Positions 1 through 64,000 of a stretch of DNA of 64,000 nucleotides are shown here, one piece after another (within the stretch, counting starts at the first letter, position 1; each line of letters begins with the position of its first letter). The notes beneath the pieces were generated by a model. That model worked only from the letters and a program-made list of their open reading frames with translations, made no database searches and had not been told where the DNA came from. A program made the position numbers and the translations under genes. The stretch spans positions 1,860,001 to 1,924,000 of the forward strand of contig NZ_JAMXLE010000001.1 of the NCBI RefSeq assembly GCF_024055895.1, read 5' to 3'. This DNA is from Rhizobium sp. L1K21 (lineage in GTDB: Bacteria; Pseudomonadota; Alphaproteobacteria; Rhizobiales; Rhizobiaceae).

Positions 1-290
1 GCCTTGCCTTTGGCGCACATGTAACCGACCTCGTAACAGGTCCCCGGATCGGCTCCCGGGCCACGGAACGGGGTTAGATTGGCAATGATGCCATCGGCTG
101 CATCCATCAGGGCTTCGTCAAAGCCATTGATTTTATAGCCCATCTCGCGGCGCGTGCCTGAGGTTTCGATCTGATTGTCGCCCGGTGCAAGCGGTTCGAA
201 ACCGTAACCGCGCGCCATGTCTGCCTTCAGGCGCAAAACATCCTTTGCATCGGGCAGGAAGACTTCCGGCCCGGCGAGATAGATTTTCAT
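1..290 (-). CDS. Nucleoside 2-deoxyribosyltransferase family protein, partial (3' end outside window)
   Basis: Reading the minus strand from the ATG at 290 gives at least 96 residues opening MKIYLAGPEVF, the typical start of the nucleoside 2-deoxyribosyltransferase fold (PF05014). About 80 residues in, DPGTCYEVGYM matches the segment that carries the family's catalytic Glu. Members cleave or transfer deoxyribosyl groups between nucleobases in nucleotide salvage, or hydrolyse deoxynucleoside monophosphates; which applies here cannot be told. The gene begins 6 bp after the stop of the flavoprotein gene upstream (297-905), so the two are probably cotranscribed. The C-terminus is cut off by the window edge. 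Confidence 0.8.
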   Translation of the reverse strand, partial: MKIYLAGPEVFLPDAKDVLRLKADMARGYGFEPLAPGDNQIETSGTRREMGYKINGFDEALMDAADGIIANLTPFRGPGADPGTCYEVGYMCAKGK

Positions 291-296
291 ATTTGA

Positions 297-905
297 TTAC
301 CACATGGTTTGGGCAGCGCGTTCTGGCCACTCTCGATCATAGGTTTGGCTGTCGAAACCAGCTTCTGCGGCCCTGGTCATCTCGCCAGCGGTGGGCAGAG
401 ATTTGGGGTCGTGAAATTTCTGAGGATTCCAGAGGTCTGCACGCATCACGGCGCGCGCGCACTGGAAATAGACCTCGTCAATCCCAATGACCACAACGGA
501 ACGCGGATGTTTGCCATCCATTTCGAAGCGGCTGGTCACCGTCTCGTCCATTGTCACAACAGCATGGCCGTTGACCCGCATCACCGAGGTGGAACCGGGG
601 ATAAGAAACATCAGCGATACGCGCGGATCACGCACAATATTGGCAAGCGTGTCGATGCGGTTGTTGCCACGCCAATCCGGCAGGTAGAGGGTCTTTTCAT
701 CTTCGATATGAATGACGCTGCCGGCATCGCCGCGCGGCGAGCAATCCGTTCCCTCTTCGCCGACCGTGGCGATGGCGAGAAACGGAGACGCCTCGATCAT
801 ACGTCGATATTCAGGGGTGAGTGCCGCAGTGACTTTCACCAGAGAGGTCTTGCCGGGCATGCCGTATGCCGCCTGTAATTCCGCTACCGACTGAACAGTC
901 TTCAT
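297..905 (-). CDS. Pyridoxamine 5'-phosphate oxidase family (PPOX) FMN-binding protein
   Basis: A 202-residue soluble protein with a split-barrel flavin-reductase look: FLAIATVGEEGTDCSPRGD near residue 45, then LPDWRGNNRIDTL and a C-terminal region with YFQCARAVMRADLW. It resembles the MSMEG_1061-type PPOX group, which binds FMN or F420; substrates are mostly unknown. The frame extends upstream, but the ATG at 905 is preferred because an AGGGGG ribosome binding site precedes it by about 7 bases and conserved sequence starts there (MKTVQSVAEL). It lies directly upstream of the deoxyribosyltransferase gene on the same strand. True PdxH function is unlikely, since the PLP-oxidase signature is absent. 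Confidence 0.75.
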   Translation of the reverse strand: MKTVQSVAELQAAYGMPGKTSLVKVTAALTPEYRRMIEASPFLAIATVGEEGTDCSPRGDAGSVIHIEDEKTLYLPDWRGNNRIDTLANIVRDPRVSLMFLIPGSTSVMRVNGHAVVTMDETVTSRFEMDGKHPRSVVVIGIDEVYFQCARAVMRADLWNPQKFHDPKSLPTAGEMTRAAEAGFDSQTYDREWPERAAQTMW

Positions 906-979
906 GATCGCCCCCTGGCTTGCCAAACGCGGGCAGAGTTTTACTGCGGCAAGCGGCGGGCGCAAGCGGAAAGCAGCCT

Positions 980-1861
980 TCAGGCGGCAAAACTTGTTAC
1001 CGCGACAATTGCTTCAGGCGAATTGACAATGCGGCGGTGGCCAAGGCCGTTCAACCACTGCAACTGCACCTGCGGCCCCGCATCAGCGTATTGGCGCGCG
1101 GCATTGGCGTCGACTTCCTTGTCATCTTCCGCATGGAGGACGAGAGCCTCAACACCGGCCTCCGAAAGCATTTTGGGACCAAAAAAGTCCTCAACCTTAC
1201 GGCCCGAAATCGCTTCTATCCTGCTGATCAAGCCATTGTGCACCGATTTCGACAATCCCAGCATTTTGACATAGCGACCAAAAACAATGCGCACGTCTGA
1301 GGGCGAGGCTATGGTGACAACCTTGCGAGGCTGCGGTTTATAAAGCCCCTGCAGAACGCCGCGGACACTGGCCACAGTCATATAACCGCCGAAAGAGTGG
1401 CCAACCATCAAATCAAAGGGGCCAAGCTGCTCGCAGGTCTTGGAAATCGCTTCAACCGCAAGCGCAGCATGCAGGCGTCTTCCAGGCGATGCTCCATGGC
1501 CGGGAAGATCGAGTGCAACGACTTCGGCTCCAGCAGAACGAAGCCCTTCAATCATGCCAACCATGTACAGGGCGCTGGAATTCCAACCATGGGTGAGTAA
1601 AACGCGAGGCCCGCCGTTCGCAGCTTTGGCCGGAAAGACATGCGCCACCGCTTTTCCCTCTGAAAGCACGACCGTCCGCGTTTGCGCCTGCGCGAAAACC
1701 GGTATCGCCGCCGCAATGACCGCCTTTTCCTTGTCGCTCTTTGGCGTGCGCGTTGCGGTTCGCGAGAACAAATAGAAAGCCATACGGCCGCCGAATGTCG
1801 GCGAGACCCAGCCTACGGCGTTGATCAACTTTCCAATAAAGCGGGTGAGTCGACGCGACAT
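980..1861 (-). CDS. Alpha/beta hydrolase
   Basis: 293 residues with an alpha/beta hydrolase layout: oxyanion segment LLTHGWNSS (about residues 88-96), nucleophile elbow GHSFGG (Ser about 156), acid region LVLHAEDD and a C-terminal GLGH histidine. The first 35 residues are hydrophobic and basic and could anchor it to the membrane. Start choice: the ATG at 1861 has GGAG seven bases upstream; an in-frame start at 1885 is possible but falls in the operator-like repeats. It is divergent from a MarR-family gene (2001-2468) with the candidate operator between them, so MarR control is likely (inference). The substrate is unknown; esterase or lipase-like activity is the best guess. Confidence 0.75.
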   Translation of the reverse strand: MSRRLTRFIGKLINAVGWVSPTFGGRMAFYLFSRTATRTPKSDKEKAVIAAAIPVFAQAQTRTVVLSEGKAVAHVFPAKAANGGPRVLLTHGWNSSALYMVGMIEGLRSAGAEVVALDLPGHGASPGRRLHAALAVEAISKTCEQLGPFDLMVGHSFGGYMTVASVRGVLQGLYKPQPRKVVTIASPSDVRIVFGRYVKMLGLSKSVHNGLISRIEAISGRKVEDFFGPKMLSEAGVEALVLHAEDDKEVDANAARQYADAGPQVQLQWLNGLGHRRIVNSPEAIVAVTSFAA

Positions 1862-1880
1862 GATGCTCTCCAAAACTTTG

Positions 1881-1916
1881 TTCAATGTTGAACATTATTG
1901 TGCACTGTTGAACATT
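1881..1916. promoter_or_regulatory. Candidate MarR operator: palindrome plus direct repeat
   Basis: TTCAATGTTGAA at 1881-1892 is a TTCAA-N2-TTGAA palindrome. The 11-mer TGTTGAACATT occurs twice, at 1886-1896 and 1906-1916, exactly 20 bp apart (about two helical turns). The block lies just upstream of the hydrolase start and between it and the divergent MarR gene, the usual place for an autoregulatory operator. Binding by the neighbouring MarR protein is inference. Confidence 0.45.
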
Positions 1917-2000
1917 TTTCAAGCACTATGTCATACAGGGGTGGAAGATTGTATTTTTAGACGGTAAGACTTTCGGAAAGAGAATTGGCAGAGGCAGACC

Positions 2001-2468
2001 TTGAATAGCAGCAATCATTTCCCGTGGGATAACCCCCGGTTTCGTACCTGGGTGGCTGTGGGTCGTGGCTGTCAGATGATGAATCAGGCACTGGCGCGAG
2101 AAATTGCAAAGTTCGGCATCAAGCTTCCGCATTTGGATATTCTTGCCAATCTCTACCGTTTTGAGGGAATGACCCAGCAAGAGCTTGCGCGCAAACTGCT
2201 TGTCGGTCGCTCCAACATGAGCATGCTTCTACCCCATATGGAGAAAAAGGGACTGATCGAACGGCGCAGCGATGCGGCAGACAAACGGGTTCTGCGTCTT
2301 TCACTCACCGATAAGGGACGCAAGGTTGCCGAAGATGCCATGCGCCTGCAAACGGCCTTGATTGAAGAGGTGATGGGACAGGTCAGCTTGCCGCAATGCG
2401 AATCTGTGGCGCAAACGATGGAAAATCTCACAGGTTTTCTGATCGCAAGGGAAAAAGCCGCAAAATAA
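2001..2468 (+). CDS. MarR family transcriptional regulator
   Basis: 155-residue winged-helix regulator. Helix-turn-helix MTQQELARKLLVGRSNMSML (about residues 57-76) is followed by the wing segment IERRSDAADKRVLRLSLTDKG, the classical MarR signature with its Asp/Arg wing. The start is TTG at 2001 with GAGG seven bases upstream; the next ATG would remove helix 1 of the dimerisation region. It is divergent from the alpha/beta hydrolase, with a repeated TTCAA/TTGAA element in between, which fits local autorepression lifted by a small ligand or oxidant. The protein has one cysteine in the N-terminal helix and one near the C-terminus; the ligand is unknown. Confidence 0.85.
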   Translation: MNSSNHFPWDNPRFRTWVAVGRGCQMMNQALAREIAKFGIKLPHLDILANLYRFEGMTQQELARKLLVGRSNMSMLLPHMEKKGLIERRSDAADKRVLRLSLTDKGRKVAEDAMRLQTALIEEVMGQVSLPQCESVAQTMENLTGFLIAREKAAK

Positions 2469-2483
2469 TCTGCGGATTCCCAC

Positions 2484-2840
2484 TCAATCCCGGCTCAGGC
2501 CCTTCTCTCGCAATTCCTGCTCATAAGCGGCAAAGAGTTCGTTGCCGCGTTCGCCGAGTTCGCGCAGATATCTCCATGTATAGATGCCGGTGTTGTGCAT
2601 ATCGTCAAAGCCGATGCGCACGGCATAGTTACCGTTTGGCTGGACTGAAACGATCTCGACATTGCGTTTACCCGGCACCGTCACCTTCTGGTCCGGCGCG
2701 TGGCCCTGCACCTCCGCTGAAGGAGAGAGGACACGCAGCATTTCGGCTGGCAATGAAAAACTCTGCCCGTCATCGAATGCGATTGTGAGTGATTTGCGAT
2801 CCTTGGAGACACGCAGGGACTGGGGCCAGACATCGCTCAT
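2484..2840 (-). CDS. DUF971 (gamma-butyrobetaine hydroxylase-like N-terminal domain) protein
   Basis: 118 residues covered by a DUF971/GBBH-like N-terminal domain: [20 protein letters not shown] at the start, then [20 protein letters not shown] and [20 protein letters not shown], with the conserved D-x-H-x-x-G-I-Y-x-W stretch. Stand-alone members occur beside iron-sulphur or Moco genes, but their role is not established. It lies antisense between the MarR gene and moaA (convergent with MarR, divergent from moaA, 131 bp). The start at 2840 gives the usual family length. Confidence 0.8.
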
Positions 2841-2971
2841 TTTTGCGTCACTTTCTGCAGGCAGGCTTTCATGATCGGGTCAAAGGCCCTATTTGCGGCT
2901 TGCTGGCTCTTGACGCAAGGGTCAGAGCCTACGACATTAAAAAGAAAATTCCGACACCCGGAGGAAGCAAA

Positions 2972-4006
2972 GTGAACGATCACGTAGCCGAGATCAGAGC
3001 TGACAGGATGGCGCCGCTCATTGACCCGTTCGGTCGTGCCGTCACGTATCTGCGCGTTTCGGTGACCGACCGTTGCGACCTTCGCTGCACCTATTGCATG
3101 GCGGAAAACATGACATTTCTGCCGAAACGCGATCTTCTGACATTGGAAGAGTTGGAGCGTCTCTGTTCCGCCTTCATCAGCCGCGGGGTGCGCAAGATCC
3201 GGCTGACCGGCGGCGAGCCACTGGTGCGCAAGAACATCATGTATCTGGTTCGTGCTCTTGGCGATAAGGTGAAGAACGGCGAACTGGACGAGCTGACGCT
3301 AACGACCAATGGGACGCAGCTTGCGCGTTTTGCCGAAGAGCTTGCCGAGGCTGGCGTGCGGCGGATTAACGTTTCGCTCGATACGCTGGATCCGGAAAAG
3401 TTCCACAGCATCACGCGCTGGGGCAACCTGGAACAGGTGATGGCGGGCCTGGACGCTGCCCAGAAGGCCGGGCTTCAGATCAAGATCAACGCTGTTGCGC
3501 TGAAAGGCTTCAACGAGGCCGAAATTCCGCAAATGCTGGAATGGGCGCATGGGCGGGGAATGGATTTCACGCTCATTGAAACCATGCCGCTTGGCGACAT
3601 CAGCGAAGACAGAACGGACCAATACCTGCCGCTTTCGCAAGTGCGCGCACGCCTTTCCGAGCGCTATACGCTGAACGACATTCCTTATAAGACCGGAGGC
3701 CCTGCCCGCTATGTCGAGGTTCAGGAGACCGGCGGGCGGTTGGGCTTCATCACGCCTTTGACGCATAATTTCTGTGAAAGCTGCAATCGGGTGCGCCTGA
3801 CCTGCACGGGAACGCTGTTCATGTGCCTGGGGCAGGAAGATGCGGCCGATTTGCGCGCGCCGCTGAGAGCTTCGGAGGGCAACGAATTGCTTTTGAATGC
3901 TATCGACGAGGCGATCGGTCGGAAACCTCTGGGACATGATTTTGACATCAATCGCCAGAATAAAAAACCGGCTGTTGAACGTCATATGAGCATGACAGGC
4001 GGCTGA
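2972..4006 (+). CDS. moaA: GTP 3',8-cyclase MoaA (molybdenum cofactor biosynthesis)
   Basis: 344-residue radical SAM enzyme that, with MoaC, converts GTP to cyclic pyranopterin phosphate, the first step of Moco synthesis. The N-terminal [4Fe-4S] motif is C35-x3-C39-x2-C42 (RCDLRCTYC), followed by the SAM-binding [12 protein letters not shown]. The C-terminal cluster ligands are C268-x2-C271-x13-C285, and the protein ends in the conserved Gly-Gly tail needed for catalysis. The start is GTG at 2972 with GGAGGA about 7 bases upstream; the frame is open further back but that part is not family-like. The mobA-mobB fusion lies 3 kb downstream on the same strand, giving a partial Moco neighbourhood. 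Confidence 0.95.
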
Positions 4007-4027
4007 CACAGTTTTCTGGGGGAAACA

Positions 4028-4681
4028 ATGCGATCACTGACGGGCTTGGCGGTTACCGCCCTTTTCTCTTTCAGCATGGCTTTTGCAGGCACTTCGCTTG
4101 CGGACGACGATTCTGAGCTGGGGGCAGCGCGCGCGCAGATGCTTGCGGCTTTGGGGGAGAATTGCGACGCCGAGCAGAACGCCGACGGCGACTATTTTCA
4201 GGACAAAGCCTACCTGCTGAAGTGGAAAGACACGTCCTACGATCCCGCTGGCGAAGACCGCGAAGGAACGCTCTATGAAGTGTTCTGCGCCGCAGGTGCC
4301 TATAATTTTATTGTTGCCTATCTATTTGCCAACAAAGATTCCCCGGCCTCGCTGATCGCCCTGCCGATGCCTCTCTTCGACTATGCCTATGAAGATGGGG
4401 ATGATACGATGACCAAACTGGAAAGAGAGCCCACGCTCAAAGGTTTCAGTGCAGAGCTTCTTCTGGTCAATCCCAGCTTCGATCCCGAGACAATGACGCT
4501 TACCAGTTTCAACAAGTGGCGCGGCCTGGGCGATGCATGGTCCTCGGGAACCTGGAAATTTGAAAACGGCCAGTTCGTGCTACAGGACTTCACCGTCGAT
4601 CCAACCTATGAAGCCAATCTGGACGATCCTTCAGAGGAGCAATTGGACAAGTCCTATACGATTTATCAGTTGCAGAACTGA
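4028..4681 (+). CDS. Secreted protein resembling DUF1176 family
   Basis: 217 residues. Residues 1-25 form a signal peptide (basic start, hydrophobic core, ending GTSLA before DDD). The mature part is acidic and has C-x-E, FCAAGAYNF and WSSGTWKFENGQF segments, reminiscent of the periplasmic DUF1176 group, but the match is from memory and not firm. Two cysteines (about residues 40 and 88) could form a disulphide. It begins 21 bp after the moaA stop, so it may be cotranscribed, though no functional link is evident. Function unknown. Confidence 0.6.
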   Translation: MRSLTGLAVTALFSFSMAFAGTSLADDDSELGAARAQMLAALGENCDAEQNADGDYFQDKAYLLKWKDTSYDPAGEDREGTLYEVFCAAGAYNFIVAYLFANKDSPASLIALPMPLFDYAYEDGDDTMTKLEREPTLKGFSAELLLVNPSFDPETMTLTSFNKWRGLGDAWSSGTWKFENGQFVLQDFTVDPTYEANLDDPSEEQLDKSYTIYQLQN

Positions 4682-4785
4682 TAGCCCTCCCTTGCTCTGA
4701 TAGCGCAGACTGACGAATTCTGTTGTCGCGAAGCATACTTACTATATTGTCGCGTCAAATTCGATTCCGCAGGCCTGACTTCAAA

Positions 4786-5694
4786 ATGGTGCTTTCCAAC
4801 AATATCAAGGGCTCTATCCTCATGTCGATGGCCATGGCAGGCTATACGATCAACGATGCGCTGGTGAAATCCACGCTGGATACACTGAGTACCGGGCAGA
4901 TCATTTTCGTGCGCGGGATTATTTCCAGCGTTCTGATTTTTGCCATGGCGGCGCATTTCAGCGCGCTGCGTCCACTCAAAACCATCGGCAATCCGATTCT
5001 TCTGCTTCGTGTCGGCGCGGAAATGTGCGCGACGATGACCTATATCCTGGCGCTTGCGGTGGTGCCGCTGGCCATTGCGGCGTCAATCGTCCAGTTCATT
5101 CCGCTTGCCGTCACACTTGGGGCGGCCATCTTTTTTGCCGAGTCCGTTGGCTGGCGGCGTTGGAGCGCCATCATTATCGGTTTTGTCGGCGTGATGATCA
5201 TCATTCGGCCAGGTGCAGCAAGTTTCGACGCAGCCTCCATTCTTGTTTTCATCAGCGTGATCTTTGCCGCTGGACGCGACCTGCTGACGCGCAGGGTGCC
5301 TCAGCACATTCCTTCCCTTTTCGTAACGCTTGTTACCACCGTGTCGATCACATCGCTTGGCGCGTTGCTCATTGTGCCGCTGGGTGGCTGGCAGCCGATG
5401 ACGCTCGGTGATCTTCTGCGTCTGACGCTTGCATCCGTTTTTCTGCTGATCGGTTATCAGTCTCTGATTGCTGCCATGCGGATTGGTGAGGTTTCGTTCA
5501 TTGCGCCGTTCCGCTATACCGGCTTGCTATGGGCGATCCTGCTTGGCTTTTTCATGTTCGGCAGTCTGCCGGACAAATTCATGTTGTCGGGTGCAGCCGT
5601 CGTTATTGTCTCGGGTCTTTACACGTTCTACCGGGAAAACAAGCTGCGCACGCGCGAGTTGGCGCAGAAGTCCGCGCCGCGCGTCATGCATTGA
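4786..5694 (+). CDS. EamA family (DMT superfamily) transporter
   Basis: About 302 residues with ten predicted membrane helices in two EamA repeats: MSMAMAGYTINDALVKSTLD in the first helix, then FVRGIISSVL and, in the second half, GYQSLIAAMRIGEVSFIAPF and YTGLLWAILLG. DMT carriers export small metabolites or amino acids; the substrate is unknown. The ATG at 4786 is chosen because helix 1 follows at the usual distance; an upstream TTG at 4723 would add 21 residues and has no better ribosome binding site. The next gene, an MFS exporter, starts 10 bp after its stop, and mobAB follows 4 bp after that, so the three are probably one operon. Confidence 0.8.
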   Translation: MVLSNNIKGSILMSMAMAGYTINDALVKSTLDTLSTGQIIFVRGIISSVLIFAMAAHFSALRPLKTIGNPILLLRVGAEMCATMTYILALAVVPLAIAASIVQFIPLAVTLGAAIFFAESVGWRRWSAIIIGFVGVMIIIRPGAASFDAASILVFISVIFAAGRDLLTRRVPQHIPSLFVTLVTTVSITSLGALLIVPLGGWQPMTLGDLLRLTLASVFLLIGYQSLIAAMRIGEVSFIAPFRYTGLLWAILLGFFMFGSLPDKFMLSGAAVVIVSGLYTFYRENKLRTRELAQKSAPRVMH

Positions 5695-5704
5695 GAGGTA
5701 GTGT

Positions 5705-6922
5705 TTGAAAACCCAATCGAAATTCCTTGTGCGTTCGACGCCGCCAAATATAACAACCCTGATTTTCATGGCGGGGCTTGGGGCACTGGCCACTAACATG
5801 CACCTGCCGGCACTCAGCAGCATGGCTGATTGGTTTGGCGCCAGCTACGCCACGATGCAGCTGTCCGTGTCCGCCTTTCTTGGCGCGACAGCCGTTGTGC
5901 AGCTCATTATCGGTCCCTTGTCCGACCGCTATGGGCGTCGCCCCGTTTATCTGACTTCGCTCATCATCCTCATCGTGGCAAGCCTTGCCTGCGCCGCCGT
6001 CTCACAGATCGAATTTTTCCTTTTCTTTCGCGTCATTCAAACAATTGCGACCGGCGGCATGGTGCTTTCGCGCGCGGTGGTGCGCGACATGGTGCCGATG
6101 GAAAAGGCAGCCTCAATGATCGGCTATGTCACCATGGGCATGACACTCATTCCCATGGTTGGCCCCGTTGCCGGTGGCTATCTGGGAAGCGAGTTTGGCT
6201 GGCAGGCAATCTTTATCAGCCAGGCAGCGATGGGGCTTGTCGTCCTTATCCTTTCCTATTTTGATCTTGGCGAAACCAACGCCAATCCATCAAGCTCCTT
6301 TTCCAGGCAATTTCGCGACTGGCCCGAGCTTTTCGGCTCGCGCCGCTTCTGGGGCTACACGTTCACGGCCACCTTCACCACCAGCGGCTATTACGTGTTC
6401 TTGGGCGGTGCGCCCTATGTGGGCTCCACGACGCTGGGGCTTGAAGATGCGCTTCTTGGCTATGCTCTGGCGGTGCCGGCCATCGGCTATATTGTCGGCA
6501 ATTTTCTTTCCGGCCGGTTTGCCGCGACCGCCGGCGTCAACGTCATGATGACATCTGGCGCCGTTTCCGCAACGCTTGGCATTTTGACCAGCCTTCTTCT
6601 CTTTGCCTTCGGTTACCACACTGCCGTCAGCTTTTTTGGGCCGTTGACCCTGATTGGATTTGGCAATGGCCTGACCCTGCCCAGCGCAAACGCGGGGATG
6701 GTCAGTGTGCGGCCACATCTTGCCGGCTCGGCATCAGGTCTCGGCGGCGCAGTGACGATCGGTGGGGCAGCCCTTCTGGCCGCGATCACCGGCGCATTGC
6801 TGACGCCCGAGCGTGGTGCATTGCTGTTGCTCGGGATCATGCTTCTGACCGGCATTTTGTCGCTTGCATCCACACTCTATGTTTGGTCGATTGACCGACG
6901 AGAGGGCGCATTGGCGCGGTGA
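5705..6922 (+). CDS. MFS multidrug efflux transporter, Bcr/CflA type
   Basis: 405 residues with about 12 membrane helices. The MFS loop motif GPLSDRYGRRPVYL after helix 2 and the motif-C-like PMVGPVAGGYLGSEFGWQAIF in helix 5 place it in the Bcr/CflA drug:proton antiporter group. The start is TTG at 5705, preceded by GAGAGG; no ATG is near. It probably exports drugs or metabolites from the inner membrane. It sits between the EamA gene (10 bp) and mobAB (4 bp), so it is likely translationally linked to both; whether efflux relates to Moco is unknown. Confidence 0.85.
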   Translation: MKTQSKFLVRSTPPNITTLIFMAGLGALATNMHLPALSSMADWFGASYATMQLSVSAFLGATAVVQLIIGPLSDRYGRRPVYLTSLIILIVASLACAAVSQIEFFLFFRVIQTIATGGMVLSRAVVRDMVPMEKAASMIGYVTMGMTLIPMVGPVAGGYLGSEFGWQAIFISQAAMGLVVLILSYFDLGETNANPSSSFSRQFRDWPELFGSRRFWGYTFTATFTTSGYYVFLGGAPYVGSTTLGLEDALLGYALAVPAIGYIVGNFLSGRFAATAGVNVMMTSGAVSATLGILTSLLLFAFGYHTAVSFFGPLTLIGFGNGLTLPSANAGMVSVRPHLAGSASGLGGAVTIGGAALLAAITGALLTPERGALLLLGIMLLTGILSLASTLYVWSIDRREGALAR

Positions 6923-6926
6923 GACG

Positions 6927-8051
6927 ATGATTGAGAGCACAATTGCGGCCGTAGTCCTCGCCGGGGGGCGATCCACCCGAATGGGTCGCAACAAGGCGTT
7001 GATGGAGATCGAGGGCAGACCGCTGGCCGTCTTTATCGCCGACAGATTGCGCTCGGCAGGGCATGAGCCTGTTTTCATCAACAGCGGCGATGCCGAGCTT
7101 GCAAATTGCGGCTTCCCGCTGGTGACCGACACTGTTGGCGGTTTTCAAGGCCCGCTTGCTGGAATTCTCGCCGGTCTGGATGCGGTTTCGTCGACTGTCG
7201 GGGGTGCGACTCATATGCTGAGTGTGCCGACGGATGGGCCGTTTTTCCCTGCCAATCTGGCGTCGCGCCTCGCCGCGGCCTGCGACGATGAAACAATGAT
7301 TGCAATGGCCATGTGGCAGGGACGCCCGGAGCCGGCATTCGCACTTTGGCCGATCAAGCTGAAAGGCAAACTGGCCGATTGGCTTGCAGGCGACGGTCAT
7401 CGCTCGATCATGGCTTTCGCTGCGGCAAACAACTTGAAAATGGTGGAGTTCAGCCCGGCCATCGGCGCTGAAAACCCGTTTTTCAATATCAATACGCCGG
7501 CAGAGTTCGCGGAAGCGGAAAAGCGTGTGGCCTCCTCTTCCCGACCGCCCGTGCTTGGTATCGCAGGGTGGAAAAATTCCGGCAAGACCGGCTTGACGGT
7601 GCGCCTGGTGGAAGAACTGACGGCACGCGGTTACAAGGTTTCGACCATCAAACATGCTCATCATGACTTCGACATCGACAAGGTCGGTGCTGACAGTTTC
7701 CGCCATCGGCAGGCGGGTGCACATGAGGTCACCATCGTTTCAGGCACACGCTTTGCGATCATGCATGAATTGCGCGGCGCGCCGGAACCGGCCTTTGACG
7801 ACATTCTGGCGCGCATAGCGCCATGCGATCTGGTGCTGATCGAGGGCTACAAACGTGAGCCTGTTCCAAAGATAGAAGCACGCCGTCTGGATGCCAAGAA
7901 CACGACGCCGCTTGCGCCGCAAGACCCTTGGATCAAGGCGATTGCAGCTGACCATCCGGTCGACAATGCGGATTTGCCTGTCTTTGATCTTGACGACACA
8001 CAAGCCCTTGCCGATTTCGTGGAACGGACCTGCAATTTGCGCCGCCGCTGA
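6927..8051 (+). CDS. mobAB: Bifunctional MobA-MobB: molybdenum cofactor guanylyltransferase fused to MGD adaptor protein
   Basis: 374 residues made of two Moco proteins in one frame. The N-terminal MobA part carries the nucleotidyltransferase signature LAGGRSTRMGRNKALMEIEG (11-30), PTDGPFF and NINTPAEFAEAE; it transfers GMP from GTP to Mo-molybdopterin. From about residue 206, MobB begins with P-loop GWKNSGKTG, then TIKHAHHDFDID and DLVLIEGYKREP; MobB is a GTP-binding adaptor that aids delivery. The two are often separate genes, so the fusion is worth recording. The start at 6927 is 4 bp after the MFS stop; the frame is open further back, but LAGG at residue 11 fixes the N-terminus. MsrP downstream (33.4 kb) is a Moco enzyme but of a type that usually does not need the MGD form. 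Confidence 0.92.
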   Translation: MIESTIAAVVLAGGRSTRMGRNKALMEIEGRPLAVFIADRLRSAGHEPVFINSGDAELANCGFPLVTDTVGGFQGPLAGILAGLDAVSSTVGGATHMLSVPTDGPFFPANLASRLAAACDDETMIAMAMWQGRPEPAFALWPIKLKGKLADWLAGDGHRSIMAFAAANNLKMVEFSPAIGAENPFFNINTPAEFAEAEKRVASSSRPPVLGIAGWKNSGKTGLTVRLVEELTARGYKVSTIKHAHHDFDIDKVGADSFRHRQAGAHEVTIVSGTRFAIMHELRGAPEPAFDDILARIAPCDLVLIEGYKREPVPKIEARRLDAKNTTPLAPQDPWIKAIAADHPVDNADLPVFDLDDTQALADFVERTCNLRRR

Positions 8052-8214
8052 GTGGAACTTTTTCCAAGCGATCAAAAAAATCCGCCTATATTATCAAATT
8101 CTGTTGCATTTTATTCACAAACAATATGAAACTCCGGGCCAAGGTGAAGCAAAAGCTTCATTTGCGCGTCGACACAAAATATGAAAACCGGCGCCAACCA
8201 ACAGAGAGGATAAC

Positions 8215-8991
8215 ATGAAGATTTCCCGTAAACTCGCCTTTGCCGCAGCGACGGCGCTCAGCCTTGTCGCAGGGTCAGCACTTGCCGACGGCGAAAAGAT
8301 CATCATCGGTACGGAAGGCGCCTACCCGCCCTTCAACAACCTTGAGGCTGATGGCACGTTGACAGGTTTTGACGTCGATATTGCAAAGGCTCTCTGCGAA
8401 GAAATGAAGGCAGAGTGCGAATTCGTGACAAACGATTGGGATGGCATGATCCCTGCCCTTCAGGCGAAAAAGTTTGACGCAATCATCGCATCCATGTCGA
8501 TCACGCCGGAGCGCCTTGAGCAGATCGACTTCTCCAAGAAATATTACAATACACCGCCGGCGATTGCCGTGCCGAAGGATTCCGACATTGCAGAAGCAAC
8601 CGACGCGGCGCTTGCCGGTAAGGTGATCGGCGCGCAGGGCTCGACAACGCATTCCAACTACGCAGAAGCCCATCTCGGTTCTGCGGAATTGAAGATGTAT
8701 CCCACGGCTGACGAATATAAGCTTGATCTGGAAAACGGTCGTGTGGACGCCGTCATCGACGACGTGGTGGTGTTGAGCGAGTGGGTCAACAGCGATGCCG
8801 GCGCATGCTGCAAGATCCTCGGTACATTGCCGATCGATCCTGAAATCAACGGCGCAGGTGCCGGCATTGGCGTGCGCAAGGGCGATCCGCTGGCAGCTAA
8901 GTTCACCGACGCCATCGCGGCGATCCGCGCCAACGGCAAGTACAAGGAAATCAACGACAAGTATTTCGATTTCGACGTGTACGGGGAATAA
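8215..8991 (+). CDS. ABC transporter substrate-binding protein, lysine/arginine/ornithine/histidine type
   Basis: 258 residues. A signal peptide (MKISRKLAFAAATALSLVAG, cleaved about ALA/DGE) precedes a family-3 periplasmic binding fold: GTEGAYPPFNNLEADGTLTG, GFDVDIAKALCEEM, DWDGMIPALQAKKFDAIIAS and MSITPERLEQIDFSKKYY are the hallmark ArgT/HisJ/OccT blocks. It captures a basic amino acid or opine in the periplasm and delivers it to the two permeases that follow. GAGAGGATAAC precedes the ATG. The upstream gap (8052-8214) holds the small palindrome TGAAGCAAAAGCTTCA at 8145-8160, a possible operator. A strong hairpin follows the gene, which likely lets this protein be made in excess over the permeases. 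Confidence 0.92.
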   Translation: MKISRKLAFAAATALSLVAGSALADGEKIIIGTEGAYPPFNNLEADGTLTGFDVDIAKALCEEMKAECEFVTNDWDGMIPALQAKKFDAIIASMSITPERLEQIDFSKKYYNTPPAIAVPKDSDIAEATDAALAGKVIGAQGSTTHSNYAEAHLGSAELKMYPTADEYKLDLENGRVDAVIDDVVVLSEWVNSDAGACCKILGTLPIDPEINGAGAGIGVRKGDPLAAKFTDAIAAIRANGKYKEINDKYFDFDVYGE

Positions 8992-9014
8992 GCTCGCCCT
9001 GTATGCCATCGATC

Positions 9015-9044
9015 AGGCGGAAGGGTTGCCCTTCCGCCTTTTTT
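9015..9044 (+). terminator. Intercistronic terminator/attenuator after the binding-protein gene
   Basis: A perfect 11-bp stem (AGGCGGAAGGG / CCCTTCCGCCT) with a TTG loop is followed by six T residues. It lies 24 bp after the binding-protein stop and 55 bp before the permease start. It fits a partial terminator or a 3'-end stabiliser that raises binding protein over permease, as in many ABC operons (inference). Confidence 0.8.
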
Positions 9045-9098
9045 GTCCGACTATGACAAGAACAAGAACTGCCTTAAGGCAGTGTTCGGGGAAAATGG

Positions 9099-9875
9099 AT
9101 GAGTGAAATACTCTCCGCATTCGGTCACGTGATCGATCCGCTATGCGGTCGATTTGGCTTTTTCACGCTTTTTGGCAGCGGTCTTCTTTCCTGTGGCGAC
9201 GCAGGCTGGATGGACGAAATTGCTTTCGGTGTTTGGGTCACCGCTTCACTGGCCGTAGCGACCTTGCCAATCGGGCTGGTACTCGGCTTTCTCATTGCCT
9301 TGGCCAAGCGCGCCGAAGACCGCTACCTGCAGCTGTCAGTCAATCTCTATACCACGATCTTTCGTGCCCTTCCCGAACTTCTCACGATCTTCATCGTCTA
9401 TTACGGCTTGCAGATCGCCATCCAGAGCCTGATTTCCCTGCTCGGTTTTGACGAGACGATCAATATCAATGCATTCGCAGCCGGTATGGCCGCACTGGCG
9501 GTGGTGTTTTCGGCCTATTGTTCAGAGGTGCTGCAATCGGCCTTTCAGGCAATCCCCCAAGGCCAGTACGAGGCTGGAGAAGCCTTGGGCCTCGGTCGGC
9601 GGAAAACGCTGATCCTGATTGTTCTGCCGCAACTCGTGCGCATCGCCCTGCCCGGCCTTGGAAATCTCTGGATGGTGCTCCTGAAAGACACGGCGCTCGT
9701 CTCCATCGTTGGCTTGCCCGATATCATGCGGCAGGCAGGTATCGCGGCCAGGATAACGAAAGAGCCGTTTCTGTTTTACGGCATTGCCTGTCTTATTTAC
9801 CTCTTGCTGTCGCTGCTCTCGTCAGGCGTTCTTTCGCGGACAGATAAGTGGGCCAGGAAAGCGGAGGAGCGGTGA
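9099..9875 (+). CDS. Basic amino acid ABC transporter permease (HisQ/OccQ type)
   Basis: 258 residues, about five membrane helices. The His/Glu/Gln/Arg permease signature is clear: TASLAVATLPIGLVLGFLIA near the start, FRALPELLTIFIVYYGLQ, and the EAA loop YEAGEALGLGRRKTLILIVL contacting the ATPase. It forms the membrane channel with the next gene product. It starts at ATG 9099 after the intercistronic hairpin. Its TGA overlaps the ATG of the second permease (9875), showing translational coupling. The N-terminus has two cysteines (CGRF and SCGD), which is a little longer than usual for HisQ. Confidence 0.9.
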   Translation: MSEILSAFGHVIDPLCGRFGFFTLFGSGLLSCGDAGWMDEIAFGVWVTASLAVATLPIGLVLGFLIALAKRAEDRYLQLSVNLYTTIFRALPELLTIFIVYYGLQIAIQSLISLLGFDETININAFAAGMAALAVVFSAYCSEVLQSAFQAIPQGQYEAGEALGLGRRKTLILIVLPQLVRIALPGLGNLWMVLLKDTALVSIVGLPDIMRQAGIAARITKEPFLFYGIACLIYLLLSLLSSGVLSRTDKWARKAEER

Positions 9876-10702
9876 TGTACGCCTCGGATCTGATACCGCC
9901 GCAACCTGCGCCTCCACCACCCAAAAAGGGGTTGACTTGGGCGCGTGTCATCGGCGTGACGCTTCTCCTTGTCTGGGCGGCGCTCTTTGCAAATCTGATC
10001 TATATGGTGATCGCTGGATGGTCTGAAGAGAAGGTTGCGCGATATGGCGACCGTTATCTCTCCGGCGTCTGGGTGACATTGTCGCTGGTGGGAATATCCA
10101 TTCTGGCCGGGGCGGTTCTTTCCGTTCCCGTCGCTTTCGCCCGCATGTCGAGGAACCCGTTCGTGAGCACGCTGGCTTACCTGTATGTCTATGTGTTTCG
10201 CTCTACACCGCTGCTTGCACAGCTGTTTCTGATCTATTACGGCGTCGGCAGCTTTCGCGACGAGATCGACGCGATCGGGCTTTGGTGGTTCTTTCGCGAT
10301 GCCTGGAACTGTGCGTTCCTGTCCTTCATGCTCAACACTGCCGCCTACCAGGCTGAGATCCTTCGCGGGGCAATCGAGAGTGTTCCGAAGTCACAGCGTG
10401 AGGCAGCCGATTCACTCGGGATCAGCCGGCGCGTGGCCTTCGTGAAGATCATCATGCCGCAGGCCCTGATCGTCGCATTACGTCCCTATGGCAACGAGGT
10501 CATTTTGATGATCAAAGGGTCTGCGATCGTGGCCATTGTCACTGTCTATGACCTGATGGGCGTGACAAAATATGCCTATTCCAAGACCTTCGATTTCCAG
10601 GCTTACCTCTGGGCCGCGATCTTCTACCTGATCATTGTCGAGGTCATTCGCAACATACTGGCAAAGCTCGACAACCGGCTGACACGGCACTTGAAACGGT
10701 GA
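9875..10702 (+). CDS. Basic amino acid ABC transporter permease (HisM/OccM type)
   Basis: 275 residues; a Pro-rich N-terminal cytosolic tail (PPQPAPPPPKK) precedes the membrane part. Typical blocks are VWVTLSLVGISILAG, VFRSTPLLAQLFLIYYGVG and the EAA loop REAADSLGISRRVAFVKIIM. It pairs with the preceding permease. The ATG at 9875 overlaps the upstream stop in a TGATG and has GGAGGAG about 7 bases before it. No gene for the ATPase subunit (HisP/OccP) follows: the next gene is cckA on the opposite strand. The importer must borrow an ATPase encoded elsewhere. Confidence 0.9.
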   Translation: MYASDLIPPQPAPPPPKKGLTWARVIGVTLLLVWAALFANLIYMVIAGWSEEKVARYGDRYLSGVWVTLSLVGISILAGAVLSVPVAFARMSRNPFVSTLAYLYVYVFRSTPLLAQLFLIYYGVGSFRDEIDAIGLWWFFRDAWNCAFLSFMLNTAAYQAEILRGAIESVPKSQREAADSLGISRRVAFVKIIMPQALIVALRPYGNEVILMIKGSAIVAIVTVYDLMGVTKYAYSKTFDFQAYLWAAIFYLIIVEVIRNILAKLDNRLTRHLKR

Positions 10703-10801
10703 ACTGGCCACCGTCGCTGATCTTGAGAAACTGATTCAAGTTGCTTGCAAAATGATTCCGGATTGCGCCGTAAAGCGCTGTTTTCAGATTCCTTTTGCCG
10801 A

Positions 10802-13408
10802 TCAGCTGTCCAGCATTTCCCGCACGGCAGCGGCGAGCTGCTTAAGCGAGAAGGGCTTGGGCAGGAAGCCGAACTTGGCGTCTTCCGGCAGGTTCTTGGC
10901 GAAGGCGTCCTCGGCGTAGCCGGACACGAAGATGAACTTCAAGTCGGGGCCATAGGTCTTGCGCAGTTCGCGCAGCAGCGTCGGGCCGTCCATCTCCGGC
11001 ATGACAACGTCGGAAACCACAATATCGACCTTGCCCTCAAGCTCTTCCATGACCTCAAGCGCCTCGACGCCGGAGCCGGCTTCGTGCACCTCGTAGCCGC
11101 GGGTTTCCAGCATGCGCTTGCCACCGCGGCGAACGGCCTCTTCGTCTTCAACCAGAAGAACGACGGCTGACTTGCCAGTGAGGTCAATGTCCTCGTCCTT
11201 CGCAGAGGAAGCTGCCGGTGCTGGCGCAGCTTGCGCCACGACCTGACCTTCGATGGTCTGAACGGGCTGAACTTCCGGAACGAAGCGCGGCAGGAAGAGA
11301 CGGAAGATCGTACCCTTGCCGACTTCGGATTCGGGGAAGATATAACCGCCCGACTGGGTGACGATGCCATAGACCATGGCGAGACCAAGGCCTGTCCCCT
11401 TGCCCACTTCCTTGGTGGTGAAGAAGGGTTCGAAGATCTTGTCCATGATCTCCTGCGACATGCCGGTGCCGGTATCCTCTACGGCGACCATGACAAAATC
11501 TTCCGGCGGCAAGCCGCGGAGGTTCATATCCGCCACGTCGCCAGCCTGCACATTGCGGGTGCGAATGGTAATCGTGCCGCCTTCCGGCATGGCGTCGCGG
11601 GCGTTGACACAGAGATTGATCAAGACCTGCTCGAACTGAGACAAGTCTGTCTTGACCGGCCAGAGGTCGCGACCATAATCGATTTCGAGCTTGACGTTGG
11701 TCGAGGTCAGGCGATCGACCAGCATGCGCAAGTCGCCGACGACGTCGGTGAGATTGAGCACGGTGGGGCGCATCGTCTGTTTGCGCGAGAAGGCCAGAAG
11801 CTGACGCACCAGCACCGCCGCACGATTGGCATTGCGCTTGATTTCCATCAGATCAGCAAAGGTCGCGTCCGATTGACGGGCCTGCAGCAGCAGGTGGTCG
11901 GAAGACAGAAGGATGGCGGTCAGCACATTGTTGAAGTCGTGCGCGATGCCACCGGCCAGCGTGCCGACCGCATTCATCTTCTGCGTCTGCGCCATCTGCT
12001 GTTCGAGTTCTTTCTGCGCGGTGGTCTCCACCGCATAGATGATGGCGGCCTCTTCGGGCGCTTCATCGCTCTGGTCAATGACGGCGTTCACATAAAAGCG
12101 GAAATAGCGACCTTCTTCGACCGGATGGCGGGATTCGAAAGGTGCAATATCGCTTTGGCGACCGCGGGCGCTGTCGAGCGCAGAGGCGAGAGCTTGCCGG
12201 TCGTTTTCGGCGACAACCAGCTCGAACAAGGCACCCTTTTCCATCTCGTCGCGCGATACGACGCTGGAGAACATGCGCAGGAACGAGGCATTGGTGCGCA
12301 GGATACGTCCGTTGCCGTCCACCGAGGCAATGGCCATCGGTGTGTTGTTGAAAAAGCGGTTGAAGCGTGCTGCAGCCGCTGAATCGTTCTGGTCGTTGGC
12401 CGCTTGCGGCTCGCGGCCCAACACGATGGTGCGGCTTTCGCCCGGCTTGCCATCGCGCCCAAGCGCCACCTGGTGCACAAGCCGCACCGGCAGGCTTTGT
12501 CCGTTGACCTTGCGCAGGTCGAGATCGAGCGTTGCCGTCTTCTTGTGCCCGGGATCGGGCGACACGGACTGGATGAGCGCCAGCCCCTCGCCCGCGACAA
12601 GATCGCCGATGGCATAGGAGCCCGGATGGAATGATGTCAGGTCAAGGCCAAGCCAGTCGGCCAGCGTGGCGTTCAGATATTGGATCTTGCCGCGGCGGTC
12701 AGAGGAGAAGAAGCCCGCGGGCGCATGATCGAGATAGTCGATTGCGCTTTGCAATTCGCGGAAATAGCTCTCCTGCGTATCACGCTCGCGGGTGATATCG
12801 CTGATCAGCCAGATGTAGAGCGGGTTCTTGGCCGAATCTTCCAGCGGCAGAACGCGGGCGCTCAAGCGATACCAGTGGCCGCCGGCATTGATATCCGCGC
12901 CGCCGCCGAGCGGTTTGGGAAGCCGGAACTCTTCGTAGCCGGACTTGCCTTCCCGCAGCGATGAAAAGAGCCGGTATAGCGCCTCGTTGGAATCGGCATG
13001 ATGGGAAAGCAGCGTTTCGAGCGACTGCACGGCCTTCTTGCCTTGGCTGCCGGTGAGTGCGGCATAGGCCTTGTTGGCATAGATAATATTGCCTTTGCGC
13101 CCGGTAATCAGCGCGCCGTTGGGATGGCCATCCAGAAAGGCACGGGCAAGCTCGTCCTGCCGCGACTGCGGCATGATCTCGATAAAGCCGATGAAAGCCG
13201 ATACAAGGAAGAAGATGCCGACCATGGCAAGGACGCCCAGCACACCCAGCACGACCTGATTTTCAAGCTGATCGCGAAACAGGATGAAGGCGCCGGTGGT
13301 GGCGGTCAAGACAAGGGCCAGAAGGGCAACACGAAGGATTGCACCGGGGCGAACCGCTTTTTCGACCGCCGGCACCTTATAGTCGCTTGCCTGTTTGAAT
13401 TCAGTCAT
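10802..13408 (-). CDS. cckA: Hybrid sensor histidine kinase CckA (cell cycle kinase)
   Basis: 868 residues. Two membrane helices (about 23-44 and 52-76) are followed by three PAS-like regions (about 90-205, 225-330, 350-455), a HisKA dimerisation helix with GGIAHDFNN (phospho-His 490), an ATPase domain (N-box [15 protein letters not shown]1 [23 protein letters not shown]), a linker rich in Ala/Pro, and a receiver with phospho-Asp 800 ([12 protein letters not shown]). The order and length match alphaproteobacterial CckA, which phosphorylates the phosphotransferase ChpT and through it CtrA and CpdR. The start at 13408 has GAGGAA six bases upstream. It is divergent from a fliO-like gene. Confidence 0.93.
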
Positions 13409-13710
13409 CCATTCCTCGCTGGCATTCCAGGTCCCGAACGGCTGGCCTTACGGCGTTTACGCGCCGTTGTTGCCAACGGCGCAGTATGCTTCGGGAATCA
13501 ATCGCCATTGGTTACAATTCACAGAGATTAGGCCATTTGCGCAAGCCCGATGGAGAGTTTTGCCCGGCTTTCATGACACGAAATCAAGCCTGTAATGCTA
13601 GGCTGCGGCAACTTAGCTGTTACTTTCTACCGCAAATGTCTGCTCGGCTCTTGCACTGGCTGGCAAATCACAACAAAGCTTTGCTATCGCGATGCGGGGC
13701 ATAAGGTAAG
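13409..13710. promoter_or_regulatory. cckA / fliO-like divergent intergenic region with leader hairpin
   Basis: 302 bp without a gene. It must hold the promoters of both divergent genes, but I cannot point to a convincing -35/-10 pair or a full CtrA box. A perfect 9-bp hairpin, GCGCCGTTG / CAACGGCGC with a TTGC loop, sits at 13461-13482, about 55 bases before the cckA start, and would lie in the cckA leader RNA if transcription starts upstream. No T-run follows it on either strand, so it is not a terminator. Confidence 0.4.
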
Positions 13711-14679
13711 ATGGATATCGATTTTGCAGGACAGCTGCTGCCGGCTTTTGTTGGCGTGGGCGTTGCACTTGGTGCTTTTGCTATGATCCTGTGGATCATC
13801 AAGAACCGCAAATCGCGCTTTTTCGCACTGCCTGGAACGGGTTCGCAGCGCCGTCTCGCCGTGGTGGAATCGGTGGCGCTCGACGTGCGTAGGCGCTTGA
13901 TCCTGGTGCGCCGCGATAATGTTGAGCATCTGATCATGATCGGCGGCCCCGCCGACCTCGTTGTCGAAACCAAAGACCATGGGGCCGTCGCTGAAACTCA
14001 GCCGCGCACCCAAAGTGCAGCGCCCGTTCAGCCGAAAATGCCGGAACAGCCCCGTCAGCAGCCGCGCAGACCCGCACAGCAACAGATGCGCCAGGAGACG
14101 CACGCGCCGCGCCAGCAGACAAGGCAGCCCTTCGAGGACGATGACTATGCCTACGGGCCTGAAGCTGCTGCCCTTTCCCGCGACTACCAAACCGAAGAAG
14201 CCTTTGAACCTTCGCGTGCTGGTCAGGTGCGGAATCCGCAACAATCTTTTGCCCGCAGCGAACCGGCCGAGGATGAACTGGAAGCGCGGCTGAAACAGGA
14301 AGCCGCAGAGGCCATTCTTGAGGCGGCGCGCAAGCGGCTTCTCGGCGAAGACGCCGTCCAACCGACGACGACGCCACCGCCGCAACCTCGCCCCCATCAG
14401 AGCCGCGCGCCGACGACGGCTGCGAATATGCGCGAAAGCGCGTTTAGCCGCGTCCTTGATGGACGACCGCAGGCGGGTGACATTCCGGCCTCACAGACAC
14501 CACAGGTGCAGCCGGCAAAAACCTGGTCTCCGCCCATAACGGAGCGCAGCCAGCCGCCGGCGCAGGCAGCCACGGCTGCTGCAGTGGCCAAACGTATGCC
14601 GCAGCAGCATTCCGATGAGGATGATCTGGAGGATAGGGTCCGCCTGATTCTCGACGAATTGCAGCGGAAACAGAAATAA
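13711..14679 (+). CDS. FliO-like membrane protein with long disordered tail
   Basis: 322 residues. A single membrane helix (about 9-28) is followed by a short beta-rich domain, RRLAVVESVALDVRRRLILV then RRDNVEHLIMIGGPADLVVE, which matches the FliO family (flagellar type III export apparatus assembly). Residues from about 95 onward are disordered and rich in Pro, Gln, Arg and Ala, with an acidic coiled part (DELEARLKQEAAEAILEAAR) and an acidic C-terminal helix. No flagellar genes are adjacent. Similar genes lie beside cckA/dksA in Brucellaceae and are often labelled FliO, but the role outside a flagellar cluster is uncertain. Confidence 0.65.
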   Translation: MDIDFAGQLLPAFVGVGVALGAFAMILWIIKNRKSRFFALPGTGSQRRLAVVESVALDVRRRLILVRRDNVEHLIMIGGPADLVVETKDHGAVAETQPRTQSAAPVQPKMPEQPRQQPRRPAQQQMRQETHAPRQQTRQPFEDDDYAYGPEAAALSRDYQTEEAFEPSRAGQVRNPQQSFARSEPAEDELEARLKQEAAEAILEAARKRLLGEDAVQPTTTPPPQPRPHQSRAPTTAANMRESAFSRVLDGRPQAGDIPASQTPQVQPAKTWSPPITERSQPPAQAATAAAVAKRMPQQHSDEDDLEDRVRLILDELQRKQK

Positions 14680-14745
14680 AAGCGCCTGCGAAGGCGATCG
14701 ATTGCAGGGCAGTATTTTGAGAGTAGACGCGCGATCAAGCGTTTT

Positions 14746-14781
14746 CAGCCTGCCAGCGCTTTGGAAGGCGCTGGCAGGCTG
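14746..14781. terminator. Strong hairpin between convergent fliO-like gene and dksA
   Basis: A perfect 14-bp inverted repeat, CAGCCTGCCAGCGC / GCGCTGGCAGGCTG, encloses an 8-base loop just past the ends of two converging genes. Neither side has a long T-run downstream, so it may act as an RNA 3'-end barrier or a Rho-aided terminator rather than a textbook intrinsic one. Confidence 0.6.
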
Positions 14782-14786
14782 AATTC

Positions 14787-15206
14787 TTATTCGTCGCGAT
14801 AGACTTTTTCGCGGCGCTCGTGACGTTCCTGCGCTTCAATCGACAGTGTCGCGATCGGGCGGGCGTCCAGCCGCTTGAGGCTGATCGGCTCACCGGTCTC
14901 TTCACAATAACCGTATGTCCCATCGTCAATACGCGCGAGCGCTGCATCGATTTTGGAAATCAGCTTGCGCTGACGGTCACGGGCTCTCAATTCGATTGCC
15001 CTGTCTGTTTCTGAGGATGCTCTGTCAGCAATGTCAGAATGGTTAGCGCTTTCCTCCGCGAGATGGTCCAGCGTTTCACGCGCCTCGCGGAGAATGTCGT
15101 TTTTCCAGTTGATCAGCTTTGCCCGGAAATAGGCGCGCTGATTTGGATTCATGAACTCTTCGTCTTCCGAGAGAACATAGTCATCAAGATTGATATTCTC
15201 ACTCAA
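14787..15206 (-). CDS. dksA: RNA polymerase-binding transcription factor DksA (single-cysteine, zinc-less type)
   Basis: 139 residues starting at TTG 15206 with GGAGGTGGGCC just before it. A coiled-coil (about 25-90: YFRAKLINWKNDILREARE ... RKLISKIDAALARIDDG) is followed by YGYCEETGEPISLKRLDARP. Enterobacterial DksA has four Cys binding zinc; here only one remains and the others are Thr, Leu and similar, as in other alphaproteobacterial DksA. It works with ppGpp in the RNA polymerase secondary channel to control rRNA and stress promoters. An upstream ATG in frame (15272) is rejected because a promoter (15240-15268) lies between it and the TTG. Confidence 0.93.
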   Translation of the reverse strand: MSENINLDDYVLSEDEEFMNPNQRAYFRAKLINWKNDILREARETLDHLAEESANHSDIADRASSETDRAIELRARDRQRKLISKIDAALARIDDGTYGYCEETGEPISLKRLDARPIATLSIEAQERHERREKVYRDE

Positions 15207-15239
15207 GGCCCACCTCCTGACGAAATCAACCGATGGGCG

Positions 15240-15268
15240 TGTATAGCCACATCCAACCATCAATTCAA
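15240..15268 (-). promoter_or_regulatory. Probable dksA promoter
   Basis: On the minus strand, TTGAAT (15268-15263), a 17-bp spacer and TATACA (15245-15240) match sigma-70 consensus in four of six positions each. The predicted start of transcription would be about 25 bases upstream of the TTG start codon, with the ribosome binding site between. Confidence 0.6.
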
Positions 15269-15502
15269 GCAAAGAGTGCCTATATAGTTAGCGTCGGAGG
15301 CGAAATTCACAGTTTGCACAAATTAGATGCAAGACGCTGAATATAAATGACAAATTGTTATGCAATTTTCACAATCGGCATTTATTGAGTTGCGCTTTTT
15401 GCCCAGAGCTTCAGGATGTGGAAACGGGCGGAACGAAAGCGTTTTCACTCCGCCAAGTCCCGCTTTTCGTGTCAGACTCGCCTCTGAACTGCGAGAAACG
15501 CC

Positions 15503-15778
15503 TCAAAAGCGCCAGGGATCGGGAGGCCGCGGCATGTTTTTCCCAGGTGGCGGCGGCAAACCCATATCCTTTCTCAGATGCGCATCCAGATGCTCCAGAT
15601 CGAGCAGCTCATTTTGTTTGGACCGCTGCACCAGAACGACCGGCAGAGCCAGCAGCAGGCGCCAGAGACCGTGCGCATCCAGGATAGAATCAATGGCTCC
15701 CCGCAATGCGGGCCGGTTTTCAGAAATATCGTAGCTCATAAGCGTGTTATCAGGCGCAAGACGCACTGATCCCTTCAT
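15503..15778 (-). CDS. DUF1127 (YjiS-like) domain protein
   Basis: 91 residues as drawn. The core LEHLDAHLRKDMGLPP (about residues 62-77) is the DUF1127 arginine/leucine helix motif; members are small basic proteins, some linked to RNA binding and phosphate or stress physiology in alphaproteobacteria. The N-terminal part LRGAIDSILDAHGLWRLLLA could be amphipathic. The start is uncertain: ATG 15778, a GTG a few codons later preceded by AAGGG, or ATG 15739 are all possible and none has an ideal ribosome binding site. It lies 296 bp upstream of dksA on the same strand, but dksA has its own promoter. Confidence 0.65.
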   Translation of the reverse strand: MKGSVRLAPDNTLMSYDISENRPALRGAIDSILDAHGLWRLLLALPVVLVQRSKQNELLDLEHLDAHLRKDMGLPPPPGKNMPRPPDPWRF

Positions 15779-16128
15779 CGTTTGGAACAGGCGTCAGCGC
15801 ACGGAAGACGGATTCCGGCGGATAACAGACCTGTGGTTTATGTCAGAGAGTTGAGGTTTCGGCCAAGCGGCAGGTTCTGCCGCAGTTCAAGACGTCAGTT
15901 TGCTCGGTAATAGACCGAAAGCACGATGCGAAGTCGACGTCGCAGAAGGTCAGCCGAACGAAACTGAACGGATGCATTGATCATGCCTGCCATTTCGAGA
16001 CCTCCTGTTGGTGCTTCAAGAACGGCTGGAAGGTACAACAGTTTGAAGAAAGTACAATCTGGAATGACCGCTCAGACGGTATTGAAACATCAATGTTGCA
16101 CAGAAAGCACAAACACAAAGCGCGCGCT
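15779..16128. other. Gap between murI and the DUF1127 gene; holds only a 32-codon gene candidate
   Basis: 350 bp with no long coding region. The only supported element is the small open frame at 15895-15993. No convincing promoter or terminator was identified. The murI stop is at 16129. Confidence 0.4.
15895..15993 (-). CDS. Candidate small protein (32 aa), unrecognised
   Basis: An ATG at 15993 is preceded by AGGAGGT with a 6-base gap, one of the best ribosome binding sites in this part of the window, and opens a 32-codon frame ending at a TGA. The peptide begins MAGMINASVQF and then has an Arg-rich amphipathic stretch LLRRRLRIVLSVYYR, without a full membrane helix. It has some likeness in size and basic character to small DUF1127-type proteins, but no recognisable motif. 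It lies between murI and the DUF1127 gene, all on the same strand. Confidence 0.4.
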   Translation of the reverse strand: MAGMINASVQFRSADLLRRRLRIVLSVYYRAN

Positions 16129-16938
16129 TCAAACCTGCAGTCCAAATCCCTGTATCAGCCGCCTCGTCGCAAAATCCGTCTCGCCGGAGGTAAAATATGC
16201 GATGTCCGGCATGTCTCCGGATTTCAGGTGATTGACTGTCGGCACAAGACGGCGGGCCTGCCGCGCAATGGCTTCGGCGGGATCCAGCCAGTCTACCGGC
16301 CAGGGTGCGAGGCGGCGGAACGTATTGGCCATGAAGGGATAATGCGTACAGGCAAGAACGACGATGTCGGTTTTGCGGCCGTCCTTTTCGAGAAAACATT
16401 CGCTGATTTCACGCCGGACATCTTCATCGGCGATCGCGTCTCCCCGCACATAGCGCTCGGCCATGGCGGCGAGGTTCTGTGAGCCGACAAGACGGACATG
16501 GCATTGGGAGGCGAAGGATTCGATCAGGTCGCGGGTATAGGCGCGCTTGACGGTTCCGGGGGTTGCGAGAACCGAGACCAGACCGGAGCGGGTGCGCTCG
16601 GCCGCCGGTTTGATCGCCGGCACCGTACCGACAAAGGTCATCTCCGGGAATGTCTGCCTAAGCGCCGCCCCCGCCAGAGTGAATGCCGTGTTGCACGCAA
16701 TGACGACAACGACCGGCTTGAAGCGCGCCAGCAGATCTTCAAAAAGCGCCAGAATGCGGCTTTTGAGTTCCGGTTCATTCCAGCTTCCATAGGGAAAGCC
16801 GGCGTCGTCGGCGACATAGACGAAATTTCGTTCCGGCATCAGAACCCGCGCCTCGCGCAACACGGTCAGTCCACCGATTCCGCTGTCGAAAATGAGGACG
16901 GGATTTTCTTCCAAATGCCTATTCCTTGATGTGACCAT
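16129..16938 (-). CDS. murI: Glutamate racemase MurI
   Basis: 269 residues converting L-Glu to D-Glu for peptidoglycan. Substrate loop [16 protein letters not shown] (Asp 18), catalytic Cys pair in VIACNTAFT (C82) and [10 protein letters not shown] (C198), and DDAGFPYG are all intact, so it should be active. With the ATG at 16938 the gene overlaps the end of trmJ by 20 bp; a TTG at 16914 just after the trmJ stop with AAGGA upstream is an alternative start and would lose only 8 non-conserved residues. Cotranscription with trmJ is likely either way. Confidence 0.92.
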
Positions 16939-17764
16939 CCGGTCCGCGCGGGCGCAAATTCGGCTTCTTGGCGCGATTGGGTGACCCCGCCCCGCGTGGA
17001 TTATCCCGCGTGAAGCGGTCCAGCGAGGAAATGACGCCACGAAGCACGCTGATTTCAGACGCTGTAAAGGACGGTCTTGTGAAAACCGTTCTCAAGTTCT
17101 CGATCAATTTTGGCTTTTTGTCGGCGGGCCGGAAATAGCCGCGGGCATCGAGCGCCTCTTCCACGTGATCGAACAGACCCTGCAGGTCGGCCTTGGTCGC
17201 CGGCTGCTGTTCAACAGCCTGGAAAGGAAGCGCCTCATCGCCTTCCATGCCGCTTTTCATCCACTCATAGGACATGAGAAGTACGGCCTGGGCAATATTG
17301 AGCGAAGCGAAAGCGGGGTTGACCGGAAATGTGACGATTTCGTCGGCAAGCGCCACTTCCTCATTGGTCAAACCGGATTTTTCGCGTCCGAACAGGATGC
17401 CGGTCTTTTCCCCCGCAGCGAAGCGCGTGCGCAGCGTCGCCGATGCTGTTGCCGGGCCGCGAACCGGCTTGAAGCCGTCGCGGTCGCGCGCAGTCGTAGC
17501 ATACACAAAATTCAAGTCAGCAATGGCCTCTTCCGTCGATGTGTAAAGCTTGGCGCCGTCAATGACATGATCGGCCTTGGAGGCGGCAGAGCGGGCTTTT
17601 TCAGAGGGCCAGCCATCGCGCGGATTGACCAGACGCAGTTCAGCCAGGCCGAAATTGGCCATGGCGCGTGCGACCATACCGATATTTTCCCCCAGCTGCG
17701 GATGAACCAGAATGACTGCCGGTCCTTCTGCGATCATCTCGCGCTTGCCGTGCGTGCCCGCCAT
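16919..17764 (-). CDS. trmJ: tRNA (cytidine/uridine-2'-O-)-methyltransferase TrmJ
   Basis: 281 residues of the SpoU/TrmD knot fold. [19 protein letters not shown] (about 18-36, motif 1), [15 protein letters not shown] (motif 2) and [18 protein letters not shown] (motif 3 in the knot) are all present. The enzyme methylates the ribose at position 32 of certain tRNAs. The C-terminal 110 residues contain the TrmJ-specific helical extension, [19 protein letters not shown], and a basic, disordered tail ([14 protein letters not shown]). It is the first gene of a pair with murI, whose start overlaps its end. Confidence 0.9.
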
Positions 17765-17815
17765 GTTAAGCCTTTCTCACTGTTTGGCGTTCCCTTGCAC
17801 ACTTCATGGGCAAAA

Positions 17816-18169
17816 TCAAAGCGTCAGAGCCTCTTGCCGTGTATTCAGATTGGCCTCGCCCCACTGAAAGAGCGCGATGAAAATGCTGTCGAGTTGGCGT
17901 CCGGCAGGGGTGAGTGAATATTCTGTCTTTGGCGGCACTGTGGGATAGACCCGGCGCGAGATCACACCGGCCTCCTCCAGCTCCCGCAATTGCTGCGTCA
18001 GCATCTTATGACTGAGATCCGGCAGCCGTTTTTGCAGCTGCGAAAAACGCTGCGTATCCTCAAAAAGAAAGTAGAGAATGGCTGGCTTCCACTTGCCGCT
18101 GATGGTTTGAAGTGCGCGCACTGCCGGGCAGTTGAGCGGGTCGCGGCGGTGCCAATCTGCAAAGTCCAT
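17816..18169 (-). CDS. HxlR family transcriptional regulator
   Basis: 117 residues. LNCPAVRALQTISGKWKPAI (12-31), FSQLQKRLPDLSHKMLTQQL and LEEAGVISRRVYPTVPPKTEY are textbook HxlR/DUF24 winged-helix blocks. The N-terminal Cys 14 lies at the position used for thiol or quinone sensing in several HxlR proteins. It is divergent from an MBL-fold hydrolase (18266) with 96 bp between, suggesting that it controls that gene; no exact operator was identified. Confidence 0.88.
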   Translation of the reverse strand: MDFADWHRRDPLNCPAVRALQTISGKWKPAILYFLFEDTQRFSQLQKRLPDLSHKMLTQQLRELEEAGVISRRVYPTVPPKTEYSLTPAGRQLDSIFIALFQWGEANLNTRQEALTL

Positions 18170-18265
18170 ACTTACCTCCAGGTGCGTGGCGAAGAAAAAA
18201 GTGCATTCTTCTCAAACGCGGTCTGAGACAAATAGATAGTGCTTCCGAAACAACAGGAGCACAGC

Positions 18266-18973
18266 ATGCGTATCATCAGAGTCCCGATTGCGCCACTATA
18301 CATGATCAATGCCTTTGTCATTTCAACCGACAGCGGTGCCGTCATCGTCGATACTGGCTTGCCGGGTATGGCAGGGAAATTCCACGCAGCGCTGGCAAGC
18401 GACGGCAAGGACTGGAGCGACGTCAAGCTGATTATCGTTACCCATGCCCATGTCGATCATGCCGGGGCTGCAGCACGGCTGCGGCAGCTGACCGGTGCAC
18501 CGATCCTCGCACATCAGGCTGATCGGCTCTATTACAATCATACCAAGCAAATTCACTATTGCCCGACGGGTCCATTCGGACGGTTGTTCAAGGCGACCGG
18601 CCTTGCGGCAGCGCCCTATGACGCCTTCGAAGCTGACATAGAGCTTGCGGGTTTTGAACAGTTTTCGCTCCGGGAATTCGGCATAGAGGGGCATGTGGAA
18701 TTTACGCCCGGCCACACGGAAGGCTCCCTTTCGGTCCTTCTTGATAACGGCAACGCCCTGGTCAGTGATCTCGTCGCTTCAGGCATTCTGCTTGGCGGTA
18801 TCATCAGGCTGAAACATCCAAAAAGGCCGCCGTTTGAGGATGATCCAAGGCTGGTGGCGGATCAGCTGCAAAGGCTTATCGACAACGGTTCGACGCATTT
18901 TCACATCGGCCACGGCGCCACGCTTGGCAGCACGCAGATCAGCCAGCATATCCAGAGATTGCGACGGCTTTGA
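18266..18973 (+). CDS. MBL-fold metallo-hydrolase
   Basis: 235 residues of the metallo-beta-lactamase fold. Metal-site motifs are THAHVDHAG (His 60, His 62, Asp 64, His 65), FTPGHTEGS, the Asp in NALVSDLVASG, and FHIGHGA near the C-terminus. This is a two-metal hydrolase of the glyoxalase II/lactonase/YcbL-like group; the substrate is unknown. The ATG at 18266 has CAGGAG 6 bases upstream; a TTG 9 codons earlier is ignored. It is divergent from the HxlR regulator, which suggests a stress-inducible detoxification pair (inference). Confidence 0.85.
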   Translation: MRIIRVPIAPLYMINAFVISTDSGAVIVDTGLPGMAGKFHAALASDGKDWSDVKLIIVTHAHVDHAGAAARLRQLTGAPILAHQADRLYYNHTKQIHYCPTGPFGRLFKATGLAAAPYDAFEADIELAGFEQFSLREFGIEGHVEFTPGHTEGSLSVLLDNGNALVSDLVASGILLGGIIRLKHPKRPPFEDDPRLVADQLQRLIDNGSTHFHIGHGATLGSTQISQHIQRLRRL

Positions 18974-18992
18974 AAGCCGCCGTCTTCACCGG

Positions 18993-19526
18993 TTATTCCT
19001 CGAGAAAATCGCCCATCACCTGGCGAACGGAAATCGGGTCGGTATCGGGGAAAACGTTGGTAATATCATCGATCAGTGGCTTGCCGTTTTCGATGACCAC
19101 ACGAAAGCGAGTCTGATCCACTTCGTCGGCAAATTCGTGACCGAAGCAATAAATCGACTTGAAGTGGATGGTGATTTCATAGGCGCCATCCTTTTCGACC
19201 GGGGCAGAATAGGTCACGTCTTTCAGGGGGCAGCTATCCTGTCCGCCACTGACCGGATCATAATCGATAAAAGGCTCATCATTCTCCTCAGCCCGCTTCG
19301 AGCCACGCTCGAAGGCATCCACAAACGCCGACGAGAAATTCGCTTTCAGCACTTTGGACGTGAGGTAATCGCCAGCGCTCGGATCTTTTTCCGCATTTTC
19401 ATCGAAGGTCTTTTCAGCGATGTTGACCACGGTCTTGACGGGCACCATGGGATCGGCGTCAACGGCAAATGCATTGCCCGAGCAGATGAGCAGGATGGCA
19501 AATGCGGACAGGATTTTTTCAAACAT
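18993..19526 (-). CDS. Secreted hypothetical protein
   Basis: 177 residues with a signal peptide (MFEKILSAFAILLICSGNAF, cut about AFA/VDA). There is a Cys within the signal region, but it is not in a clear lipobox. The mature protein is acidic, with two further Cys (SCPLKD and IYCFGHEF) that could form a disulphide. NGKPLIDDITNVF near the end resembles small DUF3828-like exported proteins, but I do not recognise a family firmly. It converges with the MBL-fold gene (19 bp apart) and is divergent from icd by 257 bp. Function unknown. Confidence 0.6.
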   Translation of the reverse strand: MFEKILSAFAILLICSGNAFAVDADPMVPVKTVVNIAEKTFDENAEKDPSAGDYLTSKVLKANFSSAFVDAFERGSKRAEENDEPFIDYDPVSGGQDSCPLKDVTYSAPVEKDGAYEITIHFKSIYCFGHEFADEVDQTRFRVVIENGKPLIDDITNVFPDTDPISVRQVMGDFLEE

Positions 19527-19693
19527 CTTGGCAGCTCAAACGGATTGGATCAGGCGCCGACTCTCCGGCACAAAAAGCGATAGCCATTTTTCGTTCGCTT
19601 GCAAGCGTGAGAAAGGTTTAGCGTCAACTCGCCTCACACCGCCCGCCCTGCTTCGGACCCTTCATTTTTGCCGCTTTTTGCCGATCTGCGCCT

Positions 19694-19721
19694 TTGCGTT
19701 GGACATTCCAGATGCTATAGC
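19694..19721 (+). promoter_or_regulatory. Possible icd promoter
   Basis: TTGCGT (19694-19699), a 16-bp spacer and TATAGC (19716-19721) lie about 62 bases before the icd start. The -10 is good, the -35 only half matched. No other pair in the gap is better. Confidence 0.35.
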
Positions 19722-19783
19722 GCAGCGGAAACAACGCGGGTCTTCCGCGCGATACAACCCGCTTTAATGAAAGAGGCTGATAT

Positions 19784-20992
19784 ATGAGCAAGATCAAGGT
19801 AGCGAACCCCGTCGTCGAAATGGACGGCGATGAGATGACACGCATCATCTGGCAGTTTATCAAGGACAAGCTGATCCTGCCTTATCTCGACATCGACCTC
19901 GAATATTACGACCTCTCCGTTCAAAAGCGTGACGAGACCAACGACCAGATCACGATCGACGCGGCAAACGCCATCAACAAGCATGGTGTGGGTGTCAAAT
20001 GCGCGACCATCACGCCGGACGAAGCCCGCGTTGAAGAGTTCAACCTGAAGAAAATGTGGCGCTCGCCGAATGGCACGATCCGCAACATTCTCGGCGGCGT
20101 GATCTTCCGCGAGCCGATCATCATGAAGAACGTGCCGCGTCTTGTTCCCGGCTGGACCCAGCCGATCATCGTTGGCCGTCATGCGTTTGGCGACCAGTAT
20201 CGCGCCACCGACTTCCGCTTCCCCGGCAAGGGCAAGCTGACGATCAAGTTTGTCGGCGAAGACGGCCAGGAGATCGAACATGAAGTGTTTGACGCACCCT
20301 CCTCCGGCGTTGCCATGGCAATGTACAACCTCGACGATTCCATCCGCGACTTTGCGCGTGCTTCACTGAACTACGCCCTGATGCGCGGCGTTCCCTGCTA
20401 TCTTTCCACCAAGAACACCATCCTGAAGGCCTATGACGGACGCTTCAAGGATCTGTTCCAGGAAGTCTACGAGAGCGAATTCAAGGCGCAGTACGAAGAA
20501 AAGAAGATCTGGTATGAACACCGCCTGATCGACGACATGGTTGCTGCAGCGCTCAAGTGGTCCGGCGGCTATGTCTGGGCCTGCAAAAACTATGATGGCG
20601 ACGTGCAGTCCGACATCGTGGCACAGGGCTTCGGCTCGCTCGGCCTGATGACCTCTGTTCTGATGACGCCGGACGGCAAGACGGTGGAAGCTGAAGCCGC
20701 ACACGGCACAGTGACCCGTCACTATCGCCAGCACCAGAAGGGTCAGGAAACCTCCACCAACTCGATCGCATCGATCTTTGCCTGGACGCGTGGTCTCGCC
20801 CACCGCGCCAAGCTCGACGACAATGCCGAACTTGCCCGTTTTGCCTCCACGCTCGAAAGGGTCTGCATCGAAACCGTCGAGTCCGGTTACATGACCAAGG
20901 ACCTGGCGCTGTTGATCGGGCCGGACCAGCCTTGGCTTTCCACCACCGGTTTCCTCGACAAGATCGACGAGAACCTGCAGAAGGCCATGTAA
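19784..20992 (+). CDS. icd: NADP-dependent isocitrate dehydrogenase
   Basis: 402 residues, the eukaryote-like homodimeric type common in alphaproteobacteria rather than the E. coli type. It opens [20 protein letters not shown] and has [15 protein letters not shown] (substrate phosphate-binding Ser/Asn region), [30 protein letters not shown] (metal Asp) and [19 protein letters not shown] for NADP. It oxidises isocitrate to 2-oxoglutarate in the TCA cycle and makes NADPH. It is monocistronic: a clear terminator follows at 21019-21046. Confidence 0.96.
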
Positions 20993-21018
20993 AGCCAACT
21001 ATATTGTAGAACGCTAAT

Positions 21019-21046
21019 AAAACCCGGCCTCTGGTCGGGTTTTTTC
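21019..21046 (+). terminator. icd terminator
   Basis: AAAACCCG / CGGGTTTT stem with a 9-base loop, followed directly by further T residues, 26 bp after the icd stop. A classical intrinsic terminator. Confidence 0.85.
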
Positions 21047-21129
21047 TTTCTCGAAAGTGCGCGGATAAGTAACTTTGTTTTAAGGCGGACAGTCATATCT
21101 TATCGATAATTTTTAGGGACAGGCAAGAT

Positions 21130-22137
21130 ATGACCAAACAAGCATTTCGCTACACACATTATGATCTGAAGGCACAACCTGCGGGGACTGTCGTGGAAGT
21201 CACGCTTTCCTGCATCAACAATGTGCGCTTGCTTGATGGGCGCAATTTCAAACTTTTCCAAACACTCAAGCCGCATAAATTTCTCGGTGGTCTGGCCAAG
21301 ATTTCGCCGACACGCCTGGTCGTTCCGCAAGGGGGACATTGGCACCTTGTGGTTGACATGGATGGACTTCCGGCACTGGCCAATTCCAGCGTCAAGACCA
21401 TCGTTCCCGGTCATCTCACCTCCGCGCGTCAGATGCAGGCAACCATGCCGGTGGACCGGGCATTTCTGGCCGATACTGCGGCACGGGCGCTTGGCGACAT
21501 CAACGCAGACACCAATGGTGCAGAACGCATCATGGAAAATATGGCAGATGCGCCGGACGATATTGAAGACATCCGGCGCGAACTCGATACATACAAGCGT
21601 CTGGCCAACACTGACGCGTTGACCGGCCTCAACAATCGGCGTGCCTTCGACATGCAGATGAAAGCGATTTTCAGCACGGCGGATAACCTTGAACAGACGG
21701 CTCTTGTGATCGGAGACATTGATCACTTCAAATCGTTCAACGATACCTATGGCCATCCGGTTGGCGATCTTGTGTTGCGCAGTGTTGCCAGGGTTTTGAT
21801 AGACAACCTGCGTGGCAACACGTTCGTTGCCAGAACCGGCGGCGAGGAGTTTGGCTTCATCATCCGCGATGCGGGTCGCAGCACGGCAATGCAGATTGCA
21901 GACCGGGTATGCACTGCAGTCGAAAAGGCCACAATCAGCGACCCCGGAACCAAACAGGTCTATGGGCCGGTGACCATTTCAATGGGGCTGTGCATGGCGG
22001 TGGAATCCAATGGGCCGGAGATGCTCTACCAAAAGGTGGATACCGCGCTTTATGCCTCCAAGCGCAACGGCCGCAACCAGTGCAATGCCTACCATGAAAG
22101 CATGGAAGGCAATTCCGTTCAGTACGCCACCGGCTGA
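21130..22137 (+). CDS. DUF1883-GGDEF fusion: probable diguanylate cyclase
   Basis: 335 residues. The first 95 match DUF1883: RYTHYDLKAQPAGTVVEVTL, LDGRNF, LGGLAKISPTRLVVPQGGHW and VVDMDGL. This domain is otherwise seen alone or with TIR domains. After a helical linker (about 100-155) comes a GGDEF domain: TDALTGLNNRRAF, GDIDHFKSFNDTYGHPVGD, then RTGGEEFGF (GGEEF at 227-231). All catalytic residues for making c-di-GMP look intact. The RxxD product-inhibition site is RGNT, so feedback control may be lost. No signal peptide or membrane helix: a cytosolic enzyme. It stands alone, ending 3 bp before the convergent hemG-like stop. Confidence 0.85.
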   Translation: MTKQAFRYTHYDLKAQPAGTVVEVTLSCINNVRLLDGRNFKLFQTLKPHKFLGGLAKISPTRLVVPQGGHWHLVVDMDGLPALANSSVKTIVPGHLTSARQMQATMPVDRAFLADTAARALGDINADTNGAERIMENMADAPDDIEDIRRELDTYKRLANTDALTGLNNRRAFDMQMKAIFSTADNLEQTALVIGDIDHFKSFNDTYGHPVGDLVLRSVARVLIDNLRGNTFVARTGGEEFGFIIRDAGRSTAMQIADRVCTAVEKATISDPGTKQVYGPVTISMGLCMAVESNGPEMLYQKVDTALYASKRNGRNQCNAYHESMEGNSVQYATG

Positions 22138-22139
22138 AA

Positions 22140-22694
22140 TCAACCGGCCGCGACCGATTTGCCGCTGACAGAATTCGCGAAGTCCTGAACGAAGGCTTTC
22201 AGCGCATCCCAGTCGGTGAATTCGTGATTCTGGCTCTTGTCGGCCGTTTTGACCTCACGCGTTGCCATGTAGCGCACCATCAGCCGTTTGAAGAAGTCGT
22301 ATTCTCCAAACCGGAGCGCGCCGGCTGCGTGATGTACCATGGAGGGTCGCCAGCCCGTGTAGATCGATAGCGTTTCAGGCAATTCGACAACGGCTGTGCG
22401 CTCATCTTCAAACTGGCTGTGGATGGAAAGCGAGACCGAAACAAAGGCTGATGGCACGCTGTTCAGCCATGAGGACTCCCGTCTGACAAATTCGATAAAG
22501 TCGGACGTGTAGTCGTTTGCATGGACGGGTGCCATCAGAAGAACAGCGTCGGGACGCTCCAGCGCAAACTCAAACTGCTGAGAAACATTCATGAGGCTGA
22601 CCGACCAACCATTCTCCTCCAGATATCGCGCAGAGGTTTCAGCAATCTTGCGGGTTTGACCCTCGACGGTCGCGTAGATGATGAGCGCTTTCAT
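22140..22694 (-). CDS. HemG-like flavodoxin-domain protein (protoporphyrinogen oxidase type)
   Basis: 184 residues. MKALIIYATVEGQTRKIAE is the flavodoxin FMN phosphate loop; APVHANDYTSDFIEFV and the C-terminal GALRFGEYDFFKRLMVRYMA match HemG, which oxidises protoporphyrinogen IX to protoporphyrin IX using quinones. Many alphaproteobacteria use HemJ instead, so this could also be a general flavodoxin oxidoreductase. The ATG at 22694 has AAGGAA about 7 bases upstream; 13 earlier codons are ignored. It is downstream of the GyrI-like gene on the same strand (80 bp gap). Confidence 0.75.
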   Translation of the reverse strand: MKALIIYATVEGQTRKIAETSARYLEENGWSVSLMNVSQQFEFALERPDAVLLMAPVHANDYTSDFIEFVRRESSWLNSVPSAFVSVSLSIHSQFEDERTAVVELPETLSIYTGWRPSMVHHAAGALRFGEYDFFKRLMVRYMATREVKTADKSQNHEFTDWDALKAFVQDFANSVSGKSVAAG

Positions 22695-22774
22695 GGTGCA
22701 ATTCCTTTCGTGACTGGAGCCATGAAAGCACATTGGGCAGGGGCGGCATTGACCTTAATCAATTTCGCTGCGCT

Positions 22775-23398
22775 TCAGGCAGAGCGAACCGGTTGACGCA
22801 GCACCGTCTTCAATTTTTCAGGTGCTGTGCGGCGCGGGTCACCGAGATAAATCTCGTGATGCTTGCCGTTGAAGGTCAGACCGTTCAAAGGCATGTACTC
22901 ATTGTGCAGCTTCGCCAGAACCGGCGCCTCCTCGCTATAGGGACCTATGTGCATGATCTGCACAACGCGGCCTTCCGCGAGGTTTTCCATGCGAAGCTTA
23001 CCCATGGCGGGCGGCGATTTCTTCTTTTTCACCTGCTCTACCACATCGGCAACCATAGCGGCATCGATCCAATCCGGGATCATGATCATCATTGTCCAGC
23101 GCCACTGATCCCGTTGGCCTGCCACGAACGCGTTCATGTCATCTGCCCACCAAAGACCTTCGAGGGGCGGCACCGCATAATCGCGCCCAAGCTCTGTCTT
23201 GCTTGCAAATTTCAGGGTGTAGGCCACGGGATAAAGCGTTTCCAACGCCTCGGCATAGGCTTTAGCCTTTCCCGGATCGCCGATCCCGTCAATCATCAAG
23301 TAGTTCAGCGCCGGCACCTCAACTTCGACGAACTTGTTCTTTGGGGGCGCATAGAGCGTTTTCAGCGTCTTTTTGAAATCGACCTTTTCCAAAATCAT
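22775..23398 (-). CDS. GyrI-like small-molecule-binding domain protein
   Basis: 207 residues of the GyrI-like (SHS2, PF06445) family without a DNA-binding part: KFVEVEVPALNYLMIDGIGD early, YPVAYTLKFASKTELGRDY in the middle, and VVQIMHIGPYSEEAPVLAKL later. Members bind hydrophobic or cationic drugs and some are hydrolases of such compounds. Its ATG (23398) overlaps the stop of the upstream AraC gene in ATGA and has GGAAGGGG just before it, so translation is coupled to the AraC regulator, which also carries a GyrI domain. Confidence 0.85.
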   Translation of the reverse strand: MILEKVDFKKTLKTLYAPPKNKFVEVEVPALNYLMIDGIGDPGKAKAYAEALETLYPVAYTLKFASKTELGRDYAVPPLEGLWWADDMNAFVAGQRDQWRWTMMIMIPDWIDAAMVADVVEQVKKKKSPPAMGKLRMENLAEGRVVQIMHIGPYSEEAPVLAKLHNEYMPLNGLTFNGKHHEIYLGDPRRTAPEKLKTVLRQPVRSA

Positions 23399-24252
23399 TC
23401 CCCTTCCAACGGCATCCATATTTCGGTCAACAGTTCGGAAGGTGCAACCTCGCGCGGGTTATTGAGATAGAGTTCGAATGACGGCTTATCCGCCAGCTCT
23501 TTTTCCGATGTTGCCAGCCAATCGCCGAAAAACCAGCGATAGGCTTTCGGCATATCCGCATAAGGTCCCTTATGTGTGAGAATTGCATAGAGGCCTGCTG
23601 TCAGGCGTGTTTCCTGCAATGGCGCAGTCACCTCGAAACTTTCCGGCACCGTGAGGCATGCCATCGAGCGCAGTTTGTCGACCGGCACAATATCGGGATC
23701 GTCGAAATACATCCCTGCCATCTGCATGCCGGGTTGAAAGCGGTTTTGCGAATAGACCAAGCCAAGCAAGGTTTCAAAGGCCTTGCCGACCTCCATATAG
23801 TCGCCCTGATGGGCAATGCCGGCCAGACGGATGTCGCCGGATTTTTTGAATGCCACGTCGTACAATTTCTCATCTCCAATGGAAAATTTCTGCTCGAATT
23901 TGGTGTGGCTTCCGCCTGCCCTGTAGGCAGCGGGGGCCATGCCCAGTTGAGCCTTGAAGACGCGGGTGAATGACTGGACATTGGGATAGCTGGCACGCTT
24001 TGCCACTTCGGCCACCGGCAGATCCGTGTTGGCCAATTGGCCTGCGGCACGATGAAGCCGCAGCCGGCGCACTGTAGACGTTACCGTTTCGCCGAAGACA
24101 CCGCGATAAACCCGATGCCAGTGCCAGGGTGAAAGGCAAGCGACATCCGCCAACTGTTCAAAATTCAGCTCTTCGTCGAGATGGGCGTAGATGTAATCCG
24201 TAACCCGGCTCAACCGATCCTGATAGCGCGCCCAATCGCGTTCTTCCGTCAT
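23395..24252 (-). CDS. AraC family regulator with C-terminal GyrI-like effector domain
   Basis: 285 residues. Residues 10-115 hold a double helix-turn-helix: LNFEQLADVACLSPWHWHRV and LPVAEVAKRASYPNVQSFTR then FKAQLGMAPAAYR, the AraC/XylS C-terminal signature but placed at the N-terminus, as in Rob/SoxS. Residues 130-285 are a GyrI-like ligand domain (VAFKKSGDIRLAGIAHQGDY; YAILTHKGPYADMPKAYRWF). Such Rob-like regulators sense amphipathic compounds. It is upstream of and coupled to a stand-alone GyrI-like gene, which is probably its target or partner. Confidence 0.88.
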   Translation of the reverse strand: MTEERDWARYQDRLSRVTDYIYAHLDEELNFEQLADVACLSPWHWHRVYRGVFGETVTSTVRRLRLHRAAGQLANTDLPVAEVAKRASYPNVQSFTRVFKAQLGMAPAAYRAGGSHTKFEQKFSIGDEKLYDVAFKKSGDIRLAGIAHQGDYMEVGKAFETLLGLVYSQNRFQPGMQMAGMYFDDPDIVPVDKLRSMACLTVPESFEVTAPLQETRLTAGLYAILTHKGPYADMPKAYRWFFGDWLATSEKELADKPSFELYLNNPREVAPSELLTEIWMPLEGE

Positions 24253-24322
24253 GTGTCACTCCGTTTCAAGACGTGGCGAGACAAGCATAAACGGATTTGA
24301 CAAATCTTGCTGAATTGAAGGT

Positions 24323-25636
24323 TTAAGGTTCTCCACGCTCACGGCGCAGCTTCGCCCACCAGTCGAGACGTTTGCGGATTTCGCGTTCGAAGCCACGTTC
24401 GGGTGGATCGTAGAATGTCTGCCTGCCCATCTTTTCGGGAAAGTAATTCTGCCCTGAGAAAGCATCGGGCTGGTCGTGGTCGTAACGGTAGCCGTCGCCG
24501 TAGCCTTCCGATTTCATCAACTTTGTCGGCGCATTGAGGATCGTTTTCGGCGGCAGGAGGGAGCCGTGCTCCTTGGCAGCGCGCATGGCAGCCTTATAGG
24601 CGACATAGACGCCGTTGGATTTCGGCGCGGTGGCGAGATAGACACAAGCCTCGGCCAGTGCCAGCTCACCTTCCGGAGAGCCCAGATATTCGTATGCATC
24701 CTTGGCCGCATTGGCGATCACGAGCGCCTGGGGATCGGCAAGCCCGATATCCTCTGAGGCCATGCGCACAAGGCGGCGGCCAAGATAAAGCGGGTCCTCC
24801 CCGGCGTCGAACATGCGCGCGAGATAATAAAGGGCTGCATCGGGGTCGGAACCGCGGACAGATTTGTGAAGAGCGGAGATCAGATTGTAGTGGCCATCCT
24901 GCCCCTTGTCGTAAACGGGCGCACGGCGCTGCACCACACCGAGAAGGCCCTGCGGGTCGAAAACCTCCCCTGCCCGTGCTGCACGCCAAACCTCTTCGGC
25001 CAGCGTCAGCGCAGCGCGCCCGTCACCATCGGCCAGACGGATCAGCGACGCGCGCGCCTCTTCATCCAGCGGCAACGGCTTGCCTTCGACGCTTTCGGCC
25101 CGTTTCAAAAGTTCGCTGAGGCTTTCCTCGTCATGTGCACGGAAGGTCAAGACGCGGGCGCGCGATAACAGCGCGGCATTCAGTTCAAAGGACGGATTTT
25201 CCGTGGTGGCGCCAACCAGGATAACAGTGCCATCTTCCATGACGGGCAGAAAACTGTCCTGTTGGGCGCGATTAAAACGATGGATCTCATCCACGAACAG
25301 CAAAGTCTGGCGGCCTGACATGCGGCGGGCACGCGCAGTCTCAAACACTTTCTTCAAATCGGCAACGCCGGAAAAGATCGCCGATATCTGCTCGAAGGCA
25401 AGGCCGGTTTCACCTGATAGCAGACGCGCGACGGTGGTCTTGCCCGTGCCCGGCGGTCCCCAGAATATCATCGAGCCCAGAGAACCCGAAGCGATCATGC
25501 GGCTGAGTGCCCCATCCGGCCCCGTCAGATGTGGTTGGCCGGACACTTCGGCAAGCGATTTCGGGCGCAAACGTTCAGCAAGCGGCTTCTTCTCCGCCAT
25601 CTCGGCTGGTTCATTGACGCCGAAAAGATCACTCAT
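24323..25636 (-). CDS. rarA: Replication-associated recombination protein A (RarA/MgsA) AAA ATPase
   Basis: 437 residues. PLAERLRPKSLAEVSGQPHL at the start, Walker A GPPGTGKTT (about 60-68), Walker B LLFVDEIHRFNRAQQD, sensor 1 GATTENPSFELNAALLSRAR and the C-terminal tetramerisation part with YLARMFDAGEDPLYLGRRLV and PKSNGVYVAYKAA are all intact. It acts at stalled replication forks with SSB and RecA. The start at 25636 overlaps the protease stop by 4 bp (ATGA), so the two are cotranscribed and coupled. Confidence 0.94.
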   Translation of the reverse strand: MSDLFGVNEPAEMAEKKPLAERLRPKSLAEVSGQPHLTGPDGALSRMIASGSLGSMIFWGPPGTGKTTVARLLSGETGLAFEQISAIFSGVADLKKVFETARARRMSGRQTLLFVDEIHRFNRAQQDSFLPVMEDGTVILVGATTENPSFELNAALLSRARVLTFRAHDEESLSELLKRAESVEGKPLPLDEEARASLIRLADGDGRAALTLAEEVWRAARAGEVFDPQGLLGVVQRRAPVYDKGQDGHYNLISALHKSVRGSDPDAALYYLARMFDAGEDPLYLGRRLVRMASEDIGLADPQALVIANAAKDAYEYLGSPEGELALAEACVYLATAPKSNGVYVAYKAAMRAAKEHGSLLPPKTILNAPTKLMKSEGYGDGYRYDHDQPDAFSGQNYFPEKMGRQTFYDPPERGFEREIRKRLDWWAKLRRERGEP

Positions 25637-27033
25637 CGGAAAAGCTGCCTTATGCGCTGACCGTCACGGTCGATCACCACACGCCAACCGTTTGCATTCT
25701 CATCAAGTAGCGACTGCAGCATCTGCGTATTGCTCACCTCCACGCCGTTGAGCGAGACAATGATATCGCGCGGCTGAAAACCGACACGGCCTGCCGGCGA
25801 GCCGCGTTGGACATCAACGACAACCACGCCATTCAGCTTGTTGCCCATCCTCAATTCCTGCGCAACGCGGGGTGAAAGATTGGCAACTTCGGCACCGGAG
25901 AGCGGGTTTCGTCCTTCGAGCACGCGCTGATCGCGCGGCACGGTCTCCGGTGCGCGCTCCAGCGAAATCGTAACCTCGCGCGCCTTGCCGTCGCGCATCA
26001 CGGTCAGATCGGCTGTCGTGCCAAGACCGGCGGTCAGGAGGCGATATCCCAGCGCATCGGGATGTTCGACGGGATGGCCATTCATGGCGACAACGGCGTC
26101 GCCCTGCTGCAAACCGGCCTCAGCGGCGGGGCTATCTTCGGCAACGGAGGTGACAAATGCGCCGCCGGCGTGCTCAAGGCCAAGCGCTTCGGCCATATCG
26201 GCGGTCAAGGTGGAAAACTCGGCACCGATATAGGGGCGCTCAAAGCTCTTGTCGCCGCGCTCTGCTGCAGCCAGGAACACGCGGGCAAGATTGGAGGGAA
26301 TGGCAAAACCGATGCCGTTCGAACCGCCGCTTCGGGAGAAGATCGCCGAATTGATGCCGATAAGTTCGCCGCGCATATCAATCAATGCGCCGCCTGAATT
26401 GCCCGGATTGATGGATGCGTCCGTCTGAATGAAAAAGCCGAAGTCAGAGACGCCGACACCGGTGCGGGCAAGACCGGACACAATGCCATTCGTGACTGTC
26501 TGACCGACGCCAAAGGGATTGCCGATGGCCAGGGCCAGATCGCCGACTTCGATATCGTCCGAGTCCCCGATCGGCAGCGGCGGCAGACTGTCGTCGGTAT
26601 CGACCTTCAACACTGCAAGGTCGACCCGATCATCCTTCAAGACAATTTTGGCCGGATATTCGCGCCCGTCTGCGAGGGCGACCTTCACCTCATCAGCGCC
26701 TTCAATCACATGGTTGTTGGTGATGATATAGCCGTCTGTGGAGGCGATCACACCTGAGCCCAGCGACGACTGTTTCTCGGTGCGGCCGGGTGCGCGGCCA
26801 CCAAAAAGCTGGCTGAAGAACGGATCGTCGTCGAAGATGGAGCGGCGCTGCACCATGCGCTCGGCATAGACATTGACCACCGAGGGCGCGGTCTGCTTGA
26901 CCAAGGGCGCGAAGGAGAGCTGCACCTCGGCCTGGCTTTGCGGCAGTTGTCTGGCATTTTCGGAATAGGCCTGCGGAACGAGCAGAAAAAATGCGGACAA
27001 AGATGCGGCGATCAGACCAGCGGGACGTGGCAT
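25633..27033 (-). CDS. Do-like periplasmic serine protease (DegP/DegQ/MucD type)
   Basis: 466 residues. A signal peptide (about 1-24) precedes a trypsin-like domain with His 108 (IITNNHVIEG), Asp 138 (DDRVDLAVL) and Ser 213 (NPGNSGGAL), and two PDZ domains (about 262-350 and 375-462). All catalytic residues are in place. It degrades or refolds envelope proteins under stress. The ATG at 27033 has AGGGAG upstream and gives a proper signal peptide; the frame opens 17 codons earlier but that part overlaps a promoter-like TTGAGC element. It is coupled to rarA downstream. Confidence 0.9.
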   Translation of the reverse strand: MPRPAGLIAASLSAFFLLVPQAYSENARQLPQSQAEVQLSFAPLVKQTAPSVVNVYAERMVQRRSIFDDDPFFSQLFGGRAPGRTEKQSSLGSGVIASTDGYIITNNHVIEGADEVKVALADGREYPAKIVLKDDRVDLAVLKVDTDDSLPPLPIGDSDDIEVGDLALAIGNPFGVGQTVTNGIVSGLARTGVGVSDFGFFIQTDASINPGNSGGALIDMRGELIGINSAIFSRSGGSNGIGFAIPSNLARVFLAAAERGDKSFERPYIGAEFSTLTADMAEALGLEHAGGAFVTSVAEDSPAAEAGLQQGDAVVAMNGHPVEHPDALGYRLLTAGLGTTADLTVMRDGKAREVTISLERAPETVPRDQRVLEGRNPLSGAEVANLSPRVAQELRMGNKLNGVVVVDVQRGSPAGRVGFQPRDIIVSLNGVEVSNTQMLQSLLDENANGWRVVIDRDGQRIRQLFR

Positions 27034-27433
27034 GCGGAACTCCCTGACGATTATTCTGTCTATATCTAAGTTTCTTTTGCTCAAAATGAAACGGCGGCTG
27101 CCGCTTCTGCCTTCAGGCAGATGAAAGAGAGATCAAGCATTTGCAAGGCAGACAAGCTTAAAAGTTTGTAATGTTCTGTTTTGAAGCGCACCACGGAACT
27201 TCCCGGCGGATTCAGGGTTAAAAGAACAAGCCGACAATCTCAAAACCTCGAAACTTGATTGAAGACGATTCGCTACTATGATCCGATATTATCGCGTTTG
27301 TCATGTTGACGGATGCCAAGCCTGCGGCGCCACGTTATCGCGCGCAATAACAAAGCAAACCCGAATCGAACCATGGGCTCGCCGCTCAGCCGGGACCCAG
27401 CTCGACTAATCTAACAGTTTTAACGGCCCTATA
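27034..27433. promoter_or_regulatory. Divergent promoter region between protease and MFS genes
   Basis: 400 bp without a gene. On the minus strand, TTGAGC (27084-27079), a 16-bp spacer and TAGACA (27062-27057) could serve the protease operon. On the plus strand, TTGATT (27255-27260), 16 bp and TATGAT (27277-27282) is a good sigma-70 pair for the MFS gene, leaving a leader of about 145 bases. A short palindrome CTGCCTTCAGGCAG lies at 27108-27121. Nothing else was recognised. Confidence 0.45.
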
Positions 27434-28699
27434 ATGAGACGTAACCTGCTTCAGATTCTCGCCCTTTTGACAGGGACATTCTTCCTTTTTCTCGCCAACG
27501 GCCTGCACGGTCTTCTGCTTCCCGTGCGCGGCACGGCGGAAGGTTACAGCACCACCATGCTCGGCCTGCTCGGCACGTCCTGGGCATCGGGCTTCGTGCT
27601 GGGCTGTTTTTTGGCCCCGGCGGTCGTGAAGCGTGTCGGCCATGTCCGAGCATTTTCCAGTTTTGTATCATTGATCGCGATTGTGGCGCTGATTACCGGC
27701 ATGTTCGTTGATCAGACGGCATGGGTCATTCTGCGCGCAGCCACGGGTTTTGCCACGGCCGGGGTGCAGATGATCATCGAGAGCTGGCTCAATGAACGCG
27801 CCGACAATGAAAGCCGCGGCACCGTGTTTTCACTCTATTTCGGTATCAATTTGAGCGGTGTCGTGGCAGGCCAGCTGCTCATTTCGACCGGCGACGTGAT
27901 GACGCCGTTTCTGTTCATGGCCTCCGGCGTACTTTATTGCATTGCCATGCTGCCGACCACGCTTTCGAAGGCTGCTTCTCCCAAACCATTGAATACTGTG
28001 AAGCTCGATCTGCGTGCGCTTTACAGAAATTCTCCCGTGGCCGTGGTTGGCATATTGCTGATCGGGATTGCCAATGGTGCATTCGGCACGCTTGCTGCTG
28101 TGTTCGGCGGCAATATCGGGCTCAGCCAAGGCCATATCGCAATCATGGTTTCGGCAGCCATTTTCTGCGGCGCGTTGCTGCAAATACCTGCGGGCAAGCT
28201 TTCGGACATGACAGACCGCCGTTATGTGCTGGCCTTCATTGCCATGATATCGGCGATAACGGCTCTGAGCCTGATTGCATTCCAGCCCACCCAGTTCGTC
28301 TACCTCGTTGTTCTGGTGGCGCTTTACGGCGGTATGGCGAACACGCTCTACCCGATCGTGGTGGCGCACGCCAACGACTTTGCCAATCCTGAAGACTACG
28401 TAAAGGTTTCCGGCGGACTTTTGCTGGTCTTCGGCATCGGCACGATCATAGGGCCGACGCTGGGCGGTCCGGTCATGTCGACCTTCGGTCCGTATGCGCT
28501 CTTCCTGATCACCATGACAGCGCATCTTTTCGTCGCCGCCTACGCGATCCTCCGCTCGCGGGCGCGGGCTGCCATTCCGGTGGATGAGCGCGGCGAATAT
28601 GGAACAATTCTCTCGGGCAACAGTCCGCTCTCAACGCCGCAAGGCTATGAGATGGGGCACAATCCCGAGGGTGTAAATGAAAAACCCGCCGCCGCGTAA
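27434..28699 (+). CDS. MFS transporter (YcaD-like)
   Basis: 421 residues, 12 membrane helices. LLPVRGTAEGYSTTMLGLLG in helix 1, GFVLGCFLAPAVVKRVGHVR (motif A), IIESWLNERADNESRG and the second-half PAGKLSDMTDRRYVLAF mark the YcaD/UMF group of MFS carriers. The acidic/Pro-rich C-terminal tail (about 375-421) is cytosolic. The substrate is unknown. It stands alone and ends before a strong hairpin at 28741. Confidence 0.83.
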   Translation: MRRNLLQILALLTGTFFLFLANGLHGLLLPVRGTAEGYSTTMLGLLGTSWASGFVLGCFLAPAVVKRVGHVRAFSSFVSLIAIVALITGMFVDQTAWVILRAATGFATAGVQMIIESWLNERADNESRGTVFSLYFGINLSGVVAGQLLISTGDVMTPFLFMASGVLYCIAMLPTTLSKAASPKPLNTVKLDLRALYRNSPVAVVGILLIGIANGAFGTLAAVFGGNIGLSQGHIAIMVSAAIFCGALLQIPAGKLSDMTDRRYVLAFIAMISAITALSLIAFQPTQFVYLVVLVALYGGMANTLYPIVVAHANDFANPEDYVKVSGGLLLVFGIGTIIGPTLGGPVMSTFGPYALFLITMTAHLFVAAYAILRSRARAAIPVDERGEYGTILSGNSPLSTPQGYEMGHNPEGVNEKPAAA

Positions 28700-28740
28700 G
28701 CAGGCCAGAGCCGCAAGGGCGGAATTGATCAATCCTGAAT

Positions 28741-28785
28741 TCAAATGGCCTCCGTGCTCCATTACGCGGAGGCCATTTGATTTTG
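28741..28785 (+). terminator. Hairpin terminator after the MFS gene
   Basis: A 14-bp perfect inverted repeat (TCAAATGGCCTCCG / CGGAGGCCATTTGA), extendable by two pairs into the loop, is followed by TTTT. It lies 42 bp after the MFS stop. It is the only recognised element of the 295-bp gap before the chemoreceptor gene. Confidence 0.7.
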
Positions 28786-28994
28786 GGAGGTTTGTTTCGA
28801 CGGCGTATCTTCTGCCGAATGTAACAAATGCCGCGCAGGCTTTATCGAAGCCGCGAATTCTATTTTCTGGTGTCCCCCCGACAGTTTTAGCTGCGCGGCA
28901 ATCGTCGGTTTATTTTTTGGTTACCCATTACAACTAATAACCAGACAAATTGCATCGATTTGTTCAGATACTTCCCACCTCCCAAGGAATAACA

Positions 28995-30896
28995 ATGAAC
29001 CTGAACCAAGTAAAAATACGAACCAAGATTGGTATCGTTGTAGCTTTCATGGGCCTTGCGTCCCTGCTCATTGCCGGTGTCGGCATTCAGGGGCTGCGAT
29101 CCATGAGCCATGCTCTTCAAGATGTCGGCGCCCGCGAAGTTGTTGCCCGCGAGGCAATGGATCTGCGGGTTGATATCGTTGCCATCAGCCGGATGACCTA
29201 TCAATTGGCAATGGCGCCCAAGGATGCTGCAGAATTTGCAGAACAGACCGACCGTCGCGTTGCCGAAATGCTGGCACGCCTTCCCATCATTGAATCGACT
29301 GCGGATGCCGAAGAGAAGAAACTGCTGGAGGACATCAGATCCGCGCTCAACAGCTATTTCGATACGATTCGTGCGATGGTGGCCACGGCGACGACGACTG
29401 GGGGTGATGACCCAGAAGCGATTGCTGCCGCTTTGAATACAGCTCTGGAAGGTCAAAAGGCTGTAACGACGACAGTGAAGGCCTATTCAACCTATTCGGC
29501 CAACACGCTGGCTCAGTCACGAAACTGGGCCATTGAACTCTCGCAAATCACGATGACGGCGCTGATTGCCGCAGCAATCGGCTTTATCGTTCTCGGAGCG
29601 CTTGTGGCCTTCACGATTGCACAGCGCGGAATCACAAAACCCATTCGCAGCCTGACAGCCGTCATGAGCCGACTGGCCAAGGGCGACCTTGATGGCGAGA
29701 CAATCGATGGCAATCGCGGAGACGAAATCGGCGAAATGGCACGGGCGCTTGAGATTTTCCGTGACAGCGAAAAGTCGATGCGTCGCATGAAGGCTCAGGA
29801 AGAGGCATTGCACCAGCAAAGTGCAGATCTCCAGGCCAATATCAGCGAAGTGGTCGGAGCAGCCGCTGCTGGCGATTTCAGCCATCGTATAACAAAAAAA
29901 TATGAAGACGAGGCCCTTGCCCAGTTTGCAGAGAGCGTTAACGCCCTGCTCTCCACTGTCGACAAAGGCATTTTCGAGGTACGCCGTGTAGTGGCGGCTC
30001 TCGCCGATGCGAACCTGACCGAGGAGATGCGCGGCAGCTTCAACGGTGCATTTGCCGAACTGCAGAAAAACGTCAACACCAGCATGAAGACCCTGCGCTC
30101 GACCATGCAGGATATTCACAACGCGACCGCCAACATACGGGGTAACTCGGACGAACTGTCCGGTTCTTCGCAGAACCTGTCGAAGCGGACCGAACAACAG
30201 GCGGCTTCGCTGGAGGAAACGGCGGCGGCGCTTGATGAAATCACCGCCTCTGTGCGCAATGCATCCGAGCGCGCTGCAGAAGCAAGCCGTATGGTGGCCG
30301 ACACGCAGAAAAGCGCGTCGCAATCGGGTGAAATCGTCCAAAACGCCATCACCGCGATGGGCCAGATTGAGGAATCGTCAAATCGAATCAATCAGATCAT
30401 CGGTGTGATCGACGAAATCGCTTTCCAGACCAACCTTCTTGCCCTGAATGCCGGTGTCGAAGCGGCGCGCGCTGGTGAAGCCGGTCGCGGCTTTGCGGTG
30501 GTCGCCCAGGAGGTTCGCGAGCTCGCGCAACGTTCAGCCAACGCTGCCAAGGAAATCAAGGTTCTGATCAACACATCGGCAGAACAGGTACGTGGTGGTG
30601 TTAGCCTTGTGCAGGATACCGGCACAGCGCTCGGTAAGATCGAAGACCTCGTCGATCGCGTGAAAGCGCATGTTGAATCCATTGCCGGATCAGCGCAGGA
30701 ACAGTCCGTCGGGATTGGCGAGATCAACGCCTCCATCAACATGCTGGACCAGATGACGCAGCAGAATGCTGCCATGGTCGAGGAAACCACCGCCTCCAGC
30801 CAGGTGCTCGCAACCGAGGTCGGGCAGCTTTATGCCGCGCTCGCCCGTTTCAAGCTGTCGAACGACAAAGGCCATGTCCCATCAAAGGCTGCATAA
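28995..30896 (+). CDS. Methyl-accepting chemotaxis protein
   Basis: 633 residues. Membrane helices at about 11-33 and 188-208 flank a helical periplasmic sensor of about 150 residues without obvious Cache/PAS features (four-helix-bundle type). A HAMP domain (about 209-262, ITKPIRSLTAVMSRLAKGD) and a second HAMP-like part (about 280-345) precede the signalling hairpin, whose tip IDEIAFQTNLLALNAGVEAA (472-491) is canonical. No C-terminal CheR pentapeptide is seen. The ATG at 28995 has AAGGAA upstream. It is the only chemotaxis gene in the window. Confidence 0.92.
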   Translation: MNLNQVKIRTKIGIVVAFMGLASLLIAGVGIQGLRSMSHALQDVGAREVVAREAMDLRVDIVAISRMTYQLAMAPKDAAEFAEQTDRRVAEMLARLPIIESTADAEEKKLLEDIRSALNSYFDTIRAMVATATTTGGDDPEAIAAALNTALEGQKAVTTTVKAYSTYSANTLAQSRNWAIELSQITMTALIAAAIGFIVLGALVAFTIAQRGITKPIRSLTAVMSRLAKGDLDGETIDGNRGDEIGEMARALEIFRDSEKSMRRMKAQEEALHQQSADLQANISEVVGAAAAGDFSHRITKKYEDEALAQFAESVNALLSTVDKGIFEVRRVVAALADANLTEEMRGSFNGAFAELQKNVNTSMKTLRSTMQDIHNATANIRGNSDELSGSSQNLSKRTEQQAASLEETAAALDEITASVRNASERAAEASRMVADTQKSASQSGEIVQNAITAMGQIEESSNRINQIIGVIDEIAFQTNLLALNAGVEAARAGEAGRGFAVVAQEVRELAQRSANAAKEIKVLINTSAEQVRGGVSLVQDTGTALGKIEDLVDRVKAHVESIAGSAQEQSVGIGEINASINMLDQMTQQNAAMVEETTASSQVLATEVGQLYAALARFKLSNDKGHVPSKAA

Positions 30897-30923
30897 GGGA
30901 CTGCTTCTTTTCCAATGATACAG

Positions 30924-30955
30924 AAAACGGCGCTCTCGGGCGCCGTTTTCATTTT
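30924..30955. terminator. Bidirectional terminator between mcp and ilvD
   Basis: AAAACGGCGC / GCGCCGTTTT, a 10-bp stem with a TCTCGG loop, has T-runs on both strands. It lies 27 bp past the chemoreceptor stop and about 35 bp past the ilvD stop on the other strand, so it can end both converging transcripts. Confidence 0.85.
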
Positions 30956-30983
30956 CAGCTGATCGCTTTATCAAACGCCTCGA

Positions 30984-32828
30984 TCAGGCGTAGTCATCCG
31001 GCAGGACGCGGACGGCACCCTTGTCGGCCGAGGCCGCAAATGCAGCGTAGGCCTTCAAAGCGGTCGTGACATTGCGCTTGCGCGGCTTTTCAGGCTTCCA
31101 GCCCTTGGCATCCTGTTCAGCCCGGCGGGTGGCCAGTTCGGACTCGGGCACTGCCAGATTGATCGTGCGGTTCGGTATATCGATCTCGATCATATCGCCG
31201 GTGCGCACCAAGCCAATTGTGCCACCTTGCGCGGCCTCCGGTGAGGCGTGGCCAATGGAAAGGCCCGACGTGCCGCCGGAGAACCGACCATCGGTGATGA
31301 GCGCGCAGGCCTTGCCCAAGCCCTTCGATTTCAGATAGCTGGTCGGATAAAGCATTTCCTGCATACCCGGACCGCCCTTGGGACCTTCATAGGTGATAAC
31401 GACGACGTCGCCTGCCTTCACCTCGTTGGACAGGATACCCTTCACGGCAGCATCCTGGCTTTCGTAGACAATTGCGGGGCCGGTGAATTTGAGGATGGAT
31501 TCATCCACACCTGCAGTCTTCACGATGCAGCCGTCGAGAGCGATGTTGCCCTTCAATACGGCCAGACCGCCGTCCTTGGAGAAGGGGTTTTCCACCGAGC
31601 GGATGACGCCCTTTTCGCCGTCGGTATCAAGGTCGTCCCAGCGTGCTTCCTGACTGAAGGCAACCTGGGTCGGAATGCCGCCCGGGGCTGCCTTGAAGAA
31701 ATTGCGCACGGTTTCGGAGTTTGTGCGGGTGATATCCCAACGGTCGATGGCGTCGCCAATCGTCGCCTCGTGGACCGTCGAGCAATCGCGGTTGATGAGA
31801 TCGCCGCGCTCGAGTTCGCCCAGGATGCGCATGATACCCCCTGCCCGGTGCACATCTTCCATGTGCACGTCGTTCTTGGCCGGTGCGACCTTCGACAGGC
31901 ACGGTACCTTGCGCGACAGACGGTCGATATCATCCATGGTGAAATCGACGCCGCCTTCATAGGCAGCCGCGAGGATGTGCAGAACCGTATTGGTGGAGCC
32001 GCCCATGGCGATGTCCAGCGACATGGCGTTTTCAAAGGCCTGTTTGGTGGCGATGTTGCGCGGCAGAACGCTTTCGTCGTCCTGCTCGTAGTAGCGACGG
32101 GCCAGATCGACGATCAGGTGGCCGGCCTCCACAAAGAGACGCTTGCGGTCGGCGTGGGTCGCCAGTGTCGAGCCGTTGCCGGGCAGCGAAAGGCCGAGCG
32201 CTTCCGTCAGACAGTTCATCGAGTTTGCCGTGAACATGCCGGAGCAGGAACCGCAGGTCGGGCAAGCGGAACGCTCAATGGCCTGCACGTCAGCATCGGA
32301 AACCTTATCATCGGCTGCGGCAACCATTGCATCGATCAGGTCGAGCGACTTTGTCTTGCCATTCAGCACGACCTTGCCGGCTTCCATTGGTCCACCGGAC
32401 ACGAAGATCGCCGGAATATTGAGGCGCATGGCGGCATTCAGCATGCCGGGGGTGATCTTGTCGCAGTTGGAAATGCAGACCATGGCGTCGGCGCAGTGCG
32501 CATTGACCATATATTCCACGCTGTCGGCAATGATCTCGCGGCTGGGCAGCGAATAGAGCATGCCGTCATGGCCCATGGCGATACCGTCGTCGACGGCAAT
32601 CGTGTTGAACTCCTTGGCCACACCGCCGGCTGCCTCAATCTCGCGCGCAACGAGTTGGCCGAGGTCTTTCAAATGAACGTGACCGGGCACAAACTGGGTG
32701 AAAGAGTTCACCACCGCGATGATCGGCTTGCCGAAATCGCCATCCTTCATGCCGGTGGCGCGCCAAAGGCCACGCGCACCTGCCATGTTGCGGCCATGGG
32801 TGGAGGTTCTGGAGCGGAATGCAGGCAT
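30984..32828 (-). CDS. ilvD: Dihydroxy-acid dehydratase IlvD
   Basis: 614 residues. It dehydrates 2,3-dihydroxy acids to 2-keto acids in valine, leucine and isoleucine synthesis. Fe-S signature blocks [16 protein letters not shown] (Cys 122) and [18 protein letters not shown] (Cys 192/195), SGGPMEAGK and the C-terminal [20 protein letters not shown] are complete. The ATG at 32828 ([20 protein letters not shown]) has GAGGAAACG before it; 12 earlier in-frame codons are not family-like. It is divergent from a small membrane protein gene (216 bp gap). Confidence 0.96.
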
Positions 32829-33044
32829 TATCGTTTCCTCAATTTGTTTCATTCTGGCGTTCAAACGCCGCTTTTCAGCCGGGAACGCCTTGCTTTTCTG
32901 GGGCTGTCCTAACGCAACACCGATTTTCTGTCACTATCGGTTTTCCCCAAAGCGGTACGGTGCGTGGCGTTAAATTTGGTGGCATGATAAGCCAATCGCA
33001 AGGTTTTGGCACCAATGTGCGTGGAGAGACCAACGGGTGATAAA

Positions 33045-33275
33045 ATGTCAGACAAGGAAGAACGGCCCAACATTGTCGATATGAAACAATGGAAAAAGAC
33101 GGCCGACAAAAAAGCGCAGGCTGAAAAGAAACAGGCTCCGAAAGGCGCGCCGCGTGTTTCGACAGCGTTTGTGCAGCGGTTGGCGATTGCAGCGCTTGCG
33201 TTGGTCATTTTGTGGTTTGCGATGCCTGACGGCTATCTGAATACGCTCTTCGCCACCCTGACAGGCGGCAACTGA
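33045..33275 (+). CDS. Small single-pass membrane protein (76 aa), unrecognised
   Basis: From the ATG at 33045: a highly charged, Lys-rich cytosolic half (about 1-45, MKQWKKTADKKAQAEKKQ) followed by one hydrophobic helix (about 50-66, LAIAALALVILWFAMPDG) and a short tail. No family was recognised. The codon pattern and the upstream purines make it a plausible gene. It lies 159 bp upstream of msrP on the same strand, with no obvious terminator in between, so cotranscription with msrPQ is possible. Confidence 0.6.
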   Translation: MSDKEERPNIVDMKQWKKTADKKAQAEKKQAPKGAPRVSTAFVQRLAIAALALVILWFAMPDGYLNTLFATLTGGN

Positions 33276-33434
33276 CGCACCTCACAAGGCGAACACGAAA
33301 ATGTGGTTGAGCACCCCCTTTCACGTGATGGGTTGTTTTGATTTCATACCGTTCTGAAACTTTGCGTCGCTTGACCCCGTTTAACCAATACGGTCGATCA
33401 GAGACGCATGCGGAGACGCAGGAAGGACTTCAAA

Positions 33435-34376
33435 ATGGTTTATCACCCGCCGCGCATTCCATCATCGGAAATCACGCCGAAAGGCGTCTATCTCAACCGA
33501 CGCACATTTGTAGCCGGTGCGGTGGCAGCGGGCCTTCTCCCCTCTGCTGCAGGCGCGTCAGACTTCAAGGTTGCTGACAGCAGGAATATGGCCGGCGATG
33601 AAGCGGTCACACCAAAGGAATCCGTTACCACCTACAACAATTTCTACGAATTCGGCACGGGCAAGGAAGATCCCTCGCGCTATTCCGGCTCGTTTAATCC
33701 GCGACCGTGGTCGATCAAGATTGATGGGTTGGTGAAAAACGAAATGGAGATCGGCCTCGAAGACCTGCTTTCCTCCATGCCGATTGAAGAGCGGATTTAC
33801 CGCATGCGCTGTGTGGAAGCATGGTCGATGGTCATACCCTGGGACGGTTTTCAGCTTTCCGAACTTCTCAAGAAGGCAGAACCTTTGGGGTCTGCAAAAT
33901 ATGTGGCGTTCGAAACCGTGGTGCGCCCGGATGAAATGCCGGGACAGTCCGGCGTCTTCCAGCCATTGCCCTGGCCATATGTTGAAGGTCTGCGCCTTGA
34001 CGAAGCCATGCATCCGCTAACCCTGATGGCTGTCGGCATTTACGGCGAGGATTTGCCAAACCAGAACGGCGCGCCGATCAGACTTGTCGTGCCATGGAAA
34101 TACGGCTTCAAGGGCATCAAGTCGATCACGCGTATTTCGCTGGTGGAAAATGAGCCGCCGAGCACATGGAACAAGGCCGCACCGAATGAATACGGCTTCT
34201 ATTCCAATGTGAACCCCAACCGTGACCATCCGCGCTGGAGCCAGGCGACTGAGCGGCGCATCGGCGAGGACAAGGGTTTCTTCTCTTCGGGCCGCCGCGA
34301 TACGCTGATGTTCAATGGCTATGATGAGGTCGCAGGCCTTTACAGTGGCATGGACCTGATCAACACCTATTTCTAA
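33435..34376 (+). CDS. msrP: Protein-methionine-sulfoxide reductase catalytic subunit MsrP (YedY)
   Basis: 313 residues. The N-terminus has a Tat-type signal ([20 protein letters not shown], about 21-40), as needed for export of a folded Moco protein. [17 protein letters not shown] holds Cys 126, the molybdenum ligand, and [16 protein letters not shown] belongs to the pterin pocket. It repairs oxidised methionine in periplasmic proteins, receiving electrons from MsrQ. The ATG at 33435 is preceded by GGAAGGA. The moaA and mobAB genes in this window link it to the Moco supply. Confidence 0.95.
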
Positions 34377-34455
34377 GCCCGCACAAACTTCGATTGTTTC
34401 AAAAACCAGCGCCCAACCCACGAACAACCGGGCGCTGGGGAAAGCGTAGCGGAAG

Positions 34456-35127
34456 ATGGCATCGACAAGCCGAAACGCAACAGCAACCTCCTCACGCCCC
34501 TTCAATTGGCGGCCGGTGAAGATCTGGGCGCTTTACGTCGTTGGGCTCATGCCGGCAGCATGGTACTTCTATCTGGGCGCGGTGGGGGATCTGGGTGCAG
34601 ACCCGGTGCGTACCTTCGAGCACCTTTTGGGTATCTGGGCGCTCCGGTTCATTCTGGCGACGCTTGCCGTCACACCGCTGATGGTTCTCTTCAACATTCG
34701 GCTGATCGCTTACCGGCGGGCACTCGGTCTTTTGGGCTTCTGGTATGTGCTTTTCCACTTCACCGTCTACGTCACGCTGGATCGGGGCATGAACCTTTCC
34801 GGTATCGTCGAAGACATTGCCAAGCGTTGGTATATTACCATCGGGATGGCGGGTTTTGTCATGCTGATCCCGCTGGCGCTTACCTCCAACACCTATTCGA
34901 TCCGTAAACTCGGCTCGCGCTGGTCCAAGCTGCACAAGCTGGTCTATGCTGTTGTCGCTGCCGGAACACTGCACTTTGTCCTCTCAACAAAGACGCTCAC
35001 CATCGAACAGGCGATTTACGTCGCACTGACGGTGATTTTGCTGCTTTTCCGCGTTTTCAAGCCGCGGATCATGAAATGGCGCAAACAGAATACTATGCGA
35101 AGGAAAAGCGACCAGGCAAAAGCTTAA
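34456..35127 (+). CDS. msrQ: Haem-binding membrane subunit MsrQ
   Basis: 223 residues with about six membrane helices of the ferric-reductase-like family. His residues in LGFWYVLFHFTVYVTLDRGM, KLHKLVYAVV and GTLHFVLS are the likely haem ligands. It passes electrons from the quinone pool or cytosolic flavin to MsrP in the periplasm. It follows msrP after 79 bp and the pair is clearly an operon. The N-terminal 17 residues are Ser/Thr-rich, and the C-terminus is strongly basic. Confidence 0.93.
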   Translation: MASTSRNATATSSRPFNWRPVKIWALYVVGLMPAAWYFYLGAVGDLGADPVRTFEHLLGIWALRFILATLAVTPLMVLFNIRLIAYRRALGLLGFWYVLFHFTVYVTLDRGMNLSGIVEDIAKRWYITIGMAGFVMLIPLALTSNTYSIRKLGSRWSKLHKLVYAVVAAGTLHFVLSTKTLTIEQAIYVALTVILLLFRVFKPRIMKWRKQNTMRRKSDQAKA

Positions 35128-35283
35128 ATAATAAGCAGCCTATATTTTCAGCGCAAAACATTAGCCAGCCCTGATTTGCACGCATAACAGCTCAGGAAAC
35201 ATCGCATTGCTAAGCACTTGCACAAATTTCATGCAAAGCGTATCTGATCACTCAAATGAACTCGTGCTTAAAGGATGTGCGAA

Positions 35284-35400
35284 ATGCTTAAATTTCGTCG
35301 CAGAAAAAATCAGGGCAATGCCTTCGTTCACTTCTTCAACTTTTTTGTTGAACAGGAACGCCGCGGCTTCACTCAGCGCCCCGTTGACTACCGTCGCTAA
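35284..35400 (+). CDS. Candidate small basic protein (38 aa), unrecognised
   Basis: ATG at 35284 with AAAGGA about 9 bases upstream opens a 38-codon frame ending in TAA at 35400. The peptide is basic and aromatic: it begins MLKFRRRKNQ, has HFFNFFVEQER in the middle and ends RPVDYRR. No known motif. A perfect hairpin terminator follows 34 bp after its stop, which supports a real transcript. It lies in the gap between msrQ (same strand) and the convergent rplQ. Confidence 0.45.
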   Translation: MLKFRRRKNQGNAFVHFFNFFVEQERRGFTQRPVDYRR

Positions 35401-35434
35401 GTCATAAGACTTTCAGAAGCGGCAAGAATTTTTC

Positions 35435-35465
35435 AGAAAGCCGGGTGCGCAGCGCCCGGCTTTCT
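35435..35465 (+). terminator. Terminator after the 38-codon gene
   Basis: A perfect 11-bp stem (AGAAAGCCGGG / CCCGGCTTTCT) with a 9-base loop; the end of the stem is T-rich. It fits a terminator for the small plus-strand gene or msrQ. Confidence 0.65.
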
Positions 35466-35532
35466 TCGTGTCTGGAACCAAGCCACAAGCCACGAGCGCG
35501 CGGTTTTCGTCCATTCAATCATGTATCACGCG

Positions 35533-35568
35533 AAAGGGCCGGATGCTTTTCAGCACCCGGCCCTTTTT
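35533..35568. terminator. Terminator at the end of the ribosomal protein cluster
   Basis: AAAGGGCCGG / CCGGCCCTTT, 10 bp, with a 14-base loop, 22 bp past the rplQ stop. The T-run is longer on the plus strand (TTTTT) than on the minus strand (TTT), so it may stop traffic from both sides between converging units. Confidence 0.7.
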
Positions 35569-35590
35569 ATTCATAGCTTCCCGCTGTCTA

Positions 35591-36013
35591 TTAAGCAGCT
35601 TCGCTTTCAGCCTCTGCCTCAACGCGAGCCTTATCAGCAGCGCCCTTGGCGTCAACGTCGCGGTCAACAAACTCGATGACAGCCATCGGCGCATTGTCGC
35701 CCTGACGGAAGCCGGCCTTCATGATGCGAAGGTAGCCGCCGTTGCGGGTTGCGTAACGCGATGCAATGGCATCGAACAGCTTGGAAACAGCGTCGACATC
35801 CTTGATCTGGCTGATCGCCTGACGACGAGCGTGCAGGTCGCCGCGCTTGCCAAGGGTCACGAGCTTCTCAACGATCGGACGAATTTCCTTCGCCTTAGGA
35901 AGCGTGGTTACGATCTGCTCATGGGTGATGAGCGAAGCCGCCATGTTGGCAAACATTGCCTTGCGGTGGCTGTGGGTTCTATTCAGCTTGCGGCCTGCTT
36001 TACGGTGGCGCAT
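35591..36013 (-). CDS. rplQ: 50S ribosomal protein L17
   Basis: 140 residues. [20 protein letters not shown] and the repeated [20 protein letters not shown] are the L17 signature. The C-terminal 20 residues form an acidic Ala/Glu extension typical of alphaproteobacteria. L17 binds near the peptide exit tunnel on 23S rRNA. It is the last gene of the cluster, 47 bp after rpoA, and is followed by a hairpin terminator. Confidence 0.97.
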
Positions 36014-36060
36014 TGCTATTCTCCTTCACTTGCGGACCGTCTGATCCGTAGTTTGATCTG

Positions 36061-37071
36061 TTAGTATTGATCTTCATACCGCTTGGCGAGATCTTCGATG
36101 TTCTCCGGTGGCCATGCAGGCACTTCCATGCCGAGGTGCAGGCCCATGGAAGCGAGAACTTCCTTGATCTCGTTGAGCGACTTGCGGCCGAAATTCGGAG
36201 TGCGGAGCATTTCTGCTTCGGTCTTCTGAATCAGGTCGCCGATGTAGACGATGTTGTCGTTCTTCAGGCAGTTGGCGGAACGAACGGAAAGCTCCAGTTC
36301 GTCGACCTTCTTGAGAAGTGCCGGGTTGAACGCAAGTTCGGTAACGGCTTCTTCTTCTGCTTCCTTCTGCGGCTCGTCGAAGTTGACGAAGACACCGAGC
36401 TGGTCCTGAAGAATGCGAGCAGCAAACGCGATTGCGTCTTCGCCGGTGACAGAGCCGTTGGTCTCAATGGACATGGTCAGCTTGTCGTAGTCGAGAACCT
36501 GGCCTTCACGGGTGTTTTCCACCTTGTAGGACACTTTCTTGACCGGCGAATAGAGGCTGTCGACCGGGATAAGACCGATCGGTGCATCTTCTGCGCGGTT
36601 GCGCTCGGCCGGCACATAGCCCTTGCCGTTGTTGACGGTGAATTCCATGCGGATTTCAGCGCCCTCGTCGAGGGTGCAGATCACATGGTCAGGGTTGAGG
36701 ATTTCAATATCGCCAACCGTCTGAATGTCACCAGCCGTCACAACGCCCGGACCCTGCTTGCGCACGACCATACGTTTTGCGTCATCGCCTTCCATCTTGA
36801 TGGCGATTTCCTTGATGTTCAGCACGATATCCGTCACATCCTCGCGAACGCCAGGAATGGAGGAGAATTCATGCAGCACGCCGTCGATCTGCACAGCGGT
36901 GACTGCTGCACCGCGCAGAGACGACAGAAGTACGCGGCGAAGCGCGTTGCCAAGCGTCAGGCCAAAGCCACGTTCCAGCGGCTCGGCAACCAAGGTTGCC
37001 TTCGTCGCGCCGGAAGAGGTAAACTCAACCTTGTTCGGCTTGATCAGTTCCTGCCAGTTTTTCTGAATCAT
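36061..37071 (-). CDS. rpoA: DNA-directed RNA polymerase subunit alpha
   Basis: 336 residues. The N-terminal domain (1-235: [29 protein letters not shown]) makes the dimer and binds beta and beta'. A linker rich in Glu ([11 protein letters not shown]) joins it to the C-terminal domain (about 250-320), where [20 protein letters not shown] and [19 protein letters not shown] are the UP-element and activator-binding helices. Normal length and intact. It sits between rpsK and rplQ as in most bacteria. Confidence 0.98.
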
Positions 37072-37166
37072 GTTCTACTTTACCTTCCATTCGCCGCTAC
37101 CATCCAATCGTAACGGCCGAGATTTGGACGCCGGACGGGTGGGACCGTCACCGGCTTGGTGAATGA

Positions 37167-37556
37167 TCAGACGCGGCGCTTCTTGCGCGGGCGGCAGCCA
37201 TTGTGCGGGATCGGAGTCACGTCACGGATGGAGGTGATTGTGAAACCGGCAGCCTGCAAAGCGCGCAGAGCCGACTCACGGCCGGAACCCGGACCGCAAA
37301 CTTCAACTTCCAACGACTTCATACCGTGTTCCTGAGCCTTCTTGGCGCAGTCTTCAGCGGCGATCTGAGCAGCAAACGGGGTCGACTTGCGCGAACCCTT
37401 GAAGCCCTTCGCACCAGCAGACGACCAGGCAATTGCATTGCCCTGTGCGTCGGTGATGGTGATCATCGTGTTGTTGAAAGTCGAGTTGACGTGGGCTACG
37501 CCCGACGAGATATTCTTGCGTTCGCGACGGCGAACACGTGTGGCTTCTTTGGCCAT
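37167..37556 (-). CDS. rpsK: 30S ribosomal protein S11
   Basis: 129 residues. [20 protein letters not shown] at about 18-37 and [18 protein letters not shown] at the end are characteristic of S11, which lines the mRNA exit channel at the 30S platform. It lies between rpsM and rpoA; the 166-bp gap before it carries hairpins. Confidence 0.98.
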
Positions 37557-37677
37557 AGATCTTCCTTTCTTCGATCTCAGCGCCGCCGTAATTCCAGCGG
37601 CTACACCGGGACGTTTTCACCAAAAGACAAAAGCGCCCCAACCTCTTCGGGCAACGTTATGCCCAAACTCAAAAAGA

Positions 37678-37720
37678 GGCCAACCGATGGGCTGGCCCCT
37701 CATCCCGTCTATAAGCGGGA
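37678..37720 (-). promoter_or_regulatory. Tandem hairpins between rpsM and rpsK
   Basis: On the transcribed strand two stems follow the rpsM stop: TCCCG / CGGGA (37720-37703) and GGCCA / TGGCC (37697-37678). A further CCTCTT...AAGAGG pair enclosing GGGC/GCCC lies downstream toward rpsK. None has a T-run, so these are likely RNA processing or stability elements rather than terminators. Confidence 0.4.
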
Positions 37721-37722
37721 CA

Positions 37723-38091
37723 TTACTTCTTCTTGCCGGCAATCGCCTTTGCCGGACCCTTGCGGGTGCGGGCGTTGGTGTGCGTACGCTGACCGCGAAC
37801 CGGCAGCGAGCGGCGATGACGAAGACCACGATAGCAACCAAGGTCCATCAGACGCTTGATGTTCATGGAAGTCTCACGGCGAAGATCACCTTCAACTTGG
37901 TAGTCGCGGTCGATCGTTTCACGGATCTGAAGAACTTCAGCATCTGTGAGCTGGTGAACGCGGCGCTCAGCCGGGATACCAACCTTCTCGACGATCTCCT
38001 GTGCGAATTTCGGACCGATCCCGTGAATGTACTGAAGCGCAATGATGACGCGCTTTGCAGTCGGGATGTTGACGCCAGCTATACGTGCCAC
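37723..38091 (-). CDS. rpsM: 30S ribosomal protein S13
   Basis: 122 residues from a GTG at 38091 with AAGGAG about 8 bases before it. [20 protein letters not shown] at the N-terminus, [12 protein letters not shown], and the basic tail [20 protein letters not shown] identify S13, which contacts tRNA and L5 at the 30S head. The open frame extends 32 codons upstream, but that part is not S13. A 220-bp gap separates it from adk and contains a perfect TTGACA (38187-38182) without a good -10. Confidence 0.97.
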
Positions 38092-38311
38092 GTCTATTCT
38101 CCTTGTTGCCAGGTGCCTCACGGCAGCTGGTGTTCGTTTCTCAACCCCAAAAGGGCCACTTGTTCGATTGAAGCCGCAACATGTCAAAACGACCGTACCC
38201 GGACTTCTTGTTCTGAAGCCCGCGCCGATCGCTCATTTGTCACGAGTTGGCGCGGTTCTTAGCGGAATCACTGCAAAATTGCAACCATTGCCGCCAGATT
38301 ATTTTGCCCTC

Positions 38312-38962
38312 TCAGAGAGAGGACAGAATCTTGTCGATTTCCGCCGTGACATCTTCAATGGCTGCCATGCCATCAATGCTCACGAGCTTGCCCTTGGCAT
38401 AGTAGTAGCCAATCAGCGGCGATGTCTCTTTGTAATAGGCCTGCAGGCGGGTCATCACAGTTTCGGCGTTGTCGTCAGGACGACGCTTGAACTCTGTCGA
38501 ACCGCACTTGTCACAGACACCCTCAACCTTCGGCTTGAGGTTGGTGTCGTGATAACCGGTGCCACAGTTTGCGCACGTATACCGACCGGCGATACGTTGT
38601 GCCAGGACTTCGTCTTCGACTCGAATTTCAATCACCTTGTCGAGACTCACGCCTTTTCTGGCGAGCATGGCTTCGGTGGCGTCAGCCTGTGCCAAGGTGC
38701 GCGGGAAGCCGTCGAGGATAAAGCCCTTGGCGCAATCGTCAGCATCGATTCGCTCGGAAACGATACCGATTACCACATCGTCAGACACCAGCTTACCGGC
38801 ATCCATGAGCGCCTTGGCCTGCTTGCCGATCTCTGTTTGCGCAGCCACGGCCGCGCGAAGCATATCGCCAGTGGAAAGCTGTGGAATGCCATACTTTTCC
38901 ACAATCCGCTGAGCCTGGGTACCCTTACCCGCGCCCGGCGGTCCTAACAAAATCAGTCTCAT
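38312..38962 (-). CDS. adk: Adenylate kinase
   Basis: 216 residues. P-loop GPPGAGKGT (7-15), GFPRT and [14 protein letters not shown] are canonical. The LID domain carries four cysteines, C130-x2-C133 and C150-x2-C153, so it is the long zinc-binding form; some proteobacterial Adk have lost these. It balances ATP, ADP and AMP. The start overlaps the secY stop by 4 bp (ATGA). Confidence 0.97.
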
Positions 38963-40299
38963 TTCCCCCTCTTTCCTCCGCGCAGCTTCGATTTCTTGAT
39001 CAGCCCTTCATATTGCTGGGCAATCAGATGACCTTGTATCTGTGCTACAGTATCAAGGGTAACGCTGACAACAATCAAAAGCGATGTACCACCAAGGTAG
39101 AATGGGACACCTGTCTCAGCAATGAGCACTTCCGGCAGCACGCAGACGAAAACCAGGTAGATGGCACCGACAACGGTGATGCGCGTCAGCACATAGTCAA
39201 TGTACTGTGCGGTACGCTCGCCGGGGCGAATGCCCGGGATAAAACCACCGTGCTTTTTCAGGTTATCGGCTGTATCGGCAGGATTGAACACGATCGCCGT
39301 ATAGAAGAAGCAGAAGAAGGCAATGAGCGCCGCATAAAGCAGCATATAAGCCGGCTGACCATGGCCGAGAGCGGATATGATGGTCGTCGCCCAGGTGGGC
39401 ATATTCCCGTTATTGGCGAAGCCTGCGAGCGTTGCCGGCAGAAGCAACAGTGAAGAAGCAAAAATCGCAGGAATCACGCCGGATGTATTGAGCTTCAAAG
39501 GCAGGTGCGACGTATCACCCTGGAACATGCGATTGCCGACCTGTCGCTTCGGATATTGAATCAGCAGACGACGCTGGGCGCGCTCAACGAATACGATCAA
39601 CGCGATCACGGCGATCGCAACGACGATCACACCCAAGATGATTCCGGTCGACAAAGCGCCCGTGCGGCCGAGTTCAAGCGTGCCGACAATGGCGTGCGGC
39701 AGGTTGGCCACGATGCCTGAAAAGATGATCAGCGAAATGCCGTTGCCGATACCGCGCGAGGTAATCTGCTCGCCCAGCCACATCAGGAACATGGTGCCGC
39801 CCAGCAGCGTAACAACAGTCGAAAGCTTGAAGAACCAACCCGGATCAGCAACGATTCCCGTGCCATTCTCAAGACCGACAGAAATGCCGTAGGCCTGCAT
39901 GGCGCCCAGAAGCACCGTGCCGTAACGGGTGTACTGGTTGATGATTTTGCGGCCCTGCTCGCCTTCCTTCTTCAGCGCTTCGAGCGAGGGAATCACCGAC
40001 GTCATGAGCTGCACGATAATGGAGGCGGAAATATAGGGCATGATGCCCAGCGCAAAGATGGCCATGCGCTGCACCGCGCCGCCCGCCATCATGTTTACCA
40101 GACCAAGAATACCCGAGCTCTGGCTCTGGAACGCATTGGCAAAGGCTTCCGGATTGATGCCGGGAAGCGGAATATAGGTGCCGAGGCGATAAACGAGCAG
40201 CGCGCCCAGCGTGAACCAAAGACGCTTTTTCAGATCCTCAGCCTTCGCAAAGGTCGAGAAATTCAGGTTGGAAGCCAGTTGTTCAGCAGCAGAAGCCAT
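38959..40299 (-). CDS. secY: Protein translocase subunit SecY
   Basis: 446 residues with ten membrane helices. [20 protein letters not shown] in helix 1, [20 protein letters not shown] around helix 2 (plug and gate region), [20 protein letters not shown] and [20 protein letters not shown] in the cytosolic loops are standard. It forms the SecYEG channel for export and membrane insertion. It is coupled to adk. Upstream, toward rplO, lies a terminator-like hairpin and a good promoter, unlike the tight rplO-secY spacing in many bacteria. Confidence 0.97.
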
Positions 40300-40414
40300 T
40301 GATTTCTCCGCATACCCACATGGCGCTCCCTTAAGACACCGTGCAGGCAGTTGTTGGCAATAGCCACCGAGCGAGGGAACCGCTCAGCAGCCTAGAAACT
40401 TTATCTCGCACAGG

Positions 40415-40443
40415 CTTATGTCGTTTGATGGGGTAAACGTCAA
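40415..40443 (-). promoter_or_regulatory. Probable promoter for secY-adk-rpsM-rpsK-rpoA-rplQ
   Basis: On the minus strand TTGACG (40443-40438), a 17-bp spacer and CATAAG (40420-40415) match sigma-70 consensus at five of six and four of six bases. It is the best promoter-like sequence inside the ribosomal cluster and sits downstream of a terminator-like hairpin. Confidence 0.6.
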
Positions 40444-40612
40444 CGGCCCATTTGAAAAAGGCTGGGGCCAGAACCGGAAGAACAACCGGGGCCTCACCCG
40501 CCTAGTCTGTTCCAGGCAATCCCAAGCGGAAAACCGGGATGCGATCTCGCTGATCATGCATGGAATTGAAAGCAGTGGGATCACCGCTTACGTGAGGCTC
40601 TCATATGGGAGC

Positions 40613-40644
40613 AAAATCGCCCGATGGGAAGACCACCGGGCGAT
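40613..40644 (-). terminator. Terminator-like hairpin after rplO
   Basis: ATCGCCCG / CGGGCGAT, a perfect 8-bp stem, followed on the minus strand by TTTT, 12 bases after the rplO stop. It probably ends or reduces transcription of the spc operon before secY. Confidence 0.65.
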
Positions 40645-40655
40645 CAAATTCAAAC

Positions 40656-41138
40656 TTACTCGGAAGCGGCTTCTGCAGCAGCGCCGAGGATGGTCAGCGA
40701 ACCGCCGGCCTTCTCGATCTTTTCTGCAGCAGACTTGGATGCGCCGGCAACTTCGAGCTTCAGCTTCGCCTTCAGCTCGCCATCGCCCAGGACGCGTACG
40801 CCATCCTTGACGCGGCTGATGACGCCAGCAGCCTTCAGGCTTTCGGCAGTCACAACCGTCTTGGCGTCGAGCTTCTTGGCGTCCACGGCTGCCTGCAGGC
40901 GGGCCAGAGACACTTCAACATAATCCTTGGCGAAAATGTTGTTGAAGCCACGCTTCGGCAGACGACGGTAGATTGGCATCTGGCCGCCTTCGAAACCGTT
41001 GATAGCAACGCCCGAACGCGCCTTCTGACCCTTGACACCACGGCCACCGGTCTTGCCAGTGCCCGAGCCAATGCCACGGCCTACGCGCTTCTTGGAAGGC
41101 ATGGAGCCTTCGTTGTCCTTGATTTCATTCAGTTTCAT
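40656..41138 (-). CDS. rplO: 50S ribosomal protein L15
   Basis: 160 residues. [20 protein letters not shown] and [20 protein letters not shown] form the basic extended N-terminus that threads into 23S r[22 protein letters not shown] follows. Normal length. It is the last gene before a terminator-like hairpin. Confidence 0.97.
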
Positions 41139-41152
41139 CTTAGAGACCTTCC

Positions 41153-41359
41153 TTATTTCTCTTCGACGACGCGAACGAGGTGGCTGACTTTTGCGATCAT
41201 GCCGCGCACTGCGGGCGTGTCTTCCAGCTCACGGGTCTTGTGCATCTTGTTGAGACCGAGACCGATCAGCGTCTTGCGCTGAACTTCCGGACGACGGATC
41301 GGCGAGCCGATCTGTTCGACAACAAGGGTTTTCTTAGCAGCAGTAGCTTTCTTAGCCAT
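41153..41359 (-). CDS. rpmD: 50S ribosomal protein L30
   Basis: 68 residues. [20 protein letters not shown] and [20 protein letters not shown] match bacterial L30. The N-terminal stretch [10 protein letters not shown] is slightly longer than in E. coli. It lies between rpsE and rplO, with only 14 bp on each side. Confidence 0.95.
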
Positions 41360-41373
41360 AGTGCATTTCTCCC

Positions 41374-41943
41374 TTATTCTTCAGAAGCAATACCGGCGGC
41401 CACACGGCGAGACTGAAGCGTTGCATACTTGATGCCGCGCTGCGCTGCGATGTCCTTCGGATGTACCTGGTGCTTCAGTGCGTCGAATGTTGCGCGAACC
41501 ATGTTGTAGGGGTTCGAGGAACCGGTCGACTTGGCGACAACGTCCTGCATGCCGAGCGTTTCGAAAACGGCACGCATCGGACCACCGGCGATGATACCGG
41601 TACCAGCCTTGGCTGCACGCAGCAGAACCTTGCCGGCGCCGTGACGGCCATGCACGTCGTGGTGCAGTGTGCGGCCTTCGCGCAGCGGAACGAAAATCAT
41701 TTCGCGCTTGGCAGATTCGGTCGCCTTGCGGATGGCTTCCGGCACTTCACGGGCCTTGCCGTGACCGAAGCCAACGCGGCCCTTACCGTCGCCAACAACG
41801 ACGAGAGCAGCAAAACCGAAACGGCGACCGCCCTTAACAACCTTAGCGACGCGGTTAATCGCGACAAGCTTGTCGACGAATTCGCTATCGCGCTCTTCAC
41901 GGTCGTTGCGCTCTTCGCGCTTTGCCCGTCTTTCCTGTGCCAT
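41374..41943 (-). CDS. rpsE: 30S ribosomal protein S5
   Basis: 189 residues. A charged N-terminal extension ([20 protein letters not shown]) precedes [20 protein letters not shown] and the second domain with [20 protein letters not shown], the S5 signature. S5 helps mRNA entry and decoding accuracy. The spectinomycin-site region VKGGRRFGF is of the wild type. A 150-bp gap with a hairpin lies between it and rplR. Confidence 0.97.
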
Positions 41944-42058
41944 TGTCCTGTTCCTTTTTCTTTTCCGGGTGCAATCGGCAAACTGAATAATGGACCGCCC
42001 TGCCCTTCCTAAAGAAGAACATCAGACGATCCGGTTTAAGCTGCGGAAAACCGCAATC

Positions 42059-42084
42059 TGCCCGGCTGACGGATCAGCCGGGCA
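42059..42084 (-). promoter_or_regulatory. Hairpin between rplR and rpsE
   Basis: A perfect 11-bp stem, TGCCCGGCTGA / TCAGCCGGGCA, with a 4-base loop, starts about 10 bases after the rplR stop; a second, small stem TGCGG/CCGCA follows. No T-run lies downstream on the transcribed strand, so an RNA stability or processing role is more likely than termination. Confidence 0.5.
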
Positions 42085-42093
42085 AAATCTTGA

Positions 42094-42456
42094 TCAGAAC
42101 TGCAATCCGCCTTCGCGGGCAGCATCCGCCAGGGCCTTGATGCGGCCGTGATAGATGAATGCACCACGATCGAACACAACATCCTTGACGCCAGCCTTGA
42201 CCGCACGCTCTGCAACGAGCTTGCCGACAGCAGCGGCTGCATCGATATTGGCGCCGCTCTTGAGCGAGCCCTTGAGGCCTGCATCAAGCGTGGACGCTGC
42301 AGCCAGCGTGCGGCCGGCAACATCATCGATCACCTGAGCATAGATGTTCAGGCCGGTACGGTGTACCGAAAGGCGCGGGCGACCATTGGCCACCTTCTTA
42401 AGTTGACGGCGCACGCGGCTGGCGCGACGCACAAGAGTTTCTTTCCTGCTAGCCAT
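42094..42456 (-). CDS. rplR: 50S ribosomal protein L18
   Basis: 120 residues. [20 protein letters not shown] and the C-terminal [20 protein letters not shown] identify L18, which brings 5S rRNA into the central protuberance with L5. It follows rplF by 12 bp. Confidence 0.97.
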
Positions 42457-42468
42457 ATCCGGTGCTCC

Positions 42469-43002
42469 TTACTTCTTCTTGCCTTCCTTACGGACGATCC
42501 GCTCTTCAGCGTACTTAACGCCCTTGCCCTTGTAGGGCTCAGGACCGCGGTACTTGCGGATTTCCGCAGCCACCTGGCCGACCTGCTGCTTGTCGATGCC
42601 GGTCACGGTGATTTCCGTGGGCTTCGGGCAAGCAATCGTAATGCCGTCCGGGGCTTCGTAAACGACTTCGTGGGAGAAACCGAGCGACAGCTGCAGGTTC
42701 TTGCCCTGCATGGCCGCACGATAACCAACGCCGTTGATTTCGAGCTTGCGCTCGTAGCCGTCCTTCACACCCGTCAGGATGTTTTCGATCATCGTGCGGG
42801 ACATGCCCCACTTGGACCGTGCATCCTTCGTCTGCGAAGCAGGCGATACAACAACAGCGTTGTCTTCCATTTTAACGAGCACTTCGTCGTTGACGACGAA
42901 CTTCAACTCGCCCTTCGGGCCCTTTGCAGATACCGTCTGGCCATCAACCGAGGCCGTCACTCCTGCAGGGACCTGAACGGGTTTTTTACCGATACGAGAC
43001 AT
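42469..43002 (-). CDS. rplF: 50S ribosomal protein L6
   Basis: 177 residues. [20 protein letters not shown] opens the first domain, and [20 protein letters not shown] closes the second, contacting the sarcin-ricin loop area. Normal length, 42 bp after rpsH. Confidence 0.97.
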
Positions 43003-43044
43003 ATTTCAAACCTGTCTGTTCGTTATGGAGACCTCTACCCTGCC

Positions 43045-43443
43045 TTAGAAGACAGAGCAGAGAACCTCGCCACCAACATTCTGTTCGCGAGCCTGGTGAT
43101 CAGCCATCACGCCCTTCGGAGTCGAAAGGATAGTGATGCCGAGACCGTTCGCGACCTGCGGAATGGACTTGACCGAGACATAAACTCGGCGGCCCGGCTT
43201 GGAAACGCGGCCGATCTCACGGATCACGGAAGCGCCTTCATAGTATTTCAGCTCGATGGTCAGTTCCTTCTTGCCGTTATCAAAGGCAGTTTCGGAATAG
43301 CCGCGGATGTAACCTTCAGCCTGAAGCACATCGAGAACGCGTGCACGGAGCGTGGATGCCGGAGTCGTTACAGACGACTTGCGGCGAGCAGCACCGTTGC
43401 GGATACGGGTGAGCATATCACCCAAAGGATCAGTCATAGCCAT
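43045..43443 (-). CDS. rpsH: 30S ribosomal protein S8
   Basis: 132 residues. [20 protein letters not shown] and the terminal [20 protein letters not shown] match S8, an early 16S binder and, in E. coli, the translational repressor of the spc operon. I see no clear copy of its target at rplN-rplE here, so the control may differ. Confidence 0.97.
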
Positions 43444-43455
43444 GTGCCCGTCTCC

Positions 43456-43761
43456 TTACCAGCTCGACTTCACAACGCCCGGCACTTTGCCGAAGTTGCC
43501 AAGTTCACGAAGTGCAATACGAGACATCTTGAGCTTGCGGTAGTAACCGCGCGGACGTCCGGACACTTCGCAACGGTTGCGAATGCGGGTTTTGGAACCA
43601 TTACGCGGCATGTCTGCCAGCTTCAGGGTTGCCTTGAAGCGCTCCTCGATTGGAAGCTCCTGGTTCTTGATGATCGCCTTCAGCGCTGCGCGCTTGGAAG
43701 CATCACGGGAAACCAGATTGCGGCGGCGCTTGTTCTTTTCAACTGCGCTGACTTTCGCCAT
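43456..43761 (-). CDS. rpsN: 30S ribosomal protein S14 (zinc-independent long form)
   Basis: 101 residues. [20 protein letters not shown] and [20 protein letters not shown] are the S14 signature. The long C-minus form is recognised by its length and by having only one Cys instead of the two CxxC zinc pairs of short S14. It lies between rplE and rpsH. Confidence 0.97.
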
Positions 43762-43794
43762 ATTCGTTTTCCTTCTCTACGCTTGCCGTTACGG

Positions 43795-44352
43795 TTACTG
43801 GCGGAACGGGAAGTTGAACTCTTTCAGAAGAGCCCGAGCTTCGTCGTCATTTTTCGCCGTCGTACAAACGATGACGTCCATGCCCCAGATCTGGTCAACC
43901 TTGTCGTAGTTGATTTCCGGGAACACAATGTGCTCCTTGATGCCCATGGCGAAGTTGCCACGGCCGTCAAAGCTTTTCGGGTTCAGACCGCGGAAGTCGC
44001 GAACGCGCGGAAGCGCAATCGTCACGAGACGGTCGAGGAACTCATACATGCGCGCGCCACGAAGCGTTACCTTCGCACCGATCGGCATACCTTCGCGGAC
44101 CTTGAAGCCGGCGATAGAGTTACGTGCACGGGTGATGACGGCCTTCTGACCGGCAATTGCCGTCAGGTCGGACGCAGCATTCGAAGGCTTCTTCGAGTCG
44201 GCTGTCGCTTCACCAACACCCATGTTGATAACGATCTTTTCGATCTTCGGGATCATCATCTCGTTGGCGTAGGAGAACTTCTCCTGCATCGCCTTGCGGA
44301 TACGATCGTTATATTCAGTCTTGAGACGGGGCTCGTATGCTGCCTTAGCCAT
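43795..44352 (-). CDS. rplE: 50S ribosomal protein L5
   Basis: 185 residues. [40 protein letters not shown] and [20 protein letters not shown] identify L5, which binds 5S rRNA and contacts S13 and P-site tRNA. Its start overlaps the end of rplX by 8 bp, so the two are translationally coupled. Confidence 0.97.
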
Positions 44353-44656
44353 CGATTACTACTCCCGAACGCTTTGCCACGCGAACCTTCTTGTCACCTT
44401 CAATCTTGAAGCCAACGCGGGTCGGCTTGCCGTCCTTGGGGTCGGCGATTGCGAGGTTGGACAGGTCGATGGAGGCTTCCTTGCGGACAATGCCAGCTTC
44501 CTGGGCCTGGGTCTGCTTCTGGTGACGGGTCACCATGTTCACGCCCTGAACGACCGCACGGCCTTCCTTCGGCATGACGCGAATAACTTCACCGGAGGAA
44601 CCCTTGTCCTTGCCGGCGAGAACGACAACCTTGTCGCCTTTTTTGATCTTCTGCAT
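44345..44656 (-). CDS. rplX: 50S ribosomal protein L24
   Basis: 103 residues. [20 protein letters not shown] is the KOW motif; [20 protein letters not shown] follows. L24 starts 50S assembly and lies by the exit tunnel. Its end overlaps the rplE start by 8 bp. Confidence 0.97.
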
Positions 44657-44668
44657 CTGTCTCGTCCT

Positions 44669-45037
44669 TTACAGTACTTCAGGAGCCAGCGAGATGATCT
44701 TCATGTGGCTCTTGGCGCGGAGTTCGCGCGGAACCGGTCCGAAGATACGGGTGCCGATGGGCTCTTTCTTGTTGTCAACGAGAACAGCAGCATTGGTGTC
44801 GAAACGGATCACGCTGCCATCGGGACGACGGATGTCCTTGGCTGTGCGCACGACAACAGCCTTCATCACGTCACCCTTCTTAACGCGGCCGCGCGGAATA
44901 GCTTCCTTGACGGAGACAACGATAATGTCGCCGATGGAAGCGTACTTGCGCTTGGAGCCGCCCAGCACCTTGATGCACATGACACGACGTGCGCCGGAAT
45001 TATCGGCCACGTCGAGGTTAGTCTGCATCTGAATCAT
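44669..45037 (-). CDS. rplN: 50S ribosomal protein L14
   Basis: 122 residues. [20 protein letters not shown] and [20 protein letters not shown] are the L14 blocks; L14 forms bridge B8 and is the RsfS binding site. It is separated from rpsQ by an unusually long 294-bp gap, so it may begin a separately controlled segment. Confidence 0.97.
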
Positions 45038-45235
45038 GTCAGGTCGCCTTCTATTATTGACTGGAGCGGTTGGATCCCATCAGGGCCCCTACTCCAGCTT
45101 ATGGACTGGATTCAAAACGCGTGCCTCGAACCGAAACCGAATTTCGGCCCACAAACACACCTTGTAGTTTCGCGCGGGAAAGATCTTGCCAAGGTGGTTT
45201 CCCCAAAAAGGACCTGCCTCGCGCGGAAAAGCAAA

Positions 45236-45323
45236 AGAACGCCCGATTCCCGAGCGTTCTGCGCTGTTAGCGCTGCTTCATACAGGTTTTTTCCCCAAAC
45301 GCAAGTGGTTCAGGGGAAAAACC
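45236..45323 (-). promoter_or_regulatory. Stacked hairpins and terminator-like element in the rpsQ-rplN gap
   Basis: After rpsQ the transcribed strand reads a stem with GGTTTTTTCCCC pairing GGGGAAAAACC (one bulge; 45285-45323), then a GCGCT/AGCGC stem, then AGAACGC / GCGTTCT (45260-45236) followed by TTTT. The last looks like a weak intrinsic terminator or attenuator. The rest of the gap, down to 45038, has no gene and no convincing promoter. Confidence 0.5.
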
Positions 45324-45331
45324 CGAAAAAG

Positions 45332-45565
45332 TCACTGGGCGGCAACAACCGTCCAGCGCTTGTCTTTGGAGATCGGCGCGCATTCCTCGATGGATACGGT
45401 ATCGCCAACCTTGTACTGGTTGTTCTCGTCGTGCGCCTTATACTTCTTCGAACGACGAACAGTCTTCTGCATCAACGGGTGAGCGAAACGACGCTCAACG
45501 CGGACAACAACCGTCTTGTCATTCTGGTCGCTTACGACAACACCCTGCAAAATACGTTTAGGCAT
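45332..45565 (-). CDS. rpsQ: 30S ribosomal protein S17
   Basis: 77 residues. [40 protein letters not shown] and [18 protein letters not shown] are diagnostic. It binds 16S rRNA helix 11 early in assembly. It is followed by a 294-bp hairpin-rich gap before rplN. Confidence 0.97.
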
Positions 45566-45577
45566 GGTCTTCTTCCT

Positions 45578-45778
45578 TTAGGCCTTGGCTTCAGCGGCCT
45601 TCTGGCCTGCAATGGTTTTGATGCGCGCGATATCACGGCGAACCTGCTGAATGCGCGAAGACTTCTCAAGCTGACCCGTTGCAGCTTGGAAGCGCAGGTT
45701 GAACTGCTCTTTCTTCAGCTTTGCAAGCTCGTCATTCAGCTGGTCGGCGCTCATTGCGCGAACTTCTGAGGCTTTCAT
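45578..45778 (-). CDS. rpmC: 50S ribosomal protein L29
   Basis: 66 residues from the ATG at 45778 ([20 protein letters not shown]), with AAGGAG nine bases before it. A GTG three codons earlier is also open but would overlap the ribosome binding site. [20 protein letters not shown] is the L29 core. It docks signal recognition particle and trigger factor at the tunnel exit. Confidence 0.96.
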
Positions 45779-45790
45779 TTCGCTCACTCC

Positions 45791-46204
45791 TTACTCTGCA
45801 ATGCGCTGTACGAAGCGCGTCTTGACAGAGAGCTTTGCGGCACCGAGGCGAAGTGCTTCACGAGCAATTTCTTCGCTGACGCCATCGATTTCGAACATGA
45901 TACGGCCAGGCTTGACCTTGCATGCCCAGTAATCAACAGAACCCTTACCTTTACCCATACGGACTTCGGTCGGCTTGGAGGTGACCGGAACGTCTGGGAA
46001 GATGCGGATCCACACGCGGCCGGCACGCTTCATGTAGCGGGTGATCGCGCGGCGGGCCGCTTCGATCTCACGTGCGTTCACGCGGTTGGGTTCCTGTGCC
46101 TTGATACCGTATTCACCGAATGCAAGCTCTGCGCCACCCTTGGCTACGCCATGGATGCGGCCCTTGAACTGCTTGCGGTACTTCGTACGCTTTGGCTGCA
46201 ACAT
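45791..46204 (-). CDS. rplP: 50S ribosomal protein L16
   Basis: 137 residues. [20 protein letters not shown] and the central [20 protein letters not shown] with [20 protein letters not shown] are diagnostic. It organises the A-site region of the 50S. The conserved Arg in the PTKPTEVR-like loop, a hydroxylation target in some bacteria, is present. Confidence 0.97.
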
Positions 46205-46238
46205 TTTATTTTATCTCCAACAGGCAACGGAAGACGGC

Positions 46239-46949
46239 TTAAGCGTCTTCGCGGCGACGGTTCGAGGAGCCGCCCTGGTTGTCAGTCTCGGTTGCACGGC
46301 GCTCGGAAGCCATCGGATCGTGCTCAAGGATTTCGCCCTTGAAGATCCAGACCTTGATGCCGCAAATACCGAATGCGGTTTCTGCTTCGGCAACACCGTA
46401 GTCGATGTCGGCACGCAGCGTGTGAAGCGGAACGCGGCCTTCGCGGTACCATTCGGTACGTGCGATTTCAGCACCGCCGAGACGGCCACCGCAGGTGATC
46501 TTGATGCCTTCGGCGCCAAGACGCATTGCGGACTGAACGGCACGCTTCATGGCGCGACGAAAAGCAACGCGGCGTTCCAGCTGCTGAGCGATCGACTGTG
46601 CAACGAGCGTTGCATCGATTTCCGGCTTGCGAACTTCAACAATGTTGAGGTGCGTTTCGGAATTCGTCATCGCAGAAATCTTGCGACGCAGCTTTTCGAT
46701 GTCTGCACCCTTCTTGCCGATGATCAGGCCCGGACGTGCCGAGTGGATCGTGACGCGGCACTTCTTGTGCGGACGCTCGATAACGACCTTGGCGATACCA
46801 GCCTGCTTCAGTTCCTTCAGAAGATAGGCGCGGATTGCGAGATCTTCGTGCAGGAGCTCACCGTATTCACCGGCGTCTGCATACCAGCGGCTGTCCCAGG
46901 TGCGGTTGATGCCGAGGCGGAAGCCGATCGGATTAATCTTCTGACCCAT
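46239..46949 (-). CDS. rpsC: 30S ribosomal protein S3
   Basis: 236 residues. [20 protein letters not shown], the KH domain with [20 protein letters not shown] and the C-terminal domain [20 protein letters not shown] are intact. It forms the mRNA entry helicase site. The basic/Gln-rich tail ([14 protein letters not shown]) is disordered. Its start abuts the rplV stop. Confidence 0.98.
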
Positions 46950-47339
46950 TTAAGCGGCCTCCTCTTTGTCTTCGACTTCACGAACAACGATCGTGAGGTG
47001 CGAGAACGGCTTTTCGATGCGCGAAGCGCGGCCACGGCCACGAGCGTGGAAACGCTTCATGACGATCGACTTGCCGACATATGCTTCTGCAACGATCAGC
47101 GAATCTACGTCGAGATCGTGGTTGTTTTCCGCGTTCGCGATCGCAGATTCAAGAGTCTTCTTGACCTGGTCGGAGATACGCTTGCGCGAGAATTCAAGCT
47201 CGGCGAGCGCGCGGTCTACTTTCAAGCCGCGGATAGAAGCTGCAACGAGATTGAGCTTCTGCGGGCTGATGCGAAGCGTACGGGCGATTGCCTGTGCTTC
47301 GTTGTCCTTAAGCCGGCGTTCGGCTTTTGCCTTGCCCAT
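46950..47339 (-). CDS. rplV: 50S ribosomal protein L22
   Basis: 129 residues. [20 protein letters not shown], the extended hairpin that reaches the tunnel ([20 protein letters not shown]) and HLTIVVREV are typical. No deletion of the macrolide-resistance hairpin is seen. It ends directly before rpsC. Confidence 0.97.
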
Positions 47340-47341
47340 TG

Positions 47342-47620
47342 TTACTTCCTCTTAGCCTTCTTGTCCGCGCCATGACCATAGTAGGTCCGCGACGGAGCGA
47401 ATTCACCGAACTTGTGGCCAACCATTTCCTCGGACACGGAGACCGGGATATGCTTCTGGCCATTGTAGACGCCGAACGTCAGACCGACGAACTGCGGCAT
47501 GATGGTGGAGCGACGGCTCCACATCTTGATTACTTCGTTGCGGCCGCCTTCACGAACCTTCTCAGCTTTCTTGAGAAGATAGCCGTCAACAAACGGACCT
47601 TTCCAAACTGAACGAGCCAT
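47342..47620 (-). CDS. rpsS: 30S ribosomal protein S19
   Basis: 92 residues. [40 protein letters not shown] and [19 protein letters not shown] are the S19 signature at the 30S head. It lies between rplB and rplV with 2-15 bp gaps. Confidence 0.97.
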
Positions 47621-47635
47621 TTCAGACTACCTCTC

Positions 47636-48472
47636 TTACTTCTTCTTCTGGTGACGCGAGCGCATGATGAACTTGTCGGTCGTCTTGTTCGAGCGCGTGC
47701 GCTTGCCCTTGGTGGGCTTGCCCCAAGGCGTAACCGGGTGACGGCCACCGGAGGTGCGGCCTTCACCACCGCCATGCGGGTGGTCAACCGGGTTCATGAC
47801 GACGCCGCGAACATGCGGACGCTTGCCACGCCAGCGCGAACGGCCAGCCTTGCCATCGTTGGTGTTGCCGTGGTCCGGGTTGGATACGGCGCCAACAGTT
47901 GCCAGGCACGAAGCATGCACGAGGCGCTGTTCACCGGAGTTCAGGCGAAGGATCGCCATGCCCTGGTCACGGCCAACGAGCTGAACATAGGTGCCTGCAG
48001 AGCGTGCGATCTGACCACCCTTGGCCGGCTTCATTTCCACGTTGTGAACGATCGTTCCAACCGGCATGTTAGCGAGCGGCATGGTGTTGCCCGGCTTCAC
48101 GTCAGCAGCGCCTTCAGTGGAGATGACCTTGTCGCCGACAGCCAAACGCTGCGGAGCGAGGATGTAGGCCAGCTCACCGTCAGAATACTTGACGAGCGCG
48201 ATGAACGCGGTGCGGTTCGGGTCGTATTCCAGACGCTCGACCGTACCCTCAACGTCGAACTTGCGACGCTTGAAGTCGACCAGGCGGTAGGTACGCTTGT
48301 GACCGCCACCCTGAAAACGGGTGGTGATGCGGCCGAGGTTGTTGCGGCCACCCTTCTTGGACAGGCCTTCGGTCAATGCCTTGACCGGCTTGCCCTTGTG
48401 AAGGCCGGAGCGATCAACGATGACCAGCTGACGCTGGCTCGGTGTCGTCGGGTTGAAGTTTTTCAAAGCCAT
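47636..48472 (-). CDS. rplB: 50S ribosomal protein L2
   Basis: 278 residues. [40 protein letters not shown] and the highly conserved [20 protein letters not shown] with the His needed for peptidyl transfer are complete. L2 binds 23S rRNA domain IV and holds subunits together. Normal length and order. Confidence 0.98.
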
Positions 48473-48483
48473 TGTTCTTTACC

Positions 48484-48777
48484 TCACAGTCCGGTGGTCA
48501 CGTCGATAGACTGACCGTCAACGAGTGTGACGACTGCCTTCTTGACGTCCGACTGTTTGCCGGTGATGCCGCGGAAACGCTTTACCTTGCCCTTGCGGAC
48601 GAGCGTGTTGACGGCCTTGACCTTCACGCCGAAGAGCGCTTCCACAGCAGCCTTGATTTCAGGCTTGGTGGCGTCCTTGGCGACATTGAATACGACCTGG
48701 TTCTGTTCAGAGACCAGCGTCGACTTTTCCGTGATCGACGGTGTACGGATCACATCATAGTGGCGAAGATCAGTCAT
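48484..48777 (-). CDS. rplW: 50S ribosomal protein L23
   Basis: 97 residues. [20 protein letters not shown] and [20 protein letters not shown] mark L23, the docking site for trigger factor and SRP. Its start overlaps the rplD stop by 4 bp (ATGA), giving coupled translation. Confidence 0.97.
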
Positions 48778-49394
48778 TTGAACCGCTCCTCCAGAGCTTC
48801 AACTGCAGCTTTGGAAAGCACGAGCTTGCCGCGGCGCAGAATGTCGTAAACGTTGATGCCCTGAACCGGCAGAACATCGATATTCGGGATGTTCGATGCA
48901 GCGAGCTTGAAGTTGCTGTCCAGCTCGGCGCCGCCGATGATAAGAGCGTTATTCAGACCGAGACCTGCAAATGCACCGGTCAGTTCCTTGGTCTTGGCGT
49001 CCTTGGCAACCAGATCGTCGAGAACGATCAGGTCTTCAGACTTGACCTTGGCAGACAGCGCATGACGCAGAGCCAGGGCGCGAACCTTTTTCGGAAGATC
49101 GAAAGAATGGTCGCGAACCTTCGGGCCGTGAGCAGCGGAACCGCCACGGAACTGCGGTGCACGTGCCGAATGGTGACGAGCGCGGCCCGTACCCTTCTGC
49201 TTGTACATCTTGGAACCCGTGCGGGAAACTTCGCCGCGGGTCTGGGTCTTGTGTGTGCCCTGCTGCTTCTTGGCGAGCTGATAGCGCACCATGCGGGCCA
49301 GAATGTCTTCGCGGGGCTCCAGACCGAAAATCGCATCGGAGAGCGAAACGGTTCCGGCTTCTTTGCCTGCGAGCGTTTGTACTTTGAGATCCAT
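48774..49394 (-). CDS. rplD: 50S ribosomal protein L4
   Basis: 206 residues from the ATG at 49394. The long central loop [20 protein letters not shown], which enters the tunnel, and [20 protein letters not shown] are typical. In E. coli L4 represses the S10 operon through its leader; here rpsJ is preceded by tuf and no leader of the E. coli type is evident. The frame is open 29 codons upstream, within rplC. Confidence 0.97.
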
Positions 49395-49407
49395 CTCAGC
49401 GCGCTCC

Positions 49408-50097
49408 TTATTCTGCTGCCTGAGCGGCACGGAGACCAGCCGGACGCGGTGCGTTTTCCGGGGTACCGGACTTGACTGCATCGCGAACGAGGATCCATGC
49501 GCCCTTGGAACCGGGAACAGCGCCCTTCACGAGGATAAGGCCACGCTCTTCATCGGTCGAAACAACTTCCAGGTTCTGGGTGGTGACGCGCGTCTGGCCC
49601 ATATGACCAGCCATGCGCTTGCCCTTCCAAACCTTGCCCGGGTCCTGGTTGGAACCAGTCGAACCGTGCGAACGGTGCGAAATGGACACGCCGTGGGTTG
49701 CGCGAAGACCACCGAAGTTGTGGCGCTTCATGGCACCGGCAAAGCCCTTACCCTGCGTGATGCCCGTGACATCTACCAGTTGACCTGCAACGAAATGGGA
49801 AGCCGTCAGTTCGGCGCCTACTTCGATCAGGTTGTCGGCAGAAACACGGAACTCAGCGAGTTTGGCCTTCGGCTCAACGCCAGCGGCTGCAAAGTTGCCG
49901 CGCATTGCCTTGGACGTGTTCTTGACCTTGGACTGGCCTACACCCAGCTGAACTGCCGTGTAGCCATTCTTGTCTTCTGTGCGCTGGCCTACCACCTGGC
50001 AGTTATCCATGCGCAAAACTGTTACCGGGATATGCTCACCCGCGTCGTTGTAGACGCGTGTCATACCCACCTTTTGTGCAATCACTCCTGAACGCAT
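49408..50097 (-). CDS. rplC: 50S ribosomal protein L3
   Basis: 229 residues from the ATG at 50097 ([17 protein letters not shown]). [19 protein letters not shown] and [20 protein letters not shown] include the Gln that is methylated by PrmB in other bacteria. It binds near the peptidyl transferase centre. The C-terminus has an Ala/Pro-rich tail. Confidence 0.97.
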
Positions 50098-50125
50098 CGG
50101 TTCATTCCTTCCCTCAGGATCAAGC

Positions 50126-50434
50126 TTACAGCTTGATTTCGACGTCAACACCGGCGGCCAGGTCGAGCTTCATCAGCGCGTCAACTGTCTGCGGTGTGGG
50201 ATCTACGATGTCGAGAAGACGCTTATGGGTGCGCATCTCGAACTGCTCGCGGCTCTTCTTGTCAATGTGGGGTGAGCGGTTGACCGTAAATTTCTCAATC
50301 CGTGTCGGAAGAGGAACCGGACCGCGTACGCTCGCACCCGTGCGCTTTGCCGTCGAAACGATTTCGCGCGTGGAGGCATCGAGGATCCGATGATCAAACG
50401 CCTTGAGGCGGATGCGGATATTCTGGCCGTTCAT
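50126..50434 (-). CDS. rpsJ: 30S ribosomal protein S10
   Basis: 102 residues from the ATG at 50434. [20 protein letters not shown] and [20 protein letters not shown] are the S10 blocks; S10 also serves as NusE in antitermination. It is preceded by a 112-bp gap after tuf that carries two perfect hairpins. Confidence 0.97.
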
Positions 50435-50460
50435 TCGACTTGTCCTTGTTGTGCTTTTCA

Positions 50461-50528
50461 ACCAGCCACCGGCTGGTGACAAACCTTTGTTATTATTACC
50501 GGGTTCGCACGGGACTGCGCGAACCCGG
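50461..50528 (-). promoter_or_regulatory. Two hairpins between tuf and rpsJ
   Basis: On the transcribed strand, CCGGGTTCGC / GCGAACCCGG (10 bp, 50528-50499) is followed by ACCAGCC / GGCTGGT (7 bp, 3-base loop, 50477-50461). The spacer is AT-rich (TAATAATAAC) rather than a T-run. They may set the ratio of EF-Tu to ribosomal proteins or host RNA processing (inference). Confidence 0.5.
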
Positions 50529-50546
50529 AGATTAGTTGATACCGAA

Positions 50547-51722
50547 TTACTCGATGATCGAAGCGACGATGCCGGCGCCGACGGTGCGGCCGCCTTCGCG
50601 GATAGCGAAGCGAAGCTTTTCTTCCATCGCGATCGGAACGATCAGTTGAACGTCAACGGTCACGTTGTCGCCAGGCATAACCATTTCCGTGCCTTCCGGA
50701 AGCGTCACGATGCCCGTCACGTCCGTCGTACGGAAGTAGAACTGCGGACGGTAGTTCGTGAAGAACGGCGTATGACGGCCGCCTTCTTCCTTCGTCAGGA
50801 TGTAGGCTTCTGCCTTGAACTTCGTGTGCGGCGTTACAGAACCCGGCTTGCAGAGAATCTGGCCACGCTCAACACCATCACGGTCAACACCGCGAAGCAG
50901 CGCGCCGATGTTGTCGCCAGCCTGGCCCTGGTCGAGCAGCTTGCGGAACATTTCAACGCCCGTGCAGGTCGTCTTCGAGGTCGGCTTGATGCCAACGATC
51001 TCGATTTCTTCGCCAACCTTGATGATACCACGCTCGACACGGCCGGTCACAACCGTACCACGACCCGAGATCGAGAACACGTCTTCGATCGGCATCAGGA
51101 ACGGCTGGTCGATCGGACGCTCAGGCGTCGGGATGTAAGCGTCAACAGCAGCCATCAGTTCACGAATTGCGTCTTCGCCGATCTTCTTGTCGCTGTCTTC
51201 AAGAGCAGCAAGAGCAGAACCCTTGACGATCGGAATATCGTCGCCGGGGAATTCGTACGAGGAAAGAAGTTCGCGAACTTCAAGCTCAACGAGTTCCAGA
51301 AGCTCTTCGTCGTCAACCTGGTCAACCTTGTTGAGGAACACGACGATGGCCGGAACGCCAACCTGACGGGCAAGCAGGATGTGCTCGCGGGTCTGCGGCA
51401 TCGGGCCGTCAGCGGCAGAGCAAACCAGGATCGCGCCGTCCATCTGGGCAGCACCGGTGATCATGTTCTTCACGTAGTCGGCGTGGCCGGGGCAGTCAAC
51501 GTGGGCATAGTGACGGGCTTCCGTCTCATACTCAACGTGTGCCGTCGAAATGGTGATGCCGCGCGCCTTTTCTTCAGGCGCCGCGTCAATTTGGTCGTAA
51601 GCCTTGAAGTCACCGAAATACTTCGTGATCGCTGCCGTCAGGCTTGTCTTGCCATGGTCAACGTGACCAATCGTGCCAATGTTTACGTGAGGCTTAGTGC
51701 GCTCAAATTTTCCTTTTGCCAT
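50547..51722 (-). CDS. tuf: Elongation factor Tu
   Basis: 391 residues. P-loop GHVDHGKT (19-26), switch [18 protein letters not shown] and the domain 2/3 blocks ([42 protein letters not shown] at the end) are complete. It delivers aminoacyl-tRNA. Proteobacteria often have a second copy near secE-nusG, which is outside this window. It follows fusA by 69 bp with a small CTCGCC/GGCGAG hairpin (51743-51758). Confidence 0.98.
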
Positions 51723-51791
51723 CTCCGGCTCTCCATTCTTGCCTCGCCGTCAGGCGAGAAACTTTACAAAACGTTTAGGGTTGTATTCCAA

Positions 51792-53891
<2,100 letters not shown>

Positions 53892-53915
53892 TTTGGGACT
53901 GCCTTCTTTCTCGGA

Positions 53916-54398
<483 letters not shown>

Positions 54399-54420
54399 TC
54401 AACTGTTGCTAACTGAACCA

Positions 54421-54438
54421 AGGGGCCGCAAAGCCCCT
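54421..54438 (-). promoter_or_regulatory. Hairpin between rpsL and rpsG
   Basis: A 6-bp perfect stem, AGGGGC / GCCCCT with a 6-base loop, directly after rpsL. Position equals that of the S7 repressor site in E. coli, but sequence likeness was not established. Confidence 0.35.
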
Positions 54439-54451
54439 CGCCCAAAAATTC

Positions 54452-54823
54452 TTACTTCGGACGCTTCGCGCCGTATTTGGAGCGGCGCTGCTTGCGGTCC
54501 TTGACACCCTGGGTATCGAGAACGCCGCGGATGATGTGGTAACGCACGCCCGGCAAGTCCTTCACACGACCGCCGCGGATCATCACAACGGAGTGTTCCT
54601 GCAGGTTGTGACCTTCGCCAGGGATATAGCCGATGACTTCAAAGCCATTGGTCAGGCGAATCTTGGCAACCTTACGAAGCGCCGAGTTCGGCTTCTTCGG
54701 GGTCGTGGTGTAAACGCGGGTGCAAACGCCACGCTTCTGCGGGTTTTCCTGAAGTGCAGGAACCTTATTACGCTTAACCTGTGCCTGACGAGGCTTGCGG
54801 ATCAGCTGGTTTACGGTAGGCAT
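54452..54823 (-). CDS. rpsL: 30S ribosomal protein S12
   Basis: 123 residues. [40 protein letters not shown] and [20 protein letters not shown] are present. The two lysines whose change gives streptomycin resistance (in PKKPNSA and RVKDLPG) are wild type. The Asp in VKDLPG is the methylthiolation site in many bacteria. It is the first gene of the str operon. Confidence 0.98.
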
Positions 54824-55305
54824 ACAACCATCCCTTTAGACAATTAATCTCGTTGACCCTTGCGGGCGGAACCATTCGACTGTGCCTTCATGCGCAAAAC
54901 GAGGCCGATCCCCTTTTTCCTCAAGGAGAAGGCCCGTCAAAAGCAGAGGACACCTTTTCAGGCGTCTTGCATGCAGCAATCGGTCTTCAGCGTGCTTTTT
55001 GAAACCCTGTTTGAAGCGAACTTCAGGGCGTGTCGCCCCGAAAAGCCTGACCTCACATTGGCTCCGATGGCGCGGGGTTTACTGCCTCCCCTCCCCTTCG
55101 TCAAGACCTGCGCGCAAATAATCTTCTGCGCGAACCCCGCAATTGCAGGCATTGGCAAGGATTTAGCCCGTGAAGGACGCCAAATTGGTCTTTTGGGGTG
55201 GTTTTCACGCTCGATCCCTATATGACTCGCATAAGAGCATTGCAATGACTGCCGGACTGAGGGAATGCGATTCCTTTCCGGCAAAGGAATCAGAGGACCC
55301 CATTC
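54824..55305. promoter_or_regulatory. Upstream region of the str operon (with promoter) and of the 95-aa gene
   Basis: 482 bp without a gene. On the minus strand TTGACG (55104-55099), a 17-bp spacer and TAAACC (55081-55076) form a probable str promoter; the -35 is strong and the -10 weak. This gives a leader of about 245 bases before rpsL. On the plus side the gap must also serve the small gene at 55306, whose promoter was not identified. Confidence 0.5.
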
Positions 55306-55593
55306 ATGGAATTCCCCGACAACGATAACAAAGACGACTCACCGATGGTCTTCATCATCATCGGCAAGGCTTATATGCAGGAAGACGAGGCGATCGACAT
55401 TCACGTGATGCTGGTCGCGCCCGATGATGACACTGCCGTGCGCAATGCGCTCAATGCGCTGGCCGAAGAAGGCTTCATCGAGGCCGAGCTTGACCAGATC
55501 GGCACGCTGGACGAAGAGCCGGTGGATGAACCCCATGCGTCTGCTTATCAGGGGGCCATCGAAGGCGAGATTGCCATCATCAAGTTTGATTAA
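55306..55593 (+). CDS. Conserved hypothetical protein (95 aa)
   Basis: 95 residues, very acidic. After a charged start (DNDNKDDSPM) it has a regular alternating fold: MVFIIIGKAYMQEDEAIDIH, MLVAPDDDTAVRNALNALAE, EGFIEAELDQIGTLDEEP and a closing EGEIAIIKFD, suggesting a small alpha/beta domain. I do not know a function; similar genes are common next to rpsL in rhizobia and Brucellaceae. AGAGGA precedes the ATG by about 9 bases. It is divergent from rpsL and convergent with the TetR gene. Confidence 0.75.
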   Translation: MEFPDNDNKDDSPMVFIIIGKAYMQEDEAIDIHVMLVAPDDDTAVRNALNALAEEGFIEAELDQIGTLDEEPVDEPHASAYQGAIEGEIAIIKFD

Positions 55594-55648
55594 AAGCGGC
55601 CGCATTGCATCTCAACGCATCGGCCCGCAGTTGGCGGGCTGATGGTCC

Positions 55649-56263
55649 TCAGTCGCTTGTGAGCCCTATGTAACCGGCGACTGCGCGAAACGCCCGTTCA
55701 GCAATTGCCTCTTCATCGCTCTCGCCGGCCAGTGCAGCAGCATCGACGATCCCGCGGGTCAGCGCAACCACGTCACGGGCCTTGATACCCGCATCGCTGA
55801 TGGCGTTTTCAGCCAGCACCTGTTCCACTGTGGCAACAATCTTCAAGTTCAGTTCTCTGGCTTCGTCATTCAACGGTAGATGCTCTTCGGCATATTCCAG
55901 CTGGCGGGCAAGTTCCGGGTTGTTCATCTGATGGCGCGCAGCGCAGGCCACGAGCCAGCGCACGATCTGACCAAACGGCAGGCTGCGGCCAGCATCGGCT
56001 GTTGCGTGAATGTCCTCCAGAAGGGCCGCACGTTCGCGCCTTATCAAGGCTGTCAACATCGCCTCTTTGGAGGGGAAATATTGATAGAGCGAGCCGACGC
56101 TGAAGCCTGCCTTCTCAGCAATGCGATTGGTATTGAATCGCTCCAGTCCCTCCTCCTGCAAAATGCGAGCAGCAGCCTCCAGCAATGTGTCCACCGTGGC
56201 GGATGATCGCGTCTGATGCGGCTTCTTGCGGGGGTTGAGCCTTTCCGCCTTCTTCATTGCCAT
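55649..56263 (-). CDS. TetR/AcrR family transcriptional regulator
   Basis: 204 residues from the ATG at 56263. LNPRKKPHQTRSSATVDTLL then FNTNRIAEKAGFSVGSLYQY is the TetR helix-turn-helix, with FPSKEAMLTALIRRER after it. The remaining 130 residues are the helical ligand/dimer domain. The open frame extends 64 codons further, but that part covers the divergent promoter. The gene is divergent (73 bp) from a secreted hydrolase gene, its likely target. Confidence 0.87.
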   Translation of the reverse strand: MAMKKAERLNPRKKPHQTRSSATVDTLLEAAARILQEEGLERFNTNRIAEKAGFSVGSLYQYFPSKEAMLTALIRRERAALLEDIHATADAGRSLPFGQIVRWLVACAARHQMNNPELARQLEYAEEHLPLNDEARELNLKIVATVEQVLAENAISDAGIKARDVVALTRGIVDAAALAGESDEEAIAERAFRAVAGYIGLTSD

Positions 56264-56336
56264 ATGCGAGTCCCCGAATTGGCTGAGTGACCACATACTT
56301 TGCTTCTCTGCTGACTGCAAATTCAAGGAGGAATAC

Positions 56337-57260
56337 ATGTTCACTTGCAAGACGCCGGCACTCCCGTCCATTTCTATCGGGAAGCCTTTCTGTAAATTGG
56401 CAATCGTCACCATCGCATCGGCGGGCTTAGGCTCTGTGGTCATGGCTGCGGACAATTATACAAATCGCATCAACTATGTGCAGTTTCCAACGCTGGCTGA
56501 ACCTTCACTCACGGTGTCCGGGCGCTTCGTCCGCCCTCCGGCACCGGTTACGGAGGGCAAGGCAATGCCCGCCGTCGTGGTACTTCATGGTTCGGGCGGT
56601 GTCAGTGTGCGCGAGGAAGCATATCAGGACGCGCTTGCAGAAGCCGGCATAGCGTCAATTGCAATCGACGAGTGGTTTCCACGCGGGATGGCCGGCGATG
56701 CCGCCGATCGGCCTCAGACGGTTATGGAAACGCTGCCGGACGTCTATGGCGCGCGCGCTTGGCTTTTGAAGCAAACCGACATCGACGCTACGAAAATCGG
56801 TGTTATCGGATTCTCCTTTGGGGGCGTCGCATCCATGCTTGTGGCGACGCACAAGTACAACGATCCATATGTGACCGAAGGTGCCGGCTTCAAAGCCTCC
56901 ATCCCCGTCTACCCGGTTTGCTGGATCTACAACAAAGTGCCGGGTTACGATTTCAAGGATCTGACGGATACGTCCGTTCAAATCATCGTCGGCGCAGAGG
57001 ACCAATACGACGACAGTGCAAGTGCCTGCCCCGACCTGGTAAAAACCCTCCCTCGATCAGAGCAGAATCGCATCGATGTTCTGGTGCTGCCAGGTGCGCA
57101 TCACAGCTTCGACAAAAAGGGCGAGGATCGCGTGGGGGAAGATCCCTACAGCCACCGTGGCAAAGGTGGCAAAGTCGTTTTCAAATACAATGAGGAAGCG
57201 ACCCGCCGATCAGTAGATAAAGTCATAGAGACTTTCAGAACTGCTTTCGACATACATTGA
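56337..57260 (+). CDS. Secreted dienelactone hydrolase-like alpha/beta hydrolase
   Basis: 307 residues from the ATG at 56337, which has AAGGAGG about 6 bases upstream. The N-terminus (1-38: FCKLAIVTIASAGLGSVVMA) is a signal peptide. LHGSGGV (about 83-89), GVIGFSFGGVASM (nucleophile Ser 160), IVGAEDQYDD (Asp about 222) and PGAHHSFD (His 255/256) give a full triad. Classical dienelactone hydrolases use Cys; here it is Ser, so a broader esterase is likely. It is divergent from the TetR gene and converges with rpoC, sharing a terminator. Confidence 0.82.
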   Translation: MFTCKTPALPSISIGKPFCKLAIVTIASAGLGSVVMAADNYTNRINYVQFPTLAEPSLTVSGRFVRPPAPVTEGKAMPAVVVLHGSGGVSVREEAYQDALAEAGIASIAIDEWFPRGMAGDAADRPQTVMETLPDVYGARAWLLKQTDIDATKIGVIGFSFGGVASMLVATHKYNDPYVTEGAGFKASIPVYPVCWIYNKVPGYDFKDLTDTSVQIIVGAEDQYDDSASACPDLVKTLPRSEQNRIDVLVLPGAHHSFDKKGEDRVGEDPYSHRGKGGKVVFKYNEEATRRSVDKVIETFRTAFDIH

Positions 57261-57286
57261 TCTGAAGGCATATCCTTACCACAAGC

Positions 57287-57320
57287 AAAAAACCGCCGGA
57301 GTTGCCCCCGGCGGTTTTCA
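57287..57320. terminator. Bidirectional terminator between secreted hydrolase and rpoC
   Basis: AAAACCGCCGG / CCGGCGGTTTT, 11 bp with an 8-base loop. On the minus strand TTTTTT follows, making this a strong terminator for rpoBC; on the plus strand TTTT serves the hydrolase gene. Confidence 0.88.
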
Positions 57321-57341
57321 TTCGATCATTCAAAACCTGGC

Positions 57342-61550
<4,209 letters not shown>

Positions 61551-61649
61551 GTCTGTCTCCTTTGAGGCTCATCAAGAGCTCTCGGTTCACGGGTTGGCGG
61601 CGTTGATACCCGGGTGCCGCCTCTCCGCTTTTTTAAAAAGATGAGAAAC

Positions 61650-61675
61650 GCGTGCGCCGATTTTATGGCGCACGC
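61650..61675 (-). promoter_or_regulatory. Hairpin between rpoB and rpoC
   Basis: GCGTGCGCC / GGCGCACGC, a perfect 9-bp stem with an 8-base loop, 15 bp after the rpoB stop. A run of Ts occurs about 10 bases further on, not directly at the stem. It may be a processing or partial attenuation site between the two subunit genes. Confidence 0.45.
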
Positions 61676-61689
61676 AACTTTTCAAAATT

Positions 61690-64000
61690 TTACTCGGCTG
61701 CGTCAGGCAGTTCGCCAGCTGGCGGGACCGCCGGATCGATCTTGGAATTTTCCAACTCCACCGACAGACCCAGAGACCGCATTTCCTTCACGAGAACGTT
61801 GAAGGATTCGGGAATGCCCGCTTCGAACGTATCGTCGCCGCGTACGATGGCTTCGTAAACCTTCGTACGGCCCGCCACGTCGTCCGACTTGACGGTGAGC
61901 ATTTCCTGCAGCGTGTAGGCAGCACCATATGCTTCAAGCGCCCAGACCTCCATTTCACCGAAGCGCTGGCCACCGAACTGCGCCTTACCACCCAGCGGCT
62001 GCTGGGTAACGAGGGAGTACGGACCAATCGAACGGGCGTGGATCTTGTCGTCCACAAGGTGGTTCAGCTTCAGCATGTAGATGTAGCCGACAGTCACCTG
62101 ACGGTCGAACTGTTCACCGGTACGTCCATCATAAAGCGTCGACTGGCCGGATTCCTTCAGGCCTGCCTTCACCAGCATTTCGTTGACGTCGGCTTCCACA
62201 GCACCGTCGAAGACCGGTGTTGCGATGGACACGCCGCGACGGGTCTGCTCGGCGAGGCGGACGATGGAGTCATCGTCGTAGTCCTTGATCGGCTCGCCCT
62301 TCGGACCGGTGCCCATGACGCTGTCGATGGTGTCACGCAGCGGCTTGATATCGTTGGTTTCCTTATAGGCATCCAACATCTCGCCGATCTGCTTGCCCAT
62401 GCCGGCGCAAGCCCAACCGAGGTGGGTTTCCAGAATCTGGCCAACGTTCATGCGCGAAGGCACGCCAAGCGGGTTCAGCACGACGTCAACATGGGTACCG
62501 TCTTCGAGGAACGGCATGTCCTCAATCGGCAGAATGCGGGAAACCACACCCTTGTTGCCGTGACGGCCGGCCATCTTGTCGCCCGGCTGGATCTTGCGCT
62601 TAACAGCAACGAAGACCTTGACCATCTTCATCACGCCCGGAGGCATTTCATCGCCGCGCTGGACCTTTTCGACCTTATCCATGAAGCGCTGTTCAAGGCG
62701 CGACTTGGATTCATCGTACTGGCCACGGAGCGCTTCGATTTCGCCCTGAACCTTTTCGTCCTCAACGGCAAACATCCACCACTGCGAGCGGGGATATTCC
62801 TTAATGACGTCTTCGTTCAGCGCGCCGCCCTTCTTGAAGCCCTTCGGACCTGCAACGGCCGTCTTGCCGTTCAACATTTCGATCAGGCGGCCATAGACGT
62901 TGCGGTCGAGGATGGCCTGTTCGTCATCACGGTCCTTGGCAAGACGTTCGATCTCTTCGCGTTCGATCGCCATTGCACGCTCGTCCTTTTCAACGCCGTG
63001 GCGGTTGAAAACGCGAACTTCAACGATCGTACCAAACGTGCCAGGCGGCATGCGCATGGAGGTGTCGCGAACGTCGGATGCCTTCTCACCGAAGATAGCG
63101 CGAAGAAGCTTTTCTTCCGGCGTCATCGGGCTTTCGCCCTTCGGGGTGATCTTGCCGACGAGGATATCACCCGGCTGAACTTCAGCACCGATATAGACGA
63201 TACCGGCTTCGTCGAGGTTCTTCAGAGCCTCTTCGGAAACGTTCGGAATATCGCGGGTGATTTCTTCCGGACCAAGCTTGGTGTCGCGGGCCATGACTTC
63301 GAATTCCTCGATATGGATCGAGGTGAAGACGTCATCGCTAACGATACGTTCAGACAGAAGAATGGAGTCTTCGTAGTTGTAGCCGTTCCAGGGCATGAAC
63401 GCGACGAGCGCGTTGCGTCCCAGAGCTAGATCACCGAGATCGGTCGAAGGACCGTCAGCAATGATATCGCCCTTGTTCAGAACGTCGCCAACGCGCACCA
63501 GCGGGCGCTGGTTGATGGCGGTGTTCTGGTTCGAACGCTGGAACTTCTGCAACCGGTAGATGTCAACGCCCGACTTCGACGGATCGAGGTCTTCGGTTGC
63601 GCGGATAACGATACGGGTCGCATCCACCTGGTCCACCACGCCACCACGACGGGCGGCAATAGCGGCACCGGAGTCACGGGCCACAACCGATTCCATGCCT
63701 GTACCGACGAATGGTGCTTCTGCACGCAAGAGCGGCACAGCCTGCTTCTGCATGTTCGAGCCCATGAGCGCGCGGTTGGCGTCATCGTTTTCCAGGAACG
63801 GAATGAGCGAGGCTGCAACGGACACGAGCTGCTTTGGCGAAACGTCCATCAGGTTGATCATTTCGCGCGGAGCAAGTTGCACGTCGCCGGCATGGCGGCA
63901 AACCACGAACTCGTCAACAAACGAGCCGTCCTTGTCCATGTTGGCGTTGGCCTGTGCCACATAGTACTTGGCTTCTTCCATGGCGGAGAGGTAGATCACC
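61690..64000 (-). CDS. rpoB: DNA-directed RNA polymerase subunit beta, partial (5' end outside window)
   Basis: The C-terminal 769-770 residues. It opens [20 protein letters not shown] and includes [40 protein letters not shown]-like (here [20 protein letters not shown]), [20 protein letters not shown] and [20 protein letters not shown], the universal beta blocks around the active centre and the clamp. The rifampicin-resistance region lies N-terminal to the visible part, so nothing can be said on it. It runs off the right edge. Confidence 0.97.

Follow-up and report, generated by a model that had tools for sequence, protein, structure and literature searches.

The 294-nt stretch between rpsQ and rplN in the window (64,000 nt, part of one contig of a 4.3-Mb genome) is best explained as a feedback leader that lies ahead of the spc operon's first gene and that ribosomal protein S8 would bind at hairpins carrying an S8-type recognition core. 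Judging from the sequences compared, we put the probability of this reading at about two in three. The gap occupies positions 45038-45331 of the minus strand, between the open reading frames of rpsQ (S17, the last gene of the S10 operon, 45332-45565, minus strand) and rplN (L14, the first gene of the spc operon, 44669-45037, minus strand). The downstream order on this strand, with genes named from the encoded proteins, is rplN, rplX, rplE, rpsN, rpsH and further genes. A preliminary description of this DNA had singled out the gap as rich in hairpins, and the three structures it listed are indeed present: a bulged stem at 45284-45324, a small stem at 45261-45273 and a terminator-like stem at 45236-45260.

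The same description held that rpsQ and rplN lie a few bases apart in most bacteria. In the class, the gap has a median of 25 nt and none of 60 loci (one per family) reaches 200 nt; in E. coli K-12 the gap is 164 nt long. Forty further loci from the order have a median of 72.5 nt, with two at 200 nt or more. The length of 294 nt is thus unusual within the class, though not everywhere. Folding of the minus strand of the gap gives a structure more stable than all 200 shuffled sequences (z −3.91); the fold of the plus strand is less marked (z −2.06, with 6 of 200 shuffles equally good). A search of the whole 64-kb window against Rfam 15 returned no match at the gathering score, and the three matches in the region of the gap are all far under their cut-offs.

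As the preliminary description had required of its reading, the gap is conserved in close relatives: five congeners align across the whole rpsQ-rplN stretch at 82%, and the compensatory changes in the hairpins are described below. A search of the family with a relative's gap as the query matched 110 of 394 genomes, representing 24 of 109 genera, some of these matches spanning only the last ~37 nt. Gaps taken from 97 of the 110 matching genomes yielded 94 distinct long gaps from 24 genera. Since the query itself contains both of the hairpins referred to below as boxes C and D, this set is biased toward them. At 20 other loci from relatives, 14 of them in the family and 6 in other parts of the order, the gap measures between 33 and 206 nt. 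We considered and rejected a repeat element, because the gap query found one place, or its pieces, in most matching genomes; in at least one genome (G274) pieces of the match lie on two contigs. Many draft contigs start about 5-6 kb before rplN, and our guess is that a tuf duplication upstream of the S10 genes may be behind these breaks.

In a tree built from rplN and rpsQ (75 rows), the rows with long gaps require 3 changes, against 17.9 in shuffles. The long-gap module is therefore clustered on the tree and may have arisen once; many of the branches have weak support, and the row of the window stood apart from its congeners. Nested among the long-gap genera is a locus (L011) whose gap is 68 nt long; the promoter and H2 described below are gone from it, and it keeps the hairpin letters AGGU...UAACC, with U-U at 598-640.

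Just 3' of rpsQ lies an inverted repeat, H1 (45284-45324, minus strand), the bulged stem mentioned above. Its arms change between genera yet stay complementary (23 genera, with g100 left out): the mean duplex energy is −18.6 kcal/mol within genomes and −12.2 kcal/mol when arms are swapped between them, and none of 500 swaps equalled the real pairing. In the 13 loci from 6 genera that have another hairpin between rpsQ and H1, the mean is −10.2 kcal/mol, compared with −20.5 kcal/mol in the other 81 loci. Since H1 is weaker where another hairpin stands upstream of it, we think that it probably marks the 3' end of the S10 transcript. Having no U-tract, H1 does not qualify as an intrinsic terminator.

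According to the preliminary description the gap has no clear promoter. A plain consensus scan indeed found none, but comparison of the relatives reveals a conserved one, a predicted σ70-type spc promoter of the form CTTGCG-N17-TATGAA that overlaps H1. Its −35 element, CTTGCG (45300-45305, minus strand), is located in the apical part of H1, and its −10 element, TATGAA (45277-45282, minus strand), within CTGTATGAAGCA. CTTGC is found in 70 of the 94 loci and CTTG in 83, CTGTATGAAGCA in 71, and in the register set by our script the spacing between the two elements is identical in 86. The motif occurs once in the genome. The published S. meliloti consensus, CTTGAC-N17-CTATAT (PMC2873474), has the same 17-nt spacing, and by sequence the predicted promoter appears to conform to it, the −10 element TATGAA fitting loosely. 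A start codon within TGTATGAAG was rejected: no Shine-Dalgarno sequence was seen by eye, and the −10 variants TATGTA and TAAGAA, which are still promoter-like, destroy the ATG. We infer that the spc transcript starts near 45270. It is highly probable that the gap is the boundary of the S10 and spc operons, with a promoter of its own.

Close to the predicted 5' end is the small stem GCGC-TAACA-GCGC (45261-45273, minus strand). It is followed by H2 (45227-45260, minus strand), which consists of the terminator-like stem at 45236-45260 and the stretch TTTTGCTTTT and was identified by scan and covariation. H2 begins at least 7 nt beyond the −10 region and is present in 87 of the 89 loci scanned, five g100 loci having been missed by the pattern; the scan did not find it in either of the two g113 loci. 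Its arms covary (−17.4 versus −13.8 kcal/mol with swapped arms, 0 of 500, 22 genera), and 75 of the 87 loci have at least 6 T within the 10 nt scored. With a GC-rich stem and a U-tract, H2 has the features of an intrinsic terminator; its role may be to end the S10 transcript, to attenuate transcription or to stabilise the 5' end.

An attenuator was among the three functions that the preliminary description offered for the gap, together with a protein-binding leader and a small RNA. For H2 alone it is possible, though we hold this tentatively and well below even odds: H2 would then attenuate spc transcription between the promoter and the first gene, which is compatible with the S8 reading. In favour of this are the U-rich tail, the covarying arms and, in 87 of the 89 loci scanned, a position a short way downstream of the predicted start. 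The same hairpin may, however, be just the S10 terminator, and H2 is missing by scan in g113 and by eye in g100, both of which have another hairpin upstream of the promoter, that of g100 being a U-rich terminator. Other lineages with a hairpin upstream of the promoter retain H2. A further point against attenuation is that inspection by eye revealed no conserved antiterminator pairing. A free-standing small RNA made of the promoter and H2 is very improbable and has no evidence of its own. The terminator-like hairpin does end about 50 nt after the −10 element, but the product would be ~40 nt of nearly all stem, it is not in Rfam, and conservation runs on past it into the rplN leader. The g100 loci (L111, L112 and L114-L116) make a contrast case to the common arrangement: a U-rich terminator precedes the promoter, H1 is very weak and no H2 was seen, so that terminator, promoter and box D (by eye) follow each other in textbook order.

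The protein-binding leader is the option that fits best, with S8, one of the proteins that the preliminary description had named, as the best candidate, and the evidence for it comes from the two hairpins nearest to rplN. Box D (45060-45100, minus strand), a hairpin with covarying stems, carries the S8-type core AGGG (45087-45090) / CAACC (45068-45072). It ends 7 nt before the Shine-Dalgarno region of rplN, AGAAGGCGACC (45042-45052, minus strand), whose purine-rich part is AGAAGG and whose columns are nearly invariant in 62 aligned loci. The box D core is found in 88 of the 94 long gaps and in all 24 genera, and in all 88 loci base 640 is 34-36 nt upstream of the ATG. The six loci that have lost the core belong to g63 (five) and g62 (one).

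Covariation of box D was analyzed in an alignment (A2) of 62 of the 94 long-gap sequences, with a maximum of four per genus; L072, L073 and L113, which the pattern missed, and L098, which has a long loop, were left out. The 14 pairs are 93.7% intact, and 46 cells are changed on both sides, compared with 17.2 in shuffles (0 of 500). The signal comes from both helices flanking the core, is also seen in a 51-row alignment (A3, from which 11 of the 62 sequences were left out, including L067 and L071, which have lost the core), and is abolished when the pairing partner is shifted. The covariance model from relatives that the preliminary description had proposed was built for box D; it has a single match in the genome, the gap itself. 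Searched over the order, it matched 4 of 297 genomes, all of this family, a weak negative given strict filters and 22 candidates per genome, and it found neither of the E. coli S8 sites.

These data bear on a simpler explanation, that of an ordinary operon boundary made of an S10 terminator, an spc promoter and a structured 5' leader to which no protein binds. Its promoter and H1/H2 are well supported, and the corresponding gap of E. coli measures 164 nt and holds the spc promoter of that species. However, the unpaired bases of box D (A and AA) and the GG/CC beside them are the same in 88 of 94 loci, although the surrounding stems undergo compensatory changes. Since a mere stem does not need fixed core bases, we regard the ordinary boundary as unlikely.

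Box C (45172-45224, minus strand) is a hairpin with the core AGGU (45212-45215) / AAACC (45196-45200). Between boxes C and D, this genome and the five congeners have an insert with an inverted repeat (45131-45150, minus strand). The box C core is found in 66 of the 94 long gaps and in 17 genera, its 3' strand being AAACC in 60 sequences and AUACC in six (the five congeners and L076); position 641 is thus A (60) or U (6), and 642 is A. Box C is nearly invariant. Its alignment (A1) comprises 43 of the 66 sequences, with no more than four from any genus, the pattern having missed L078 and L092. Clear covariation is restricted to two apical pairs of the upper helix, the outer stem shows one compensatory change, and in the lower helix a mismatch adjoins the core. 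Two pairings were compared, one with GG(15,16)-CC(61,62) and that of RNAalifold, of which only the second agrees with the S8 core; both contain the covarying UCC/GGA, and the counts are equivocal.

In the genus g45, species with and without box C occur side by side, and L100, L101 and L103 differ in this respect from L079, L083 and L086; this split is a natural pair of one-site and two-site leaders. In another locus, L041 (g73), the 3' half of box C seems to be duplicated, as AGGTCCCGTGGGAAACCACC and then GAGGAAACCACC, so that one 5' strand faces two possible S8-type cores.

The published S8 core consists of A595-(A596-U644) and G597-C643 with U641 and the invariant A642 (PMC4176348). Written in this form, box D is A-GG-G / C-AA-CC. 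The form of box C is A-GG-U / A-AA-CC, with A-UA-CC as the second strand in L076 and the five congeners. The unpaired 595 and the pair 596-644, here A and G-C, are present in 88 of 94 sequences for box D and in 66 of 94 for box C; both boxes also have G597-C643 with any base at 641 and A642 (AA in the 88 box D sequences). Sixty gaps have both cores, 28 have box D alone, six have box C alone and none has neither. Strict core hairpins were detected in 89 of the 94 long gaps, against 7.5 in shuffles. The boxes were counted with patterns that fix most core letters, and strict matches require A642, G597 and C643, so the constancy of these three bases in strict matches follows from the filter.

The core as such is a frequent motif. 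A loose descriptor has 68 matches on the plus strand of the window, and a consensus descriptor in hairpin order has 29 on both window strands, with 9.65 per 64-kb strand in shuffles. Since such matches are common by chance, the case for S8 is built on conservation and position. Predicted folds support the box D core in 71 of 88 local sequences and 49 of 85 whole leaders, the core of the window's own box D reaching a probability of 0.07-0.08. For box C the core pairs never exceed a probability of 0.5 (none of 66 local folds and none of 63 whole leaders), and several of the folds examined favour a competing structure, GGUC/GAUC together with a hairpin GG-AAACCA-CC. When the known E. coli sites were folded in the same way, the core pairs obtained 0.03, 0.05 and 0.98 in helix 21 (h21) of 16S rRNA and 0.14-0.56 in the spc operator. 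Because most of the known h21 core escapes this program too, folding is weak evidence either way.

Could a different ribosomal protein encoded in the operon (L14, L24, L5, L18 or some other) be the ligand of the hairpins, the fit to the S8 core being coincidental? The shared core is short, binding of S8 is a prediction from sequence and box C has a competing fold, all of which leave room for this. But nine core positions fit in two hairpins, position 641 of box C is A or U, four other lineages have a core of this kind in much the same position (below), and the readable 23S of this genome contains no exact AGG-stem-AACC hairpin. We therefore consider another ligand improbable. The exact search also found nothing in the readable rRNA of this genome as a whole, nor in E. 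coli rrnB. A looser match in E. coli 23S rRNA (AAGGUCCC...GGGAAAC) was dropped as a case of rRNA mimicry, since we take these two strands not to be paired with each other in the 23S secondary structure.

The outside scan covered 120 other gaps, 68 of them at least 40 nt long: the 20 loci from relatives and those from 60 of 95 class genomes and 40 of 90 order genomes that had an rplN match. The strict core was present in four of the 120 (shuffle mean 0.86, with one of 200 shuffles reaching at least four) and absent, by the same scan, from the remaining 116. Within the family it is AAGA/UAACU in L024, with base 640 34 nt before the ATG. The other three are from three different families of the order: L132 (AAGU/AAACU, 26 nt), L213 (AGGU/AUACC, 36 nt) and L225 (GGGU/AUACC, 32 nt). 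A second genome (L227) of the family of L132 (f42) has no strict core.

In E. coli, S8 is the known repressor of the spc operon and acts at the third cistron, as set out in the S8 section of a 2024 review (PMC10931766). By the published numbering, the operator at rplE +11 reads AAGU / AAACU. Its 595-598 strand, AAGU, corresponds to AGGU in box C and AGGG in box D, and its 640-644 strand, AAACU, to AAACC and CAACC, so that the sole difference between the core of box C and this operator is the pair 596-644, which is A-U in E. coli and G-C here. Since the E. coli sites have A or U at 641, the A or U of box C fits. As in E. coli, the cores belong to the transcript of the operon that includes the S8 gene; they precede the first cistron, however, and there are often two. 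The order of the strands is also different, 595-598 coming first here and in h21 and 640-644 coming first in the E. coli operator. E. coli h21 (AAGU / AUACU) has the same strand order and core arrangement as the boxes, with other flanking stems and another loop, E. coli 16S rRNA being the only one compared. A core in reverse order was not found near the rplX/rplE junction of the window by a scan that misses the real E. coli site, too. The E. coli rpsQ-rplN stretch (L127) has no match to the consensus core in either order; that scan also misses the rplE operator.

As far as its S8 section goes, the 2024 review regards regulation in B. subtilis and other species, V. cholerae apart, as unknown, and says that no advance has come from phylogenetic studies (PMC10931766). 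Table 1 of a 2020 survey of leaders gives an L2 leader candidate in Alphaproteobacteria (PMC7247131). The leader described here is of the same kind as those in that table, a structured leader of a ribosomal operon; the terms 'uL14', 'uS8', 'rplN' and 'Rhizobi' do not occur in the main text of the survey. A Bordetella mutation upstream of rplN is mentioned in PMC7742992. Among the open-access papers that our searches brought up, none dealt with an S8 site ahead of rplN in these bacteria.

In the S8 reading, H1 and probably also H2 would close the S10 transcript, and the promoter that overlaps H1 would start the spc transcript. The spc leader would then present box C and box D, each with an S8 recognition core. 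S8, the product of the operon's fifth gene, would bind box D (and box C) once it exceeded free 16S rRNA, and the bound protein would block ribosome entry at rplN, whose Shine-Dalgarno region follows box D so closely. The rest of the operon would be reduced along with rplN through translational coupling. In a more speculative version, which we think rather unlikely, the leader would be a two-site sensor in which box C is bistable, adopting the GGUC/GAUC fold without S8 and the S8-core fold with it, and box D guards the ribosome site. The response would be graded or cooperative, possibly feeding back on H2, and either site could be dispensed with while the other remained.

If the S8 reading is true, the leader would act as a brake that lets the cell stop making these proteins when there are enough of them. 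It would provide a concrete, testable S8 operator in Alphaproteobacteria, in which the core known from E. coli is used before a different gene, and the family would hold a natural series of one-site and two-site leaders.
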